Source: Bacteroidota bacterium (lineage in GTDB: Bacteria; Bacteroidota; Bacteroidia; Bacteroidales; Paludibacteraceae). From it: a stretch of DNA of 64,000 bases. Both the position numbers and the translations under genes were made by a program. Shown piece by piece: positions 1-64,000 of this stretch. Positions within the stretch are counted from its first letter, which is position 1, and each line of letters begins with the position of its first letter. Below the pieces are notes generated by a model. It did not search any database, had not been told where the DNA came from, and was given only the letters and a program-made list of their open reading frames with translations. The stretch spans positions 124,001-188,000 of the forward strand of contig JAJYBB010000003.1 of NCBI GenBank assembly GCA_021779195.1. Reading direction: 5' to 3'.

Positions 1-1
1 A

Positions 2-189
2 ACGACGTCACTTGGCGAAATCTGGAAGACTAATATCGATAAAGGATTCGCAACAGAGTTATTATCAGATAAAAACAAAGGATTTTCGTGTCCTCAAGTT
101 TCGCCTGATGGAAAATATGTTGATTTGTCGGTTCTACCAATGCAAGTGAAAATAAACCGGCTAATTTAGATTGTGTCCGATTTCAATAA
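2..189 (+). pseudogene. C-terminal remnant of a TolB/WD40-like beta-propeller protein, frameshifted
   Basis: The window opens inside a reading frame containing FSCPQVSPDGKYV, the SPDGK signature of TolB-type propeller blades, and closing at a TAG at 167-169. From about position 130 a different frame reads GSTNASENKPANLD up to a TAA at 187-189, which fits the usual continuation of such a blade (a GT/ST..NLD turn). The simplest reading is that one frame was lost near 118-130 by a small indel, so the last blade is split over two frames and cut short. The 5' part is outside the window, so the function of the full protein cannot be judged. A sequencing error is the main alternative. Confidence 0.5.
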
Positions 190-196
190 ATATAAG

Positions 197-256
197 TTCT
201 ATAATTAACAAAACGAACTTTCCAATATTGGAAAGTTCGTTTTGTTAATTATAGAA
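197..256. terminator. 60-bp perfect palindrome, probable bidirectional terminator
   Basis: Positions 197-226 are exactly complementary to 227-256 with no spacer and no mismatch; the centre is CCAATATTGG. The core (AAAACGAACTTTCC and its complement) has A/T runs on the outside of the stem, as a bidirectional intrinsic terminator should. It sits between the plus-strand propeller remnant and the end of minus-strand glyS (278), so it can serve both transcripts. Confidence 0.7.
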
Positions 257-277
257 GTCTAACAGATTAGAACTGAA

Positions 278-1837
278 TTATGATAAGGCTGAACCTACAA
301 TTTCTTTAAACAAATTTTTCATATTCACTAAATCGCCGATAATTTTATGTAAATCGCCAATAGCAACCCGATCCTGTAACATGGAGTCTCGATATCGAAT
401 TGTAACTGTATCATCTTGCAACGTGAGGTGATCCACAGTAATACAGAATGGCGTTCCAATCGCATCCTGGCGGCGATAGCGTTTCCCGATTGAATCTTTT
501 TCATCGAAAGCGCATTTAAAATCGAATTTCAGTTGGTCCATAATTTGCCTTGCTTTTTCTGGAAGTCCATCTTTTTTGACCAATGGTAAAATAGCTGCTT
601 TTATCGGTGCCAAAACTGGCGGTAACATAAGTACCACACGACTATCACCACCTTCGAGAACTTCTTCTTTGTATGAAGCAGCCATAATCGACAGGAAGGT
701 ACGATCTACGCCAATCGAAGTTTCGATAACGTACGGCGTATACGATTGATTAATTTCGGGATCGAAATATTTAATATTCTTACCTGAAAATTTTTCGTGG
801 CTGCTTAAATCAAAATCGGTACGCGAGTGAATTCCTTCGACTTCCTTAAAGCCGAAAGGCATTTCAAATTCAATATCAGTAGCTGCATTAGCATAATGCG
901 CTAATTTGTCATGGTCGTGAAAGCGGTATTTCTGGTCGCCGAGTCCAAGTGCTTTGTGCCATTTCAAACGGAATTCCTTCCAGTGTTCAAACCATTTCAT
1001 TTCTTCACCAGGACGAACAAAGAACTGCATTTCCATTTGTTCAAACTCACGCATACGGAAAATGAACTGACGGGCAACGATTTCGTTACGGAAAGCTTTA
1101 CCAATCTGGCAAATACCAAAGGGAATTTTCATTCGTCCAGTCTTTTGAACGTTCAGAAAATTAACAAATATTCCTTGAGCTGTTTCAGGACGTAGATAGA
1201 TTTTCATTGCACCATCTGCAGTTGAGCCCATCTCGGTTGAGAACATTAAATTAAACTGGCGCACATCAGTCCAATTGCGCGTTCCACTAACCGGACAAAC
1301 TACTTCATAATCTTCGATGATGGTTTTAAGTTCAACAAGGTCATTGTCATTCAAAGCTTTAACAAATCTTCCGTGAATTTCATCCCGTTTAGTCTGATGT
1401 TCCAGAACACGTTCATTCGTAGAGCGAAAAACGGCTTCGTCAAAACTGGCACCAAATCGTTTGGCCGCTTTTTCAATTTCTTTGTTAATCTTATCGTCAT
1501 ACTTTGCCAATAATTCTTCAATAAGCACATCCGCACGATAACGTTTTTTACTGTCTTTGTTGTCAATCAACGGATCGTTGAACGCATCGACATGTCCGGA
1601 AGCTTTCCATGTTGTTGGATGCATAAAAATCGCAGCATCAAGTCCTACAACATTTTCATTGAGCAACACCATGCTGTCCCACCAGTATTTTTTGATATTA
1701 TTTTTGAGTTCAACTCCATTTTGACCATAGTCGTAAACAGCACTCAGACCGTCGTAAATTTCGCTTGAAGGGAATACGAAACCGTATTCCTTGCAGTGCG
1801 CAATCAATTTTTTAAAAACATCTTCTTGTGAAGCCAT
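278..1837 (-). CDS. glyS: Glycine--tRNA ligase (alpha2, single-subunit type)
   Basis: Charges tRNA-Gly with glycine in the cytoplasm. The 519-residue protein is a class II synthetase of the dimeric, eukaryote/archaea/Bacteroidetes type rather than the alpha2beta2 bacterial type. Visible motifs: the N-terminal HCKEYGFVFPSSEIYDG, motif 2 around FRNEIVARQFIFRMREFEQME, motif 3 near ETSIGVDRTFL, and a C-terminal anticodon-binding domain starting near LAPIKAAILPL. The ATG at 1837 starts with the family's typical N-terminus. It is monocistronic: a consensus promoter lies at 2015-2044 and a palindromic terminator at 197-256. Nothing looks damaged. Confidence 0.97.
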   Translation of the reverse strand: MASQEDVFKKLIAHCKEYGFVFPSSEIYDGLSAVYDYGQNGVELKNNIKKYWWDSMVLLNENVVGLDAAIFMHPTTWKASGHVDAFNDPLIDNKDSKKRYRADVLIEELLAKYDDKINKEIEKAAKRFGASFDEAVFRSTNERVLEHQTKRDEIHGRFVKALNDNDLVELKTIIEDYEVVCPVSGTRNWTDVRQFNLMFSTEMGSTADGAMKIYLRPETAQGIFVNFLNVQKTGRMKIPFGICQIGKAFRNEIVARQFIFRMREFEQMEMQFFVRPGEEMKWFEHWKEFRLKWHKALGLGDQKYRFHDHDKLAHYANAATDIEFEMPFGFKEVEGIHSRTDFDLSSHEKFSGKNIKYFDPEINQSYTPYVIETSIGVDRTFLSIMAASYKEEVLEGGDSRVVLMLPPVLAPIKAAILPLVKKDGLPEKARQIMDQLKFDFKCAFDEKDSIGKRYRRQDAIGTPFCITVDHLTLQDDTVTIRYRDSMLQDRVAIGDLHKIIGDLVNMKNLFKEIVGSALS

Positions 1838-2014
1838 ATAGTTGATTTACAATTAAATTTTATCCTTGTTATTAAACACATCAACATTCTTGATTATTCG
1901 TGAAATGTCAGCACTTAAAATATTTAGTTTTAAACAAAATGTATTCAATGCGACCATTCATCTATTCAAATCGATGACATAATTTTCATTATCAGTAGAA
2001 TAATATAGCGTTTG

Positions 2015-2044
2015 CAAAATTACGACAACTTTTGTAATCAACAA
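2015..2044 (-). promoter_or_regulatory. glyS promoter (Bacteroidetes sigma-ABfr type)
   Basis: On the minus strand, TTG (2044-2042), a 19-bp spacer and TAATTTTG (2022-2015) match TTG-N19-TAnnTTTG. Transcription would start near 2008, leaving a leader of about 170 nt before glyS. The rest of 1838-2321 is A/T-rich and holds no credible gene. Confidence 0.7.
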
Positions 2045-2226
2045 AAGATATTTTTCAAAACCATCAAAATATAAAGTATATTCATTGATATACAAATATT
2101 TGAAAATAAAATATTTTCAAATCGACTTTATTTTTAAATAAAATTCCATAAACGATTTTTTGACTGAAGCTATTAGAATTTCACTGTGAATTTACATCGA
2201 TTGAAAATAAGTTTTTTAATTTTATG

Positions 2227-2234
2227 TACTTTTG
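2227..2234 (+). promoter_or_regulatory. -7 element of the EamA transporter gene
   Basis: TACTTTTG matches the Bacteroidetes -7 box TAnnTTTG, 88 bp before the ATG at 2322. No TTG lies at the ideal distance upstream, so the assignment rests on the -7 box and position. Confidence 0.45.
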
Positions 2235-2321
2235 CACTCAAATTCATTGTAGATCTATTGCAAATTTTGGTTCAATTATAAATCATTCAACCGAAACATA
2301 TTCAAAATAAAGCCCTTACAA

Positions 2322-3251
2322 ATGAAATATAAAAAAATGCCCGGGCATATAGCCCTACTTTTTTCCAATATTATTTTTGGTTTCAACACACCGATCTCCC
2401 GATCGCTAATGCCAGAAATTCTAAGTCCGTTTGCATTGACTTTCTTTCGATTATCAGGTGGAATGATCCTTTTTTGGTTGGTATCTTTATTTGTAAAAAC
2501 GGAAAAGGTACCGGCAAAAGATATTTTTCTTTTGTTCTTTGCATCCTTTTTCTCTCTTACATTCAATCAATTACCCTATTTTATTGGATTGTCAATGACT
2601 TCATCGATTAATGCTTCAATTGTAGTAACCTTGCTGCCAATTTTAACCATGTTGCTAGCTGCTTTATTTTTGAAAGAACCTATCACTCTACTCAAAGCGA
2701 TAGGAGTTCTGGTTGGTGCTTCGGGAGCTTTATTACTGGTTTTGAATGGGCCTATTTCATCCGGCAAAGGCAATATTTGGGGAGATTTCATTGTGATTTT
2801 GGGTGTAACGTCATTTGCCATTTATCTGACGCTCTTTAAAAATCTAATTTCTCGTTATTCGCCTGTTACTGTGATGAAGTGGATGTTTTTATTTGCCACT
2901 TTTGTAAGTTTTCCGTTTTGCTACTCCTCTTTAATTCATATCAATTTTGCAATATTAAGTCCGGGAATTTATTGGCGGATTAGCTATATGGTAGTTTTCG
3001 CAACATTTGTGGGCTATTTACTGATTCCTATCGGGCAAAAACTACTTCGTCCTACAACATTGAGCATGTATAATTACATTCAACCCATTGTAACTTCAAT
3101 TGTTGCCGTTTTTATTGGCATTGATACGTTTGGATATGAACAAGCTCTGTCGGGCATATTGGTTTTTTCAGGTGTATACATTGTAACTCAAAGTAAATCA
3201 AAAGCTCAATTGGAAGCTGAAAAAACAAGCAAATCGCAAAAAGCAATTTAA
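2322..3251 (+). CDS. EamA/DMT-family transporter
   Basis: A 309-residue integral inner-membrane protein with about ten hydrophobic segments in two similar halves, the EamA (drug/metabolite transporter) fold. The first half begins HIALLFSNIIFGFNTPISRSL and contains TFNQLPYFIGLSMTSSINASIVVTL in TM3-4; the second half begins near IWGDFIVILGVTSFAIYLTLFKNL. The C-terminus is short and basic and lies in the cytoplasm by topology rules. The substrate cannot be told from sequence; relatives export amino acids, nucleotides or small metabolites. It is converged on by the acyl-CoA ligase gene, 36 bp away, with no clear terminator between them. Confidence 0.85.
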   Translation: MKYKKMPGHIALLFSNIIFGFNTPISRSLMPEILSPFALTFFRLSGGMILFWLVSLFVKTEKVPAKDIFLLFFASFFSLTFNQLPYFIGLSMTSSINASIVVTLLPILTMLLAALFLKEPITLLKAIGVLVGASGALLLVLNGPISSGKGNIWGDFIVILGVTSFAIYLTLFKNLISRYSPVTVMKWMFLFATFVSFPFCYSSLIHINFAILSPGIYWRISYMVVFATFVGYLLIPIGQKLLRPTTLSMYNYIQPIVTSIVAVFIGIDTFGYEQALSGILVFSGVYIVTQSKSKAQLEAEKTSKSQKAI

Positions 3252-3287
3252 ATCAGCAGACCTTTAAATATTTACATGATTTGCATA

Positions 3288-5192
3288 TTAGCTTAATGCC
3301 TCCAAATTTAATTTATTAACAATATCTTTCGCTCCGGTTTCATATAAAGCGGTAATTCTGTTGGCATATCGGGTTTCAACTTTTCCTCGCATAATCTTCA
3401 TCGTGCTATTTACCAATCCATTTTGTTCACTAAATGGCTCATTAATAACCGCAATGGCAGCAGGCAACCATCGTTCTGGAAACATCCCTTCGAATTTACC
3501 GCCTTTTCGATATTCATTTATTTCGCTTTGCAATTTATTAAGTGCAGTTATTTTTGAATCTTCCATTGTCCAATCGGCTTTAGGGTTTTTATGTAAAACA
3601 TATCTTTTTAACGTTTCTATATTCGGAACAATTAATGCCGAGGTATAGGGATGCTGGTTATTGTAAAGTACCACCTGATCGATAAAGGCAGAATTGTCAG
3701 CCAATGACTCCTCAATCCCTTCAGGGCTATATTTTTCACCATCACTCGAAATCAATAAACTTTTGAAACGCCCTACAACATATAAAAAACCGGTGTTATC
3801 CATATAGCCCATGTCGCCCGTATGTAACCACCCATCTTTAATGGTTTCGGCAGACGCTTTTTCGTTTTTAAAGTAGCCCGCCATTACATTTTCACCCTGA
3901 ATAACAATTTCACCTTTTTCAAAATAAGGCAATTCTGTTCCATCGGAATTACATATTTTCAATTTCATTGGAGTAACCAAAAATCCGGAAGATCCCAATT
4001 TATGTCGTTTTAAACCATTGGATGAAATAATCGGCGTAGCTTCTGAAAGTCCATAGCCCTGAAACATCGGCATGCCAATAGCATAAAAAAAACGTTGCAA
4101 ATCAATATCAAGCAGAGCACCACCACCAATGAAAAAATCGAGGTTACCTCCAAACCCTTCTCGTACTTTTGAAAAGATAATTTTATCGAAAAGGCTGAGC
4201 AATGGTTTTTTTAATTTTTGAAATCCTTCTCCTTTGTTATATCCTTCTTTATTATACGAATAAGCCATTTTCAGTGCGGTACTAAACAGCCAACTGACCA
4301 ACTTGCCTTGCGACCGGATATTTGTTTCTATATTTTTTTTAAAACTTTTTGCTAATGCTGGTACGCTCAACAGTAGATTTGGCTTTAATTCTTTGATATT
4401 TAACGGTATATTTTTCAATGTTTCCATTCCGGTTTTACCGGTCTGCACTGTTCCGACACTTGCTCCTGAGGCCATGAAACTATAAAACCCGGCAACATGG
4501 GCAAAGCAATGGTCGAGTGGCAAAATCAATAATGTGCGATAGTTGGTGGGAATGGTCATTAAAGTCAAAGCCTGTTCAACATTAGCAGTATAATTTCTGT
4601 GAGTCAGCATAATACCTTTGGGATCAGCCGTCGTACCCGAAGTGTAACTGATATTAGCAAGGTCGGTAGGTTTTACCGCCGAAGCACATTGAACAACAGC
4701 ATCAGGAAATTTCAGCAAAAAATCAGCCCCGGCAATCATAATATTATTTAACGAAATCTCGATTGGTTCATATTCAACTTGCTCATCAAAAACTACAACT
4801 TTCTTTATATTTGTTAACGAAGCAATGATGGATCGAATTTTTTTTAATTGACTTCCGGATACAAAAATAAAACTCGATTCGGAATGTTTAATCCTGAATA
4901 TCAGATCATTACTTTCTTCTAATTTGATTGAGAGGGGAACATTGACCGCACCAGAATGTAGAATAGCTAACTCGCTAATTATCCATGCATTTCGACCTTC
5001 CGAAAGCAAAGCCACTTTATCACCTGCTTCAATTCCGAGAGACATAAGCCCTGCAGCAAGTTGATGAGTCAACCGTTTCGTTTCGATATAGGAAGTCGGC
5101 TCGAATTCGTTCGTTGTTTTTTCCCACAAAAATGGATTTTCGGCAAATTTATCAACACTTTGATTTAATAAATCGATAATGGTAGTTTTCAT
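3288..5192 (-). CDS. Long-chain acyl-CoA synthetase (AMP-forming)
   Basis: A 634-residue member of the ANL adenylating superfamily, expected to activate fatty acids to acyl-CoA with ATP at the cytoplasmic membrane face. The AMP/ATP-binding P-loop is ISYTSGTTADPKGIM at about residues 181-195; the second core motif is the QGYGLSEATP stretch; the hinge and C-terminal lid show GWLHTGDMGYMDNTGFLYVVGR followed by SDGEKYSPEGIE. Length matches FadD15-type long-chain ligases. The gene stands alone with its own promoter. Chain-length preference is not visible; a related acid as substrate remains possible. Confidence 0.88.
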   Translation of the reverse strand: MKTTIIDLLNQSVDKFAENPFLWEKTTNEFEPTSYIETKRLTHQLAAGLMSLGIEAGDKVALLSEGRNAWIISELAILHSGAVNVPLSIKLEESNDLIFRIKHSESSFIFVSGSQLKKIRSIIASLTNIKKVVVFDEQVEYEPIEISLNNIMIAGADFLLKFPDAVVQCASAVKPTDLANISYTSGTTADPKGIMLTHRNYTANVEQALTLMTIPTNYRTLLILPLDHCFAHVAGFYSFMASGASVGTVQTGKTGMETLKNIPLNIKELKPNLLLSVPALAKSFKKNIETNIRSQGKLVSWLFSTALKMAYSYNKEGYNKGEGFQKLKKPLLSLFDKIIFSKVREGFGGNLDFFIGGGALLDIDLQRFFYAIGMPMFQGYGLSEATPIISSNGLKRHKLGSSGFLVTPMKLKICNSDGTELPYFEKGEIVIQGENVMAGYFKNEKASAETIKDGWLHTGDMGYMDNTGFLYVVGRFKSLLISSDGEKYSPEGIEESLADNSAFIDQVVLYNNQHPYTSALIVPNIETLKRYVLHKNPKADWTMEDSKITALNKLQSEINEYRKGGKFEGMFPERWLPAAIAVINEPFSEQNGLVNSTMKIMRGKVETRYANRITALYETGAKDIVNKLNLEALS

Positions 5193-5224
5193 ATTTTTTC
5201 AGTATCAAATTTTATTACGATGAT

Positions 5225-5255
5225 GCAAAGTTAGAATAAATTGGTTCACTTTACA
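5225..5255 (-). promoter_or_regulatory. Promoter of the acyl-CoA ligase gene
   Basis: On the minus strand TTG (5255-5253), a 20-bp spacer and TAACTTTG (5232-5225) fit the Bacteroidetes consensus. The predicted leader is about 25 nt, which supports the ATG at 5192. Confidence 0.65.
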
Positions 5256-5403
5256 AACTTTCAAGTGCTGTATTAAAAAATCAAATTCTCAAAAAAATAA
5301 GAAATTGAGAAATCAGCCATTATTGAAATCCATTACGAACCTTCTTTATTATGTCTTAAAGTTATAAATATCATGCCGCAAACAAAAATTCAAAAATAAG
5401 CTT

Positions 5404-5411
5404 TACCTTTG
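5404..5411 (+). promoter_or_regulatory. ssrA -7 element
   Basis: TACCTTTG matches TAnnTTTG and ends 40 bp before the mature tmRNA 5' end, leaving a short precursor leader for RNase P to remove. No clear -33 TTG is seen at the expected distance. Confidence 0.5.
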
Positions 5412-5451
5412 CATGGAATTTGTAGCTATTCATTTTCAATCGACAACAACC

Positions 5452-5844
5452 GGGGCTGTTTGGTTTTGACAGCAGGTAGAAAGGGTATGTAAGCATGTCG
5501 AGCATTGAGAAAGCGGCTCGTAAATCTCGGATCTCAAACAACTAACTGGCGAAAATAACTACGCTCTTGCTGCTTAATCGAATCAAAGTAGATTAGCTTA
5601 ATTCGGGTACAAGGTACTTGAACGAGACATTTCCCGGCGGCCGTCGCTTCGAGGCCAATGATTAGGAGATGCGGATAAATCGAAGATAGTCACACTTAGC
5701 CTTGGAAGTGTGATGAAATAATAAGGATAAGGCGCGGGTTGGTGGCTTTGGTCTTGCCCACGCACGAAAACCTAAGCGAAGATAAACATGTAGAAAGCGT
5801 ATTATTTCCTTGTTTGGACGAGGGTTCGACTCCCTCCAGCTCCA
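5452..5844 (+). ncRNA. ssrA: Transfer-messenger RNA (tmRNA)
   Basis: Rescues stalled ribosomes together with SmpB and tags the incomplete peptide for proteolysis. The 5' end GGGGCTG pairs with CAGCTCC at 5838-5843 plus neighbours to form the acceptor stem; the T-arm GAGGG-TTCGACT-CCCTC and discriminator A (5844) follow, with CCA not encoded. The tag reading frame is 5548-5577 and reads GENNYALAA then TAA, a typical Bacteroidetes tag. About 393 nt, one-piece form. A Rho-independent terminator follows at 5871-5902. Its 3' end is repeated in degenerate form 2,020 bp downstream (see 7775-7921). Confidence 0.97.
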
Positions 5845-5902
5845 CAAAAACCATTTCAATTTAGACTAGAAGCCTGCAAAATATATGATTTGCAGGCTTT
5901 TT
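5812..5902 (+). repeat. Direct repeat, left copy: ssrA 3' end plus terminator
   Basis: The T-arm, acceptor 3' strand and terminator of ssrA, about 90 bp, recur in degenerate form at 7832-7921 in the same orientation. The intact copy belongs to the functional tmRNA gene. The 2-kb interval between the copies contains hipBA only. Confidence 0.7.
5871..5902 (+). terminator. ssrA terminator
   Basis: AGCCTGCAAA (5871-5880) pairs perfectly with TTTGCAGGCT (5889-5898) over an 8-nt loop and is followed by a T run. A one-mismatch copy of the same hairpin is at 7891-7921. Confidence 0.85.
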
Positions 5903-5927
5903 GCTTTTGAAAAACGTTTGATAGAAA

Positions 5928-7184
5928 TTAAACGCGAAACGCTTTTGCTTTCCGTTCTATTTCAGAAGGAGAAATTTTGTGCTTAGCAGCTACTTTTCTC
6001 CAATTGGAAACAGCCCGAATTACGTCATCTTTTATTTCTGCAGCACGGTTATCAGATAGCAAATAGTAAGGAGCAGTTTTCATAACCAAATCAATATCCA
6101 ACGAATTATCTTCTTCATCGATATTTAGTTTTAATCCCGTTCCTGTTTCGTTAGCATTAATATCAAATGCAGGAGATAGAGTCCAACCGCTTTCTGTATA
6201 AAGAAACCCGTGATTCCTCAAATGATCATCAGTATTGGAAACGCAAACAGAAAAGAGCACTCTACGGAAAAGTTCTTCCAGATTTGCAGTTGTATCTGCA
6301 CATTCAGACTTAATAAATGAAACTAAATCCAAATAACTCACGCCACTGTCTGCATCGTCTCCGTCCGTTCGTTGTAGCAGTGTCATTGCCGATGCATAAT
6401 GTATCCGTTTTTTGTCTTCAGTTCTGTCAAAGCGTTGAGATAAATAAGTGTGATAAGGTGAAGCAAACTTCTTTATAAAGGCATTTGGAACTGCCATTTT
6501 AGCTTGAATGGCTAATTCATGAACAACCATTTCCCACAACCCTACATCCGAATCATCCTTTTTGCTTGGAAATTTTGCAATCCATTGTTTTCCGTTTGTA
6601 TCAACAACATCTGCTTTAGGACGAGCACCACCTAACGATGATCCGGGAGCAATGAGTTGATTAATCCATTTCAGGGAAGCTTCATCTAATTCGTCTGCAT
6701 TCTTTTCATATTGTTCTACTGCATATTCAAGATCCCTCAATGAAGTCCAAGGTGGAGCTGCCAGGCGTTGATCATTATTCAGAAATTCATCCTCTTCGCT
6801 CTCTTTAAAACGGAGTCCCCCCATGCGATGACTATCGTGTACACCCAATAAAAAATCAATCCCAAATAAAGTGCGAGGTTCTGTTTTCTCAATTTTAGAC
6901 AAAAGAATTTCCCTGCGTTTCATTAATAGTTGTCCCCATCTGTCAGGTGAGGAATCCTTGAAAATACCGAAATTATCATTTGAGGACGCATAATGTAACC
7001 CTGAGAAAAGAGGCAATTCCGGATCAATGGAAATACCGATCTTTATCCATTCATTGTCATATTCAAAAGAATACACAGCTTTGCCCCGAAGAGAAGCAAA
7101 ATACAATTTCCCGATCAATTGAGGTGAATCGAGCATATACCAATCCGCATACACAAGTATTTCTTTTTCTTTATTCTGTTTCAT
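5928..7184 (-). CDS. hipA: HipA-family serine/threonine kinase toxin
   Basis: Probable toxin of a type II toxin-antitoxin pair. In the family, HipA phosphorylates an aminoacyl-tRNA synthetase (GltX for E. coli HipA) or related targets and halts translation. The 418-residue protein has an N-terminal subdomain (about 5-125), a nucleotide-loop motif SSLGGARPKA (182-191), the ATP-contacting lysine in WIAKFPS (K204), the catalytic NTDDHLRN (D319, H321) and the Mg-binding LSPAFDIN (D341). All key residues are present, so it should be active. It lies 6 bp downstream of the antitoxin gene, in the usual hipBA order, inside a segment bounded by ssrA and a degenerate copy of its 3' end. Target unknown. 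Confidence 0.9.
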   Translation of the reverse strand: MKQNKEKEILVYADWYMLDSPQLIGKLYFASLRGKAVYSFEYDNEWIKIGISIDPELPLFSGLHYASSNDNFGIFKDSSPDRWGQLLMKRREILLSKIEKTEPRTLFGIDFLLGVHDSHRMGGLRFKESEEDEFLNNDQRLAAPPWTSLRDLEYAVEQYEKNADELDEASLKWINQLIAPGSSLGGARPKADVVDTNGKQWIAKFPSKKDDSDVGLWEMVVHELAIQAKMAVPNAFIKKFASPYHTYLSQRFDRTEDKKRIHYASAMTLLQRTDGDDADSGVSYLDLVSFIKSECADTTANLEELFRRVLFSVCVSNTDDHLRNHGFLYTESGWTLSPAFDINANETGTGLKLNIDEEDNSLDIDLVMKTAPYYLLSDNRAAEIKDDVIRAVSNWRKVAAKHKISPSEIERKAKAFRV

Positions 7185-7190
7185 AACGAA

Positions 7191-7568
7191 TTAGTCAAAT
7201 TTAGGTTTCTCAGAATTTCCCTTATCAATAACATGATCAATAGCTGATTCTATTTTTTTCTTTTTCGGAGCTCTTTTCTTTACAATCAGTCCGGCATCCT
7301 GAATCTGTCTGCCTACCGGATCTTTGTCTGCTATTAATAATAAATCATCTTCAAGCCGTAAAACAGATAATACCTGCAAATAGCTACCCAATGAAACCGA
7401 TGGAGAACCATCTTCTATACTTCCCAACGTAGATGTAGCAATACCAGCTCGCTCAGCCATAGAGCGAATGGATAGCTTTCGGCGTAAACGGGCTAACTTA
7501 ATATTCTCACCTAAGGTGGCAAGGATATTTTTCTGTTTCTGAATGTAATTTGTTCCTTTTGATTTCAT
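7191..7568 (-). CDS. hipB: HipB-like antitoxin, Xre-family regulator
   Basis: A 125-residue DNA-binding protein with an Xre/HTH_3 domain at about residues 20-75 (RLRRKLSIRSMAERAGI then ATSTLGSIEDG). It should bind HipA, neutralise it and repress the operon. The C-terminal tail (about 95-125) is rich in Lys and longer than in E. coli HipB, with RAPKKKKIE. The first gene of the pair; a -7 box (7588-7595) and a TGATATATCA palindrome just upstream suit autoregulation. Recognition rests on the fold and on being paired with hipA. Confidence 0.85.
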   Translation of the reverse strand: MKSKGTNYIQKQKNILATLGENIKLARLRRKLSIRSMAERAGIATSTLGSIEDGSPSVSLGSYLQVLSVLRLEDDLLLIADKDPVGRQIQDAGLIVKKRAPKKKKIESAIDHVIDKGNSEKPKFD

Positions 7569-7587
7569 AACAACTGATATTTCAATA

Positions 7588-7616
7588 CAAAAGTATATAT
7601 AATAATTGATATATCA
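7588..7616 (-). promoter_or_regulatory. hipBA promoter with possible operator
   Basis: Minus-strand TACTTTTG (7595-7588) is a -7 box 20 bp before hipB. Just upstream, TGATATATCA (7607-7616) is a perfect 10-bp palindrome, and a second TGATAT occurs at 7575-7580 between the -7 box and the gene. HipB proteins bind dyad operators overlapping their promoter, so these are candidate sites; binding is inference. Confidence 0.4.
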
Positions 7617-7703
7617 TGTATTACAAATAAACTATTAGAATAAATCAAAAATATTAATTATCTAATATCATCTAAACCACACTAAAAAATAGTCTCGCTT
7701 TCA

Positions 7704-7733
7704 TTGAAATACTAAATAAAATTCGTATCTTTG
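7704..7733 (+). promoter_or_regulatory. Consensus promoter in front of the ssrA-like remnant
   Basis: TTG (7704-7706), a 19-bp spacer and TATCTTTG (7726-7733) give a full match to the Bacteroidetes promoter. It reads away from hipB, towards 7775-7921. The distance from the -7 box to the remnant's first helix strand (41-43 bp) is nearly that between the ssrA -7 box and the tmRNA 5' end (40 bp). Confidence 0.6.
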
Positions 7734-7774
7734 TTATGTAAAAATTCCACATTTTTTAGACTCGTTTTTCAAGG

Positions 7775-7865
7775 TGGAGAGCTAGGTGGACATTCAGATT
7801 GAACAGGTATAACGTTCTGATATTTATTATAGATTGGACGAAGTTTCGACTCCCAACAGCTCCAC
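7775..7865 (+). ncRNA. Candidate mini RNA derived from ssrA (degenerate, internally deleted copy)
   Basis: Positions 7833-7864 repeat the tmRNA 3' end (TTGGACGA..TTCGACTCCC..CAGCTCCA) without gaps at a constant offset of 2,020 bp. The T-stem is broken by four substitutions, so this is not a second working tmRNA end. Upstream, GTGGAG (7775-7780) can pair with CTCCAC (7860-7865), making a 6-bp closing helix like an acceptor stem, and GAAC/GTTC and TTGG/CCAA can form inner hairpins. There is a consensus promoter at 7704-7733 and a terminator at 7891-7921. No tag frame is present. It may be an expressed small RNA, a decaying second ssrA, or an attachment-site scar; transcription is inference. Confidence 0.4.
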
Positions 7866-7921
7866 GAAATGAACATCAAAAACTAATAAAAGCCTGCAAA
7901 TAAATGATTTACAGGCTTTTA
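7832..7921 (+). repeat. Direct repeat, right copy: degenerate ssrA 3' end plus terminator
   Basis: It aligns with the ssrA 3' end and hairpin at an offset of 2,020 bp, with one base less in the terminator loop. Duplicated ssrA 3' ends are classic scars of tyrosine-recombinase integration, but no integrase gene is left here. Confidence 0.65.
7891..7921 (+). terminator. Terminator of the ssrA-like remnant
   Basis: AGCCTGCAAAT (7891-7901) pairs with ATTTACAGGCT (7907-7917) with one mismatch (C opposite A), followed by T-rich sequence. It is a clear copy of the ssrA terminator and still looks functional. Confidence 0.65.
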
Positions 7922-7973
7922 TATTTTAAAAGAATATCAAAATATTCAATTAAAACCAATCTTTAGGAGACCC

Positions 7974-8013
7974 ATTCGGGTACCCAAAGAAAAAAAGTTT
8001 CGGGTACCCGAAT
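7974..8013. repeat. Perfect 12-bp inverted repeat with GGGTACCC core
   Basis: ATTCGGGTACCC (7974-7985) and GGGTACCCGAAT (8002-8013) are exact complements around a 16-nt A-rich spacer. Each arm also contains the 8-bp palindrome GGGTACCC. It lies 50 bp past the ssrA-like terminator, in a stretch without genes. It could be a terminator, a recombination site or a protein-binding dyad; nothing decides. Confidence 0.55.
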
Positions 8014-8697
8014 TTGCTTTCAAAATACTTATAATCAAGTAGTTCAATCTTTGAACATCTTGTACATAAATCAAGGAAAACGTATTTTTGAACACTTTAA
8101 GGGTTACCACACAACTCCATCTGTCTTGCGACCAAACTTGGGTATATAGCTCAGATCAAAGGCTATTAATCGTTTTGCACTACAGTGCTGTTGAACAAGA
8201 GAAGCATTAAAGTTGAAGAAGTCAAAATCAACTTCAACGTGTTGACGCTAAAGCTGTTCGCCATATTTTCCATATCTGCCTAATTGCAAGAAATTGATGG
8301 GTGCATTCATACTCAAAAAACCAAAGAACGTCTTTTTAAAGTTCCTACGCCATTTGTTTATAGGTTCGGGCAAAAATTTAAAAAAACTTTTCGCATTGCG
8401 AGGAATAAGAATTATGAGTCTTGGAAATCATAAATTTATAAAAGTTAAAGTACCTATAAAGGTAATATACAAATAATATCAGACTTATTTTCTTGATATT
8501 CAAATAATTAATATTAGGTTTAACGAAGCATTGTGAAAATAAGTTGAAAGATAAATATTGACATATCAACAATAAAATAATATCCAAAATTAGCAGGTCA
8601 TTATAGTTTGATCAAAAGAAGTATAGGACAATAATAAATTGGGAATGAAAATCAGACATAAATAGATAACCCATAATAATTACTATTAATCACCTTA
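8014..8697. other. Gene-poor, apparently decayed stretch
   Basis: No credible gene is present. Short stretches in different frames, such as a frame reading DQRLLIVLHYSAVEQEKH near 8150-8215, end quickly in stops and might be the debris of a transposase or other gene, but no family can be named. A Lys/Ile-rich frame of 60 codons (8294-8476) has no promoter, ribosome-binding context or recognisable motif. Confidence 0.4.
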
Positions 8698-8957
8698 TTT
8701 CCAATATATTATTAAGAAAATACAATCACTGAATATAAATGATTTGGTTTACCGCCGTAAAAAAGGACTAACAGAACAGCTTTATCGGGATAAGACTTTA
8801 CTCTGAATTTGAACGTGTTTGCCTCGAAACAGGGGTTACTGCCATTTTGGCCTACGGATATAAAACCTCAGCCGGAATGCTCGAACGACTGCATTTCTAC
8901 CCGGGCGAATACACCTACCGCGAATTCTGGAAACCATTGCAGGAATACAGGGCCTGA
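8698..8957 (+). pseudogene. Frameshifted 3' end of an unidentified gene
   Basis: One frame reads SLNINDLVYRRKKGLTEQLY then RDKTLL and a TGA at 8803-8805; a one-base shift near 8796-8801 continues as YSEFERVCLETGV, then ILAYGYKTSAGMLERLHFYP, then EYTYREFWKPLQEYRA and a TGA at 8955-8957. The joined text has good protein-like composition and the second part is more G+C-rich than its surroundings. No start codon or upstream body remains, so this is the last ~80 codons of a lost gene, converging on the PUL regulator 3 bp away. I do not recognise the family. Confidence 0.5.
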
Positions 8958-8960
8958 TGC

Positions 8961-11729
8961 TCATCCTTTCATACGGTTTACGTAGTTGGTCGGGCTTTCG
9001 TTGAAATATTCCCTGAAACATTTGGTGAAATACGACGGCGAGGAAAATCCGGTTTCGTAAGCTATTTCAGAAATCGATTTTTCGGATGAAACCAACAGTT
9101 TTTCAGCCGCTTTCAAACGAATAATCCGGACCAGTTCGTTGGGGGCGTAATTGGTCAGCGATTTAATTTTGCGATACAGTTGTACTCTCGAAAGCCCCAG
9201 ATTTTTACCAATATCGTCTACATTCAAATCGCTGTCAATCAGGTTATTTTCTACTATTTTACGGAATTTTCCCATAAAGGTTTTATCTATTTCGCTGATG
9301 GTTTCCTTTTTTTCGCCAAATGAGAAATGAGTTCGAAAAGCCTCTTTCACCTTTTCACGGTTTTCAATCAGCTTGCGGATGCGGATTTTCAGGATTTCTT
9401 CGTTGAAAGGCTTGGTAACATAGGCATCTGCCCCACTTTCGAACCCGACAACCTTTTGTTCATCCATCGAAAAGGCAGTCAGCAAAATGACCGGAATATG
9501 GCTGGTACTTAATTCATCTTTTAGTGTTCGGCACAATTCAAAGCCATCCATTCCATCCATCTTTACATCGCTGATAATCAGATCTGGCACATATTTTCGA
9601 GCTTTCAACAACCCTTGCTGACCATTGATTGCTTCCAGAATTTCATATTCGCCGCCGAGCAAACTCCGCACATAAGTTCGCACATCAGAATTATCCTCCA
9701 CCAGCAACACCAAAGGCTTTTTGCTTTCGGGCGACGGTTCTTTTGTCTCATCCTCCTCCGAACCTTCGGTCACTAGCACATCATCCGACCGCAAATGACT
9801 GCTATCGAGCACAGGATATTGCTCAGTGGCGGCGATATTTTTCTGACTGTACGGCATTGTAACCATAAAGGAGGTTCCACGACCTTCGCTGCTTTCCACT
9901 TCAATGGTTCCGTTGTGTTGTTCCACGAGCATTTTGGTTATAGCCAACCCGATGCCTGAACCTTCCACGCGACTATTAACCCTATAAAACCGGTCGAAAA
10001 CCTGATGAATATGCTGTTCGGAAATTCCGGGACCGGTATCTGAAACTGTTATACAGGCTGCATCTTCCCCGTTTATTTTCGATTTGGACAGCGAAAGTTT
10101 GACGGTTCCGTTCTCAGGTGTAAACTTCAAAGCATTGGAGATCAAGTTGTAAACGATTTTCTCCATTTTATCCGAATCAAACCAAAGCGTAAAATCCTCA
10201 TTGATTGCCGAAAAAGTGAAATGAACATGTTTCTTTCGTGCCAGTTCACGGAAAGATTCATAAATTTCTGAAAGAAAAGACTTCAGATCGCCCAGTGTGA
10301 AAAACATCTGCATTTTTCCGTTTTCAAACCTTCTAAATTCGATGATCTGATCAATGAGTTTCATCAAAATATGAATATTTCTATGCATCAGACGGGTCAT
10401 TTTCAGTCCTTCATTACTAAGTGTTTCATTTTCAGTCAACCAGTCGAGTGGTCCATGAAGCAAAGTGAGTGGTGTCCGAAACTCGTGCGAAATGTTAGTA
10501 AAAAAAATCAACTTGGACTGAGTGGCTTCTTCCAGATTTTTCGAAAGCACCATCAACTGATCTTTTTGTTGCGAAAGTTCTTCTTTCTGTCGATTGATGG
10601 CGATATTTGTGGATTCCAGCAGCTTATTGGTTCTATTTTTTGATCGATATGCTCTGAAAAGTAAAATCATCATCACCAGAATAAGAAACAGAACAACAAA
10701 AGAGCCTACCAGCAAGGTTCGTTGTGTACTGTATTTTTCAAGATTACGGTTAAGTACTTCGTTCAACTGATTGATACGGTACTGATGATCCAGAATCTGA
10801 TCAGTTTGAAGCTTAATTACTCTTGCATTTGTTTTATCCACCACTGCCGTATACAGCATATTTTCTTTCTGGAATGGTTCTTTATTCAGAATATGAACCG
10901 CAGTTTGAATCGCCTTTTCGCCTCCGGTAGGATAAATAAAAGTTGCATCCAGTACTCCGTTTATAACTTTCTGAATTCCACCATCGGATCCTGGCAGGGC
11001 ATCGATCCCCAGCAAAAGTGGTTTCCGAATACCACTTACCTGCTTCAGTGCCTCATAAGCTCCGGTTGCCATTTCGTCGTTATGTGCAAAAATCAAATCG
11101 ACAGGGATTTTTTGCTGAAGAAATCCGGTCGTTTTTTCACGGGCAGTCTTGCGTAACCAAGCGCCATCTGCCTGATAAACAATATGTATATCCGGATAAC
11201 CAGCCAAAATACTTTTAAATCCGTTGTGACGTTCGAGATCGGGCGTAGAACCTTTCAATCCGCGAATCTCCACGACATTTCCTTTGCCGTTAAGCAAATT
11301 CACCGCATAAACGCCTACTTCACGCCCAATCTGATAGTTGTCGGCTCCTACAAAAGCCGTGTAATTTTCTGAGTTAATTTTCCGGTCGACCAGTATCACG
11401 GGAATGCCTTCCTGCATGGCTTTTTCAATCACCGGCGTGAGCGGAACCGCTTCATTCGGCGCCACAATAATCAAATCCACTTTATCGGCAATAAAGCTTT
11501 CGATATCGCGAATTTGTTGTTGATTACTGTCGTATGCGGTTTTAATTCTGACTTCTATTTTGGGATAGAAAGAAGCTTCCCGAGTCATCTCGTTGTTCAT
11601 TGTCCGTCGCCAGGCATCGTCGCTGCATTGCGAAACTCCAATTACTTTTAGGTGGTTGGAATTTTCCTTTGAACATGAACTAAAAAGAAAAACCAGAAAA
11701 AATATGCCTATAAAATGAATTTTATTCAT
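8961..11729 (-). CDS. Hybrid two-component system regulator with LacI-like sugar sensor (fructan PUL)
   Basis: A one-polypeptide sensor kinase and transcription factor (HTCS). Order: signal/lipobox-like N-terminus (C19), periplasmic sugar-binding domain of the LacI/ribose-binding type (about 28-300), TM segment (338-358), coiled linker, HisKA with phosphorylatable H415 in ISHEFRTP, HATPase with N532 and DTGPGIS/GSGIGLAI, receiver domain with D721 in ISDVKM, and an AraC-type DNA-binding domain (about 830-920). The domain set matches Bacteroides thetaiotaomicron BT1754, whose sensor binds fructose. It ends the PUL gene string, 121 bp after the fructokinase gene, but has its own promoter. Likely targets are the two operator modules at 16008-16068 and 25122-25182 (inference). 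Confidence 0.93.
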   Translation of the reverse strand: MNKIHFIGIFFLVFLFSSCSKENSNHLKVIGVSQCSDDAWRRTMNNEMTREASFYPKIEVRIKTAYDSNQQQIRDIESFIADKVDLIIVAPNEAVPLTPVIEKAMQEGIPVILVDRKINSENYTAFVGADNYQIGREVGVYAVNLLNGKGNVVEIRGLKGSTPDLERHNGFKSILAGYPDIHIVYQADGAWLRKTAREKTTGFLQQKIPVDLIFAHNDEMATGAYEALKQVSGIRKPLLLGIDALPGSDGGIQKVINGVLDATFIYPTGGEKAIQTAVHILNKEPFQKENMLYTAVVDKTNARVIKLQTDQILDHQYRINQLNEVLNRNLEKYSTQRTLLVGSFVVLFLILVMMILLFRAYRSKNRTNKLLESTNIAINRQKEELSQQKDQLMVLSKNLEEATQSKLIFFTNISHEFRTPLTLLHGPLDWLTENETLSNEGLKMTRLMHRNIHILMKLIDQIIEFRRFENGKMQMFFTLGDLKSFLSEIYESFRELARKKHVHFTFSAINEDFTLWFDSDKMEKIVYNLISNALKFTPENGTVKLSLSKSKINGEDAACITVSDTGPGISEQHIHQVFDRFYRVNSRVEGSGIGLAITKMLVEQHNGTIEVESSEGRGTSFMVTMPYSQKNIAATEQYPVLDSSHLRSDDVLVTEGSEEDETKEPSPESKKPLVLLVEDNSDVRTYVRSLLGGEYEILEAINGQQGLLKARKYVPDLIISDVKMDGMDGFELCRTLKDELSTSHIPVILLTAFSMDEQKVVGFESGADAYVTKPFNEEILKIRIRKLIENREKVKEAFRTHFSFGEKKETISEIDKTFMGKFRKIVENNLIDSDLNVDDIGKNLGLSRVQLYRKIKSLTNYAPNELVRIIRLKAAEKLLVSSEKSISEIAYETGFSSPSYFTKCFREYFNESPTNYVNRMKG

Positions 11730-11773
11730 GGTATGGATGAATTTAAGTGAAAGGTCTACACTTAATTCACATT

Positions 11774-11803
11774 CAAAAGTAGTGTAATTTTATTGAACAG
11801 CAA
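11774..11803 (-). promoter_or_regulatory. Promoter of the PUL regulator gene
   Basis: Minus-strand TTG (11803-11801), a 19-bp spacer and TACTTTTG (11781-11774) match the housekeeping consensus exactly, so the sensor is probably made constitutively at some level. The predicted leader is about 38 nt to the ATG at 11729. Confidence 0.7.
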
Positions 11804-11850
11804 ACCGATCGAATTATTAAATCCGACCGGCTTTATTCTTAAATACTTTT

Positions 11851-12804
11851 TTATGCTGGTTTTTTTACTCTTGATAGCAATATCTCCGGCAATTTCGGCA
11901 TTGCTCCATGTTGTGTGCATACGAATGCCGAAACATCAACAGCCAACTGATGGGCATCGCTAATGCGTTGACTTCGCAGTAATGCTGAAACAAATGCGGC
12001 TGTAAATGAATCGCCTGCACCAACCGTATCGGCAACTTCTACCAACGGTGTTGGTTTAAATGAAGTTTCATTCTGAGTAACAACATAACTTCCCTGAGTT
12101 CCTTTTGTAAGTACAACGATTTCCAAAGCACAGTTGTGAAGTAACTGATTGCAGATTTCTAACTCGCTTTTTGATTCCCATCCGAAAAGTTGCCCAACAA
12201 TCAGAATTTCGTCATCATTTATTTTCAGTATATTACACCGGTCAAGAGCATGTTCTATAAGTTCCAAGGTATAAAAATGCTGGCGTAAATTGATATCGAA
12301 TATCTTAAGTGCAGTTTCAGGTACACAATCTAAAAAACGATTAATATTGGCACGTGAAACGCTGCTGCGTTGAGCCAGTGAACCAAAACAAACAGTTTCT
12401 GTCTTACGCGCAAGAGCCTCCATTTCGGGCGTAAAAGGAATGTTATCCCAGGCAACATTCTCACAAATTTCATATTGTGGAATCCCTTTTTCATCCAGTG
12501 TTACCTGTACGGTTCCTGTTTCAAAGGGGGTAGTTTCAATTTGGTATTTCAACTCTTTTTTACTTAGATTTTCAATGATCTCATGCCCCAAATCATCATT
12601 TCCTATTGCACTTACAGCATATCCTTCGAACCCAAACTGAGACACATGATAGGCGAAATTTGCCGGTGCGCCACCCAGTACTTTTCCGTTGGGAAATACA
12701 TCCCACAATATTTCTCCAATTCCTACTATGACGCTTTGACCTCCGGTACCTAAAGAGGAATTTGTAAGACCATGGTTTTGTGTTTTTTCTTGCGTATCTT
12801 TCAT
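11851..12804 (-). CDS. Fructokinase, PfkB/ribokinase family
   Basis: Phosphorylates imported fructose to fructose 6-phosphate in the cytoplasm. The 317-residue protein has the N-terminal PfkB signature GGAPANFAYHVSQFG (about 44-58) and the C-terminal signature DTVGAGDSFTAAF (259-271) with catalytic base D265. Substrate assignment comes mainly from context: it is the third gene of the GH32-MFS-kinase operon, in the same order as the fructan PUL of B. thetaiotaomicron (BT1757-BT1759). The first 23 residues are a polar extension without family equivalent; a later start is possible, but the reading begins cleanly 53 bp after the MFS gene. Confidence 0.9.
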   Translation of the reverse strand: MKDTQEKTQNHGLTNSSLGTGGQSVIVGIGEILWDVFPNGKVLGGAPANFAYHVSQFGFEGYAVSAIGNDDLGHEIIENLSKKELKYQIETTPFETGTVQVTLDEKGIPQYEICENVAWDNIPFTPEMEALARKTETVCFGSLAQRSSVSRANINRFLDCVPETALKIFDINLRQHFYTLELIEHALDRCNILKINDDEILIVGQLFGWESKSELEICNQLLHNCALEIVVLTKGTQGSYVVTQNETSFKPTPLVEVADTVGAGDSFTAAFVSALLRSQRISDAHQLAVDVSAFVCTQHGAMPKLPEILLSRVKKPA

Positions 12805-12857
12805 ATCAATTGTATTGTTAATCTTTATTAATTTAAATCCCTTTTAGAAGTTTGGGA

Positions 12858-14198
12858 TCACAATCCCAATTCTTCTTCAATCTGTTCCAATGATTTTCCT
12901 TTGGTTTCGGGAATCCATATTTTTACAAAAACGAAGGCAATAACGCTGAATAATCCAAAAATACCAAACAGATAAGCCAACCCAAGCGAACCTTGTATGA
13001 CCGGGGCAAAATAAACAGTTAGGAAAGTGCAAAGCCAACTAACGGCAGTTGAAAACGACATAGCCAGCCCTTTAATCCGGTTCGGATATATTTCGGAAAT
13101 AATAACCCACATTACCGGTGCAAATGAAGCAGCAAAGAACGAAATATAAACCAACAAGGCAATCAACACACCGATTCCGTTTTGAACCGGTTTGGCAAAT
13201 TCCCATGTGAGATAAGCCAACGAAGCAATCATACCCACGGCTCCCCAAAGTAATAATGTTTTTCTGCCTTTTTTATCCACCAACCACAAAGCCACGATGG
13301 TCATCAAAAAGTTTACCAGCCCCACTATCATAGCTTGCATCATCGAATCGCCTTTGGCCGAACCGGCAGCATGAAAAATTTCGGGTGAAAACATAATCAC
13401 GGCGTTTATGCCTGTTATTTGCTGTAAGGCTGCAATTAACGTCCCTATCAGCACAATTTTTCCGGTTTTCCCTTTAAATAGTTCACTGAACTTCATCCTA
13501 TCTTTGCTTTTATCGGCTAAAAGCATCTTTTCCATTTCGGGAAGTTCTTCGTCAACCAGTCTTTTCCCTCCGGTTCTGTTCAACACGTTGATTGCTTCCT
13601 CTTTCTGCCCGTGAGCCAATAACCAGCGTGGACTTTCGGGGAATTTTGCAATAAGGAATATTAAATACAAAACGCCGAATATGCCCGGAATTGCAAGCAT
13701 GTATCGCCACGCATTGTTGCCAAAACCAATGAGCAAATAATCGAAAATATAAGCCAATACAATACCAATGGTGATGGCGAACTGATTGAATGAAACCAAC
13801 CGCCCACGGCTTTTTGCCGGTGAAATCTCAGAAATATACATGGGCGCAACAACCGAAGTGGCTCCAACTGCCAAACCGGATAATAAGCGGAATAGAATTA
13901 AAATAGTTGCCGATTCGGCCACGGCGCAACCCAACGCTGAAATTATGTAAAGCACGGCTGTGGTTATCATTACTTTTTTACGTCCAAACTTTTCGGTGAA
14001 ATTTCCCGTAAATAAGGCACCGACTAAGCAACCGATGGTGAGTAAAGCTGCGACAGTGCCTAAACCGCTGTCGGTTAATGAAAACTGGCCCTTAATCATG
14101 TCAACGGCACCTGAGATTCCCGCCATGTTTAGCCCGAAAAGTAAACCGCCGTTGATTGCAACGAAGGTAGTCCAATATAAATACTTGTTATTCGACAT
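12858..14198 (-). CDS. MFS sugar:H+ symporter, probable fructose importer
   Basis: A 446-residue inner-membrane protein of the sugar-porter family with 12 predicted TM segments. Signatures: GCLVGALFTGNFTEKFGRKK (TM2-3 loop, GR-K motif), RLLSGLAVGATSVVAPMYISE (TM4, with PMYISE), PESPRWLLAHGQ after TM6, LQQITGINAVIMFSPEIF in TM7, and PETKGKSLEQIEEEL at the C-terminus. It starts 9 bp after the periplasmic GH32 gene and precedes fructokinase, so it most likely brings monosaccharide fructose into the cytoplasm, as BT1758 is thought to do. Specificity is inference from context. Confidence 0.92.
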   Translation of the reverse strand: MSNNKYLYWTTFVAINGGLLFGLNMAGISGAVDMIKGQFSLTDSGLGTVAALLTIGCLVGALFTGNFTEKFGRKKVMITTAVLYIISALGCAVAESATILILFRLLSGLAVGATSVVAPMYISEISPAKSRGRLVSFNQFAITIGIVLAYIFDYLLIGFGNNAWRYMLAIPGIFGVLYLIFLIAKFPESPRWLLAHGQKEEAINVLNRTGGKRLVDEELPEMEKMLLADKSKDRMKFSELFKGKTGKIVLIGTLIAALQQITGINAVIMFSPEIFHAAGSAKGDSMMQAMIVGLVNFLMTIVALWLVDKKGRKTLLLWGAVGMIASLAYLTWEFAKPVQNGIGVLIALLVYISFFAASFAPVMWVIISEIYPNRIKGLAMSFSTAVSWLCTFLTVYFAPVIQGSLGLAYLFGIFGLFSVIAFVFVKIWIPETKGKSLEQIEEELGL

Positions 14199-14207
14199 TG
14201 TATTGAT

Positions 14208-15974
14208 TTATTTTATGTTGTTAACTTTGATATTTTCAACTTTCCATGCTGCATCTTCACCGTAAAATTTGAGTTGATTCATAACTTCAGTAGGGAAAAA
14301 CAACGAAGTCATTGCTATTTCACCTTTGTTGATGAATATTTCTGCTGAAGCTTTATCAACCAATAAACGAACCTGATAAATATCTTTTTTTACCAATGGA
14401 GCATTCATTCCGAATTTAAACTTGTCGCTGAAATCGATACGACCGCTTTTACGCCGGTCGATGCTGAAGAATTTTGTACTGAGATCGAAATTGAATTTAA
14501 GCGATTCTCCTTTCGTGTTTTGAAGTTCAAATCCAAATACATTAGCAACCTGCGGTTTGATGGTCATTTCTATTTCGTAACAGCCATTATTTGTTTTTAG
14601 TAATGGAGAGATCAGCGCTTGCTTATTTATCTCCATATCCGGTTTCTCAGAGATATTTGTTCTTAGCGTATTCATTTCGGCAACAGGGAAACTATTCAGA
14701 ACCAAATGTTCTCCATTGTTTACTAACGTTAGTTGACGCGGTATAGTCATTGCACTCCTGAAATTTACTGTCGGAACCTGGTTGGCATAATCCCAGTTGC
14801 TCATCCAGCCCAAAAACAATCGGCGGCCATCCTGTTTAGGTACATTCCCCCAGGTAACTCCGGCGTAATTGTCTCGTCCGTAGTCGATCCAGAGCGGGTA
14901 GGGGAGAGCATCAGCCTTGAATGTTTTTCCATCGAAATTGCCGATAAAATATTGCGTGGCAGAGCCTCCGTTTGGTCCGCCGGGATTGATGCTTACTATC
15001 AACACCCATTTCGTTTTTCCCTGATAAGCGAGTGGGAATAAATCGGGACACTCCCAAACTCCCGCATGTGAACCAATTCCGTCGCCAAATTCGCTCAGGC
15101 GTGTCCAATGTTTTAAATTTGGAGACCCATAAAATGTTACTGTTTGTTTGGTGGCCAGTGCCATGACCCATTGGTTGGAAACTTCGTTCCACGAAACTTT
15201 GGGATCGCGAAAATCGGTGATACCCGGATTTGGCAAAACCGGATTGTGGGCATATTTGGTGAAAGTTCGTCCTTTGTCGGTACTGTAAGCAATGCATTCC
15301 TGCTGGGTTTTACCGTTAGCAGTATAAATAGCAATCATAGCATTTTTCCCAAAGCCGGCGGTGTTGTTAACATCGATTACCGCACTACCCGAAAAAATGG
15401 CACCTAAACTATCGGGCATAAGAGCCGTTGGTAAATAAGTCCACGAAACCAAATCGGTGCTTACAGCATGTCCCCACGACATGTTTCCCCACATGGAACC
15501 AAAAGGATTGTATTGAAAAAACAGATGGTACTCGCCGTCGAGATATACCATCCCATTCGGGTCGTTGGTCCAGCTATGTTCGGGCGTGAAATGAAATTGA
15601 GGGCGGTATGTCTCGTTGAAGTTGAAATCAAATTTATCGGATGGTTTGATGTTGTCAATTCCGGAAATTTTATCAGTCGTATTGAGGAATGAAAGGGTGA
15701 TTTTTTTACCCATCCATTTTTTTACATCCAACGGAACCCAATAGTCGATGTGATTTTTAGCCAGATGAACATCGTAAGCCGGTTGATCTTTCGATTCAGA
15801 GGAAGAAACCTGTATCTTAACTTCCGGTGCACTTTCTTCTATTGGCAACAGCAGGTAGCTTGATTGAATCTGATAATCTACCTGAATATTTTCTCCGGTA
15901 GATTTTTTTTGGGAAATGCAACTTATACTGATTAGGAAAAGTGCAATCAGCATTGAAATAATTGGTTTTTTCAT
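14208..15974 (-). CDS. GH32 fructan hydrolase lipoprotein (exo-fructosidase type)
   Basis: Hydrolyses beta-fructosidic bonds, probably releasing fructose in the periplasm. The chosen start (588 residues) gives a lipoprotein signal MKKPIISMLIALFLISISC, Cys19 being lipidated; a longer reading from 16010 would begin inside the -7 box and is unlikely. An N-terminal beta-domain (about 30-120, as in other Bacteroides GH32 enzymes) precedes the five-bladed propeller with all three acids: nucleophile D138 in WTNDPNG, D257 in FRDPK and acid/base E308 in WECPDLF. The C-terminal beta-sandwich follows from about residue 440. First gene of the GH32-MFS-fructokinase operon, driven from 16008-16068. Confidence 0.95.
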   Translation of the reverse strand: MKKPIISMLIALFLISISCISQKKSTGENIQVDYQIQSSYLLLPIEESAPEVKIQVSSSESKDQPAYDVHLAKNHIDYWVPLDVKKWMGKKITLSFLNTTDKISGIDNIKPSDKFDFNFNETYRPQFHFTPEHSWTNDPNGMVYLDGEYHLFFQYNPFGSMWGNMSWGHAVSTDLVSWTYLPTALMPDSLGAIFSGSAVIDVNNTAGFGKNAMIAIYTANGKTQQECIAYSTDKGRTFTKYAHNPVLPNPGITDFRDPKVSWNEVSNQWVMALATKQTVTFYGSPNLKHWTRLSEFGDGIGSHAGVWECPDLFPLAYQGKTKWVLIVSINPGGPNGGSATQYFIGNFDGKTFKADALPYPLWIDYGRDNYAGVTWGNVPKQDGRRLFLGWMSNWDYANQVPTVNFRSAMTIPRQLTLVNNGEHLVLNSFPVAEMNTLRTNISEKPDMEINKQALISPLLKTNNGCYEIEMTIKPQVANVFGFELQNTKGESLKFNFDLSTKFFSIDRRKSGRIDFSDKFKFGMNAPLVKKDIYQVRLLVDKASAEIFINKGEIAMTSLFFPTEVMNQLKFYGEDAAWKVENIKVNNIK

Positions 15975-16007
15975 GGATATAAAAATTGTAGTTAACGATT
16001 CACGTTG

Positions 16008-16068
16008 CAAAAATAGATATGAATAACTCTATTCGATGTCAATTTTGTTGCATCATCGTGTAATTTTG
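16008..16068 (-). promoter_or_regulatory. PUL operon promoter and operator, copy 1
   Basis: The minus-strand -7 box TATTTTTG (16015-16008) is followed, upstream for the gene, by two half-sites written on the plus strand as CAATTTTG (16040-16047) and TAATTTTG (16061-16068), spaced with a 21-bp period around TTGCATCATCG. There is no -33 TTG at the right distance, as expected for an activator-dependent promoter. A nearly identical module with the same 25-bp spacing precedes susC. The likely activator is the AraC domain of the local hybrid regulator. Confidence 0.65.
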
Positions 16069-16091
16069 ATACAGTAAATGCCATTTTTCCT

Positions 16092-18554
16092 TCATAGTAG
16101 AATCTTATCTGCGAAAGACAGATTCTGTCCTGTTACCTTCACTATGTAAACTCTATTTTTGATTAATTGAATTCGACCAGTGACAGGGGCTGAGGTGAGC
16201 GATATGATTTTTTGACCCCAAAGATTATAAATCGAAATATTTGAATTTGACGGAATATTCTTATAAATCAGATTATTACCATTAGTATAAAGTTTTACAT
16301 TGTTATCAATTGTAGGTGGTGTAATTGCAGTAGCAGTTTGCGAAGAGTCCAAATTCCATGCTTGAATGGATGCTGCATGAGTAGAGCCACCCGTCGAGAA
16401 TGCCTCTATATCATTTGCATTTGGATCAGTTGGGAATACTCGTATTGAAAATGCATACTGGTTACTGATAAACACATCCATAATAGAATGATCTATAAAA
16501 ATATGAATTCTGATTGTATCACCTATAGAAGGTGCTTGAGGCAAAACAGACTGATAAAGCCCATTAAAACTACCTGCATCGTTAGATAAACGAGCTATAT
16601 TTGTTGCATCCACTGTAAAATTATTAGTAGAAGGAGAATAATAAATTGAGATAAAGTTATTCCCGTTTTTTCGAACATGAAAGCCAAAACTTTGCGCACT
16701 CGAAACAATAAAATTTCCATCAATTTCAACTGTTTTTCCACTGACAGGCGAAAGTGAAAGTGATCCTGAAATATCCTGATTGGAAATAGTATAAGCAGAG
16801 GAAATTACACGCATATTTTGTGTCCCCGAATAGGGTTGTTGGATCAGATTATTGTTTGCATCTATTGTCCACTCGCGAGGTAAACTAAAAAGATGTGCCC
16901 AACCCAAGTTATAGTTATTTTGTGATGACAATAAATCAGGCACAATTCCTATGGCTATTGTTTTACCATTTTGATGCAAAATGGAAGGTGATAATAATCC
17001 ATAGCCATTACTCCCAAAAGCGCCTAATTCAACTTTTTTAGGAACAGAAGAAGATGGATTGAAAGTGCCGTCACTATTTATCGTTCCAACCCAATAAAGT
17101 GTCGTAACACCTTGCACTCCTCCAATGGTACTTACTAAAAACAACCACTTTCCATTTGGCATGGGTTCAATGACCGGCATTTCCCAAAATGTCCCATAAT
17201 CGGAACTTGCAGCCTGATAGAAAATTCGACCATCGTTGCTCCATGTTTGTGTTGTTGGATTATATTGTTGCAATGTTGTTGCACCTACATTGTTTTTTGA
17301 AGTTCCCACAATCATGTAGTAAATGCCGTTGGACGTGAAAATATGTGGATCTCTGAAATCGCTGCTAAGTCCGATCGGACTATTAGGAATAATCGGATTG
17401 CGAGCATCTTTGTTCCAGTTAATTAAATCATCTGCTACCGGTTCAGCCTGATTGATACTTGCTTTAGAATAATCTACTCCTGTATAGAAAATATTTGGTT
17501 TACCTCCTGTCAACACAGGATCGGTAAATACACAACCTGACCATGCACCTTTTATATCGTAAATGTTGGTGTTGGATATAGCAATTTTTTGTTCAGTCCA
17601 ATTCAGTAAATCGTTACTGGTAAGATGACCCCAATGCAATTTTCCCCAATAAGGACCATTGGCATTTTTCTGAAAGAAAAGATGATACAACCCATTATAG
17701 TAAACCAGCCCATGCGGTTCATTTGTCCAGTTTGCTGCCGGTAATCCATGAAAGGAAGGTCGTTGAATATCGTTTGCAAACCGAGTGGAAGGAATAGATA
17801 AATCGGCTGCATTTTGTGGGGCTATATAAGCCAACTCGGCACTGGTTAAAATTCTTGAATAGATTTTGATTTCATCAATCAATCCGTTGATTGTGCTTGT
17901 TAGAAAAATACCCGAGGACATATCCGTAAAAGATTTCCCAATTATAAAGGCATTACTCCCAACGTTAATTATTGTTCCCGGAAATGAAGATTCGGCAATT
18001 AATACTCCATTTCGATAAAGATAAACCATTTGAGTTTGAGTATTGATAACCGCTGATATGTTTACCCAACCATAAGTAGGAAAAATTGAAGGATCATAAC
18101 AAGTTATTTTTGTCCCGTTTATATATGCAGCAAAACCGTAACGTCCAGTTGCATTAATTACAAAAGCAAATCCTGTTTTCTGTACATCGCTCATGTTTCC
18201 GGCAATGAATGTTTCGGTTGTAACATTATTATTTGGATCCATAACCGGATAAGTTTCTATTGCACACCAAATTGAAGCAGTCAACGCTGTCGTACTTAAT
18301 GCTGAAGCATTAATTGCAGCGCTGCAATAAGTAGAATAACCATCTAATCGTAAAGCATTACCCACCGCGCCGGGTTTGCTTTCGGGAGGATTGAGATTAT
18401 TTTGAACTGAGAATGTTTGACCTGAGATGGTTTCTGTAATAAGATTCCCGTTTAATTCCATAGGAAAATATGCTACGAGAGAAGGATCAGCTGCATTTGC
18501 AGGGAGTATAAAAACATACAAGCCCAGTATCAAAGAAATTAAAGATGATTTCAT
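16092..18554 (-). CDS. LamG-GH32 fructan hydrolase with T9SS-type C-terminal domain
   Basis: An exported fructan-active enzyme of about 820 residues. Order (numbering from 18560): signal peptide ending ANA (to ~23), a LamG/concanavalin-like domain (25-245), GH32 propeller (265-580), GH32 beta-sandwich (590-735), and a last 65-70 residues ending VYIVKVTGQNLSFADKILL, a type A sorting domain of the type IX secretion system. D404 in FRDPH and E460 in FWEMP keep the transition-state and acid/base residues, but the nucleophile motif is WTNEPHG, with E281 in place of Asp. By position after the surface binding protein it corresponds to the surface levanase slot of known fructan PULs. Whether it is active, and its linkage preference, cannot be read. 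Confidence 0.9.
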   Translation of the reverse strand: MKSSLISLILGLYVFILPANAADPSLVAYFPMELNGNLITETISGQTFSVQNNLNPPESKPGAVGNALRLDGYSTYCSAAINASALSTTALTASIWCAIETYPVMDPNNNVTTETFIAGNMSDVQKTGFAFVINATGRYGFAAYINGTKITCYDPSIFPTYGWVNISAVINTQTQMVYLYRNGVLIAESSFPGTIINVGSNAFIIGKSFTDMSSGIFLTSTINGLIDEIKIYSRILTSAELAYIAPQNAADLSIPSTRFANDIQRPSFHGLPAANWTNEPHGLVYYNGLYHLFFQKNANGPYWGKLHWGHLTSNDLLNWTEQKIAISNTNIYDIKGAWSGCVFTDPVLTGGKPNIFYTGVDYSKASINQAEPVADDLINWNKDARNPIIPNSPIGLSSDFRDPHIFTSNGIYYMIVGTSKNNVGATTLQQYNPTTQTWSNDGRIFYQAASSDYGTFWEMPVIEPMPNGKWLFLVSTIGGVQGVTTLYWVGTINSDGTFNPSSSVPKKVELGAFGSNGYGLLSPSILHQNGKTIAIGIVPDLLSSQNNYNLGWAHLFSLPREWTIDANNNLIQQPYSGTQNMRVISSAYTISNQDISGSLSLSPVSGKTVEIDGNFIVSSAQSFGFHVRKNGNNFISIYYSPSTNNFTVDATNIARLSNDAGSFNGLYQSVLPQAPSIGDTIRIHIFIDHSIMDVFISNQYAFSIRVFPTDPNANDIEAFSTGGSTHAASIQAWNLDSSQTATAITPPTIDNNVKLYTNGNNLIYKNIPSNSNISIYNLWGQKIISLTSAPVTGRIQLIKNRVYIVKVTGQNLSFADKILL

Positions 18555-18636
18555 GTGCATTTAGATTTAAACCGATTTAAGGGAACAACCTTTATTCACT
18601 AAAGATTGTTCCCAGTAACACAACTAAACTTTCAAT

Positions 18637-20064
18637 TTACTGCAAAAAACTAATAGCATTTTGAGTCAGTTTTTCAATATTTGCCTGATATACATTTGTA
18701 CAGGTATAGGGAGCAACCCCAGAACTTTGATTAAATTCATACGCTGATAATCCTATAGCTAAACATTTTCCGGGATAAGTTGCAGTTGGTTGGAAATAAA
18801 CGATTCCACCACAACAATAATCAGCAACTTGTCCCCACGTTGCCATCACAGTTGCATTATTTTCAATTTCAAATGCTCTGACAACATTGTCGCCATCAGC
18901 AGGAATCTTGTAGCCATAAGAATTTAAATCCCACATACTATTATGGTTTTCTTTCAATCCAGAACCTTCGAGAGGTACTGTTGTCCAAGAGAAACTAGAA
19001 TAATCCATAGTAAGTCCGGCAAAAAGAGGGCTGTTCGTATAGTCGTATTTTGTTGACTGACCTGCACCAATAATAATATTCGCCGCCCATGTATCCGGAT
19101 TAAATCCAGCAGTACCTGCTCCCAAAATACCTGGTTTTCGGGTGGTGCGCCCTAAATCAACAACGTATTGAGTAGCAAAGGTTGTTAACAATAAATTGCC
19201 CCCAGTTTGATAATAATATGTAATTTGGCTCAACACATTACTGCTCTCCAATTGAGCAGGTACAGCATCAGACATTGCATTGTCTATATTAATCCAAATA
19301 ACACTGTATTGAGATAAATTAATTACTTTGTTTTGGATATCATAGGTAGAAATTACATCGCCGCTTGGATAAGTTGACACAAACCAATTTGCAGCTGCAA
19401 TTTCTTCATTATTACCATTCTGTTGGAGGTCAGTAAGACTTTTGAAATAGGTAAGATATGCATACTTAACGCTGTTTACTGATGTATACACATAATTGGA
19501 TGTAGCTGTAGCTGTTTTCGTGCGAATGCCAAATGTGTATTTCTGGGTTGCTACAACATTGCTTACAGTGTATGATGTTGCAGTTGCAGGAACTGTCACT
19601 ACCTGGCCTCCAAACGAAATTTCTAACTGGGTAGCTGTATTAATTGCTGGTAAATTCCAAGTAAGGACAATGCTTGAATTTTGTAAATCTCTTGCACCTA
19701 AAAAATTACTTACTGGATTTGGTCCAGCAATAGTAATTCTTGTTGTTACACCATCTGATATTTTTCCATCTGGTGTATTAACTTTTACAGTGATAGCATG
19801 TTCAATATTTACAATTGGGTTGATAATTGTATCCGATATAGCATTGTTTTTCAACGTATCAATATTCCCATCATAGTTTAATATGACTTTGTAGGTGCTC
19901 ACGCCCTTAGGAGCATCCCAAGTAACAATAATGTTATTATTACTTCCTTGCACCGCTTTAATATTGGTTGCAGGAGTTGCGCTTGGCAATTCGGCATATT
20001 TCATATCCTGACAAGATACAAAGCCCAAAATGACAAGAAAGAAAAATATATATTTTGTTTTCAT
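18637..20064 (-). CDS. Surface glycan-binding lipoprotein of the fructan PUL (BT1761/DUF4960-like)
   Basis: A 475-residue lipoprotein: MKTKYIFFFLVILGFVSC with Cys18. Two fibronectin-III-like beta-domains follow (about 33-110, with VTWDAPKGVSTYKV, and 115-200, with LTWNLPAINTATQLEI), then a larger C-terminal domain (about 205-475) resembling the DUF4960 type. It lies between SusD and the surface GH32, the place held by the levan-binding protein BT1761 in B. thetaiotaomicron. Expected role: hold fructan chains at the cell surface next to the SusCD complex. Ligand and linkage specificity are not deducible. Confidence 0.8.
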   Translation of the reverse strand: MKTKYIFFFLVILGFVSCQDMKYAELPSATPATNIKAVQGSNNNIIVTWDAPKGVSTYKVILNYDGNIDTLKNNAISDTIINPIVNIEHAITVKVNTPDGKISDGVTTRITIAGPNPVSNFLGARDLQNSSIVLTWNLPAINTATQLEISFGGQVVTVPATATSYTVSNVVATQKYTFGIRTKTATATSNYVYTSVNSVKYAYLTYFKSLTDLQQNGNNEEIAAANWFVSTYPSGDVISTYDIQNKVINLSQYSVIWINIDNAMSDAVPAQLESSNVLSQITYYYQTGGNLLLTTFATQYVVDLGRTTRKPGILGAGTAGFNPDTWAANIIIGAGQSTKYDYTNSPLFAGLTMDYSSFSWTTVPLEGSGLKENHNSMWDLNSYGYKIPADGDNVVRAFEIENNATVMATWGQVADYCCGGIVYFQPTATYPGKCLAIGLSAYEFNQSSGVAPYTCTNVYQANIEKLTQNAISFLQ

Positions 20065-20105
20065 TGTTGATATTTTTTAGTATTTTTAATTAAGAATTTT
20101 TTTGT

Positions 20106-21761
20106 TTATTTATAAATACCTCCAGAATTATCAGATTCTGAAATTGGTATAGGCAAATAAATTGAACTGGCTGACAATTGTGCCGTATTAAGCCATGGTC
20201 TCAATGCTTTTTCTTGTAGATAGTACGTATTCATTACGTCAGTGGCTACTCCCCACCGAACTAAATCGAACCAACGATGTCCTTCCATGGCAAACTCTAG
20301 ACGATATTCCATGCGTACAGCCGAGCGGGCATAAGCCTGAGTCCAACCTGTGGAAGGATAGTCCCCTACTTTGTAACTTGCTTTTGTCATATCAATATCT
20401 ACAGGACTGTAAAATGGGTCAACACTGCGTGCTGCCTTTTCTCTCACTTGATTAATTAATTGGCGAGCATCATCTAAATTGGAGTTGCTTTCAATTTCAG
20501 CTTCAGCTTTCCACAATAACACTTCAGCGTAGCGAATAACATTAAAGCCTAACGATGAAGCCCCCCATGGGAATCCTTTTACCATATCAGGGGAGTTTGG
20601 ATCTATCATTCTTTTTTTGTTCGGATGATCACCGTAATCACCGTAATCACGACACCAAACTGTTGTAAAAGTGTATCCGCGGAATGGCATTCCGATACGT
20701 CCTAAAGTAAAATCTAACCGTGGATCAACATTTCCACCAAAACCCACAGTATCCATTGCGCTGTTAAAATCTGTACCGTTTAAATAGGGCAATCCATTTG
20801 CATCTGTTCGGAATGCATTTGCCAAATTTTGACTTCCTATATAAAAGTCATCGCCATTTCCGAATAAGTTTCCTGCAGAGTATGTTGTATTTAATAAATC
20901 ACCCCAGTTAATTTGTGCGTTATTGTTGCTTGTTGAGAATTGGATAGTGAATACAGCTTCTTTTTTATTATTGAAAGCAATTTTAGACATATCCAGATAA
21001 TTATTATACAATGCATATTGGTTTGAACCGATTACTGTATTTGCATAGGTAATTGCACCTGCATAATCTTTTCGTTCCATGCTTAATTTACATAAATAAG
21101 CTGCAGCAGCATATTTGTTGAAGCGACCTGCCTCTGCTTGACTTATTGGCAAATTGTTTAATGCAAAAGTGAAGTCACTTACAATTTTATCATAAATCTG
21201 ATCTCTAGTAAATTGAGTAGGACTGGCCGTTGTTGCGGCGGTAACAGAATTCGAATTTTCGTCAATATAAGGGATATTCTGAAATATACGAATTAAATCA
21301 AAATAGAAGTGTCCTCGTATAAGCTTTAATTCTGCTGTTAATTCTGTAAGATTTGCAGGATGAAGTGTTTTCAATATGTTCAGTGTGTTATTCACGCGGG
21401 CAATTCCGTAGTAATCGTTTCTCCATTTGTTCAATGCTACAGGATTATCACTTGTAACATTACCAAGTTCCAATTGTGTCAGATAAGCTTCCATGGATAG
21501 GGAACCTCCCCCTTTATACGCGTCATCCGAACGGACATCGAATACCCAGTTAGAGGAAGGTCCATCAAATGCTTCATTATTCCCGAAAAAATGACATTGA
21601 AGTCCGGCATATGCTGAAGCCATTAACGCCTCAACGCTTGTAGTATCCATTTGATTAACAGTAAACTGGCCATAAGGTTCTTTGTCCAACAGGTCAGAGC
21701 ATGATGCAAACAACATCAATCCTGCAAAGATTGGAAAGAAAAAAATATTTTTTGTTTTCAT
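20106..21761 (-). CDS. susD: SusD/RagB-family outer-membrane glycan-binding lipoprotein
   Basis: Lid and binding partner of the SusC transporter. The 551-residue protein has a lipoprotein signal ending LFASCSDLLDKEPYG (Cys21). The alpha-helical TPR-like SusD core follows, with the typical IYLPIPISE near the end and, before it, YRLEFAMEGHRWFDLVRWG, the family's best conserved block. It starts 50 bp after susC and is followed 41 bp later by the surface glycan-binding protein gene. Ligand, by context, is fructan oligosaccharide. Confidence 0.95.
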   Translation of the reverse strand: MKTKNIFFFPIFAGLMLFASCSDLLDKEPYGQFTVNQMDTTSVEALMASAYAGLQCHFFGNNEAFDGPSSNWVFDVRSDDAYKGGGSLSMEAYLTQLELGNVTSDNPVALNKWRNDYYGIARVNNTLNILKTLHPANLTELTAELKLIRGHFYFDLIRIFQNIPYIDENSNSVTAATTASPTQFTRDQIYDKIVSDFTFALNNLPISQAEAGRFNKYAAAAYLCKLSMERKDYAGAITYANTVIGSNQYALYNNYLDMSKIAFNNKKEAVFTIQFSTSNNNAQINWGDLLNTTYSAGNLFGNGDDFYIGSQNLANAFRTDANGLPYLNGTDFNSAMDTVGFGGNVDPRLDFTLGRIGMPFRGYTFTTVWCRDYGDYGDHPNKKRMIDPNSPDMVKGFPWGASSLGFNVIRYAEVLLWKAEAEIESNSNLDDARQLINQVREKAARSVDPFYSPVDIDMTKASYKVGDYPSTGWTQAYARSAVRMEYRLEFAMEGHRWFDLVRWGVATDVMNTYYLQEKALRPWLNTAQLSASSIYLPIPISESDNSGGIYK

Positions 21762-21811
21762 TTTATTTTTTATTTAAATGATACGTCTGTGATTTTCCTA
21801 AAATTAAGGAA

Positions 21812-24800
21812 TTAAAAATTTGCGTGAAGTCCAATCGTAAATGTACGAGGGATGGGATAAGTTCCATTATCTATTCCTGAAGCAGAAATCACAGGACTCA
21901 ATCCTGAGTATTTTGTGATAGTAAATACATTGTCTACTTGCCCGAACAAATCAAAAGATTTGATTCCCATTTTTTGTATAGCCGGAATTAGCATAAATTT
22001 GTAGCTCAATTTTAAATTCTTCATTTGTACATATGAACCGTCTTCCATAAAGTAAGTTGAAGTGCGCATTTCATTATTGTTGTCTAATAACGACAATGCA
22101 GGAACGGAAGCATTTGTATTTGTCGGAGTCCAGGCATTTAAAGTAGCTGTGCCACGGTTATCATATACATTATCATAAGTCATGAAGTCTAATTCTCGTT
22201 TTGTAGTATTGTAGATGTTAAATCCTAATTCGCTGCTTATCAAAGAACTTAATGTGAAGTTTTTGTAAGAGACTCTTAGATTTAGTCCCATAATAAGCGA
22301 AGGATTTGGATCTCCAATTACAGTTTGATCTAAAGAGTTAATAACTCCATCATGATTCAAATCTCTGTACATGATTCTTCCTGGAGCTGCGCCTGGTTGT
22401 GTGGCATGATTTAAAACCTGATCTGCAGTTTTGAAAATTCCATCGGCAACATATCCATAAAATACTCCGATTGGTTGACCTACAATATTTCGTTGATCAC
22501 CACCCGTTTCGGTGACTGACGAATTGAGAGCTACTAATTCATTTTTATAATGAGCCAAATTGAACGATGCACCCCATGAAAAGTCTCCCGTTTTCTTGCT
22601 ATTATAATCCATAACCAACTCATATCCTTTATTGCTCATGGTACCGGTATTCATCCATGTAGAAGCATTTTCGCCCAGTACTGAAAGGGTTGGAGGAATA
22701 GTAAGCATGTTAGTGGTTCTTTTGTTGTAATAATCAAAACTTATATTCAATGCATTTTTGAAAAAAGCAGCATCAAAACCTAAGTTCAACTGAGTAGTTG
22801 TTTCCCACTTCAGATTGGTATTACCTGTGCCTGATATAATAATTCCGGTAGTAGAGCTATTCGTTCCATTTAATGGATAAGCACCATTGCCAACGTTATA
22901 AGCATAATTACTATAGGTGGCATAATTACCAATTGAAGAATTACCGGTTTGTCCCCAGCCTGCACGGAATTTCAAATAATCGAGTCCATCAATCTTGGGC
23001 ATAAAAGGTTCTTCAGTTATTCTCCATGCTCCTGAAAATGCAGGAAATATACCTGAGTTATTTGTTTTACCCAAACGGGAACTTGCATCACGACGTACAG
23101 TTGCAGACAATAAATAGGTGTTGTTATAATTGTAATCTGCTTTCCCGAACAAGGAGAATAACGACCAATCCGATTGATTTCCTCCATTTGTTTGAGTCCC
23201 GCTACCAGCATCCAAAACCATATAGTTTGGATCTTGAAATGCATAATTCAGGCGCATGGCACTAAATTGACCTGATCCATAATTAATAGCTTCGGATCCG
23301 GCTAATAGGTTTAATTCATTTTGTCCTTTTTTCAGTTCATAAGTGGCAGTATTTGTCCAAGTCCAGGTATCACCTTGTCCATAGCTATTTATTACGCTAT
23401 TTACGTCGGAACTTACCATTTTAAGATTCATGTCATGATTGAAGTATTGAATATGTTCTATCCCCAAATTGCTTTTTATTGACAATCCTGCTAAAGGTTT
23501 GATTTCTATATAAGTATTACCCAAGATACGCCAGTTTTGGTTTTGATTATTTCTTGCATTATATAACATTTGAACAGGGTTGCCAATATCTGAGCTTGTA
23601 AGTGCCAAAGGATTAGTGAAATTTCCTTTCAAATCTCTGACTGGTATTGCAGGATTCGAACGCATTGCTGTGTAGGGTTCTCCACGGTCACTTTGTGTAT
23701 TAGCTCCAATATTATTCCAGTGCGACAGCATTACATTTTCGCCAATGGATACATATTTCGAAATATTATAGGCAGAGTTAAGACGGGCTGTATATCGTTT
23801 GTAATAGGTATAGTCCATAATACCCTTCTGATTAACATAATTCATCGAGAACATCATGTTTCCTTTATCATTGCCATTTGAAAGGGTGACACCATAATTT
23901 TGCATCCAAACTGATGAATAGATTGCTTTTTGCCAGTCTGTATTGGTAAACGGAACATTTTGATTCCCATTGATATATTGCAAAGGTACCGGGGTTGCGC
24001 CCGAGGCGAATATGGCAGGAACGTTAGGTGACAATCCGGTATTTTTAGCAGCCTGCCAATATACCTGCCCCCATTGCGTAGCATTCAAAACACTGAAATC
24101 TTTTGCAACTGTTTGTAGACCGGAAGAAACGTTTACTTCAACTGAAAGTGGTTTGTTTCCACCTTTTTTGGTGGTGATAATTATTACTCCATTAGCAGCT
24201 CTGGCTCCATAAATAGATGAAGATGATGCATCTTTCAATACCTGAAGTGAAGCAATATCGTTTGTGTTTATTCCACTCATATCATTTGTTGGTACTCCAT
24301 CAATGATATATAGCGGAGTGACATCATTGATAGTTCCTACACCGCGTATTGTAATTGTAGTTGCACCACCACCGGGAGTTCCATCCGTGTTGATTTGAAC
24401 CCCTGCTGCATGTCCTTCTAAGGCTTGTAACACATTCGCATATGGGGCATCTTTCATATCGGCCACTTTTACCACCGAAACTGCACCTGTTAAATCAGCC
24501 TTCTTCTGAGACGTATACCCTGTTACAACTACTTCTTCCATTAACTGGCTATCAGATGCTAATTTGATGTTAATCGTAGAGTTGTTTCCTACTTTGACTT
24601 CTTCTTTTTTCATGCCAAGCATGGTAAAAACTAATACAGCATCGTTACCGGGTACCGTAATTGAATATTTACCATCAATATCGGTAACAGTACCGTTAGA
24701 GGCTCCTTTGACCATAACGGTCACTCCAATTAGCCCTTCTTTACTGTCGGAAGAGCTTACAATTCCGGAAATTGATTTTTGTTGAGCCATTAATGCAATA

Positions 24801-24874
24801 CTAAAACTGCAAAAAAGAGCTAAACTCCATACTTTTCGCAACACACTGCTTTGAAATTTGCTTTTTTCATTCAT
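21812..24874 (-). CDS. susC: SusC/RagA-family TonB-dependent transporter (fructan)
   Basis: Imports oligosaccharides across the outer membrane with energy from TonB-ExbBD. The 1,020-residue protein has a signal peptide ending LMAQQ (about 30), a carboxypeptidase-regulatory-like domain (ISGIVSSSDSKEGLIGVTV, about 35-110), a TonB-box region near EEVVVTGY (about 114), plug domain with the family marker LKDASSSSIYGARAANGVI, and a 22-strand barrel ending in a C-terminal Phe (HANF). First gene of the operon susC-susD-binding protein-GH32. Long leader of about 240 nt if transcription starts at 25115. Confidence 0.96.
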   Translation of the reverse strand: MNEKSKFQSSVLRKVWSLALFCSFSIALMAQQKSISGIVSSSDSKEGLIGVTVMVKGASNGTVTDIDGKYSITVPGNDAVLVFTMLGMKKEEVKVGNNSTINIKLASDSQLMEEVVVTGYTSQKKADLTGAVSVVKVADMKDAPYANVLQALEGHAAGVQINTDGTPGGGATTITIRGVGTINDVTPLYIIDGVPTNDMSGINTNDIASLQVLKDASSSSIYGARAANGVIIITTKKGGNKPLSVEVNVSSGLQTVAKDFSVLNATQWGQVYWQAAKNTGLSPNVPAIFASGATPVPLQYINGNQNVPFTNTDWQKAIYSSVWMQNYGVTLSNGNDKGNMMFSMNYVNQKGIMDYTYYKRYTARLNSAYNISKYVSIGENVMLSHWNNIGANTQSDRGEPYTAMRSNPAIPVRDLKGNFTNPLALTSSDIGNPVQMLYNARNNQNQNWRILGNTYIEIKPLAGLSIKSNLGIEHIQYFNHDMNLKMVSSDVNSVINSYGQGDTWTWTNTATYELKKGQNELNLLAGSEAINYGSGQFSAMRLNYAFQDPNYMVLDAGSGTQTNGGNQSDWSLFSLFGKADYNYNNTYLLSATVRRDASSRLGKTNNSGIFPAFSGAWRITEEPFMPKIDGLDYLKFRAGWGQTGNSSIGNYATYSNYAYNVGNGAYPLNGTNSSTTGIIISGTGNTNLKWETTTQLNLGFDAAFFKNALNISFDYYNKRTTNMLTIPPTLSVLGENASTWMNTGTMSNKGYELVMDYNSKKTGDFSWGASFNLAHYKNELVALNSSVTETGGDQRNIVGQPIGVFYGYVADGIFKTADQVLNHATQPGAAPGRIMYRDLNHDGVINSLDQTVIGDPNPSLIMGLNLRVSYKNFTLSSLISSELGFNIYNTTKRELDFMTYDNVYDNRGTATLNAWTPTNTNASVPALSLLDNNNEMRTSTYFMEDGSYVQMKNLKLSYKFMLIPAIQKMGIKSFDLFGQVDNVFTITKYSGLSPVISASGIDNGTYPIPRTFTIGLHANF

Positions 24875-24952
24875 AATTTTAAATTTAAATAATCTGCAAT
24901 ATAACTTTTAATTAAAATCTTGCGCGTTTTTTCGCCAACAATTTGAAGTTTA

Positions 24953-24981
24953 GTTATATCAATAAAGATATAACAAAATTA
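24953..24981 (-). promoter_or_regulatory. Hairpin and second -7-like box in the susC leader
   Basis: GTTATATC (24953-24960) and GATATAAC (24967-24974) are perfect 8-bp inverted arms around AATAAA. A minus-strand TAATTTTG (24981-24974) abuts it and could be a second -7 box. The hairpin lies about 80-100 nt before the susC start, inside the leader from the upstream promoter. A role in leader control or as a repressor dyad is conjecture. Confidence 0.35.
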
Positions 24982-25121
24982 AGTAATAATTTCTCATGTG
25001 ATTTAATTTTAAAGAATTAAAAAAATAATGATTTATTCTTCGATTTATTTGTTGTATAATTTTTTTTGCACTAAATTTCCAATAACATTATGATATGATA
25101 TAACTGCAGAAAATCACGATG

Positions 25122-25182
25122 CAAAAATAGATGCATAAGCTATTAATAACTGTCAATTTTGTTGCATCATCGTGCAATTTTG
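25122..25182 (-). promoter_or_regulatory. PUL operon promoter and operator, copy 2 (susC)
   Basis: Minus-strand -7 box TATTTTTG (25129-25122), then CAATTTTG at 25154-25161 and again at 25175-25182 (plus-strand reading), a perfect direct repeat with a 21-bp period. The interval TTGCATCATCGTG is shared with copy 1, and the distance from -7 box to first half-site is 25 bp in both. This conservation in otherwise unrelated intergenic DNA marks it as the regulatory site of the PUL. Confidence 0.7.
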
Positions 25183-25301
25183 ATACATAAAAACCTATTT
25201 AGACCAATTCAGAGAGAAACATAGTTATTAAATGCGCTTTTTGAGCTTCACAACAAAATAAAATGATCCTCTGAGAAAACCTTTGTCCTTCATTTATGTT
25301 C

Positions 25302-25309
25302 TACCTTTG
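25302..25309 (+). promoter_or_regulatory. -7 element of the yqhD-type gene
   Basis: TACCTTTG matches TAnnTTTG. Transcription would begin near 25316, after the in-frame GTG at 25312, which supports ATG 25351 as the real start. Confidence 0.5.
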
Positions 25310-25350
25310 TAGTGTCATTCAAAAAAAATTACTTAATAACCCATCAAATT

Positions 25351-26517
25351 ATGTTCAATTTTGTATTTCACAACCCGACAACCATTTTATTCGGGAAAGA
25401 TCAGATAAAGAAAATCAATCAGTTAGTACCTGCTGACGCAAAAGTGTTAATTACCTACGGAGGTGGCAGCGCCAAACGCAACGGCGTTGTCGACCGTGTA
25501 AAAGCGGCTCTTGGCAACCGCGAAGTCCTCGAATTCGGGGGCATTGAACCAAATCCGCATTACGAAACACTCATGAAAGCCGTGGAAGTAATTCGTGCTG
25601 AAGGGATTACTTTTCTAATGGCCGTTGGCGGTGGTTCGGTGATCGACGGAACGAAGTTTATTTCATTAGCAACCTATTATCCGAAAGATGCCACCGATCT
25701 GCTGTATTATGGATTCCGGGATATTACACCCGATGTGGTTCCTCAGGTGATTCCCATTGGTACCGTGTTGACTTTGCCAGCAACAGGTTCGGAAATGAAT
25801 AACGGAGGTGTAATCAGCTATGGAAAAGGAAAATTCCCTGTAAAAAGTGAACGCGTCTATCCGCAATTTTCCGTGTTGGAGCCTGAAATTACATTCACCC
25901 TTCCTCCTACTCAGGTAGCCAATGGCATTGCCGATGCTTTTGTACATACCATGGAGCAATACCTGACTTTTCCGGTGGATGCACGCGTTCAGGACCGTAT
26001 GGCCGAAGGAATTTTACAAACACTCATTGAAGTGGGCAAAATCAATGTGGAACAGCCCGACAATTACGATGCCCGCGCCAACATGGTTTGGGCAGCTACT
26101 ATGGCGCTCAACGGACTGATTGGCGTGGGAGTGCCGCAGGATTGGGCTACACACATGATTGGTCACGAACTGACGGCTCTTTACGGTATCGATCACGGTA
26201 AAACACTGGCTATCATTTATCCTGCTTTGCTTGACGTGATGAAAAAACAAAAGTTCGCCAAACTGCTGCAATACGCCGCACGGGTTTGGAATATCTCCGA
26301 AGGAACCGACGAAGAAAAAGCCGATGCCGCCATTGCCAAAACCCGCGAATTTTTCGAAAGTCTCGGCATCAAAACCCGTATCTCGGAATACGGACTGAAT
26401 AAAACGGCTGTCGACGAAGTGGTGACGCAACTCGAAGCTCATGGCATGGTTAAACTTTCGGAAACAGGAGCTATCACGCCCGATGTGGCTCGTGTAATTC
26501 TCGAAAAAGCTTATTAA
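25351..26517 (+). CDS. yqhD: Iron-containing alcohol dehydrogenase, YqhD/BDH-type NADPH aldehyde reductase
   Basis: Reduces aldehydes to alcohols with NADPH. Starting at ATG 25351 the protein is 388 residues and begins MFNFVFHNPTTILFGKDQI, as YqhD does. Visible: nucleotide-binding GGGSVIDGTKFI, LPATGSEMNNGGVI, and the four metal ligands in IADAFVHTMEQYL (Asp, His), MIGHELTALYGIDHGKTL (two His). Much of the sequence follows E. coli YqhD from end to end, including VPQDWATHM and LLQYAARVWNI. The gene is more G+C-rich than its surroundings. It is monocistronic between the PUL promoter region and a long hairpin at 26612. Confidence 0.92.
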   Translation: MFNFVFHNPTTILFGKDQIKKINQLVPADAKVLITYGGGSAKRNGVVDRVKAALGNREVLEFGGIEPNPHYETLMKAVEVIRAEGITFLMAVGGGSVIDGTKFISLATYYPKDATDLLYYGFRDITPDVVPQVIPIGTVLTLPATGSEMNNGGVISYGKGKFPVKSERVYPQFSVLEPEITFTLPPTQVANGIADAFVHTMEQYLTFPVDARVQDRMAEGILQTLIEVGKINVEQPDNYDARANMVWAATMALNGLIGVGVPQDWATHMIGHELTALYGIDHGKTLAIIYPALLDVMKKQKFAKLLQYAARVWNISEGTDEEKADAAIAKTREFFESLGIKTRISEYGLNKTAVDEVVTQLEAHGMVKLSETGAITPDVARVILEKAY

Positions 26518-26611
26518 TGAATCTTTGTAACAAACACAATACAAATAATTTGGATGTTGGGTATTATCCGTCTTTACCCATTTTGCACCCATTTAGATTC
26601 TGAATAGTTGG

Positions 26612-26667
26612 ATATTGTTTAAAATCAGCCGGTTTTCGAGAGAGAATTGGCTGTTTTTAAACAATAT
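26612..26667. repeat. Long hairpin: 19-bp inverted repeat with one mismatch
   Basis: Positions 26612-26630 pair with 26649-26667 apart from one position, around an 18-nt loop. The arms begin ATATTGTTTAAAA and end in GCC/GGC at the loop. It lies 95 bp after yqhD and may act as a terminator or be a small non-autonomous element; no flanking target duplication is evident. Confidence 0.5.
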
Positions 26668-27264
26668 AGTTGTACCCAAATTTCAAAGAATACATTTTTT
26701 AGATTGCCAGTAGCACCTGGCAGATAGTTTATAACCATCAAGAAGTTCATCAACATTGCAGCTCCTAATTCAAAGAGACCTATCGATATTGCATTAAATC
26801 ACGTCAACCCGATTAATACTACTGGTCAGTGGAATGATATTGCAATGTACCGGTGAAAAGAAAACACATCGCTTGCCATGAGCGAGCCATTGTGTTTCAC
26901 TGGCTGAAAGTCTGTAATTGGCATTAGAGTTACCATATTGGTTCAAAACATCAGTCAATGAAGAATATACATTTATGAATATACTGAATTAGAAAACGAA
27001 AAATTCATCTGTTTTTATGATGCGATGAAATACAAATATTCTTCTTTTATCGAGCTAAAAAATCGGTAACGCCCAGGCTTTAAACTAAAAATCGAAATCG
27101 ATCAAAATTAAAATTTTATGGCTGGTTCGCTGCAAAATAGTTTAAATGTGCTGAAAAGTAAATTTATCTATCAAAATTGAAGATCTTGTTTATTTCAGTT
27201 TAATTGATTTACTTTGTAATGACTTAAAGATATAAAATTTCGATTGATACAAAAGGCATTAATA
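26668..27264. other. Intergenic stretch without a recognisable gene
   Basis: All frames are broken by stops. A second, imperfect hairpin is centred near 26877, with CCGGTGAAA (26850-26858) against TTTCACTGG and GTGT/ACAC pairs inside. Short protein-like runs, such as EKFICFYDAMKYKYSSFIEL around 26995-27055, suggest decayed coding DNA, but no family can be named. Confidence 0.4.
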
Positions 27265-28221
27265 ATGATAATAAGTATTTGGTTTTGGGTTGGTTTTATC
27301 GTATTCGTTGCGATCATGCTTTCGCTCGATTTATTTGTTTTTCACAAACAAAACGAAGTTGTGAAGATGAAACAGGCACTGCTTTGGAGCTTGTTTTGGA
27401 TTATGTTAGCCATATTGTTCAATTTAGGGATTTATTGTTTCTTGGGCAAAATAAAAGCATTAGAGTTTTTAACAGGATATCTTATCGAAGAATCGTTAAG
27501 TATTGATAACCTGTTCGTGTTTATCATGATATTTGGATTTTTCAATATAGATCCCCGTTTTCAACATAAAATTTTGTTTTGGGGAATCATAGGAGCCATT
27601 ATCATGCGCGCACTATTTATTTTTGCAGGCGTCGCAATTATCCAACGATTCGACTGGGTGATGTATATATTTGGTGCATTTCTGGTATTCACCGGTATAA
27701 AAATGCTATTTGAAAAAGAAGATGCAGAATTTAACCCGAATCAGAATATCCTCATTCGTCTTTTCAAAAGCGTTTTTCCAGTTACCGACGATATGTCGAA
27801 ACCTCATTTTTTTGTTAAGAAAAAGAAAATCCTTTATGCTACTCCTTTTTTTGTCGTGTTGCTATTTATTGAAATATCCGACTTGATTTTCGCGGTTGAC
27901 TCAATTCCGGCGGTTTTGTCGGTTTCGAAAGATATTTTCGTTGTTTATACCTCCAATATTTTTGCCATATTAGGTCTTCGTTCACTTTATTTTGCTTTGA
28001 GTGGCATCATGGATTATTTCTTATACCTAAAATATGCCTTATCAGGGATTCTGACTTTTATAGGCAGCAAGATGGTAATTAACGAACTGAGTGCTGAATT
28101 GAATTACTCTTTTCACATTAGCAACTTAGCTTCACTCGGAGTTATTGTTACTTTTTTAACTATTTCTATCATCTTCTCTATTATCGTAAAAAAGAAAACT
28201 GACATCAATGCGCTTGAATAA
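27265..28221 (+). CDS. TerC-family integral membrane protein
   Basis: A 318-residue inner-membrane protein with about nine TM segments. The two TerC/Alx signatures are present: EESLSIDNLFVFIMIF near residues 75-90 and FAVDSIPAVLSVSKD near 205-220, whose acidic residues lie within the membrane and are thought to bind metal ions. Family members export manganese (Alx, MntP-like role) or take part in tellurite resistance. The ATG at 27265 is preferred over a TTG at 27244. It is monocistronic, with no ter cluster nearby, so metal-ion (Mn) homeostasis is the better guess. Confidence 0.9.
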   Translation: MIISIWFWVGFIVFVAIMLSLDLFVFHKQNEVVKMKQALLWSLFWIMLAILFNLGIYCFLGKIKALEFLTGYLIEESLSIDNLFVFIMIFGFFNIDPRFQHKILFWGIIGAIIMRALFIFAGVAIIQRFDWVMYIFGAFLVFTGIKMLFEKEDAEFNPNQNILIRLFKSVFPVTDDMSKPHFFVKKKKILYATPFFVVLLFIEISDLIFAVDSIPAVLSVSKDIFVVYTSNIFAILGLRSLYFALSGIMDYFLYLKYALSGILTFIGSKMVINELSAELNYSFHISNLASLGVIVTFLTISIIFSIIVKKKTDINALE

Positions 28222-28325
28222 AAATAATTAGCCTTATTCTCCGAAAAGATTTTTTCATAAAATTGAAACTCAAAATATTATTTCATTGAAAAAGCTTTTT
28301 AAAACCTTATATTAATTGTTTAACT

Positions 28326-30689
28326 ATGAATCAATCGATTTATCAAGATGTTACTTTCAGTTTTTTCAAACCAAAACTATTGATTTATTTCAAGAATATG
28401 TTTTTCTTGATGGGATTGGCTCTAACTTTCAATTGCCTGCCACTGCCGGCTCAGAAAGTAGGTTTAGTTTTAAGTGGTGGCGGAGCCAAAGGCATTAGTC
28501 ATATTGGTGTTATCAAAGCTTTGGAGGAAAATGGCATACCGATAGACTATATTGCAGGGACTTCAATGGGGGCTATTATCGGGGGAATGTATGCCATAGG
28601 GATGACGCCTGACCAAATGATTACATTACTCAAATCGGACGATTTCAAACACTGGTCTACCGGTAATTTAGACGCACGATTTAATTTCCAGTATCAAAAT
28701 TCGGATCCTAAACCAAGTTTTTTAGAAATTCCTCTTCATATAACAAGCTTAGATTCTTTGCGTTTAAACATCAAATCCAGTATTTTTCCTACCAATATTG
28801 TTCCGTCCCGTCAAATGAATTTTGCTTTCATTCCGCTTTTCGCTCAAGGAAATGCAGTTGCCGCAGGTGATTTCGACAAATTATTCGTTCCGTTTCGATG
28901 CGTGGCTTCGGATATTTATGAAAAAAAAGCAGTCTCGTTTCACCGTGGCGATCTCGGGGATGCCATTCGGGCATCAATGACTTTCCCTTTTATGTTTAAA
29001 CCCATTACGATCAATAATCATTTGTATTTCGACGGGGGTATTTACAATAATTTTCCGGTTGATGTGATGCGCGATGAATTTAAACCCGATATTATGATTG
29101 GAAGCGTCGTTTCAAATAATCCTCGAAAACCCGATCCGAATGACATTGTAATGCAGATCGAAAACATGATTATGGGTCGTACTGATTATTCTATACCCGA
29201 AAAGGAAGGCATTTTGCTCCGTTTTAAAATGACCAATATAAAATTATTTGACTTTTCGAAAGTAGATGAATTAGTGCAAATGGGTTATGACTCAACGATG
29301 GCACACATGGATGAAATTAAAGCCCGTATCGGACGACGAATTTCGCCTGATTCAATTACAGAAAGACGAAAGATTTTTATTGGACGTTTTCCAGTATTAA
29401 AATTTCAACATATTGATGTTCAAGGGGTTGATAGTCTTCAAAAACTTTACATCGATCAAGCTTTTCATAACCGGAATAACATATTCTCACTGGACGATTT
29501 TAAACTGGCTTATTTTAAATTAATTGCCGATGATAAAATCAGGGAAGTACTTCCACATGCACGGTTTAATGTACCACGTGGAAATTTTGATTTATTATTG
29601 AATGTAAAAATTGAAGACAGACTTAAACTCCTTTTTGGAGGAAACATATCTTCGTCCACATCCAATCAAGCCTATTTTGGTTTAACGTATCAAAAACTTA
29701 CCGATTATGCTCAAACGGCATATTTAGATGCTCAATTCGGAAAAATGTATAACGGGTTGGGAATCGGTACCCGAATCGATTTGCCGTCGCAGCAAAATAT
29801 GTATATGAAACTTGCATTCGTTTTTCATAAGTTCGACTATTTCAATGGAGATGAATTGTTTTTAAACGATTACCGCACTTCCGATTTCACCCAATACGAA
29901 GCCTATGGCAAGCTGAGTGCCGGTATTCCTTTATCAACACGAGGACGATTTGAATTCGGAATGGGCTATGGAGCTTTAACCGACCATTATATTCAAAATC
30001 CTACTACAACTCCCGAAAAAGAAGACATGAGTCTCTTCTCGCTGGGGAGTCTTTTTGCCCATGTCGAAAGCTACACTTTAAATAATCTAATGTATCCCAC
30101 ATCAGGGCATAATCTAACTTCAACTTTACAATTGATAGGAGGAGAAGAAAGTTTTCAATCACCCCTGCATCCGTCGACCAATATATCTGATCGTATGGAT
30201 TGGTGGGCTCAAATTAAAGGAAAATACGATCAGTACTTTGCGATCAATCCGAAATGGAGTATAGGAACTTTTGGAGAAATGGTTTTGACAAGCCGTCGAT
30301 TGCTCTCGAATTTTACCGATAGTCGCATACAGGCTCCGGCTTTCACACCTACCCCGCACAGTAAAACAATTTTCAACGGAGGATTTGCGGCAAATCAATA
30401 TTTAGCCTTAGGATTAAAACCTATTTATCGTATTACCAAAGATTTACATATCAGAACCGAAGCATACTGGTTTGTGCCATACCGAACCATTGAGCGGGCT
30501 TCGAACAATACTGCTTATTATTCGGCTCCCTTTAAATCATCTGAGTTCTTATCCGAAACTTCTTTAGTATTCAACTTTAAAATGGCTTCGGCAGCCATGT
30601 ATGTTAATTATTATAGCACCGGAGTTAGTAAATGGAATTTTGGATTGAACATCGGAATCTTATTATTTAATTCTAAATTCCTACAATAA
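28326..30689 (+). CDS. Patatin-like phospholipase fused to an outer-membrane beta-barrel
   Basis: A 787-residue two-part protein. The patatin domain (about 44-320) has the oxyanion loop GGGAKG (51-56), the nucleophile elbow GTSMG with S80, and the catalytic Asp in [10 protein letters not shown] (about 236), a complete Ser-Asp dyad. After a linker with POTRA-like character (about 350-450) comes a beta-strand-rich region to the end (FNSKFLQ) resembling the Omp85 barrel. This is the layout of PlpD-type (type Vd) proteins. The N-terminal 24 residues are polar; a start at 28398 would give a cleaner signal peptide ([19 protein letters not shown]). Probable lipid acyl hydrolase placed at or beyond the outer membrane. 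Confidence 0.87.
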
Positions 30690-30753
30690 AAAACGCATAC
30701 TCAACTTGTGATTTTTTTTAAAATTTGGAGATTGATTGTTGAGCTAAAAATAA

Positions 30754-31077
30754 TTAAACAAACCGGTAATTCCGAATCGAATTTACATAATAATACATGA
30801 CTGCACCCAACATAGGAAAAGCACAAATCCCAATCAGAAAATAGTACAAGGGAACTTGATGCAATACCAACAGAGCTGATTGTAAACATCCAGAAGTTAA
30901 GCACAAAAAAAGAGTAATGGACAAACCCATTGCGGCAAAAATCCATACAATCCATTCTCTGGAATTATTTTCAGGCAACTGGCGAATGACGCGATTAGAA
31001 AACCCGTTATCTGCAATTTCGGTTTTATGTTCCTGAAAAATACTTTTCAGTAGTGTGTCGGTTTTATCAGTTTTCAT
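30754..31077 (-). CDS. Small two-TM membrane protein, DUF5056-like, probable anti-sigma partner
   Basis: A 107-residue protein starting MKTDKTDTLLKSIFQEHKTE, with an N-terminal soluble helix and two or three TM segments (WIVWIFAAMGLSITLFLCL and YYFLIGICAFPMLGAVMYYYV). Its start overlaps the stop of the sigma-factor gene by 11 bp, so the two are translationally coupled. Bacteroidales commonly have this trio of DUF6249, sigma factor and DUF5056 proteins. A role in holding or tuning the sigma factor at the membrane is inferred from that pairing only. Confidence 0.7.
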   Translation of the reverse strand: MKTDKTDTLLKSIFQEHKTEIADNGFSNRVIRQLPENNSREWIVWIFAAMGLSITLFLCLTSGCLQSALLVLHQVPLYYFLIGICAFPMLGAVMYYYVNSIRNYRFV

Positions 31078-31609
31078 ATCCTGCTTGTTTGAAGTAAACA
31101 CTTAATTTCTCTTTCCCTTTCAAGATATAGGTTTTGGCAGTACCTAAAGGGCAATCCATGATCCTAGCAATCTCTTTATGCGTTTTATCTTCCATATAAA
31201 ACAACAAAACAGCTGTTTGTTCTTCTTTGCGAAGTATTTTTAACGCCTTCTGAATATCCATTTTATCAGGCGAGAAATCATTCTCGGCATAATATTTTCG
31301 GTCTATCACTGATTCCTCAATATCTTCATAATGCTTTTGTGCTCTTGCCGAGTCGTAATACACATTGTAAGCAATCCGGTAAAGCCAGGTGGAAAACCCC
31401 GAAAGTCCCTTAAATGAATTGATATTCAAATAGGCTTTAATAAAAGTTTCCTGAGCCAAATCGTCGCTCAATGGGGCATCGCCCATCGTCAAATTCAGAA
31501 AGAATCTGCGAATGGGCGATTGGTACTTTCGCACTAAGTTATCGAAAGCCTTTTTGTCATTCAATAAAATAACTTGCGATACTAAGCGGATATCCTCCGT
31601 ACTACTCAT
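31067..31609 (-). CDS. ECF-type RNA polymerase sigma factor
   Basis: A 180-residue sigma-70 family factor of group 4. Region 2 runs from about residue 22 (NLVRKYQSPIRRFF) through DDLAQETFIKAYLNINSFKG and STWLYRIAYNVYYDSAR; region 4 from about 115 with KALKILRKEEQTAVLLFY and the helix-turn-helix THKEIARIMDCPLGTAKTY. ATG 31609 overlaps the end of the DUF6249 gene by 8 bp (ATGAGTAG). The regulon is unknown; candidates would share a promoter other than TAnnTTTG. Confidence 0.9.
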   Translation of the reverse strand: MSSTEDIRLVSQVILLNDKKAFDNLVRKYQSPIRRFFLNLTMGDAPLSDDLAQETFIKAYLNINSFKGLSGFSTWLYRIAYNVYYDSARAQKHYEDIEESVIDRKYYAENDFSPDKMDIQKALKILRKEEQTAVLLFYMEDKTHKEIARIMDCPLGTAKTYILKGKEKLSVYFKQAGYEN

Positions 31610-32216
31610 CGTTCTTTTCGCTTGAATTGGGTTTGGGTTTATCCAAAAAATGAACCAACAAATAACCAATTCCTACGAAGGAGGGAACAATGCCAACAAT
31701 CAAACCATTGGAATTATGATTGATCAAAAAATAAATTGTAAATCCCAATCCAATTAACAACCATAAAATCCCTTTCTTCAATGCAGAATTTCGTTCTTTT
31801 GGAGCATCGAAAAAATGTTCGGGGATGGCTTGACCCATCTCGATCGATTTTGTGTACAAATCATATTTTCGACGTGATTCATCACGTTTAGCCCGAATGG
31901 AAAGGGCAATGATAACTCCTGCAAACAAAAATGGTAACATGGCAATCAGAAAAATCTGAAATCCTGACATAGGCATTTCGACTTTTCCTTCTTTTTCAAT
32001 ACGTGTTTTTTCAAGCTCAAGTTGTTCCTTTTTTAATTCCATCAACTGGCTCGGCGACAATTTTGAATAAGTGATAGAATCGCGTTGCATATCGCTTAAT
32101 CTACCGGTTTCTTTTTCGACAGCCTGTTTCAAACTATCAACATTTACTTTTTGCTGTGCAGCAACACCAACCATAAGCATGATCAATAAGAAGGCAATAA
32201 AATTTATCCGTTTCAT
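31602..32216 (-). CDS. DUF6249-like membrane protein
   Basis: A 204-residue exported membrane protein: signal peptide ending GVAAQQKVNVDSL, a charged coiled segment (about 30-75, LMELKKEQLELEKTRIEKEG), a TM segment (FQIFLIAMLPFLFAGVIIALSIRAKR), a cytoplasmic stretch with YDLYTKSIEMGQAIPEHFF, and two more TM segments at the end. First gene of the operon with the sigma factor and DUF5056 protein, all overlapping. Its coupling suggests a sensor or regulator of the sigma factor, but no function is established that I know of. Confidence 0.72.
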   Translation of the reverse strand: MKRINFIAFLLIMLMVGVAAQQKVNVDSLKQAVEKETGRLSDMQRDSITYSKLSPSQLMELKKEQLELEKTRIEKEGKVEMPMSGFQIFLIAMLPFLFAGVIIALSIRAKRDESRRKYDLYTKSIEMGQAIPEHFFDAPKERNSALKKGILWLLIGLGFTIYFLINHNSNGLIVGIVPSFVGIGYLLVHFLDKPKPNSSEKNDE

Positions 32217-32325
32217 AATCATTTTTTTTAATGTGAATAATAATTTTATTGTTAGACGAAACGAATGGCTATAATGGATTTAAAATAAATACAGAGAACT
32301 AAATATTTAACAAATAATAAGGATT

Positions 32326-33333
32326 TTAGTTTCGGATAGGGTTGGTAATAATTTCCATGATACGCGTTGTACGAGCAGCAGAAATGCCGGTAGATGGAGA
32401 ACGACCTTCACCCCTAAGCTCATTTACAACAAGTTGAATCAAATGTTTCTGAATTGGCTGAAGATGGTTAAAGCTAAATGTTTCAGTACTTCCATCAACT
32501 GTTTTAAAGTGTATAAGCATTGGATTTCCAAAAGAGTTGAACGTCAGCTCACCTTTTGAGCCAATAATAGTGATGCTATCCTTTTCGGATATTGCCGATG
32601 AAGTAAAACACCAATTTCCAGAGCCAACACAACCACTTTGAAACTGGAAAACAGCCGCCACCATATCGTCGGCAGGATAAATACGGGCTTGATTCAACGC
32701 AATTCCTTTTACATCAACAATCTCACCAAGCAAAAAATCCAGAAAATCCAGTTGATGCGATGCTAAATCATGAAAATAACCGCCCCCGGCAATATCAGGA
32801 TTCACACGCCAATTTTGGTCTGTACGTGCAATAATATCAGATTGAAGCGATTGTTTCATATCAATTATCACCGATCTTACTTCTCCGAGCTTCCCTTTAT
32901 CGATCAATTCTTTAACTTTTAAATAACCCTGTAAGGTACGTCGATAATAAGCCACAAAAAGCGGTACATTTGCCTCCCTGCATGCTTCAATCATATTCAC
33001 ACATTCGGATATTGAAACTGCCATCGGTTTTTCGACATAAACAGCTTTCCCTGCCCGTGCAGCTCGAATCGTCAATTCAGCATGTGAAGCCGGAGGTGTG
33101 GCAATATATACGGCATTGATTTCCGGATCAGCAAGTAACTCATCCACATTGGTAGTCCAATGTGCAATAGCATGCCTGCGAGCATAATCGGCAGCCTTAT
33201 CGGCTTGACGCCGCATTACCATTTTGATGGTGGAATGTTGTATTTGCATCATTGCCGGTGCACTTTTCACTTCACACACATCGCCTGCACCAATGACTCC
33301 CCAAATGACCTGATTTAATTTATTATTTTGCAT
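32326..33333 (-). CDS. Gfo/Idh/MocA-family NAD(P)-dependent oxidoreductase
   Basis: A 335-residue cytoplasmic dehydrogenase. Rossmann motif GVIGAGDVC (12-20), the family's EKP motif in YVEKPMA (K102), and a C-terminal alpha/beta domain with GGGYFHDLASHQLDFLDFLLG, where the His are typical active-site residues. Substrate is likely a sugar or sugar derivative, as for most of the family, but no neighbour narrows it down: the flanking genes are a sigma-factor operon and an OmpA protein. Minus-strand TATCTTTG at 33464-33457 may be its -7 box. Confidence 0.88.
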   Translation of the reverse strand: MQNNKLNQVIWGVIGAGDVCEVKSAPAMMQIQHSTIKMVMRRQADKAADYARRHAIAHWTTNVDELLADPEINAVYIATPPASHAELTIRAARAGKAVYVEKPMAVSISECVNMIEACREANVPLFVAYYRRTLQGYLKVKELIDKGKLGEVRSVIIDMKQSLQSDIIARTDQNWRVNPDIAGGGYFHDLASHQLDFLDFLLGEIVDVKGIALNQARIYPADDMVAAVFQFQSGCVGSGNWCFTSSAISEKDSITIIGSKGELTFNSFGNPMLIHFKTVDGSTETFSFNHLQPIQKHLIQLVVNELRGEGRSPSTGISAARTTRIMEIITNPIRN

Positions 33334-33767
33334 ATCAACATACTTAAAAACGTATGAAATTCATAACGTTTGCATTTATCAAGCTGATTTTAGATACACG
33401 AAACTACCGAACGATTTCGGTTTATTATGATTTTTCCAAAATAAGAATTAAAGCACCAAAGATATAAATTAATTTTTATACTTTTACTGTACAGCCAAAC
33501 ACAACAAAATGAATGTATTAAGTCGAACAATATCTAAACAATGAATTTCATGAAGTATAATTTGAGAAGAACGGAAACTTGCCTACCCCTGTAACGATTA
33601 CTCTTCAATTCATTTGGCTATTGATCAATTCCATCTTGATGAGTGGGATTAATGAAAAAGATGTAAATTCAACTGCCATTAAATTTTTTAAGACAACGGC
33701 ACATTTTGCAAAATGCAAGTTTCGTCCCGATCCTTAAATTAACATCATATCATTGATTATGTGGCAG
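33334..33767. other. Intergenic, promoter of the oxidoreductase only
   Basis: Apart from the -7-like TATCTTTG (minus, 33457-33464), which would give a leader of about 115 nt, nothing is recognised. The segment 33560-33730 has a longish open frame on the plus strand without start codon context or motif. Confidence 0.3.
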
Positions 33768-35117
33768 TTATTTGCTAAGGAAAAAATCACATCGACGGTT
33801 TGGACGATAGGGCGTATTTGCTTTTCTCGACAATGCCTTTCCCATTCCTACTGCAATAATTCTATCAGGAGCTATATCCCAAGTCTTTACTAATTTTTCC
33901 TTAACATTATCAGCTCTTAATCTGCTTAATTTATTGTTGTACGTTATATCGCCTGTATCATCACAATAACCGTTTATTCTAATCTTTAATTGAGGACTTT
34001 CTATCAATTTATTTGCAAGTTGGGAAAGAATACTAAGCGCGCTTTTATCTAACAAAAATTGATTGGAATCAAAATAGATAGATGCAAATTCAACGGAATC
34101 AAATTCAATTTTGGTGATTTGGTTGCGTGAAGGTTGAGTAAAAATAGTAGATTTTACACCATTATTCGAAGATGAATTTAAACTTTCAGGGCTATTCGTC
34201 TCGTTCATTGGTTGAATGGCTATTCCTTTCTGATTAATATTCATACTTCCTGGCATCTTGCGTATCAAAACTAAGTCGCTTTCAAGAGAATTAACTTTCT
34301 TTTCAAGACTGTCAACTTTCAATTTCAATCCTTCAAAATCTTTTCTTAACACTTTAGCATACGCTAATCCTTCATCCGGATCGAAATAGTCCATTGTCAT
34401 ATTTCGCAGATGGTGCTTTTGAACAGCTTTAAATTTATAGCGCAAATAAAGCGTGAGTGCAGTTATTCCATCGTTGGTAACTCCTTTATAATTCAAACGG
34501 GTAACTCCTTCAAGATCATCCTTATTAAAAAAACGATACATTGCTTTAAACCCTATTGCAAGCGGTTTTGAAAAGTTATATTCCAATGACAAAGTAGCAG
34601 GAAATGACCCTGCAAGTCCGTATTTATTGTTCGGAAAAGCTTGCGAAGCCGGAGATACGTCATATGTATAATACGCAAATCCCAACCCAAAAGATGCATT
34701 GATATAAAAATTTGAACGTGATTTTGGAAATATCCACCGAGTCAAATTGATGGTACCACAAATATTCGAGGTGTACAATTGAGTGTACATGCTGACTGGC
34801 GTAGTGGTAGTTGTACTTGCTTTGAGAGGAAAATAGAAATAATCGAGTGATAAACCAAAAATAGGGGTTAATGCCCTTTCGACCGTTGCTCCATAACTTA
34901 AAGATAAAAATGAGGTAGGTATAATTTCAGCTATACTTTGATTAATATCGCCATCAAATTTATTTAATCCCCCCTCAGCAGTAAATGACCATTTTGAAAA
35001 CTCATTACTTTGTGCATTAAGAATAACTGTAAACATAAGAAGCATGAGAACAAGAAATGGTATTTTAACAAATAAATATATCGCCTCGTTAACCGAACAG
35101 CGTGTTGCTTTTTTCAT
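33768..35117 (-). CDS. OmpA-family outer-membrane protein
   Basis: A 449-residue protein: signal peptide ending VILNAQ (about 36), an N-terminal beta-barrel (about 40-235, aromatic-ended strands such as FYINASFGLGFAYYTYDV), a coiled segment (GLKLKVDSLEKKVNSLESDL, about 268-287), a Ser/Asn-rich linker, and a C-terminal OmpA domain (about 340-449) with INGYCDDTGDITYNNKLSRLRADNV, which binds peptidoglycan diaminopimelate in the family. It ties the outer membrane to the wall. The upstream region has an unusual tandem repeat (35188-35224). Confidence 0.9.
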   Translation of the reverse strand: MKKATRCSVNEAIYLFVKIPFLVLMLLMFTVILNAQSNEFSKWSFTAEGGLNKFDGDINQSIAEIIPTSFLSLSYGATVERALTPIFGLSLDYFYFPLKASTTTTTPVSMYTQLYTSNICGTINLTRWIFPKSRSNFYINASFGLGFAYYTYDVSPASQAFPNNKYGLAGSFPATLSLEYNFSKPLAIGFKAMYRFFNKDDLEGVTRLNYKGVTNDGITALTLYLRYKFKAVQKHHLRNMTMDYFDPDEGLAYAKVLRKDFEGLKLKVDSLEKKVNSLESDLVLIRKMPGSMNINQKGIAIQPMNETNSPESLNSSSNNGVKSTIFTQPSRNQITKIEFDSVEFASIYFDSNQFLLDKSALSILSQLANKLIESPQLKIRINGYCDDTGDITYNNKLSRLRADNVKEKLVKTWDIAPDRIIAVGMGKALSRKANTPYRPNRRCDFFLSK

Positions 35118-35187
35118 TGAATTTGAATTGATCCAGATTAAATGTATGTTTCACTAATGAATATAGTCAAGGCTTTTGATTAATCAC

Positions 35188-35229
35188 TGTAATTTTTGCT
35201 ACAATAATGTAATTTTTGCTACAAAGATA
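35188..35229 (-). promoter_or_regulatory. Tandem 17-bp repeat and -7 box before the OmpA gene
   Basis: TGTAATTTTTGCTACAA occurs at 35188-35204 and identically at 35208-35224, period 20 bp. Each unit has TGTA/TACA ends, so it is also an imperfect dyad. Minus-strand TATCTTTG (35229-35222) is a -7 box that overlaps the second unit; transcription would then start inside it near 35215. Such placement suits a repressor or translation-level element. The unit resembles the PUL half-sites (TGTAATTTTGATACA at 16059-16073). Confidence 0.5.
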
Positions 35230-35512
35230 CAATTAAATCTTGGGTTTCATAATTCAATAGTTCTGTTTGAAAAAATTCATGCAAGTTGCCTGTAGAAAGT
35301 GATGCGATGTGAAAAACAAAATCAAAGGAAAATCGTTCGAAAACCATAATGATAGATCTCAAAAATTTTTAAAATTATTGAAATTACACATCAAACTTTT
35401 GTTATTCAAAACATAAGAGCAAAATATTATATTAGAACGTTTTAATAGTTTAATAATTAATAATTATATTCGATTTCAATATCAGATTACAACAAAAGAT
35501 TGATCGGGTTAC

Positions 35513-35543
35513 TTGCATTGCTGATACTTTTTATCTACTTTTG
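35513..35543 (+). promoter_or_regulatory. Promoter of psd-mazG
   Basis: TTG (35513-35515), 20-bp spacer and TACTTTTG (35536-35543) match the consensus. The start at ATG 35668 leaves a leader of about 118 nt. Confidence 0.65.
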
Positions 35544-35667
35544 TTTTCAGTATTTACTGAAGATCTGATCAAACTATATCGTTGGAAATCGCATACATCA
35601 ATACATGGGGATCAAGCTTTCAGTAATAATCAAATACCTATTATTAAGATTATCTAATATTTTATTA

Positions 35668-36339
35668 ATGAGATACATTAAAATTCACAAGGAAGGTCGA
35701 CTGATTTTAGGCTTTTTACTTTTAGTTTTACTCGCTTTGAATTTATATGTCTATGTTCATTTTCCGCTTCCGGCAGCAGCAGCCAATATTATCATTTCCA
35801 CATTGTTGCTTTTCTTTTTTGCATATTTCTTCCGCAATCCGCCCCGTAAAGTATATATCGACGATGCAAGTTTAGTGATAGCTCCAGCCGATGGAACAAT
35901 TGTAGTGGTGGAGCCGGTTGAAGAACCCGAGTATTTTGAAGATAAACGGATTCAGGTTTCAATTTTCATGTCAATTTTCAACGTTCATGCCAATTGGTAT
36001 CCTATAAAAGGAAAAGTTTTGAAATCGTCTCACCATAACGGTCGGCATTTAGCTGCATTTTTACCTAAATCAAGCACCGAAAACGAACGTTCGACAGTGA
36101 TCTTGCAATCAATTGGAGGCACCCAAATTCTGGTACGCCAGATTGCAGGTGCATTAGCCCGACGAATTGTAACATATGCTCATCCGGGAAAAGAATGTCA
36201 TCTAAACGAACATCTTGGATTTATAAAATTCGGTTCACGTGTAGATATTTATTTCCCGTTAGATACTGAAATTTTTGTACATGTGGGTGAGTCAACCGTT
36301 GGAAACGAAACGGTAGTTGCCCGTTTAAATGAAGATTAA
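35668..36339 (+). CDS. psd: Phosphatidylserine decarboxylase, short (archaeal-type) form
   Basis: Converts phosphatidylserine to phosphatidylethanolamine at the inner membrane. The 223-residue proenzyme begins MRYIKIHKEGRLILGFLLLV with two hydrophobic segments, then FFRNPPR and IAPADGTIV, typical of the family, and ends with the self-cleavage site in KFGSRVDIYFP (Gly-Ser, about residue 189), which produces the pyruvoyl group on Ser. The upstream in-frame ATG at 35605 would add 21 residues absent from the family. Its stop directly touches the next start (TAAATG), so psd and mazG are co-translated. Confidence 0.93.
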   Translation: MRYIKIHKEGRLILGFLLLVLLALNLYVYVHFPLPAAAANIIISTLLLFFFAYFFRNPPRKVYIDDASLVIAPADGTIVVVEPVEEPEYFEDKRIQVSIFMSIFNVHANWYPIKGKVLKSSHHNGRHLAAFLPKSSTENERSTVILQSIGGTQILVRQIAGALARRIVTYAHPGKECHLNEHLGFIKFGSRVDIYFPLDTEIFVHVGESTVGNETVVARLNED

Positions 36340-36672
36340 ATGACCATCGAAGAGGCGCAGCTACAGGTAGACAGTTGGATTAAAACTTATGGCATACGGT
36401 ATTTCAACGAACTTACCAATTTAGGTATACTGGTTGAAGAAGTTGGCGAGCTGGCGCGAGTGATGGTTCGTACTTATGGAGAACAGTCGTTTAAACCTTC
36501 AGATAAAAAAGCTGAACTTGCCGACGAAATGGCAGATGTGCTTTGGGTTCTTCTTTGTTTAGCCAACCAGACCGGAATTGATTTGACTATTGCCTTTGAA
36601 ACCAATCTATTGAAAAAAACCGAACGCGATAAAGACCGTCATAAAAACAACGAAAAATTGATCGGAAATTAA
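36340..36672 (+). CDS. MazG-like nucleotide pyrophosphohydrolase
   Basis: A 110-residue all-helical protein. The Mg-binding motif is split as LVEEVGELARV (EExxE, about 29-39) and AELADEMADVLWVLLCLAN (ExxD, about 60-78), the hallmark of MazG/dUTPase-2-type NTP pyrophosphatases. It should hydrolyse a (d)NTP to the monophosphate and pyrophosphate and clean the nucleotide pool. It starts immediately after psd; deoC, another nucleotide-salvage gene, follows 74 bp later. Which nucleotide is used cannot be seen. Confidence 0.87.
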   Translation: MTIEEAQLQVDSWIKTYGIRYFNELTNLGILVEEVGELARVMVRTYGEQSFKPSDKKAELADEMADVLWVLLCLANQTGIDLTIAFETNLLKKTERDKDRHKNNEKLIGN

Positions 36673-36746
36673 GCGATGCTTATTAAATAAATCTATTCCT
36701 GAAGCGTTTCATATTCAATACTTTATTCTTATTAATATTTAGTTAT

Positions 36747-37625
36747 ATGAGCAAATTTGACGACCTTTTCAATCAATATCATTGCAATTTAAACGATGAA
36801 GAAATCAGACAGAACACAGAAAAACTACTGACAACCCATGTTGATGAAAATAACAACTCTACTGTATACAAGCAATGTTTAAGCCTGATTGATTTAACAT
36901 CGCTAAATAGCACTGACACACAGGTTGAAATCAAAAAAATGGTCGAGAAAGTAAATAATTTCAAAACCGTATTTCCGCATCTAAACAATGTGGCAGCTAT
37001 ATGCATCTTCCCTTCATTAGTGCCAGTTGTGAAAAACAATCTGACCGAACAAGTGGAAATTGCCGCTGTATCAGCAGGATTTCCATCCGCACAAACATTT
37101 GTCGAAATAAAAATTGCCGAGACAGCCATGGCAGTACTCGAAGGCGCCACCGAAATTGATGTGGTAATTTCAATTGGAAAATTTCTTGAAGGTAACTATG
37201 AAGAAGTCTATGAAGAACTAACAGAAATAAAAGATTCATGCCGAAATGCCAACCTGAAAGTAATTCTCGAAACAGGTGCATTGGGCTCGGCTTCAAATAT
37301 TAAAAAAGCATCGATCTTAGCCATGGCAGCTGGTGCCAATTTTATTAAAACTTCTACTGGAAAAATACCTTTAGCAGCAACACCTGAGGCAGTGTATGTA
37401 ATGTGTGAAGCAATTAAGGAATGGAAAGCCAAAACCGGTGCTATTGTCGGATTGAAACCAGCTGGCGGAATTACTAAAACCCATGAAGCACTGGAGTATT
37501 ACACAATTGTAAAAGAAATTCTGGGTAATGACTGGCTCACCAATACACTATTTCGTTTCGGCGCCAGCCGATTGGCTAACAATCTCTTAACTTCAATCGA
37601 GCAGAAAGAAATCAAATACTTTTAG
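36747..37625 (+). CDS. deoC: Deoxyribose-phosphate aldolase
   Basis: Splits 2-deoxyribose 5-phosphate into glyceraldehyde 3-phosphate and acetaldehyde in deoxynucleoside salvage. The 292-residue TIM-barrel protein has EIDVVISIGKFLEGNYEEV (catalytic Asp region), KVILETG, the Schiff-base lysine in FIKTSTGK (about 198-205) and VGLKPAGGI with the activating second lysine. It has an N-terminal extension of about 45 residues compared with short bacterial DeoC, as in E. coli-sized members. It can share the psd-mazG transcript. Confidence 0.95.
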   Translation: MSKFDDLFNQYHCNLNDEEIRQNTEKLLTTHVDENNNSTVYKQCLSLIDLTSLNSTDTQVEIKKMVEKVNNFKTVFPHLNNVAAICIFPSLVPVVKNNLTEQVEIAAVSAGFPSAQTFVEIKIAETAMAVLEGATEIDVVISIGKFLEGNYEEVYEELTEIKDSCRNANLKVILETGALGSASNIKKASILAMAAGANFIKTSTGKIPLAATPEAVYVMCEAIKEWKAKTGAIVGLKPAGGITKTHEALEYYTIVKEILGNDWLTNTLFRFGASRLANNLLTSIEQKEIKYF

Positions 37626-37661
37626 CTTCAATTTTTAAAAAGGCAAGTGTGGAAAGTTTTA

Positions 37662-38636
37662 TTAAAAATCACGCGATGCAGCGTATTCAGCACAAGCAAT
37701 CAGTCCGGTTTTGACTTCGCTTTCTGGAAAGGAATTTAATTCGATAATGGCTTTATTTTTAAAGTATTGCATCTTTTTCAGCGCATAATTTACACCTCCA
37801 TTTTGATGAGCAAACTGCGTAATAGCATGAATATTTTCAGGGCTAAAATTTTTACTACCAATCCAGTCCAATACAGATTGTTTTTCATCTACTGGAGCAT
37901 TTAACAAACTATATATCAAAGGCAACGTAACTTTTCCATCACGGATATCATTTCCAGTTGGTTTGCCAATATGTGCATCTTCAGTATAATCAAAAATATC
38001 ATCTTTAATTTGAAAACAAATTCCTAAGTTTTCACCAAAATTACGCAAATGTTCTAAGCTTTCAACATCGGTTCCAACAGAAAGTCCTCCAACTTCGGCA
38101 CAAGTAGCAAACAGTAGGGCCGTTTTTTTTCGAATCATTGTGTAATAATCCTCCTCGGAGGTATTCGAAAGTTGAGAATTCATCAACTGAAGCAATTCTC
38201 CATCGGCAAGTTGCATCCCAATATTGGCCATGGCTTTCAGAATAGGCAAATTATCGGTTAAGGCAGCCCATCCCAGAGCTTTCGACAAAATGTAGTCACC
38301 CGAAAGTATGGCAATTTTATTTGTAAAACGTGCATTAACTGAAGGCTTTCCCCTCCTTTCGTTTGTGTCATCAACAACATCGTCGTGGATTAAACTTGCC
38401 GTGTGCAATAATTCGAGCGATAGAGCCCCATCAAGTGAAGTTTGATTCACTTCGCCGCACAATTTAGCGGAAAGAATTACCAGCATCGGACGAAGTTGTT
38501 TGCCCGTTTTTTGCATAACATACTCATTTACACTCAAAAGCAATGAATTATCGGTATGCAAAGCAAGTGCAAAAGTTTTTTGAAACAATTGCATTTCGTC
38601 CTCTATAGGTTTTTTAATCGATTCAATATAGTTCAT
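37662..38636 (-). CDS. Polyprenyl diphosphate synthase (trans, long- or medium-chain)
   Basis: Condenses isopentenyl diphosphate onto an allylic diphosphate. From ATG 38636 the protein has 324 residues. First Asp-rich motif LIHDDVVDDTNERRGKPS, second FQIKDDIFDYT, and GKQLRPML near the start. The residues before the first motif are small or Leu/Thr (ELLHTASL) with no bulky aromatic stop, more like octa/solanesyl (quinone side chain) synthases than farnesyl synthases. The longer reading from 38693 begins upstream of a -7 box (38664-38671) and is rejected. Product length is inference. Confidence 0.9.
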   Translation of the reverse strand: MNYIESIKKPIEDEMQLFQKTFALALHTDNSLLLSVNEYVMQKTGKQLRPMLVILSAKLCGEVNQTSLDGALSLELLHTASLIHDDVVDDTNERRGKPSVNARFTNKIAILSGDYILSKALGWAALTDNLPILKAMANIGMQLADGELLQLMNSQLSNTSEEDYYTMIRKKTALLFATCAEVGGLSVGTDVESLEHLRNFGENLGICFQIKDDIFDYTEDAHIGKPTGNDIRDGKVTLPLIYSLLNAPVDEKQSVLDWIGSKNFSPENIHAITQFAHQNGGVNYALKKMQYFKNKAIIELNSFPESEVKTGLIACAEYAASRDF

Positions 38637-38663
38637 GTAGAACTTCGTTTTGGGTGTGATTTG

Positions 38664-38671
38664 CAAAAATA
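38664..38671 (-). promoter_or_regulatory. -7 element of the polyprenyl synthase gene
   Basis: Minus-strand TATTTTTG, 28 bp before ATG 38636. It lies between that ATG and the alternative upstream ATG (38693), so it decides the start. No -33 TTG at ideal spacing. Confidence 0.45.
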
Positions 38672-38963
38672 AACAATTTTGCGATTGATACACATAAAGT
38701 TGTTCATTTCTGTATAAATTTTAATTACTTTTACAGGCATTTTAAAACTATCGAAGGAGTTTTCACTACCAAAAATTTCGTTTACTTAAAAAAACTGGAT
38801 ACGAAACTGATAGTACTGATTTTTTAAATGTTAATCATAAAACAAAATTCGAGGACAAAATGTTTTGTCTAAATTACCTGAGTTTAAAAATTATGGTCAG
38901 ATATTCTATTGTTTATTAGATTATTATACAATCAAAATCTCATTATAAAATAATTCATTTCTC

Positions 38964-41813
38964 ATGAAAAAGTTATTTCTGATCGATGCCTATGCTATCA
39001 TTTATCGTTCATACTACGCATTTATCCGCAATCCTCGGGTCAATTCAAAAGGGTTGAATACTTCAGCCATATTCGGGTTTGTAAATACGCTTGAGGATGT
39101 GCTTAAACGTGAAAATCCATCGCACCTTGCCGTTGCATTTGATCCTTCGGGTAAAACATTTCGACACGAAGCATCCGAAGCATATAAAGCGCAACGTGAA
39201 TCGACTCCTGAAGACATCCGGATAGCAGTGCCAATTATCAAGAATTTGATAAAAGCTTACCGCATTCCTGCATTCGAAGTTTCAGGTTTTGAAGCTGACG
39301 ACGTGATAGGTACGATGGCAAAAATTGCTGAAAAACAAGGATTCACGGTATTTATGCTTACGCCCGATAAAGATTATGGTCAATTGGTTTCCGATCATAT
39401 TTTCATGTATCGACCGCGGCACTCGGGTGGATTCGAAATCATGGGACCCGAAGAAGTGAAAGCCAAGTACAGTCTGAAAAGTCATGAACAAGTCATTGAT
39501 TTGTTAGGATTAATGGGTGATGCATCCGACAATATCCCGGGTTGCCCGGGCGTAGGCGAAAAAACAGCTGTCAAATTACTACAAGAATTTGACAACATCG
39601 ACAACTTGCTGGCAAACACCAACAAAATTAAAGGTGCACTAAAAATTAAAGTTGAAGAGAATAAGGAACAAATTCTTTTCTCAAGATTCTTAGCCACTAT
39701 TCGCACCGATGTACCTCTTCATTTTGATGAAAAAGAATTATTGGTTGAACCCCGAAACGAACCGGCTCTTCGCAATTTATTTGACGAGTTGGAATTCAGG
39801 ACGCTTTCATCCAAAATGACGAAACCTTTTAGTTCTATCCCTCCTGACGAAGAATTACCTTCCATCACGAAAATCAAACCGAAAGCAGGCAATCAAATGA
39901 GCCTATTCGACGAAATTGAAAACCTATCTGAAAATGAAACACCTATTGTCTATACTTTGCAAAAAGCGAAAGAAATTCAGCCAGCTGTAACAACCGGTGG
40001 AATGCGTTCAATGCATGAAGTTCAACATCATTATATATTGATTGACAATAAAATAAAAAGGGCAGATCTTATTTCTAAACTCTTTTCTCAAAAATCAATC
40101 TGTTTCGATACTGAAACTACTGGATTAAACCTGTTTACGTCTGAGCTCGTGGGCATGTCATTCTGTTTTAAAGCCGGTGAGGCTTATTTTGTAACGTTAC
40201 CGATAGATAAAGCAGAAACAAAATCAGTACTTCAAGAATTTAAAGTAATATTTGCGAACGAACAAATTGAAAAAATCGGACAAAATATTAAATTCGACAT
40301 GTTAATGTTAGCACAATATGGGATTGAACTGAAAGGAAAATTGTTCGATACCATGATTGCTCATTACTTGCTTCAGCCTGAATTGAGACACGGAATGGAT
40401 TATCTGGCTGAAATTTACCTTACATACCGTACCATTCATTACGAAGATTTAATAGCTTCAAAAGGTAAAAATCAAGGGGACATTCGTTCGGTAGATCTGA
40501 ATGCTTTAAGCAATTATGCTGCCGAAGATGCCGACATCACGTACCAACTAAAACAAATTTTAGAACCTCAACTTAAATCCAACAAATTAGAATCTTTGTT
40601 TTATGATATCGAGATGCCGCTAATGCGTGTTTTAGCTCATATGGAACAAAATGGAGTTCGCATCGACAGCGATGCACTGGTGCAAAGTTCCGTAATTTTA
40701 ACTGACGAAATGGTTCACCTCGAAAAAGAAATACATCGTATTGTTGGATTCGAATTTAATGTGAGTTCACCCATGCAAGTGGGCGAAATACTTTTTGATC
40801 GACTAAAATTAGATGACAAGGCTAAAAAAACCAAAACCGGTCAATATTCCACCTCGGAAGATATTTTGGAAAAATTACGTTTAAAACACCCAATCGTGGG
40901 AAAAATTCTCGATTATCGCGGACTGAAGAAATTGCTAAGTACGTATATCGATGCATTGCCTCAACTAATCAATCCAGTTACAGGCAAAGTGCATACTTCA
41001 TACAATCAGACAGTTGCCGTAACCGGTCGATTAAGTTCCACCAATCCGAATTTGCAAAATATTCCCATTCGGGATGCTCAGGGCAAGGAAATCCGAAAAG
41101 CATTCATCCCTGAGGAAGGATGTCTTTTTATGAGTGTAGATTACTCTCAAATTGAGCTTCGAATTATGGCTCACCTCAGTGGAGACAAGAATATGTTGGA
41201 TGCTTTTAACCAGGGATTAGATATTCATACAGCCACGGCAGCAAAAATATTTAATATTTCGCTCGAAGAAGTAACTTCAGATATGCGACGCAAAGCCAAA
41301 ACTGCTAATTTCGGAATAATATACGGTATTTCGGCTTATGGCTTGTCGGACAGGCTGGGAATATCAAAAACAGAAGCTAAAACGTTTATTGATGGTTATT
41401 TCGAAACCTATCCAGATGTTAAAAATTACATGAATCACGCTATTCAGGTGGCAAAATCAAACGGTTACGTAGAAACATTACTAGGACGAAAACGGTCTTT
41501 ACCCGACATAAACTCTCAAAACAGTATTGTCAGGGGATTTGCTGAAAGAAATGCCATCAATGCACCAATTCAGGGAACTGCAGCCGACATTATTAAAATT
41601 GCCATGATTCACATTCAAAATAAATTTGACGAATCGCAGCTAAAAACAAAAATGACCATGCAGGTGCATGATGAATTAAATTTCAGTGTACCGACCCACG
41701 AACTTGAAACCGTGAAAAAATTGGTAATTTACGAAATGGAACATGCCATTCAACTTCGTGTACCTCTCATTGCCGATTGCGGAGTTGGCGCCAACTGGTT
41801 AGAAGCTCATTAA
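38964..41813 (+). CDS. polA: DNA polymerase I
   Basis: Repair and Okazaki-fragment polymerase, 949 residues. Domains: 5'-3' flap exonuclease (1-290, with DAYAIIYRSYYAF and FEADDVIGTMA, DASDNIPGCPGVGEKTA), linker, 3'-5' proofreading exonuclease (about 370-550) whose catalytic residues are kept (CFDTETTGLNLF), and family A polymerase (about 560-949) with motif A MSVDYSQIELRIMAHLSGD, motif B RRKAKTANFGIIYGIS and motif C MQVHDELNFSVP. Unlike many low-G+C Gram-positive Pol I enzymes the proofreading site is intact. Monocistronic. Confidence 0.97.
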   Translation: MKKLFLIDAYAIIYRSYYAFIRNPRVNSKGLNTSAIFGFVNTLEDVLKRENPSHLAVAFDPSGKTFRHEASEAYKAQRESTPEDIRIAVPIIKNLIKAYRIPAFEVSGFEADDVIGTMAKIAEKQGFTVFMLTPDKDYGQLVSDHIFMYRPRHSGGFEIMGPEEVKAKYSLKSHEQVIDLLGLMGDASDNIPGCPGVGEKTAVKLLQEFDNIDNLLANTNKIKGALKIKVEENKEQILFSRFLATIRTDVPLHFDEKELLVEPRNEPALRNLFDELEFRTLSSKMTKPFSSIPPDEELPSITKIKPKAGNQMSLFDEIENLSENETPIVYTLQKAKEIQPAVTTGGMRSMHEVQHHYILIDNKIKRADLISKLFSQKSICFDTETTGLNLFTSELVGMSFCFKAGEAYFVTLPIDKAETKSVLQEFKVIFANEQIEKIGQNIKFDMLMLAQYGIELKGKLFDTMIAHYLLQPELRHGMDYLAEIYLTYRTIHYEDLIASKGKNQGDIRSVDLNALSNYAAEDADITYQLKQILEPQLKSNKLESLFYDIEMPLMRVLAHMEQNGVRIDSDALVQSSVILTDEMVHLEKEIHRIVGFEFNVSSPMQVGEILFDRLKLDDKAKKTKTGQYSTSEDILEKLRLKHPIVGKILDYRGLKKLLSTYIDALPQLINPVTGKVHTSYNQTVAVTGRLSSTNPNLQNIPIRDAQGKEIRKAFIPEEGCLFMSVDYSQIELRIMAHLSGDKNMLDAFNQGLDIHTATAAKIFNISLEEVTSDMRRKAKTANFGIIYGISAYGLSDRLGISKTEAKTFIDGYFETYPDVKNYMNHAIQVAKSNGYVETLLGRKRSLPDINSQNSIVRGFAERNAINAPIQGTAADIIKIAMIHIQNKFDESQLKTKMTMQVHDELNFSVPTHELETVKKLVIYEMEHAIQLRVPLIADCGVGANWLEAH

Positions 41814-42306
41814 CTTTTATCGGGGTTTTTGGTCTGAAATATTGACTTAGTAAACACAGAATCACGAAGAGAAAATGAAAAAAACCTTATATTTTCGGAA
41901 CGATTTTATTGTTTTATAAATTTAGGTTCAATCCGATTTCCCGATCAATAATAAGAATTGGAGTACTCCTCAAGTTGAGGTAAGTTGCGCCCTGAGTTCT
42001 TTGTTGTTTGCCTTATTGATAAGGTAAACCAAAATAAAACATCAACTAAGGAGCGAGTATTTTTCGAAAAGTGCAATGGGAATCCTATAGTAAATTTACG
42101 GGATTTGCAATTTTCTAAGCCTTGTTTAATTTTTACCTATTTTGACAAATAAATATCATTCAAGGGATTTATATTCGAACATTGGATCTTGCCAATTTCT
42201 GAAATATTTTAGTAAGTAGGGTTAAACAAATGGATTTGTGATAATCAATGGCAGGAAGGCACTATCAAATATGAAAGAAATATTTTTTCAAACTCTGATT
42301 CTTTTG
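41814..42306. other. Intergenic with two small hairpins
   Basis: CCTCAA-G-TTGAGG (41968-41980) is a perfect dyad, and TTTGCCTTA-TTGA-TAAGGTAAA (42007-42028) forms a nine-pair stem with one G-T. No gene, promoter or known RNA family is recognised; the neighbouring genes converge here (polA and the methyltransferase), so the hairpins may help termination. Confidence 0.35.
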
Positions 42307-43407
42307 TCATTTCTTTTCCATCAAAAAAAGGTACTCGTGATACTTTCCGTCGCTGTTAGTCCACTCGTTCGTCCAGCGCATTTGTCCCATCACATTTTTC
42401 TTATAATCAATTTCTACCACTTTGAGTAGTTTTCCGGATTCTGAAACGATATCATTCAATTCTTGCCGGGTAGCTCTCCCTCCCGAACTGTACGAAAGCA
42501 AAATATAGCGTGAACGGGTATGCTGAATAAGTGTTCGCAATGCTTCCATGGCAACAAAATGACCTTGGTCGGTTTTGCGAAACTCTTCAAAAACCGATCC
42601 TGCAACTTTATCGCGGGTGTCTTCACGTCGATTGGCTTTGCCGAATATTTCAGGTTTATCATTCAAAATTACTGTAGTCCAGATATGATAATAAGAGGCA
42701 TAACGTACCCTGCTCGGTGGCATTTTTTCATTATTTGAACCATAAGGAGGATCAAAATAAGCAAAATCAAATTCATGATTGGAAATTGTATCAAAAATAT
42801 CGCCTCGTAGTACAGTATTTTGGCTTGTGATTTCAAACCTTTTGGGCAGTTTTAATTTCAAATCGTTGAAAGACCTTGGAGACCATTTGGATAAATAAGC
42901 AACATAATGCCCCAGCGTGTTGTCGACAGAATCGAGGGCATAAATTAAACTGGTTAATAACACACATTTATCTCCCCATGAAAAATTAAGTTTGTCAATT
43001 TCATCCCTGATGGCATCTAATTTTTGAGTATTTTTTTGTTGAAACGGATTTTTCTGATTTATTTTTTCTACACCGTAACGTTCTGTAAACCATCCATCAT
43101 AACCTTTTAGGTTGTTTAAATGATCGATAATTTCCTGGTAATATTTATCCAATCCATTAGATTTCAGATAACAAGTAGCAAAAACTTCTGACCACACTGC
43201 AATATCGTTGGAAACAGTATGAAAGCCTGTTTTAGCAAATGCCTGCGAAACCCTCGTGGAACCGCTAAACCCATCCAATACCGTTTGAACATTTTCTAAA
43301 TCACTTAAAATTTCAAGAATATGGGGAATGATTTTTAATTTCGAACCTGCATATTTTATTCCTTCAGTTTTAATATTTTGGAAAATTGAGTTGTTGAATT
43401 CGGACAT
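42307..43407 (-). CDS. DNA adenine N6-methyltransferase, D12 class
   Basis: A 366-residue alpha-class adenine methyltransferase. The AdoMet-binding pieces are GIKYAGSKLKI (16-26, motif X/GxK type) and VLDGFSGSTRVSQAF (43-57, FxGxG-like), the catalytic motif is YFDPPYGS (217-224). The C-terminal part, including RRED and SSGGRAT, is less conserved and probably target-recognition. No restriction endonuclease gene is adjacent: parE lies 36 bp upstream on the same strand and polA converges. It is therefore an orphan methylase, for host DNA marking or a remnant of a restriction system. Recognition site unknown. Confidence 0.88.
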   Translation of the reverse strand: MSEFNNSIFQNIKTEGIKYAGSKLKIIPHILEILSDLENVQTVLDGFSGSTRVSQAFAKTGFHTVSNDIAVWSEVFATCYLKSNGLDKYYQEIIDHLNNLKGYDGWFTERYGVEKINQKNPFQQKNTQKLDAIRDEIDKLNFSWGDKCVLLTSLIYALDSVDNTLGHYVAYLSKWSPRSFNDLKLKLPKRFEITSQNTVLRGDIFDTISNHEFDFAYFDPPYGSNNEKMPPSRVRYASYYHIWTTVILNDKPEIFGKANRREDTRDKVAGSVFEEFRKTDQGHFVAMEALRTLIQHTRSRYILLSYSSGGRATRQELNDIVSESGKLLKVVEIDYKKNVMGQMRWTNEWTNSDGKYHEYLFLMEKK

Positions 43408-43442
43408 TTTAAGAATTAAAATTCGTTGCTTTATTCAAAATA

Positions 43443-45320
43443 TTAATCAACATCTTCCTCAATCACCAAATTATCTATAATAAAGTTTTGACGTTCTGAC
43501 GTATTTTTTCCCATATAAAACGAAAGCAAATCCTGAACGGCATCTTCTTTTTTTAGTTTTACCTGATCGAGACGTATATTTTTCCCGATAAAGTGTTTAA
43601 ATTCATCGGGTGAAATTTCGCCCAGCCCTTTGAATCGGGTTATTTCAGGATTTACTCCGAGACGTGAAATGGCTGTAATTCGTTCTTCATCAGAATAACA
43701 ATAGACTGTTTCTTTCTTATTCCGAACACGAAAAAGTGGAGTTTGCAGGATATAAACATGCCCCTTTTTAATCAAGTCGGGGAAAAATTGCAGAAAAAAA
43801 GTTATAAGCAACAAGCGAATGTGCATTCCGTCGACATCAGCATCGGTAGCCACAATTACTTTGTTGTACCGAAGATTTTCAATTCCATCTTCAATATTAA
43901 GTGCGGCCTGAAGCAAATTAAATTCTTCGTTTTCGTACACAATTTTTTTAGTCAATCCATAGCTGTTCAGCGGTTTACCTCTCAAGCTAAATACTGCTTG
44001 TGTATTCACATCACGACTTTTGGTAATCGAACCGCTCGCAGAATCTCCTTCAGTAATAAAAATACTTGAATCTTCCATTACTTGATTTTTTGTTTCATCT
44101 TTCGTTGGCGAATCGTTGTAGTGGATGCGGCAATCGCGAAGTTTTTTATTGTGGAGGTTCACTTTTTTGGCTCTTTCGCGTGCCAACTTGGTTACGCCGG
44201 CAATCGCTTTGCGTTCCTTTTCAGAATCCTGAATTTTTTGAAGCAAGATGGCAGCCGTTTCGCTATTGCGGTGTAAATAATTATCCAATTCTTTCTTCAG
44301 AAAATCAGAAATAAACTTATTTACTGAAAGTCCGCTCGTGGGCGACATATCGCGCGAACCAAGTTTAGTTTTGGTTTGACTCTCGAAAACCGGCTCTTCG
44401 ACACTAATGGCAACTGCTGCAATTATGCCGTTTCGGATGTCGGTTAATTCTTGATTTTTACCGTAAAATTCTTTAATAGTTCGTGCCACAGCTTCTCTGA
44501 AAGCACTTTGATGAGTGCCGCCCTGCGTAGTATGTTGTCCGTTTACAAAAGAATAATACTCCTCTCCGTACTGATCACTATGGGTAAATGCAATTTCAAT
44601 ATCTTCATCCTTTAAATGAATGATAGGGTAAAGCGGATCGGAAGTCATATTTTCAACTAACAAATCGAGCAATCCGTTTTTCGAAATAATTTTTTTTCCA
44701 TTAAAATTTATGGTTAAACTTGTATTCAGGTAAGCATAATTACGAATCATGGTTTCGATAAATTCATCCTGATACAAATAATCGATAAAAAGCGAGCGAT
44801 CGGGGACAAAATAAATGTACGTTCCACGTTCAGTTGAATCGGGAACAATGCCACTGTCGGCAACCAACTTTCCACATTCAAATTCGGCACGCCGACTTTG
44901 TCCATCGCGATAACTGTGAACGATAAATGTTGACGAGAGTGCATTTACAGCTTTGGTACCAATCCCGTTTAAACCGACTGATTTTTTAAATGCTTTCGAA
45001 TCATATTTACCTCCGGTATTTAAAATCGACACGGCATCTATCATTTTACCAAGCGGGATTCCACGTCCATAGTCGCGCACTTCAACATGCCCGTTTTCAA
45101 CACGCACATCGATGGTTTTGCCGGCTCCCATCCTGTATTCGTCAACACAATTGTCAATGACTTCTTTCATCAACACGTAAATGCCATCATCGGTATGAGT
45201 GCCATCGCCCAACTTACCAATATACATTCCAGGGCGTCGACGTACATGTTCTAACCCTTCGAGGGTTATAATATTGCTGTCGCCATATTCAACAGTCTGG
45301 GGAAAATCATTTTCTTCCAT
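43443..45320 (-). CDS. parE: DNA topoisomerase IV subunit B
   Basis: ATPase subunit of the decatenating type IIA topoisomerase, 625 residues. GHKL ATPase ([25 protein letters not shown] with Mg-binding Asn, GRGIPLG), transducer domain, then TOPRIM with [10 protein letters not shown] and the acidic [10 protein letters not shown], and a C-terminal end with [13 protein letters not shown] (PLRGK-type motif present as [10 protein letters not shown]). Length and the absence of the gyrase-specific insert fit ParE rather than GyrB. The EnvC-like gene ends 72 bp upstream; no parC is in the window. Confidence 0.93.
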
Positions 45321-45392
45321 AAGAAATATCTAATGTCATATTTTTAGCTGTATAAGATAAAATGTTGATTGAAAATATTAGAACAATTCCTT

Positions 45393-46703
45393 TCAACGGG
45401 CAATCCAAAGTTCAGGATTTTGGAGATTTTTACCATTCCAAATCTGAAAATAAAGTTCGGTCTTGTTATCTTTTTCGTCGTCGGTATATATTTTCCCAAT
45501 AGGTTGTTTTGCTGAAACCTTTTCTCCTTCGCGGACAAAAATTTGAGTAAGGTTGGCATACACCGTTCTATAATTTCCATGTTGAATGATTACACCATTA
45601 TTACTACCCGGAATTGAGAACCGTTGGGTTACCACTCCTTCGAAAACGGCGCGTGCAGTACTTCCTGCAGGAGTTTGAATATAAATACCTTTATTATTAA
45701 TCATTACATGCTTGAGCACCGGATGTTCGTGAATTCCGAAATGTCCACTGATAAACCCGTTGGATGTAGGCCAAGGCAAGCGGCCTCTGTTACGTTCGAA
45801 ATCACCAGACAGCAAGGTTTCTTCTTTTGTTAACACCGAAACGCTTGGAGTTTGTGCTTTTGAAGTTTTTTCGGATGGCGATATTTTTGATGTTTTCGAA
45901 GTTATTTTGGATCGTCTTTCTTCAGCCATACGTCTTTTGGCTTCGGCAGCGCGTTTGGCTTCGGCTTTTCGGATTTCTTCGGCTATAATGCGTTCGATTT
46001 TATTATTTAACTCGGCTGCCTTTCGTTGTTGGATTTGCAAATCCACCCGTAATTTTCTTTCTTTCTTATGTAATTCGGTCAACACAAGTTTTTCTTTTTT
46101 TTGATCAGTAGCTAATCGTTGTGTTTCTGAAACTTTCTGTTTAACAACTTCAACTTTCGTATTTTTGTGAACCTGAAGGCTGTCATTTTTGTGAATAATC
46201 GCTGATCTAACCCTGTCAATTTCATGAACCTGCTGCTTCCTGAAATTAGTATATTCCTGCAAATACCGGAGTCTGCGATAGGATTGATCAAACGATTTTG
46301 CCGAAAGTACAAACATAATTTTAGCATATATGCTTCGATTGATATGTGCTTCTTGAACTAATTTCACATAATCTTTCTTTAATGCGGTCAGACGATTTTC
46401 AAGTTGAGATTTTTGTTGATTCAATTGTTGAATCGAACTGTCTAAACCTACAATTTCGGAATTTATATTTTTAATAAGGGATTTTCGTTCATTTATATTT
46501 CTGCTAATTATGGAAAGTTTGTTGAGTGAACTACGTTGCGATTTCTTTGTTTCGTTCAGCATTTTGCTGGTGGTTTGAAGTCTTTCCAGCGTTTGTTTCC
46601 GCTGAAGCTCCAATTGTTTCACAGTTTGAGCAGAAATTGGAGCAAACAGAGTGAATGATAAAAGAAAGATGATGATAATTCGATGTTGATTGAATAAACA
46701 CAT
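45393..46703 (-). CDS. EnvC-like murein hydrolase activator (degenerate LytM domain)
   Basis: A 436-residue exported protein: signal peptide ending PISAQ (about 25), a long coiled coil (about 26-255) full of Leu/Lys/Glu heptads, a Ser/Thr-rich linker, and a C-terminal LytM/M23 domain (about 310-436). Zn-binding residues are lost: the usual HxGxD reads NNKGIYI, and the YAHL motif reads YANL; only FGIHEHPVLKH and HGN keep the outline. That pattern is the one of EnvC-type activators, which switch on cell-wall amidases during division rather than cutting wall themselves. Last gene of dut-TPR-DUF4292-envC. Confidence 0.88.
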   Translation of the reverse strand: MCLFNQHRIIIIFLLSFTLFAPISAQTVKQLELQRKQTLERLQTTSKMLNETKKSQRSSLNKLSIISRNINERKSLIKNINSEIVGLDSSIQQLNQQKSQLENRLTALKKDYVKLVQEAHINRSIYAKIMFVLSAKSFDQSYRRLRYLQEYTNFRKQQVHEIDRVRSAIIHKNDSLQVHKNTKVEVVKQKVSETQRLATDQKKEKLVLTELHKKERKLRVDLQIQQRKAAELNNKIERIIAEEIRKAEAKRAAEAKRRMAEERRSKITSKTSKISPSEKTSKAQTPSVSVLTKEETLLSGDFERNRGRLPWPTSNGFISGHFGIHEHPVLKHVMINNKGIYIQTPAGSTARAVFEGVVTQRFSIPGSNNGVIIQHGNYRTVYANLTQIFVREGEKVSAKQPIGKIYTDDEKDNKTELYFQIWNGKNLQNPELWIAR

Positions 46704-46727
46704 GCTTCAAATCAGTTATTTTACGGG

Positions 46728-47513
46728 TTACTTTTTGAAAATTTGATTTATATCTCCTTTGCTAAATCGATCGGGATTAGTGGTTTGAAATATAATGGGC
46801 ACATTAAAAGCTACTTTTAAAATTTCAAAATCAACATTCACTTTCGATTTTTCGTTATTCGCTGCAAGGCTAATTTTTTGTGGAAAAAATACATTATCCT
46901 GATTCGTGTAACTATCGTATCGGGTCAATAATTGATATTTTGCTGATTGCAACAACACCTGAGTTATACTGAAATCGGGAGCTACCAGAGTTGACTGTAA
47001 CAAGCCATGATTTTGAAATTCAATGGTATTTGTTCCCGTCAATTTACAACTATCAGACTGAATTCCGGAGCTTCCCACACAAAAAAACCGTCCAAGCAAC
47101 AAGGCTTGCAAACTGTGAAAGTCAACCTTAAGTCCGAATCGCTTTGCTAAAAAGACATAGTCAACGGCATAAAATCGATTATTCATTTTATCGAAAATAC
47201 GAATACTATCGGGCATAAATTCTGCTTTGAAAAATTCGATGCCAAAAAATGGCTGAATCGACACGAAAATAGCAGAATCAGTGCGGATTTTACAACTTGC
47301 CGATACGTTAAATTTCCGTCCGTTCATGTCGACAGCTACTGCCATTTTGCTGATATTTGCTGTCGTAAAATTAGTTTCGGTTTTTTGAATATTAACGATT
47401 AGCTGTTTTACGGGAGTTTGTTTCAGTGGTAGTTTTACTAAATTCCGGGTAGTTTTACATCCAGCCAGAATTACGACAAATATTGCAATTAAGTATTTTA
47501 TTTTCAATTTCAT
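46728..47513 (-). CDS. DUF4292-type lipoprotein
   Basis: A 261-residue lipoprotein: MKLKIKYLIAIFVVILAGC with Cys19. The rest is beta-rich with alternating polar/hydrophobic strands (FNVSASCKIRTDSAIFVSI, FFGIEFFKAEFMPDSIRIF), like LolA/LolB-fold lipid-handling proteins, ending QIFKK. The start at 47513 lies 4 bp after the TPR gene's stop; a longer reading from 47543 overlaps that gene and lacks a signal peptide at its start. It is part of a string conserved in Bacteroidetes; an envelope function is likely but unproven. Confidence 0.85.
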   Translation of the reverse strand: MKLKIKYLIAIFVVILAGCKTTRNLVKLPLKQTPVKQLIVNIQKTETNFTTANISKMAVAVDMNGRKFNVSASCKIRTDSAIFVSIQPFFGIEFFKAEFMPDSIRIFDKMNNRFYAVDYVFLAKRFGLKVDFHSLQALLLGRFFCVGSSGIQSDSCKLTGTNTIEFQNHGLLQSTLVAPDFSITQVLLQSAKYQLLTRYDSYTNQDNVFFPQKISLAANNEKSKVNVDFEILKVAFNVPIIFQTTNPDRFSKGDINQIFKK

Positions 47514-47517
47514 AATA

Positions 47518-49266
47518 TTATCTTTTCCACCCTTTATTGTCAATTTTTTGTTTCAGTTCGTCAGTTTTATTACCTGCATCGTACGATTTTTTCCACATTT
47601 CAAGTGCTTTTGCATCGTCATTTCCACTCACCCACAGTATATCGCCGTAATGTTCTAAAATAATGCTCGAATCAGTAGTTTTATCTAAATTATCCATAGC
47701 TCGCTCAATGTAAAATTTTGCCAGTGAATAATTCCCTTCCTGATATAAAATCCAGGCATAAGTATCTAAGTATGTACTGTTTTTTGGTTCTAATTCCACC
47801 GTTTTTGCACTCATCCGTTCCGCTTTTTTTAATGCTTGTTTATTTAACGAAAGATAGTAGGCATAATTGTTCATCACTAAAATATTTTTAGGATTGGCAA
47901 CCAATGCATTTTCGTAACTAATAAAAGCGGAATCTTTCTTTTCTAACTTAAAATAAATGTCGCCCATTTGAGCATAAAAATCGCTTTTCATACCCGCCTG
48001 GTCAGGCTGAATATACATCAAACCATCCTGATATGCTTTTATAGCCTGAAAATATTCTCCCAGTTGATAATCGGCAATACCACGATAAAAATACCAAACC
48101 GGTACTTTCGGCACATTAACAATAGCTCGGGAAGTAATTTCAACAACTTGTTTAAATTTTTCCTCCGAAAGATAAATTTGAATAAGCCGTAACCAAGTTT
48201 GATTATTTTTAGGATTAATGTTAATCATGGTTTCTAGCTCCGAAATCGCTTTGGCATTTCTTCCCCGGAATTGAAGATATTGAGCATAATACCCATGTAC
48301 TTGCTCTTCAAGTGGATAACGGTCGATTAATAATCTGAAAAGCGAGTCTGTTTCGGCAATTTTACTGGAATCTTGCACTAATTTTTCGACGGTTTGACCT
48401 AAAATATTCATCTTCGTGTCCATGTCGAGCTGATCGTTTTTCAAAGCCGTAACGATACATTCCATAGCCTTTTCGGGTTGATTTTTTTGCTTATAATATT
48501 CAGAAAGAGAAACATATGCTAATGCATTTTGAGGATCATCTTTTAGCACGTCCATATAAATCTGATATGCTTTTTCGGGCATTTTTTGTTCCATGAAAAT
48601 ATCTCCACGAAACACTTTAAACTTATCTTCAGCAGGAAATTTATGAATCAACTTATCTATTTCGGCAATACCCTTTTTAGGACGATTTGAAAGAACATAA
48701 AGCCGGAATTTTTCGAACGAAATGGATTGATCAATTCCAGTTAAATTTTCTAATTTTTCATATGCACCAATGGCTTTATCGTAACTCTTAGTTTGTTTGT
48801 AAAGCGAAGCAAGCAAATTGTAGATTTCAGGCTTTTCAGGATAAACTTTCTGAATGCTGTTGGCAATTTCAATGGCTCGATCAAAATGCTTCAACTGCAA
48901 TTGAAACTGAATGAGTTGCATGGCATACCACCAATTTCGAGGTGCAAACCGAAACGCATTTTCCAAGCAAATTGTAGCATTATTAATCAATCCTATATTG
49001 GCATAAATCAACCCCAATTCTGACTGAACACCGGCATCGAGCGAATCGAGCGAATTGCAAAACCTGAAAGACTCGAGCGCTTGATCGAGTTGATTGTTTT
49101 CTTTTTGTTTGATCCCTTCATAAAAATAATATAAAAATTTACGTTGAATAGAATCAGGAATTTCACGTTGAACCGAGTGAACCGGAGAAGCAATTGCCGT
49201 TCTGGCAGTAGAACATGATACAGCTGCAAGTACAAAATACAACAATAAATATCTGATTATATGCAT
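47518..49266 (-). CDS. TPR-repeat lipoprotein
   Basis: A 582-residue lipoprotein starting MHIIRYLLLYFVLAAVSC (Cys18), followed by at least ten tetratricopeptide repeats; clear ones are LGLIYANIGLINNATICLENAFRFAPRNWW, YYKQKNQPEKAMECIVTALKND and YFKLEKKDSAFISYENALVANPKN. TPRs form a scaffold for protein partners in the periplasm. The upstream in-frame part reaching 49443 reads across dut and has no signal peptide, so it is discarded. Located 83 bp after dut and 4 bp before the DUF4292 gene. Partners are unknown; the EnvC-like neighbour is a candidate. Confidence 0.87.
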   Translation of the reverse strand: MHIIRYLLLYFVLAAVSCSTARTAIASPVHSVQREIPDSIQRKFLYYFYEGIKQKENNQLDQALESFRFCNSLDSLDAGVQSELGLIYANIGLINNATICLENAFRFAPRNWWYAMQLIQFQLQLKHFDRAIEIANSIQKVYPEKPEIYNLLASLYKQTKSYDKAIGAYEKLENLTGIDQSISFEKFRLYVLSNRPKKGIAEIDKLIHKFPAEDKFKVFRGDIFMEQKMPEKAYQIYMDVLKDDPQNALAYVSLSEYYKQKNQPEKAMECIVTALKNDQLDMDTKMNILGQTVEKLVQDSSKIAETDSLFRLLIDRYPLEEQVHGYYAQYLQFRGRNAKAISELETMININPKNNQTWLRLIQIYLSEEKFKQVVEITSRAIVNVPKVPVWYFYRGIADYQLGEYFQAIKAYQDGLMYIQPDQAGMKSDFYAQMGDIYFKLEKKDSAFISYENALVANPKNILVMNNYAYYLSLNKQALKKAERMSAKTVELEPKNSTYLDTYAWILYQEGNYSLAKFYIERAMDNLDKTTDSSIILEHYGDILWVSGNDDAKALEMWKKSYDAGNKTDELKQKIDNKGWKR

Positions 49267-49348
49267 AAATATCTGATAATTAAAATTATGATAATTCCCT
49301 GTAAATGAGGAATTTTTAAAAAAAAATTCTGGCAATAAACCGTATAAT

Positions 49349-49783
49349 TCAATGTTTTCCTGTATGTCCAAATCCGCCATGTCCACGTTCTGTTTTTCCA
49401 AGCACTTCAACTTCGAGCCATTCCGCTTGTTCGTGCGCAGCAATCACCATTTGGCAGATTCGCTCTCCGTCCTGAATAATAAATTCTTCAGACGAAAGAT
49501 TAATCAAAATTATTCCAATTTCACCCCGATAATCTGCATCGATGGTACCGGGTGAATTCAAAACCGTAATTCCATATTTTAATGCCAAACCACTGCGAGG
49601 GCGAATCTGAGCTTCGTAACCAGCTGGCAATTCAATAAAAAGTCCGGTTGGAATCAATTTTCTTTCCAAAGGTTTCAACACAACGGGCTCATTCAAGTTT
49701 GCACGTAAATCAACTCCCGCCGATAATGACGTGGCATATTGCGGAAGTGGATGATTTGAGTTATTTAAAATTTTGAGGATCAT
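49349..49783 (-). CDS. dut: Deoxyuridine 5'-triphosphate nucleotidohydrolase (dUTPase)
   Basis: Hydrolyses dUTP to dUMP and PPi, keeping uracil out of DNA and feeding thymidylate synthesis. The 144-residue trimeric-type protein shows all five motifs: [36 protein letters not shown] (uracil pocket and catalytic Asp), [10 protein letters not shown] and the flexible C-terminal [10 protein letters not shown]. First gene of the dut-TPR-DUF4292-envC string. A -7-like TATTTTTG is on the minus strand at 49873-49866; the gap 49784-50102 otherwise holds nothing recognisable. Confidence 0.97.
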
Positions 49784-50102
49784 GAATGTAATTTCTTTTT
49801 GGCTGATTCAACAACAATCAACCATTTGGATATTCAAATCAAAATATGGTTGAAAGGCTTAGGCACAAAAATACGATTTTTATTGATAAGGTCGATGATA
49901 TAAAACCGAAAAATATGATTTTTTCAAAAAATGGCATGGAGAAAAATAGGAAAAGATACAATTATTGAAACTAAAGAATGAGTTTAATTAGGTCGATTAT
50001 TGATTGAAATGAGTTTATTGTATTACCAGTTCTTAATACATATAACTAACATTCAATATATTATACTTTTTGAAATATTAAACAAGAAGGATAAAGTGGC
50101 TA

Positions 50103-52166
50103 TTAAAATATCCATTTTAACAGAAATCTAATGTCGGTTTTTCGATTTCCTCGTATGGTTTCATTGCCACTACTCACCGTTTCACGATCATCGGCAAAAA
50201 CTGTTTGAGCTAATTTAAACCAACATGAAAGTTGCTTATTCAATTCATAGTCCAAAACCACATAATACCGGCTTCCAATTCCGTAAACCATCGGAATTGA
50301 AAAAGCATAAAGCACATCCTTTTCATACGTATAAAATCGATTTTCAAAACTTTGAGCATCAAAAAACTGCATTCTAAAATTGAACCTGATTGGAATGTTG
50401 GAAAGCTGATAGGTGAAATCTTGGCATGCCGTTGCACCATACGTCCAATTGAGTGTAAATTCTTTGAAAAGATTGCTTTCAATGAGCGTACGGAAACTGA
50501 AATTTCCAACGGTATAAGACAGAGTATAACGAATTGATCCTTTCTGAACAGGAACGATAACCGGCATAATTGATGACGCAACCGGAAAATCGGTCAATTT
50601 CTTTTCATATCTCAACCGCCAAAACATGGATAAATTACTCTTGGGCACATAATCGGCCTGAAATAAATAGTCCATCCCATCTGAAGGGCTGCTGATGCTG
50701 AATTTAGACCAGGGAAATTTATAACTATCGGCATAAGCCGAAAATTTCCAATACCTAAATGGTCGAATCTCAACACCAAGATATACTCCCGATTCATTAT
50801 TTATTCTTGAAGTTTCGGAAAACGAAGTAGCAAAGAAGGTGTCAAATTCAGGTGAATAATAGCGGTAAAGTACCACCAAACCCACCGTAGAAGCCGGAGT
50901 AAACGCAATTCCATTTAACGTTGCAGGTGCACCCCGATCGTTCATGGCGGTTTCACCAAAGAAATTTAGCTTCTTCCATCGCATACGGTAATGAATACCG
51001 CCAACTGTTTGTACTTTTCCTGAAAAATAGAAAAAATTATAAACACTTTTTTGTGGCTCCAACGATTGATTAAAATTCGTATGCACAGCAGTCAGACCTA
51101 CTTCGAAATTTTGAAATAAAAGCGTAATATTACTACCTGCCACCTGTTGAAGTACCGTATTTTTTTTAGAGAATTCATTGGCTGTTCGATGCAATCCTGT
51201 TCGATAAATACTTGTAAAACTTCCATTTAAAGTATCGCCATCAATCATTTTGTTTGAATAAAAAGCGGTAATTTCGGAATTCCCGAATCGGACAGTAGCA
51301 CCAACACCTCTAAAAAAATTATATTCATCGGTTGAATTATATTTTTTCAGTCCCGACGTACGCGGAGATATATTCAGTACATACGACGATTTACCCATGC
51401 CAAACTCAGGTCGAAGCACCAATCCCTGACCGAAGTTTGCTCTGAAATCACCAACAACTATTGTTTTAAATTTAGAGAAATCATTCAGTTGCAAACTAAA
51501 AGAGTAAAAATCATACCCAATATTAGATTTACCGAAAAAAGATTCTCCTGCATCTTTTTCAGCAGTAAAACCAAGTAAAATTCTATCTTTATAATGATAT
51601 TTATATTTCAAAGAATGATAAAACGGTTCACCAAGGTAGGTTGATGGCGTTGATTGAGATGGAATAGTATCCTCCTGAGGCAAAAATCGATATCCTTCTT
51701 TGGTCTCAGCTCCTATATCAACTCGAAAATACAACTCATGTTTACCGTAACGCCATAAATCCTGCCAGTAAATTTTTTTTCGCTCATCGGTCGCATCTCC
51801 AACTCTTACAAATGGCAACATCCGACGTATATCCGTAAAATCTAATCCATCAATCAATTGTAACTCATAAATGCTTTGCATCGGACCAAATCGGTATACA
51901 TATGATAAAATATTTTCAATCTGGTTTTCAGTCAGAAAAGGCATTTTCTCTAACCGCTCGCGGGTAGCTCTGTTCAGATTAACAGGTTCATCGGCTAAAT
52001 CCATCAAATCTTCGTAAAACGACTCATAATCCATTTCCGTCTCATTCTCTGCCGTGTATTGTTCATAAATATCGGCAATTAATTGCTCGGTGGTCGAAAC
52101 TGCATCTTGCGCCTTTAAGTGAAACGAAACTGAAAGCCACAGAATAAATAAAAGTCGATATTTCAT
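50103..52166 (-). CDS. Helix-hairpin-helix/beta-barrel outer-membrane protein
   Basis: A 687-residue exported protein starting MKYRLLFILWLSVSFHLKAQ at 52166, where an AAAGGCGAAG stretch lies just upstream. An N-terminal ComEA-like HhH segment (about 40-110: EPVNLNRATRERLEKMPFLT and FGPMQSIYELQLIDGL) leads into about 550 residues of amphipathic beta-strands rich in Tyr/Phe, ending FLLKWIF, an outer-membrane barrel. HhH motifs usually bind DNA backbones; here, fused to a barrel, that function is uncertain. The previous gene's stop overlaps an upstream ATG (ATGA at 52202-52205), so the two genes are coupled and probably work together. Confidence 0.72.
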   Translation of the reverse strand: MKYRLLFILWLSVSFHLKAQDAVSTTEQLIADIYEQYTAENETEMDYESFYEDLMDLADEPVNLNRATRERLEKMPFLTENQIENILSYVYRFGPMQSIYELQLIDGLDFTDIRRMLPFVRVGDATDERKKIYWQDLWRYGKHELYFRVDIGAETKEGYRFLPQEDTIPSQSTPSTYLGEPFYHSLKYKYHYKDRILLGFTAEKDAGESFFGKSNIGYDFYSFSLQLNDFSKFKTIVVGDFRANFGQGLVLRPEFGMGKSSYVLNISPRTSGLKKYNSTDEYNFFRGVGATVRFGNSEITAFYSNKMIDGDTLNGSFTSIYRTGLHRTANEFSKKNTVLQQVAGSNITLLFQNFEVGLTAVHTNFNQSLEPQKSVYNFFYFSGKVQTVGGIHYRMRWKKLNFFGETAMNDRGAPATLNGIAFTPASTVGLVVLYRYYSPEFDTFFATSFSETSRINNESGVYLGVEIRPFRYWKFSAYADSYKFPWSKFSISSPSDGMDYLFQADYVPKSNLSMFWRLRYEKKLTDFPVASSIMPVIVPVQKGSIRYTLSYTVGNFSFRTLIESNLFKEFTLNWTYGATACQDFTYQLSNIPIRFNFRMQFFDAQSFENRFYTYEKDVLYAFSIPMVYGIGSRYYVVLDYELNKQLSCWFKLAQTVFADDRETVSSGNETIRGNRKTDIRFLLKWIF

Positions 52167-52201
52167 ATCTTCGCCTTTTGAAATTCTATTAAATAAAATT
52201 T

Positions 52202-53107
52202 TCATCTTAACAGATAATCTACTGAAGCAAAAGTATTTAATCCGAGCAAAGGATGCAATTCAGCATTCAAATCGAATCGAAAAAAGCCAACTCTGAAACC
52301 CACACCAAGACAAGGCACTAAATAATCAGTGGCATAAGCTCCAAGTTTTACCGACACATTCTCGATCATTTGGTAATCAAAACCGGTTGCAAAGCGATAA
52401 TTACTGCTCACTTCTTTGTCAATTTGCGTGAGCCAAACCAATTCAGGGCTTAATAAGCAAGAAGTACCAAAACTAAATATTGACGGGATACGTTTTGTAA
52501 CGAATTCCGTTTTTATATTTGTTTGAAAAGGGTTAAAAGTGTTGAATCCCAGATTGAATAAAGGCGATAATTTTACAGATAAGCCAACTTGAGGAAGCAA
52601 AGTTCCGCGATACGTATTGGACGCATCAAAATAAGCCATGTAATAATTAAATTGCACGCCCATACTGAATTTATCCATAAAATTTCGTGATAAACCGCAA
52701 CCAATAAGCATTTCGTGATAAAGTGAGTATCCAAAATGCGAAAATGAAACACCAATATTTACAAGTGAACTATGAAAGCCAGCCTGAATACTTTTTGTTG
52801 ATAGTTCGGTCAAAAGAGATCGGTTACTCATGCTGATACCGATTTCTGTTTGTTGAAAATATCCAATCATTGCGGGGTTATTGAATGCTGTCCAATTTCT
52901 TATGTCTGCCACCGAAGTTTCAGCAATTGATTTTCCTTCAGGAAGGATGGATGCGATTTGAGCACAAGCAAATTGTTGAATAAAAAGCAGAACAATTAGA
53001 TGATTTATTCTATAATTGAGATTAACAGTAGATGATTTTGAATGACTTTTCGACCAATACAAACGATCTGACGGATGAGATTGAAAATTTTTCAAAAAAT
53101 GTTTCAT
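52202..53107 (-). CDS. Outer-membrane beta-barrel protein of unknown function
   Basis: 301 residues; after an unusual 33-residue polar leader the hydrophobic HLIVLLFIQQFACAQ acts as signal sequence. The mature part is a series of amphipathic strands (MIGYFQQTEIGISMSNRSLL, FHSSLVNIGVSFSHFGYSLY, FSMGVQFNYYMAYF) ending FASVDYLLR, with the NNPAMIGY-type start seen in PorV/PorP-like and FadL-like barrels. No specific family is assigned. The true start may be a non-ATG codon closer to the signal sequence. It is coupled to the HhH/barrel gene. Confidence 0.68.
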   Translation of the reverse strand: MKHFLKNFQSHPSDRLYWSKSHSKSSTVNLNYRINHLIVLLFIQQFACAQIASILPEGKSIAETSVADIRNWTAFNNPAMIGYFQQTEIGISMSNRSLLTELSTKSIQAGFHSSLVNIGVSFSHFGYSLYHEMLIGCGLSRNFMDKFSMGVQFNYYMAYFDASNTYRGTLLPQVGLSVKLSPLFNLGFNTFNPFQTNIKTEFVTKRIPSIFSFGTSCLLSPELVWLTQIDKEVSSNYRFATGFDYQMIENVSVKLGAYATDYLVPCLGVGFRVGFFRFDLNAELHPLLGLNTFASVDYLLR

Positions 53108-53447
53108 GTTTCTTTTTCAAATTTGGGAGCTTAAAACTATGGTTATTTGATCGATACGTGAATTTAATAAAATAAAATACGTCTCGAAATTAGGTTCAGT
53201 AAACCTATATTTTAGATATTTCCATTTTAAAGTTCTAAATAAATGCTTTTATCGATTAAAATGTCAAAAATAAATAAAAGGCGTGAAACAATCGATATAT
53301 TAAAGAAATATTTTTCAAAAAAAATCATGATTTGTTGTATTTCAACCATTATCAATAATATTTCATTAAAAACTGACGTACTTTTACAAATAAAATAATA
53401 ATTTTGGAGTGAAGTAATTAAGAAATTATACAGTATCGAAAAAGGAG
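53108..53447. other. Intergenic between divergent genes
   Basis: A small perfect hairpin, TAGGTT-CAGTA-AACCTA (53191-53207), lies close to the minus-strand gene. TACTTTTA at 53379-53386 is one base off a plus-strand -7 box for the cyclo-ligase gene. Nothing else is recognised. Confidence 0.3.
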
Positions 53448-53990
53448 ATGGAAAATAAAAATTTGATTCGGGATAAAATGAAAATTTTGAAACAACAAGT
53501 TCCTGATTTTCAAAAAACAGAAAATGCGAAGATCGTTTTTAAAAAAATTGAGTCGCTGACAGAATTTAAAATTGCTAAAACCATTTTATTATACTGGTCG
53601 CTTCCGGATGAAATGCCAACGCATAATTTTGTGGAGAAATGGAGTAATTCAAAACAAGTTTTACTTCCTGCATTGGACGGAGAAGAAATAATTTTAAAAC
53701 AATTTATTTCTCAAAAACAGATGACAGCAGGAAAGTGGGGAATTTTAGAACCAAATGAGAATGAATGTTTTTCAGAAAAAATTGATTTGGTGGTTGTGCC
53801 GGGTGTCGCTTTCGATATTAAAAAGAACAGATTAGGCAGAGGTAAAGGATATTATGATCGATTTTTGACCAAAATCAATACGTTCAAAATAGGAATATGT
53901 TATGATTTTCAGCTTATAGAATCTGTGCCGGCAAATTATAAGGACGTAAAAATGAATGCAGTAATTACGCCTTCAGAATTTATTCGATAA
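53448..53990 (+). CDS. 5-formyltetrahydrofolate cyclo-ligase
   Basis: Converts 5-formyl-THF to 5,10-methenyl-THF with ATP, returning a storage folate to use. The 180-residue protein matches the MTHFS (YgfA/Fau) family: N-terminal basic helix with LIRDKMKILKQQ, ILLYWSLPDEMPTH, LPALDGEEIILKQF, and the signature VVPGVAFDIKKNRLGRGKGY with YDRFL, the phosphate/ATP-binding loop. Its TAA at 53988-53990 touches the stop of the opposite-strand gene (53991). Confidence 0.94.
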   Translation: MENKNLIRDKMKILKQQVPDFQKTENAKIVFKKIESLTEFKIAKTILLYWSLPDEMPTHNFVEKWSNSKQVLLPALDGEEIILKQFISQKQMTAGKWGILEPNENECFSEKIDLVVVPGVAFDIKKNRLGRGKGYYDRFLTKINTFKIGICYDFQLIESVPANYKDVKMNAVITPSEFIR

Positions 53991-54713
53991 TTATTGAATA
54001 CGTAAATCATCGATGGGCGTAAGTTCATTTTCACCTTTGCGATAGTAATAAATCAACCCATACGATTGACATTTTTTCATTCTTGCATAAGGCTTTTCAT
54101 CTTTAAACTTAGCTTCTACCTGATTCCAGATATCGAGAATGATCTCATCTCCCTTCGCTCGTAAACTGACTAAATCTTCCCAATTCCGATTGGTAGTGTT
54201 TTGGTGTATTTTTTGGGTAGCTTTATACTCTTTAAAAATTTCATAGTGCACTTTTACTTTGGCAATGGCAGGGTTGTAAATTGGAAGCCCACCATTTCGA
54301 ATTCGCTCATTTTCGCCATCAATAATATATTTCCCCCAATCTAACAAAGCCGCTTCGGTGCTTAAATCGGGCACGTTATTAATCTCAGGGTCTAAATGAT
54401 AAAATAATTTATGCTCTTTCTTGATATCTCCTCTGATCACCGAAAGATTTAAAACCTGGATAAAATGTGAAATATAAATGCGGGCGTTATGAACAATAAG
54501 TTGATATTTTTTATTTGCCAAAACTTGATTTTCGAGCATTTGCTGATAATGCGCAAGTTGCTTTTCAAAAATATTCAAAAAGTTTTGGGCTTCGCGAAGA
54601 GATTTGTATGACACGGCTTGGTCTCCAAAGTCTTGTTGATCACCTTGTAGCAGAGCTGCTTTAAGTGCTCGTAAACGAGCCTGGTCAGTATTTGGTAATC
54701 GTCGATAAGGCAT
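53991..54713 (-). CDS. Conserved protein of unknown function
   Basis: 240 residues, soluble, charged, mainly helical, no signal peptide or TM segment. Notable stretches: RLPNTDQARLRALKAALLQG at the start, EKQLAHYQQMLENQVL, LNLSVIRGDIKKEHKLFYHL, and a C-terminal KCQSYGLIYYYRKGENELTP. It has protein-like composition and codon use and I recall similar uncharacterised proteins from Bacteroidetes, but cannot name a domain. It shares its stop point with the cyclo-ligase gene and lies 66 bp downstream of a polyprenyl synthetase gene on the same strand. Confidence 0.7.
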   Translation of the reverse strand: MPYRRLPNTDQARLRALKAALLQGDQQDFGDQAVSYKSLREAQNFLNIFEKQLAHYQQMLENQVLANKKYQLIVHNARIYISHFIQVLNLSVIRGDIKKEHKLFYHLDPEINNVPDLSTEAALLDWGKYIIDGENERIRNGGLPIYNPAIAKVKVHYEIFKEYKATQKIHQNTTNRNWEDLVSLRAKGDEIILDIWNQVEAKFKDEKPYARMKKCQSYGLIYYYRKGENELTPIDDLRIQ

Positions 54714-54779
54714 ATTAAATTATATAAAAAACTTACGTCCAAATTCTAAATCGAAAATTTCATCTGCAAATATATGCAA

Positions 54780-55757
54780 TTATTCATTTCGAACCATCAA
54801 TTTTTCGGCTAATTTTCTCAATTCTTGTTTTTTATTGTCCTGAACACCTACTTTTTCAAGTTTTGCGATTGCCTTACAGTAAAATTCGTTCATCTTATCT
54901 TCGCAAATTTTATTAACGCCAAGCCGGTTATAAATTGCGGTAACACCTTTAATTTTCTCCTCAGCTAAATTTTCGTCCGAAATATTTAACAAAGCTGCTA
55001 ATTCCATTCTATCTGCACCTACTGCCCTATTTAATGACTGAATTAAAAGATAGGTTTTTTTATTGGAGAGTATGTCGCCACCAATTTTTTTCCCAAAAAT
55101 TGATTCATTTCCATATACATCAAGCAAATCATCTTTTAACTGAAATGCAAGACCGATATTTAACCCGAAATCATAAAGAAGTTGAGCATCTTCAAAATCT
55201 GAACCGCCAATCAAAGCACCTGTTTTAAGCGCACAACCCAGCAACACGGCAGTTTTAAGCCGTATCATTTCAAGATATTCGTCGGCCTCAACATTATTTC
55301 GATGTTCAAAATCAACGTCATATTGTTGACCTTCACAAATTTCAATAGCAGTTCCCGAAAATAAATCGAGAACATGTTTCAATTGTTTCTCAGGCGTTTC
55401 GGATATTAATTGATAAGCAACAATTTGCATCACATCACCCGAAAGTATAGCCGTATTATCATCCCATTTTTGGTGAACCGTTGGCATCCCCCTTCTCAAT
55501 TCGGCTTTGTCCATTATATCATCATGCAACAAGGTGAAATTGTGGAATATCTCTAATCCTAAGGCAGCAGGTATTGCCGGCAATAAATTATCAGTAAATA
55601 AGTTACAAGCCATTAAAGTCAGCGTTGGACGAATGCGTTTCCCTCCGTGAGAAAGCACATAACTGATTGGTTTATATAAACCTTCAGGCGATTTCTGCCA
55701 ATTCAGTTTTTCAATTTCTAAAGATAAAATTTCAGTAATTTCGTTGAATGTTTTCAT
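54780..55757 (-). CDS. Polyprenyl synthetase, farnesyl/geranylgeranyl diphosphate synthase type
   Basis: 325 residues; trans-prenyltransferase fold. GGKRIRPTLTLMACNLF, first Asp-rich motif LLHDDIMDKAELRRGMPTVH, second FQLKDDLLDVYG, and GKKIGGDILSNKKTYLLI. The residues before the first motif are EIFHNFTLLHDD, with Phe at positions -5 and -8, bulky residues that limit chain growth in short-chain synthases. So a short product (C15-C20) is likelier here than for the synthase at 37662-38636. The protein appears complete; product length is inference. Confidence 0.9.
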   Translation of the reverse strand: MKTFNEITEILSLEIEKLNWQKSPEGLYKPISYVLSHGGKRIRPTLTLMACNLFTDNLLPAIPAALGLEIFHNFTLLHDDIMDKAELRRGMPTVHQKWDDNTAILSGDVMQIVAYQLISETPEKQLKHVLDLFSGTAIEICEGQQYDVDFEHRNNVEADEYLEMIRLKTAVLLGCALKTGALIGGSDFEDAQLLYDFGLNIGLAFQLKDDLLDVYGNESIFGKKIGGDILSNKKTYLLIQSLNRAVGADRMELAALLNISDENLAEEKIKGVTAIYNRLGVNKICEDKMNEFYCKAIAKLEKVGVQDNKKQELRKLAEKLMVRNE

Positions 55758-55814
55758 AAAATTCTAAAGCATCTAAGCCACTGATATTTTGAGAATAACG
55801 TTTTTCAGAAAATT

Positions 55815-56795
55815 CTAATTTGATAATTCGTTTTCAATAATTTCAGTCATAACATCTGAAATTGAAAGACCCGCGGCAGCTACCTGCTGCGGAATAAAGC
55901 TGGTAGCGGTCATTCCTGGTGTTGTATTAACTTCCAATAAATTAATCACTTCGCCTTCAGTAATTATATAATCAATCCGCACAATACCTTTACATCCGAG
56001 AATATCATAGATCATTGAAGTAAGTCGTTGTACGCGTTCGGTAAGCGATGTACTTATACGAGCGGGCGTAATTTCCTGTACCTGACCTTTATACTTGGCA
56101 TTATAATCAAAAAATTCATTTTGACTCACCACTTCAGTTACAGGCAAAACCTGTGATGAATTTTTGGTTTTGAAAATTCCACACGTTATTTCGATACCGG
56201 ACATAAATTTTTCAACCATAACTTCTTCTCCTTCGGCAAATGCCTTAGCAATTGCCGACTGAAGTTCATCTGCCTGTTTTACTTTCGTAACGCCAAAACT
56301 ACTTCCTCCCACATTGGGTTTCACGAAGCAGGGAAGTCCGATTTTCAAAGTCGCTTCTTCGTTAGAAATTGCCTGCCCAGAACGCAAAACTAACGAATCG
56401 GATACCTTAATTCCGAATCCTTTTAGATATTGATTACAGGTAAATTTACTGAAGGTAATAGATGAAGCCAACACCCCGCAAGACGAATAAGGCAATCCGA
56501 TAAGTTCAAAATAACCCTGCAAAATGCCATTTTCACCTGGAGTACCATGTATGGTTATGTATGCAAAATCAAAAATGACTTTTTCAGCATTATGTACAAA
56601 ACTAAAATCATTTTTATCAATGGGAAGTTTTTCGTTTTCCGACCATTCGACCTGCCAAGTTTTGCCAACTATGGTTACAACAAAAACATTATACCGCGTT
56701 TTATCTATAAACGAGTATATGCCGGCAGCACTCTTGAGAGAAACGACTACTTCCGACGAATCGCCGCCGGCTACGATAGCAATATTTTTTTTCAT
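55815..56795 (-). CDS. ddl: D-alanine--D-alanine ligase
   Basis: Joins two D-Ala with ATP for peptidoglycan precursors. 326 residues, ATP-grasp fold: N-terminal IAIVAGGDSSEVVVSLKSA, GTPGENGILQGYFELIGLPYSSCG, the phosphate loop FVKPNVGGSSFGVTKV, EVMVEKFMSGIEI, and the C-terminal metal-binding NLLEVNTTPGMTATSFIPQ. The active-site omega loop near FFDYNAKYKGQVQE has the Tyr-type sequence typical for D-Ala as acceptor rather than D-Lac. Downstream partner of the PASTA and RluD genes in an order common in Bacteroidales. Confidence 0.95.
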   Translation of the reverse strand: MKKNIAIVAGGDSSEVVVSLKSAAGIYSFIDKTRYNVFVVTIVGKTWQVEWSENEKLPIDKNDFSFVHNAEKVIFDFAYITIHGTPGENGILQGYFELIGLPYSSCGVLASSITFSKFTCNQYLKGFGIKVSDSLVLRSGQAISNEEATLKIGLPCFVKPNVGGSSFGVTKVKQADELQSAIAKAFAEGEEVMVEKFMSGIEITCGIFKTKNSSQVLPVTEVVSQNEFFDYNAKYKGQVQEITPARISTSLTERVQRLTSMIYDILGCKGIVRIDYIITEGEVINLLEVNTTPGMTATSFIPQQVAAAGLSISDVMTEIIENELSN

Positions 56796-57053
56796 AAAAT
56801 CTCTAAAAATAAATTATAATAGAATCAAAAAACTCACTGAAAACGCCTTCTGAAAAAGCATAACAAATTGATCGATAATTAAATGAATTAGAACAAACAG
56901 TTTTCTGCTGTGAAGAGAATAGCCCGTTAATTCAAGAGCGTAAAAACGAGATTCAAAAAATTAACCATTGATAATATCTAACGTTTAAGCTTTGAATAAT
57001 ATTTTTTTACATACTAATCATTCAACGCAAATCAATATTTTAGAAGTAACCAT

Positions 57054-58139
57054 TTATTTTTCGGTACATTTAAATTTATATTCTCGCCAATGCTCAATGA
57101 GTTGATACATATCGGTGGGCAACTCACTATCAAAATACATAAACTCGTTGGTGCGGGGATGAACAAATCCTAATGTTTTAGCATGAAGAGCCTGACGCGG
57201 ACACGTGAAAAAACAGTTTTTTACGAAAGCTTTATAAAATGCAGTATTATTGCCTCGCAAAATTAAATGTCCACCATAACGTTCATCATTGAAAAGCGGA
57301 TGACCGATATACTTCATGTGAACCCTGATTTGATGCGTGCGACCTGTTTCCAATCGGCATTCCAAAAGTGTAACATATCCAAACCGTTCGAGCACTTTGT
57401 AATGTGTTACTGCGAATTTAGCAAAAGGATTTTCTCCTTCGGGAAATACTTTGAACTGCATCCGGTCTTGTGGATCACGGGCTAATGCACCAACGATAGT
57501 ACCTTCATCATCTTTTACATTTCCCCAAACCAAAGCTTGATATCTACGCTGAGTCGTTTTCTCAAAAAATTGTCTTCCTAAATATGATTTTGCAGTTTCG
57601 GTTTTAGCAATCAGCAATAATCCGGAGGTGTCTTTATCTATTCTATGTACCAGTCCGACACGTGAATCATTAGGATCAAACTCCGGATGATCCTTCAAGT
57701 GCCAAGCAATAGCATTCAGTAAAGTCCCATCGTAATTACCAAAACCAGGATGAACAACTAAGCCGGGTTGTTTATTTACCAACATGATATCATCATCTTC
57801 ATATACAATATCTATGGGAATATCCTGCGGAACAATGTCAAAATCATTAGGCGGATAATCAAGAACAATGGAAATAATATCGAAAGGTTTTACCCTGTAG
57901 CTTGACTTGATAGGAATTCCATTTACTAAAATATTTCCTGAATCAGCAGCGTCCTGGATGCGGTTTCGTGAAATATTGGGCATGCAGTTTGTCAGATATT
58001 TATCAATGCGTACCAACGATTGCCCTTTATCTACAATAAATTTGAAATGTTCAAAAAGTTCACGTTCTTCGCTTACATTTTCTACAATGTAATCTTCCTC
58101 AGGTTCTTCAAAAAATTCTTCTTTCACGGTTAATTTCAA
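57054..58139 (-). CDS. rluD: RluA-family 23S rRNA pseudouridine synthase (RluD-like)
   Basis: Isomerises uridines in rRNA, probably the helix 69 sites that RluD modifies. 361 residues: S4 RNA-binding domain (about 38-95: RIDKYLTNCMPNISRNRIQD), then the synthase core with NKQPGLVVHPG and the catalytic Asp in VGLVHRIDKDTSGLLLIAKT, and GRTHQIRVHMKYIGHPLFND. The first 35 acidic residues are an extension. It lies 141 bp after the PASTA gene. The RluD assignment over RluA/C rests on the S4 domain and length. Confidence 0.9.
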   Translation of the reverse strand: MKLTVKEEFFEEPEEDYIVENVSEERELFEHFKFIVDKGQSLVRIDKYLTNCMPNISRNRIQDAADSGNILVNGIPIKSSYRVKPFDIISIVLDYPPNDFDIVPQDIPIDIVYEDDDIMLVNKQPGLVVHPGFGNYDGTLLNAIAWHLKDHPEFDPNDSRVGLVHRIDKDTSGLLLIAKTETAKSYLGRQFFEKTTQRRYQALVWGNVKDDEGTIVGALARDPQDRMQFKVFPEGENPFAKFAVTHYKVLERFGYVTLLECRLETGRTHQIRVHMKYIGHPLFNDERYGGHLILRGNNTAFYKAFVKNCFFTCPRQALHAKTLGFVHPRTNEFMYFDSELPTDMYQLIEHWREYKFKCTEK

Positions 58140-58280
58140 TCTATTTTATTAATCCAAAATTCAGACACTCTCATTTAAAAGTGGTTGATAATCAATTAAA
58201 CTCAATTTAAGGTAGTATAAAAATTAATTTAATCAATAAAATTTATATCCTGCAAAAGGATACAAAATGATGAACTGAAT

Positions 58281-59114
58281 TTAGAAAAACTGTTCATCTG
58301 AAGAGTCCTGTTTTTTATCTTCATCAAAAGTTTTGTTTAAAAGCGTCTTGTCAGTCGATAACCACACATCGATATGCGAACCAGCCGACAAGGTACTTCC
58401 CGCAGCTGGTAATTGTCTGTAAATCACATAGTCCGATTCATTTCCAGAAGGAGGAACATCGTAATTTGTTGCTCCGATCACCAAAGTTGCATTTAAAATC
58501 CTTTTTTGTGCATCGTCCAGGTTTAATCCCTTTATTGCCGGAACCACGACACTGCTATCTCCCAATCCGTTCCCAACAACCAATTCCAACGAACTGCCTT
58601 CAGGAATTCGCGATCCCATGTAAAGAGATCGTCCTTTGTATTTAACATCAATTACCAGATCTTTATATTCCGATGGAGAATATTCAACACTCCCGATACT
58701 TAATCCTAAAGATTTGAGAATAGCTTCACCCTGCCGGTAAGAAACATCACTTAAATCGGGAATTGAAACCTGACGAACCTGACGGGAGTTAATGATAATA
58801 TAAATAGCCCTATTTCGTTTTACCGATGAATTGGCGGGCGGAATCTGTTCGATAATAGTTCCCAACTTTTTATCGCGTACATATACCGAATCGATTATCT
58901 GTGGAAACAAACCGTGTTTGGCAAGAGCAACTTCGGCTTCTTCCACGTACATTCCTCTCAAATCAGGGATAATTTCAGCCTGCCCGTGATGCGTATAAAA
59001 ATCAATCGCTATTAAAGTACCCCAGGCTAAAGCAACAAAAATTGCAATCGCAACCAACAGATTCTTTATGATAAATCCTACAAACGATTCTTTCCAAAAT
59101 TCTTTTATATCCAT
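58281..59114 (-). CDS. PASTA-domain membrane protein
   Basis: 277 residues: short cytoplasmic end, TM helix (about 12-33, GFIIKNLLVAIAIFVALAWG) and three extracytoplasmic PASTA domains (about 38-105 IIPDLRGMYVEEAEVALAKH; 108-180 SIPDLSDVSYRQGEAILKSL; 182-255 VVPAIKGLNLDDAQKRILNA). PASTA domains bind peptidoglycan stems in Ser/Thr kinases and PBPs; here there is no kinase or PBP domain, a stand-alone form typical of Bacteroidetes. Next to ddl, so a wall-related role is plausible. A -7-like TATTTTTG is on the minus strand at 59209-59202. Confidence 0.88.
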   Translation of the reverse strand: MDIKEFWKESFVGFIIKNLLVAIAIFVALAWGTLIAIDFYTHHGQAEIIPDLRGMYVEEAEVALAKHGLFPQIIDSVYVRDKKLGTIIEQIPPANSSVKRNRAIYIIINSRQVRQVSIPDLSDVSYRQGEAILKSLGLSIGSVEYSPSEYKDLVIDVKYKGRSLYMGSRIPEGSSLELVVGNGLGDSSVVVPAIKGLNLDDAQKRILNATLVIGATNYDVPPSGNESDYVIYRQLPAAGSTLSAGSHIDVWLSTDKTLLNKTFDEDKKQDSSDEQFF

Positions 59115-59301
59115 AATGATTTATTAGATTTTATGCTCAAATAATCCAATATTTAGTGCAGCGAAATTATTATGCACACAAACTTCGGCAAAATGCAGTT
59201 GCAAAAATACTGATTTTATTGTTTTTATGGGCATAGAAACAAAAAAAGTAAAAACTTTGAACAAGTCTTTACTTTCTTTATGTCGTTTTGGAGTCAATTT
59301 A

Positions 59302-59460
59302 CTATGCTTTATGACGACCTTCGTCTGCAACAGTAAGTTTTGTTCTACCTTTAGCCCGACGAGCAGCTAATACGCGACGTCCGTTTGCGGTTGCCATTCT
59401 TTCACGAAACCCGTGTTTGTTTCTTCTTTTTCTTTGCGAAGGTTGAAATGTCCTTTTCAT
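59302..59460 (-). CDS. rpmH: Ribosomal protein bL34
   Basis: A 52-residue, strongly basic ribosomal protein: [20 protein letters not shown], then [19 protein letters not shown], then [13 protein letters not shown]. The first 44 residues match bL34 throughout and the C-terminal tail is the longer Bacteroidetes form. It is usually next to dnaA or rnpA in other phyla, but neither is here, as is common for Bacteroidetes. Driven by its own strong-looking promoter (59509-59538) with a 42-nt leader. The neighbouring tyrS is divergent. Confidence 0.97.
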
Positions 59461-59508
59461 TGCTTACTTTATTTGGCGTTATTATTTTCTGTTTGATATT
59501 TGGGACTG

Positions 59509-59538
59509 CAAAGATAGATGTTTTTTTCAAAACTGCAA
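59509..59538 (-). promoter_or_regulatory. rpmH promoter
   Basis: Minus-strand TTG (59538-59536), exact 19-bp spacer and TATCTTTG (59516-59509): full consensus, as expected for a ribosomal-protein gene. Confidence 0.75.
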
Positions 59539-59879
59539 AGAATCAACCCTTTTTTATCAGCTAAATACTCAAATATTCCGATATTTATCTTTTTCCAGTC
59601 TGATTATTGTAATAATGCGTTTCGGGATATTGAGGGTTGTTTTAAACAATCAGCAGCTGTTTTTAATAACATATTTTGTCCATTTATAGTTTGTTTTCAG
59701 CTATATAACTCTTTTGTTGATCTACGTTTTTTCGAAAAGGTACGTTTTTAAAGGCTGAAATAATTAAATTTTTTGAAGATATTCCCTGATAAAAAAATTA
59801 AAACAATGGGGAAATTTTCAATGGGGAAATGACGACTATATTCCTTTTAAAAAATGAAGCTCAAAAAACTAAAATGTTG

Positions 59880-59887
59880 TATCTTTG
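59880..59887 (+). promoter_or_regulatory. tyrS -7 element
   Basis: TATCTTTG, 72 bp before the tyrS ATG. No TTG at the ideal -33 distance. The rest of 59539-59879 contains no supported gene. Confidence 0.5.
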
Positions 59888-59959
59888 CACTTTCAAAAAA
59901 ACTGAACTTTACAATCCATTTTATCACAGAAATGAAACTAAAAAGATAAAAATAACACG

Positions 59960-61252
59960 ATGAATTTTATTGAAGAATTAGAATGGCGTGGTATGATTCA
60001 CTCGATGATGCCCGGAACTGAAGAACAATTATCCAAAGAAATGACTGCGGCATACGTAGGCATTGACCCTACTGCCGACTCGCTACACATCGGACATTTA
60101 GTAAGTATAATGATGCTGAAACATTTTCAGCGTGCCGGACACAAGCCCATTGCCTTGGTAGGGGGTGCAACTGGTATGATTGGCGATCCTTCAGGAAAAT
60201 CCGCTGAAAGAAATTTACTTGATGAGGCTGCTTTGAGACATAATCAGGATTGTATAAAGGCTCAATTGGAAAAATTTTTAGATTTCAATAGCAACGAACC
60301 CAATGCTGCTGAATTGGTCAACAATTATGATTGGATGAAAAATTATTCGTTCCTTAACTTCATTCGCGATATTGGGAAACATATCACTGTGAATTACATG
60401 ATGGCTAAAGATTCTGTGAAAAAACGGTTGAGCAATGATTCGAACGTGGGCATGTCATTCACTGAATTCTCGTATCAGCTTTTGCAAGGCTATGATTTTT
60501 TACATCTATATCAGGAAAAAAATTGCAAATTGCAGATGGGGGGATCTGATCAGTGGGGCAATATTACTACCGGAACCGAACTGATTCGCCGGAAAACAGG
60601 AGGTGAAGCATTTGCTTTGGTTTGTCCCCTGATAACAAAAGCCGACGGCGGGAAATTCGGAAAAACTGAAAGCGGCAACGTTTGGCTCGCCCCCCAATAC
60701 ACTTCACCCTACAAATTTTATCAGTTTTGGCTAAATGTAAGCGATGAAGATGCCGAAAAATATATAAAAATTTTCACTTTTATCCCGAAAAATGAAATTG
60801 AACATTTAATTACTAATCACACCCAAGCTCCTCATTTAAGAATATTGCAAAAACGCATTGCGCAGGAAATTACCACAATGGTGCACTCCGTTGATGACTA
60901 TCAGGCAGCAGTGGAAGCTTCGAATATCCTTTTCGGAAATTCCACCTCCGAATCATTACGCAAATTAGACGAAGACACTTTTCTTGCCGTTTTCGATGGA
61001 GTTCCCCGTTTTACAATCAATAAATCAGTTCTCGACCAAGGAGTTAAAGGCATTGATTTATTGACCGAACTTGCAGCTGTTTTTACTTCAAAAGGCGAAA
61101 TGCGCAAGTTGGTTCAATCGGGTGGCGTGAGCATAAATAAAGAAAAAATAGTTCAAGCCGACGATATAATTGATTCAACTAAACTTTTGAATAACAAATA
61201 TATATTGGTTCAACGCGGGAAAAAAAATTATTATCTACTTATTGCTGAGTAA
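59960..61252 (+). CDS. tyrS: Tyrosine--tRNA ligase
   Basis: Charges tRNA-Tyr. 430 residues, class I, TyrRS type 1: [17 protein letters not shown] with HIGH at 43-46, Tyr-binding region [34 protein letters not shown] with GGSDQWGN, the KMSKS equivalent KFGKTESG (about 231-238), and a C-terminal S4 domain (about 365-430: [14 protein letters not shown]). The KMSKS variant KFGKT is the common bacterial TyrRS form. tRNA-Gln follows 100 bp downstream with its own promoter. Confidence 0.97.
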
Positions 61253-61293
61253 ATCGAAAATTTCTTCCTGCTCTGAAAATTTGTAAAAACATT

Positions 61294-61323
61294 TTGAAAG
61301 ATAAAAAAACAATCGTATCTTTG
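61294..61323 (+). promoter_or_regulatory. tRNA-Gln promoter
   Basis: TTG (61294-61296), exact 19-bp spacer, TATCTTTG (61316-61323); the tRNA begins 30 bp further on. Confidence 0.75.
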
Positions 61324-61352
61324 CACCGCTTTTGAAAATAAAGCCCGAGGAT

Positions 61353-61423
61353 TGTCTCATGGTGTAATGGTAGCACTGCAGTTTTTGGTTCTGCCTGTCG
61401 AAGTTCGAATCTTCGTGAGACAA
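61353..61423 (+). tRNA. tRNA-Gln (anticodon UUG)
   Basis: 71 nt without encoded CCA. Acceptor TGTCTCA (61353-61359) pairs with TGAGACA (61416-61422), discriminator A at 61423. The anticodon arm is GCAGT-TTTTGGT-TCTGC with TTG as anticodon, a U-U at the pair closing the loop; T-arm CGAAG-TTCGAAT-CTTCG. Confidence 0.95.
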
Positions 61424-61433
61424 CAAAGTTATT

Positions 61434-61470
61434 CACCACATTATCATTTATGATTTTGTGGTGTTTTTTT
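61434..61470 (+). terminator. tRNA-Gln terminator
   Basis: CACCACA (61434-61440) pairs with TGTGGTG (61457-61463), with ATCAT/ATGAT pairing inside, followed by seven T. Confidence 0.85.
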
Positions 61471-61573
61471 GTTAGCACTCAACAATACTCTGTTTTTCAA
61501 TCGGATGGAAAATAACAAAATAATTTTTCAGCATAAAAACCGATTCTTGTGTCTCACTTTTCAAAAAAAATAC

Positions 61574-61581
61574 TACATTTG
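61574..61581 (+). promoter_or_regulatory. dnaN -7 element
   Basis: TACATTTG, 41 bp before the dnaN ATG. A TTG at 61547-61549 is 24 bp upstream, too far for the ideal spacing. Confidence 0.45.
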
Positions 61582-61621
61582 CTTCTTGTTTGGTTCGTAA
61601 CTTAAAAAAAATTACAATCGT

Positions 61622-62758
61622 ATGAAATTCATTGTTTCAAGCACTCAATTGTTAAGTCATTTGCAAGCAATAAGCCGCGTGATTAACAGCAAAAATTCTC
61701 TCCCGATTTTAGATAACTTTCTTTTTGAATTAAAAGGAAATATACTGACCATGACTGCCTCCGACATCGAAACCACCCTCATAACATCGATGGAAGTTGA
61801 AACAGCCGATGGTGAAGGAAAAGTTACTGTTGCTTCGCGTCTCCTGCTCGATACCCTGCGCGAATTTTCCGAACAACCTCTTTCTTTTTCAATAAACGAG
61901 TCGAATCTTGCGATGGTAATCACTTCATCTAATGGATCTTATAATTTTATTGGACAAAATGGTGATGAATATCCACACATTCCCCAGTTAGAGGAAAGCG
62001 TCCGTTCGATGATCATGCCTGTTTCAACATTATCAAATGGTATCTGGAAAACCCTTTTCTGTACTGCCGACGATGAATTGCGTCCGGTGATGAACGGTAT
62101 TTATTTCGACATTGCATTCAATAGCCTCACGTTGGTTGCAACCGATGCCCATAAGTTGGTTCGTTACAATACCTCCTACACTTCAGCATCAATTCAAGAT
62201 GAAGAAACAGCAAGTTTCATTTTGCCCAAAAAACCGGCAAATATGCTAAAAAATATTTTACCCAAAGAGAGTGGCGAAGTTGAAATCCATTTCGATTCAA
62301 AAAATGCACATTTCAAACTGAACAATTACACCATGATTTGTCGTCAGGTTGAAGGTCGTTTCCCAAATTATAACGGCGTTATTCCGAAATTAAATTCCTA
62401 TAAAATTATTATCGATCGCATTACTTTACTCAACGCTCTGAAACGGGTTTCGGTATTTTCCAATCAGGCAAGCAATTTAGTGAAATTAGATTTTAATAAT
62501 AATCAAATTCAAATTTCGGCTCAGGATATCGATTTTTCGATTTCGGCAGAAGAAAATATTCCCTGCCAATTTGAAGGCGAACCCATTAAAATTGGATTCA
62601 AATCATCATTCTTAATTGAAATTTTAAGCAATCTCGATTCGGCAGATATTATTATGGAACTTTCTGATCCTTCCCGTGCCGGACTGATTTTACCTTTCGA
62701 AAACGAACCCGATGAAGATATTCTCATGCTACTGATGCCCATGTTGCTCAACGATTGA
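61622..62758 (+). CDS. dnaN: DNA polymerase III subunit beta (sliding clamp)
   Basis: Ring clamp that tethers the replicase to DNA. 378 residues in three similar domains: MKFIVSSTQLLSHLQAISRV, LPILDNFLFELKGNILTMTA; second domain with RPVMNGIYFDIAFNSLTLVA and TDAHKLVRY; third with RVSVFSNQASNLVKLDF and the C-terminal hydrophobic pocket end LLMPMLLND. The full protein appears normal. It is not next to dnaA in this window. A strong hairpin terminator lies at 62821-62856, so the exonuclease downstream has a separate promoter or readthrough. Confidence 0.97.
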   Translation: MKFIVSSTQLLSHLQAISRVINSKNSLPILDNFLFELKGNILTMTASDIETTLITSMEVETADGEGKVTVASRLLLDTLREFSEQPLSFSINESNLAMVITSSNGSYNFIGQNGDEYPHIPQLEESVRSMIMPVSTLSNGIWKTLFCTADDELRPVMNGIYFDIAFNSLTLVATDAHKLVRYNTSYTSASIQDEETASFILPKKPANMLKNILPKESGEVEIHFDSKNAHFKLNNYTMICRQVEGRFPNYNGVIPKLNSYKIIIDRITLLNALKRVSVFSNQASNLVKLDFNNNQIQISAQDIDFSISAEENIPCQFEGEPIKIGFKSSFLIEILSNLDSADIIMELSDPSRAGLILPFENEPDEDILMLLMPMLLND

Positions 62759-62820
62759 TAGTGAATTTGTCTGTACAATTTCGACAAAACTCATACAACC
62801 AATTCACCTGGTTCAAATTG

Positions 62821-62860
62821 AAAGAGGTCTAAGGTTGAATAACTTTAGACCTCTTTTCTT
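62821..62860 (+). terminator. dnaN terminator
   Basis: A 16-bp stem with one G-T position: AAAGAGGTCTAAGGTT (62821-62836) against AACTTTAGACCTCTTT (62841-62856), GAAT loop, then TTCTT. Confidence 0.85.
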
Positions 62861-62942
62861 CTTAAAATAAATACATCCCTTTATCAAAACCGGTAACGTA
62901 ATTTCGGATTTTCAACTAAATTACTTACAAATCCATCTTTAC

Positions 62943-63710
62943 ATGAAACTTAATTTAAAAAACCCTTTGGTTATTTTTGACCTCGAAACTACAGGCACTA
63001 ACATTGTTTCCGACAGAATAGTAGAAATCTCATATCATAAAGTATATCCAAATGGGCGTGAAGAAACTAAAACAATTCGTGTAAATCCTGAAATACCCAT
63101 TCCTAAAGAATCGACTGATATTCATGGAATAACTGATGCGGATGTGGAAAATTGTCCTATTTTCAAATCTATAGCCAAAGATATCGTGCGCGATATCGAA
63201 GGTTGCGATCTTGCAGGATACAATTCAAACCGCTTTGATATTCCTTTGTTAGCTGAAGAATTGCTGAGAGCAGATGTCGATATAGATTTAATGAAACGTA
63301 AGTTTATCGATGTTCAGGTTATTTTTCACAAGATGGAACAACGAACGCTCTCTGCAGCATATAAATTTTATTGCGAAAAAGAACTCGAAGGTGCCCATGG
63401 AGCCGAAGCCGATGCACTTGCTACTTACGAAGTCCTTATGGCGCAATTAGATAGATATCCAGAATTAAAGAATGACATCGATTTTTTATCAAAATTTACG
63501 ACTCAAAACAACAATGTGGATTTTGCAGGACGAATGATTTATAACGAAAAAGGAGAAGAAATTATCAATTTTGGCAAGTATAAAGGTCAGCGCGTAACCG
63601 ATGTCTTAAAAACAGATATCGGTTATTACGGATGGATGATGAACAGCGATTTCCCACTACACACAAAAAAGACACTAACCAACATTAAACTCCGTAATTT
63701 TAATAAATAA
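62943..63710 (+). CDS. DnaQ-like 3'-5' exonuclease
   Basis: 255 residues. DEDDh exonuclease domain (1-180): motif I VIFDLETTGTN (Asp, Glu), motif II GYNSNRFDIPLL, motif III HGAEADALATY (His, Asp). A further C-terminal part (about 190-255) ends in GEEIINFGKYKGQRV and YYGWMMNSDFPL, a small domain found on several bacterial exonucleases and thought to bind nucleic acid or partners. It may serve as proofreading epsilon-like subunit or in RNA/DNA trimming. Gene order dnaN-exonuclease is common in Bacteroidales, where coaBC often follows; that gene is not in the window. Confidence 0.9.
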   Translation: MKLNLKNPLVIFDLETTGTNIVSDRIVEISYHKVYPNGREETKTIRVNPEIPIPKESTDIHGITDADVENCPIFKSIAKDIVRDIEGCDLAGYNSNRFDIPLLAEELLRADVDIDLMKRKFIDVQVIFHKMEQRTLSAAYKFYCEKELEGAHGAEADALATYEVLMAQLDRYPELKNDIDFLSKFTTQNNNVDFAGRMIYNEKGEEIINFGKYKGQRVTDVLKTDIGYYGWMMNSDFPLHTKKTLTNIKLRNFNK

Positions 63711-63950
63711 AAATATTGTAAAAATAGCATTTCAAAAATATTTCGGTTAAATATATCATTCACTTGATTTAAGCGTTTTAATGTATGGTGAACTGATCAT
63801 GGAGCACTGATTCATTTAATTTTTATATTGGCTAATTTTAATATTAACTTTTCATTAACATATAACATAGGATGATTGATCACATCAAGTTCCCTTCTTC
63901 CATCAATCCAATTCTCAAATTCAGGAAACGCTTAAAGATTTAATATTCCT

Positions 63951-63966
63951 TGGCACGGTCATTGCT
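63951..63966 (+). promoter_or_regulatory. Sigma-54 (RpoN) promoter, perfect consensus
   Basis: TGGCACG (63951-63957), four bases, TTGCT (63962-63966) is an exact match to TGGCACG-N4-TTGCW. Transcription would start near 63977 and run out of the window. The segment 63711-63950 holds no gene. No other sigma-54 site was noticed in the window. Confidence 0.65.
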
Positions 63967-64000
63967 GTGTTTATTATTTGCATTACAGTTTTTTAGTGAA

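Follow-up and report, generated by a model that had tools for sequence, protein, structure and literature searches.

The LamG-GH32 protein encoded in the window, i.e. the whole stretch of 64,000 nucleotides analysed here, is probably an endo-acting fructanase, secreted and presumably exposed at the cell surface, that belongs to a levan-PUL-type fructan operon. It would cut fructose polymers of plants or bacteria within the chain and would use Glu281 as nucleophile within the ordinary retaining chemistry of GH32 enzymes. The initial annotation had drawn attention to a Glu at the position of the GH32 nucleophile, and this is borne out: the minus-strand codon GAA encodes Glu281 within WTNEPHG, and D404 (FRDP) and E460 (WEMP) are both present as claimed (Table 1). 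The span then quoted for this motif, 17712-17726, covers TNEPH only. The underlying premise that the GH32 nucleophile is an Asp is true for most of the family but not universally, since endo-inulinases with a Glu, INU2 and EnIA, were already known.

Table 1. Features of the LamG-GH32 gene and of its operon (positions in the window).
Feature	Position	Strand	Basis
Hybrid two-component sensor (HTCS), Peripla_BP_4 sensor domain, BT1754-like layout	8961..11729	-	domain search
PfkB sugar kinase, probable fructokinase	11851..12804	-	domain search
MFS sugar transporter	12858..14198	-	domain search
Asp-type GH32 (WTNDPNG, ECP) with DUF4980, lipoprotein-like start	14208..16010	-	Pfam, alignment
LamG-GH32 gene, 822 aa	16092..18560	-	ORF list and translation; signal peptide without lipobox judged by eye
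Type IX secretion C-terminal sorting domain, weak	16098..16286	-	25.9 bits (cut-off 23), genome search
GH32 C-terminal beta-sandwich (GH32C), residues 592-736	16353..16787	-	Pfam, 79.3 bits (cut-off 21.9)
GH32 beta-propeller (GH32N), residues 271-576	16833..17750	-	Pfam, 189.3 bits (cut-off 22.1); alignment of the model with GH32 structures
Acid/base Glu460, followed by Met461 (almost always Cys in Asp types)	17178..17183	-	alignments
Asp404 codon (FRDP), transition-state stabiliser	17349..17351	-	invariant in alignments
Motif WTNEPHG, residues 278-284	17709..17729	-	sequence
GAA codon of Glu281, the predicted nucleophile, which pairs with INU2 Glu43	17718..17720	-	sequence alignment, model
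LamG (Laminin_G_3), residues 81-244	17829..18320	-	Pfam, 61.7 bits
DUF4960 surface glycan-binding lipoprotein, BT1761-like	18637..20064	-	Pfam; best solved relative 47.1 bits
SusD; closest solved structure is of the BT1762 type	20106..21761	-	242.6 bits
SusC; closest solved structure is of the BT1763 type	21812..24874	-	697.8 bits

The LamG-GH32 protein and its relatives

The assignment of the protein to GH32 is based on its two Pfam domains, both above their curated cut-offs, and on the retained RDP stabiliser and acid/base Glu, the acidic nucleophile position of motif A being held by E281. Regarding its localization, the other surface proteins of the operon look like lipoproteins from their starts, whereas the LamG-GH32 protein may be exported by type IX secretion. 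Its match to Por_Secre_tail exceeds the cut-off in the genome search and stays below it, at 19.4 bits, in the other search; the same domain is matched by 12 of 30 Glu-type members (E 0.001), and the source genome contains 71 matches to the type IX sorting domain.

A first scan of genome contigs with the window protein yielded 10 loci. In an alignment of the window protein with relatives that are 46-69% identical to it, all 11 rows have Glu at the column of residue 281 and keep the other two carboxylates too. Searched as a profile, this alignment gave matches in 3 of 395 genomes of the class set (own genome counted), 10 of 393 of the order, 3 of 395 of the phylum, 5 of 120 of the family and 5 of 15 of another family of the order. 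Once the own genome and repeats are left aside, 22 of the 23 further distinct loci matched in Bacteroidota genomes have Glu, the exception (L081, 107 bits) being an ordinary Asp-type GH32 with NDPNG. The Glu-type LamG-GH32 clade is thus rare but widespread. Its motif reads W[TA]NE[PCSGNT][HYT]G in Bacteroidota, the two residues after NE being variable, whereas the haloarchaeal proteins have WMNEPH[GA]. The replacement of Asn by His described in the initial annotation therefore applies to the window protein and to most members of the clade, but not to all of them.

A broader alignment comprised 30 of 31 frames, L078 being excluded as an apparent copy of L010, whose contig is equally long. Its members were selected by the motif containing the first Glu, without selection for the Asp and the acid/base Glu, and the three catalytic positions are Glu, Asp and Glu in all 30. 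A sequencing error or a pseudogene as the source of Glu281 is rejected by the conservation of this residue across relatives. Besides, one gene cluster carries, directly after its first LamG-GH32, a second and shorter Glu-type LamG-GH32 (L009:12543-14717) with WTNETHG, and with MHDP for FRDP.

As for the domain architecture, LamG was detected in all 30 Glu members scanned and in five further proteins; it was found in none of the 24 Asp-type members whose N-terminal extension exceeds 100 residues and in none of 4 more. In one of the five further proteins, LamG and a Glu-type GH32 are linked to the beginning of an Asp-type GH32. On the plasmid pHTUR01 of Haloterrigena turkmenica, a single 4215-base gene (L091:1413-5627) encodes LamG, a Glu-type GH32 and then an Asp-type GH32, and the corresponding region of Natrinema (L086:9557-13812) is annotated as two reading frames. 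Five of the 30 members are fused to DUF4960, which is the domain of the surface protein that binds glycan in the levan system. In L010, L011 and L012 (e.g. L010:9092-12406) DUF4960 lies in frame ahead of LamG-GH32, and a piece of DUF4960 also precedes Asp-type haloarchaeal GH32s (L092, L093).

Phylogeny of the Glu-type GH32 proteins

A Pfam GH32N search gave matches in 28 of 149 genomes of the order. From these genomes, the relatives and four PDB chains, 82 rows were aligned, in which the nucleophile position is Asp in 54, Glu in 26 (INU2 and 25 clade members), Tyr in one (L067) and Lys in one (L058). As 25 of 103 domain rows had been dropped (low score, short, fragments), including divergent and BT1760-like GH32s, the Asp and Cys counts describe the better-aligned part of the family. 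L067, L058 and L037 are GH32-like and apparently degenerate proteins, with Tyr or Lys at the nucleophile and Lys at the acid/base, and are possibly binding proteins. A tree of 76 rows was obtained after further removal of L067, L058, L057, L066, L056 and the near copy L012_p14894. For a larger set, 11 plasmid regions taken by match and one by accession, from 885 and 555 matching records, were picked for coverage or taxonomy; 17 of their 35 domain rows were added (fragments, near copies and some others being omitted) and degenerate rows were removed, giving 93 rows, 58 with Asp and 35 with Glu at the nucleophile.

In this larger set, and keeping in mind that the counts include related sequences and not independent events, the residue following the acid/base Glu is Met in 30, Leu in 4 and Val in 1 (INU2) of the 35 Glu rows, and Cys in 56, Thr in 1 and Val in 1 of the 58 Asp rows. 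The 34 LamG-GH32 Glu rows, all with Met or Leu at this position, form one clade with a support of 100/95 in a tree from which two motif regions were excluded. They come from Bacteroidota, from Catenovulum adriaticum (two proteins) and from haloarchaea (three proteins; Natrinema and Haloterrigena turkmenica). The proposal of a distinct clade defined by a Glu at the nucleophile position is thereby supported by both the tree and the comparison of NEPHG with NDPNG types that the initial annotation had recommended. Among the Asp-type rows, those closest to the clade belong to haloarchaea and Streptomyces and carry ECP or ECV, and the actinobacterial plasmid loci included here (L088, L089, L094, L095) yielded Asp types only. 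An Asp-type group with GDPNG or GDPCG and with ETP or EVS (L068, frame at 1379, and L010:14896-17142) may be endo-acting too; within the 93 rows, no other Asp-type protein is devoid of the Cys after the acid/base.

In the unrooted tree, INU2 is placed among the Asp-type rows, outside the LamG-GH32 clade. A single clade of all 35 Glu rows, and with it one origin for all Glu nucleophiles, is rejected by the AU test on the 93-row set (p 5.9e-09), the rejection being marginal on the 76-row tree (p 0.0397). Given the position of INU2 and this rejection, the Glu nucleophile therefore arose at least twice in GH32, and the likeness of the window protein to INU2 results from convergence rather than descent.

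Probable activity, operon context and alternatives

INU2 is the endo-inulinase of Aspergillus ficuum (PDB 3rwk/3sc7), whose nucleophile is reported to be Glu43 (PMC5245892; PMC13416181). It shares with the window protein the Glu in W-x-N-E-P, the stabiliser Asp, the acid/base Glu, the fold, the lack of Cys after the acid/base (Val in INU2, Met in the window protein) and the loss of the exo-type NW loop. It differs from it by PNG instead of PHG, by the absence of an aligned LamG, by its separate Glu origin, and by Thr100, to which Ser341 corresponds in the window protein; each of the 11 clade rows displayed has Ser there as well. An AlphaFold2 model of the LamG-GH32 protein built from a 21-row alignment (pLDDT 85.2, pTM 0.80) matches GH32 structures, with their five-bladed propeller and beta-sandwich, with Z up to 40.2, and superposes its residues 262..740 on residues 24..516 of the 3sc7 chain with 2.4 A over 452 residues. 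E281 pairs with INU2 E43 in the sequence alignment, and the predicted model, in which the strand is formed by residues 277-288, would place it at the same position. Another Asp as substitute nucleophile, the finding that would have spoken against Glu281, receives no support from the alignment or from the model.

A second Glu-type enzyme, EnIA from Arthrobacter sp. S37, is described in the review PMC5984348, according to which Glu323 was studied as nucleophile by mutagenesis and E323A and E519A lowered kcat. From this published description only, EnIA (2439 bp; Glu323, Asp460, Glu519) resembles the window protein in having a Glu nucleophile backed by mutation, and its gene size and Glu position fit a long N-terminal extension as in the window protein. 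Its motif F is printed as ECMP in the review, which may mean Met for Cys, and it has PNG rather than PHG. EnIA may be a characterised member of the LamG-GH32 clade.

Glu281 would accordingly be the nucleophile by its alignment with INU2 Glu43 and by the reported role of Glu323 in EnIA, and the catalytic cycle would be the retaining double displacement performed by the GH32 propeller. In this scheme, Glu460 would protonate the glycosidic oxygen and Glu281, in place of Asp, would attack C2 to form the fructosyl-enzyme intermediate; Asp404 would stabilise the transition state, and water would free the product. The neighbouring SusCD would then import the products, and the Asp-type GH32, which presumably is exo-acting, would complete their breakdown. 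Endo-action is suggested by the missing Cys behind the acid/base, by the missing exo Trp loop, and by the position of the gene in the operon. Indeed, a Cys is reported to follow the acid/base in inulinases except endo-inulinases, the change of Cys to Val being peculiar to the latter (PMC13416181). The Ser in place of INU2 Thr100 speaks against this reading, and so does the replacement, in many clade members, of the Trp of WG by Met or another residue, since this Trp was essential in the exo-inulinase KcINU1 (PMC7545266).

On a single strand, the genes follow the order HTCS, PfkB, MFS, Asp-type GH32, LamG-GH32, DUF4960, SusD and SusC. The parts of BT1754-BT1763 as named in PMC7782687 form the same set, the endo-levanase being replaced. 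In this levan-PUL-like operon, the gene occupies the slot of BT1760, the endo-levanase of Bacteroides thetaiotaomicron. BT1760 and the window protein are alike in operon position and presumed cell-surface job; as far as BT1760 is described, they differ in its Asp nucleophile, its lipoprotein nature, its type of C-terminal domain and the near lack of sequence similarity. At E 0.001, the BT1760-like C-terminal domain PF16346 has no match in the window protein, and it is weak in 4 of 30 members. The neighbouring Asp-type GH32 shares with the window protein the GH32 fold family and the layout of the triad, with NDPNG, ECP and DUF4980 instead of LamG. Elsewhere in the window, a HipA-like kinase gene (5928-7184, minus strand) and a small ORF (7191-7568, minus strand) possibly form a toxin-antitoxin pair.

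An inulin-type (beta-2,1) substrate seems somewhat likelier than levan. A surface endo-levanase, with the same Glu chemistry acting on beta-2,6-linked levan and the job of BT1760 taken over by non-orthologous replacement, is a possible though improbable alternative. It would account for the BT1760-like slot and neighbours, and among solved structures the best relatives of SusC, SusD and DUF4960 are the levan-system chains BT1763, BT1762 and BT1761, which favours beta-2,6. No inulin SusCD is known to us from the PDB for comparison. An endo-inulinase is, moreover, not needed for inulin use in the case of Bt-8736, which is reported to import inulin without a surface endo-enzyme (PMC5967196). Against the endo-levanase, the Glu-nucleophile GH32s described in the literature consulted are endo-inulinases (PMC13416181, PMC5984348), the sequence match to BT1760 is very weak (7znr, E 8.3e-05), and the BT1760 structure 6r3r reaches a Z of only 31.3 against the model, below the 39.5 of 3sc7.

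That the protein is an exo-acting fructosidase or a sucrose hydrolase carrying Glu by chance is unlikely. By E-value and Z, the solved structures nearest to it are of invertase/S6PH types (7vco, Z 40.2, tied with 3sc7, as rows within 1 are), and among NCBIfam families scrB matches it best, though below the cut-off. However, the Cys after the acid/base is lost, and the exo-type NW.YA loop is absent from the LamG-GH32 clade rows shown in the alignment, as it is from INU2. The C239A and W334L variants of the exo-inulinase KcINU1 are reported to have no detectable activity (PMC7545266), so that mere loss of this Cys and Trp would not leave a working exo enzyme. In the same line, an Asp-type GH32 able to do the exo job lies nearby in all 10 loci of the first scan.

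The two other options raised in the initial annotation, altered chemistry and a binding protein, are not the best reading, Glu nucleophiles being known in endo-inulinases. A transferase that moves fructosyl groups or forms difructose anhydride, with Glu altering the fate of the intermediate, is very improbable: the levan fructotransferase structures 4fff/4ffg are among the matches of the model (Z 37.6-37.8), but their mutants are named D54N, so that the nucleophile is seemingly Asp, and no clade feature or other supporting evidence points to transfer. A fructan-binding protein that lost catalysis is hardly credible, for although the nucleophile is substituted and the Cys and Trp reported as essential in exo-inulinase (PMC7545266) are lost, the three carboxylates are invariant in the 30 aligned members, some of them just 27-33% identical to the window protein, and INU2 and EnIA are reported as active with the same Glu.

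Novelty and significance

A Glu nucleophile in GH32 endo-inulinases is already known. No description of the LamG-GH32 Glu clade was found in the open-access literature searched for the motif, for GH32 with laminin G, for SusC/LamG/endo-inulinase and for EnIA. Among the titles and abstracts of the open-access matches listed, NEPHG did not appear as a GH32 motif, four of the matches had WMNEPNG, and laminin G occurred in none. The new parts would hence be the branch, the co-varying Met/Leu, the LamG domain and the separate Glu origin, with the proviso that EnIA may prove to be a characterised member.

Our opinion is evenly divided on the wider view that these proteins form an old subfamily across Bacteroidota, Gammaproteobacteria and haloarchaea, in which Glu and Met/Leu were rebuilt independently of the fungal endo-inulinases as a repeated route to endo-action, and which, in the fructan operons of Bacteroidota, stands in for the BT1760 type and leaves the cell through type IX secretion. 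If the signature of a Glu without Cys marks endo-action, GH32 endo-fructanases would become separable from exo-fructosidases by sequence. Besides, the repeated origin of Glu makes the effect of an Asp/Glu swap on the pocket and on chain-internal cutting testable by reciprocal mutation. It also points to the existence, in Bacteroidota fructan operons, of a second class of fructanases acting at the surface.
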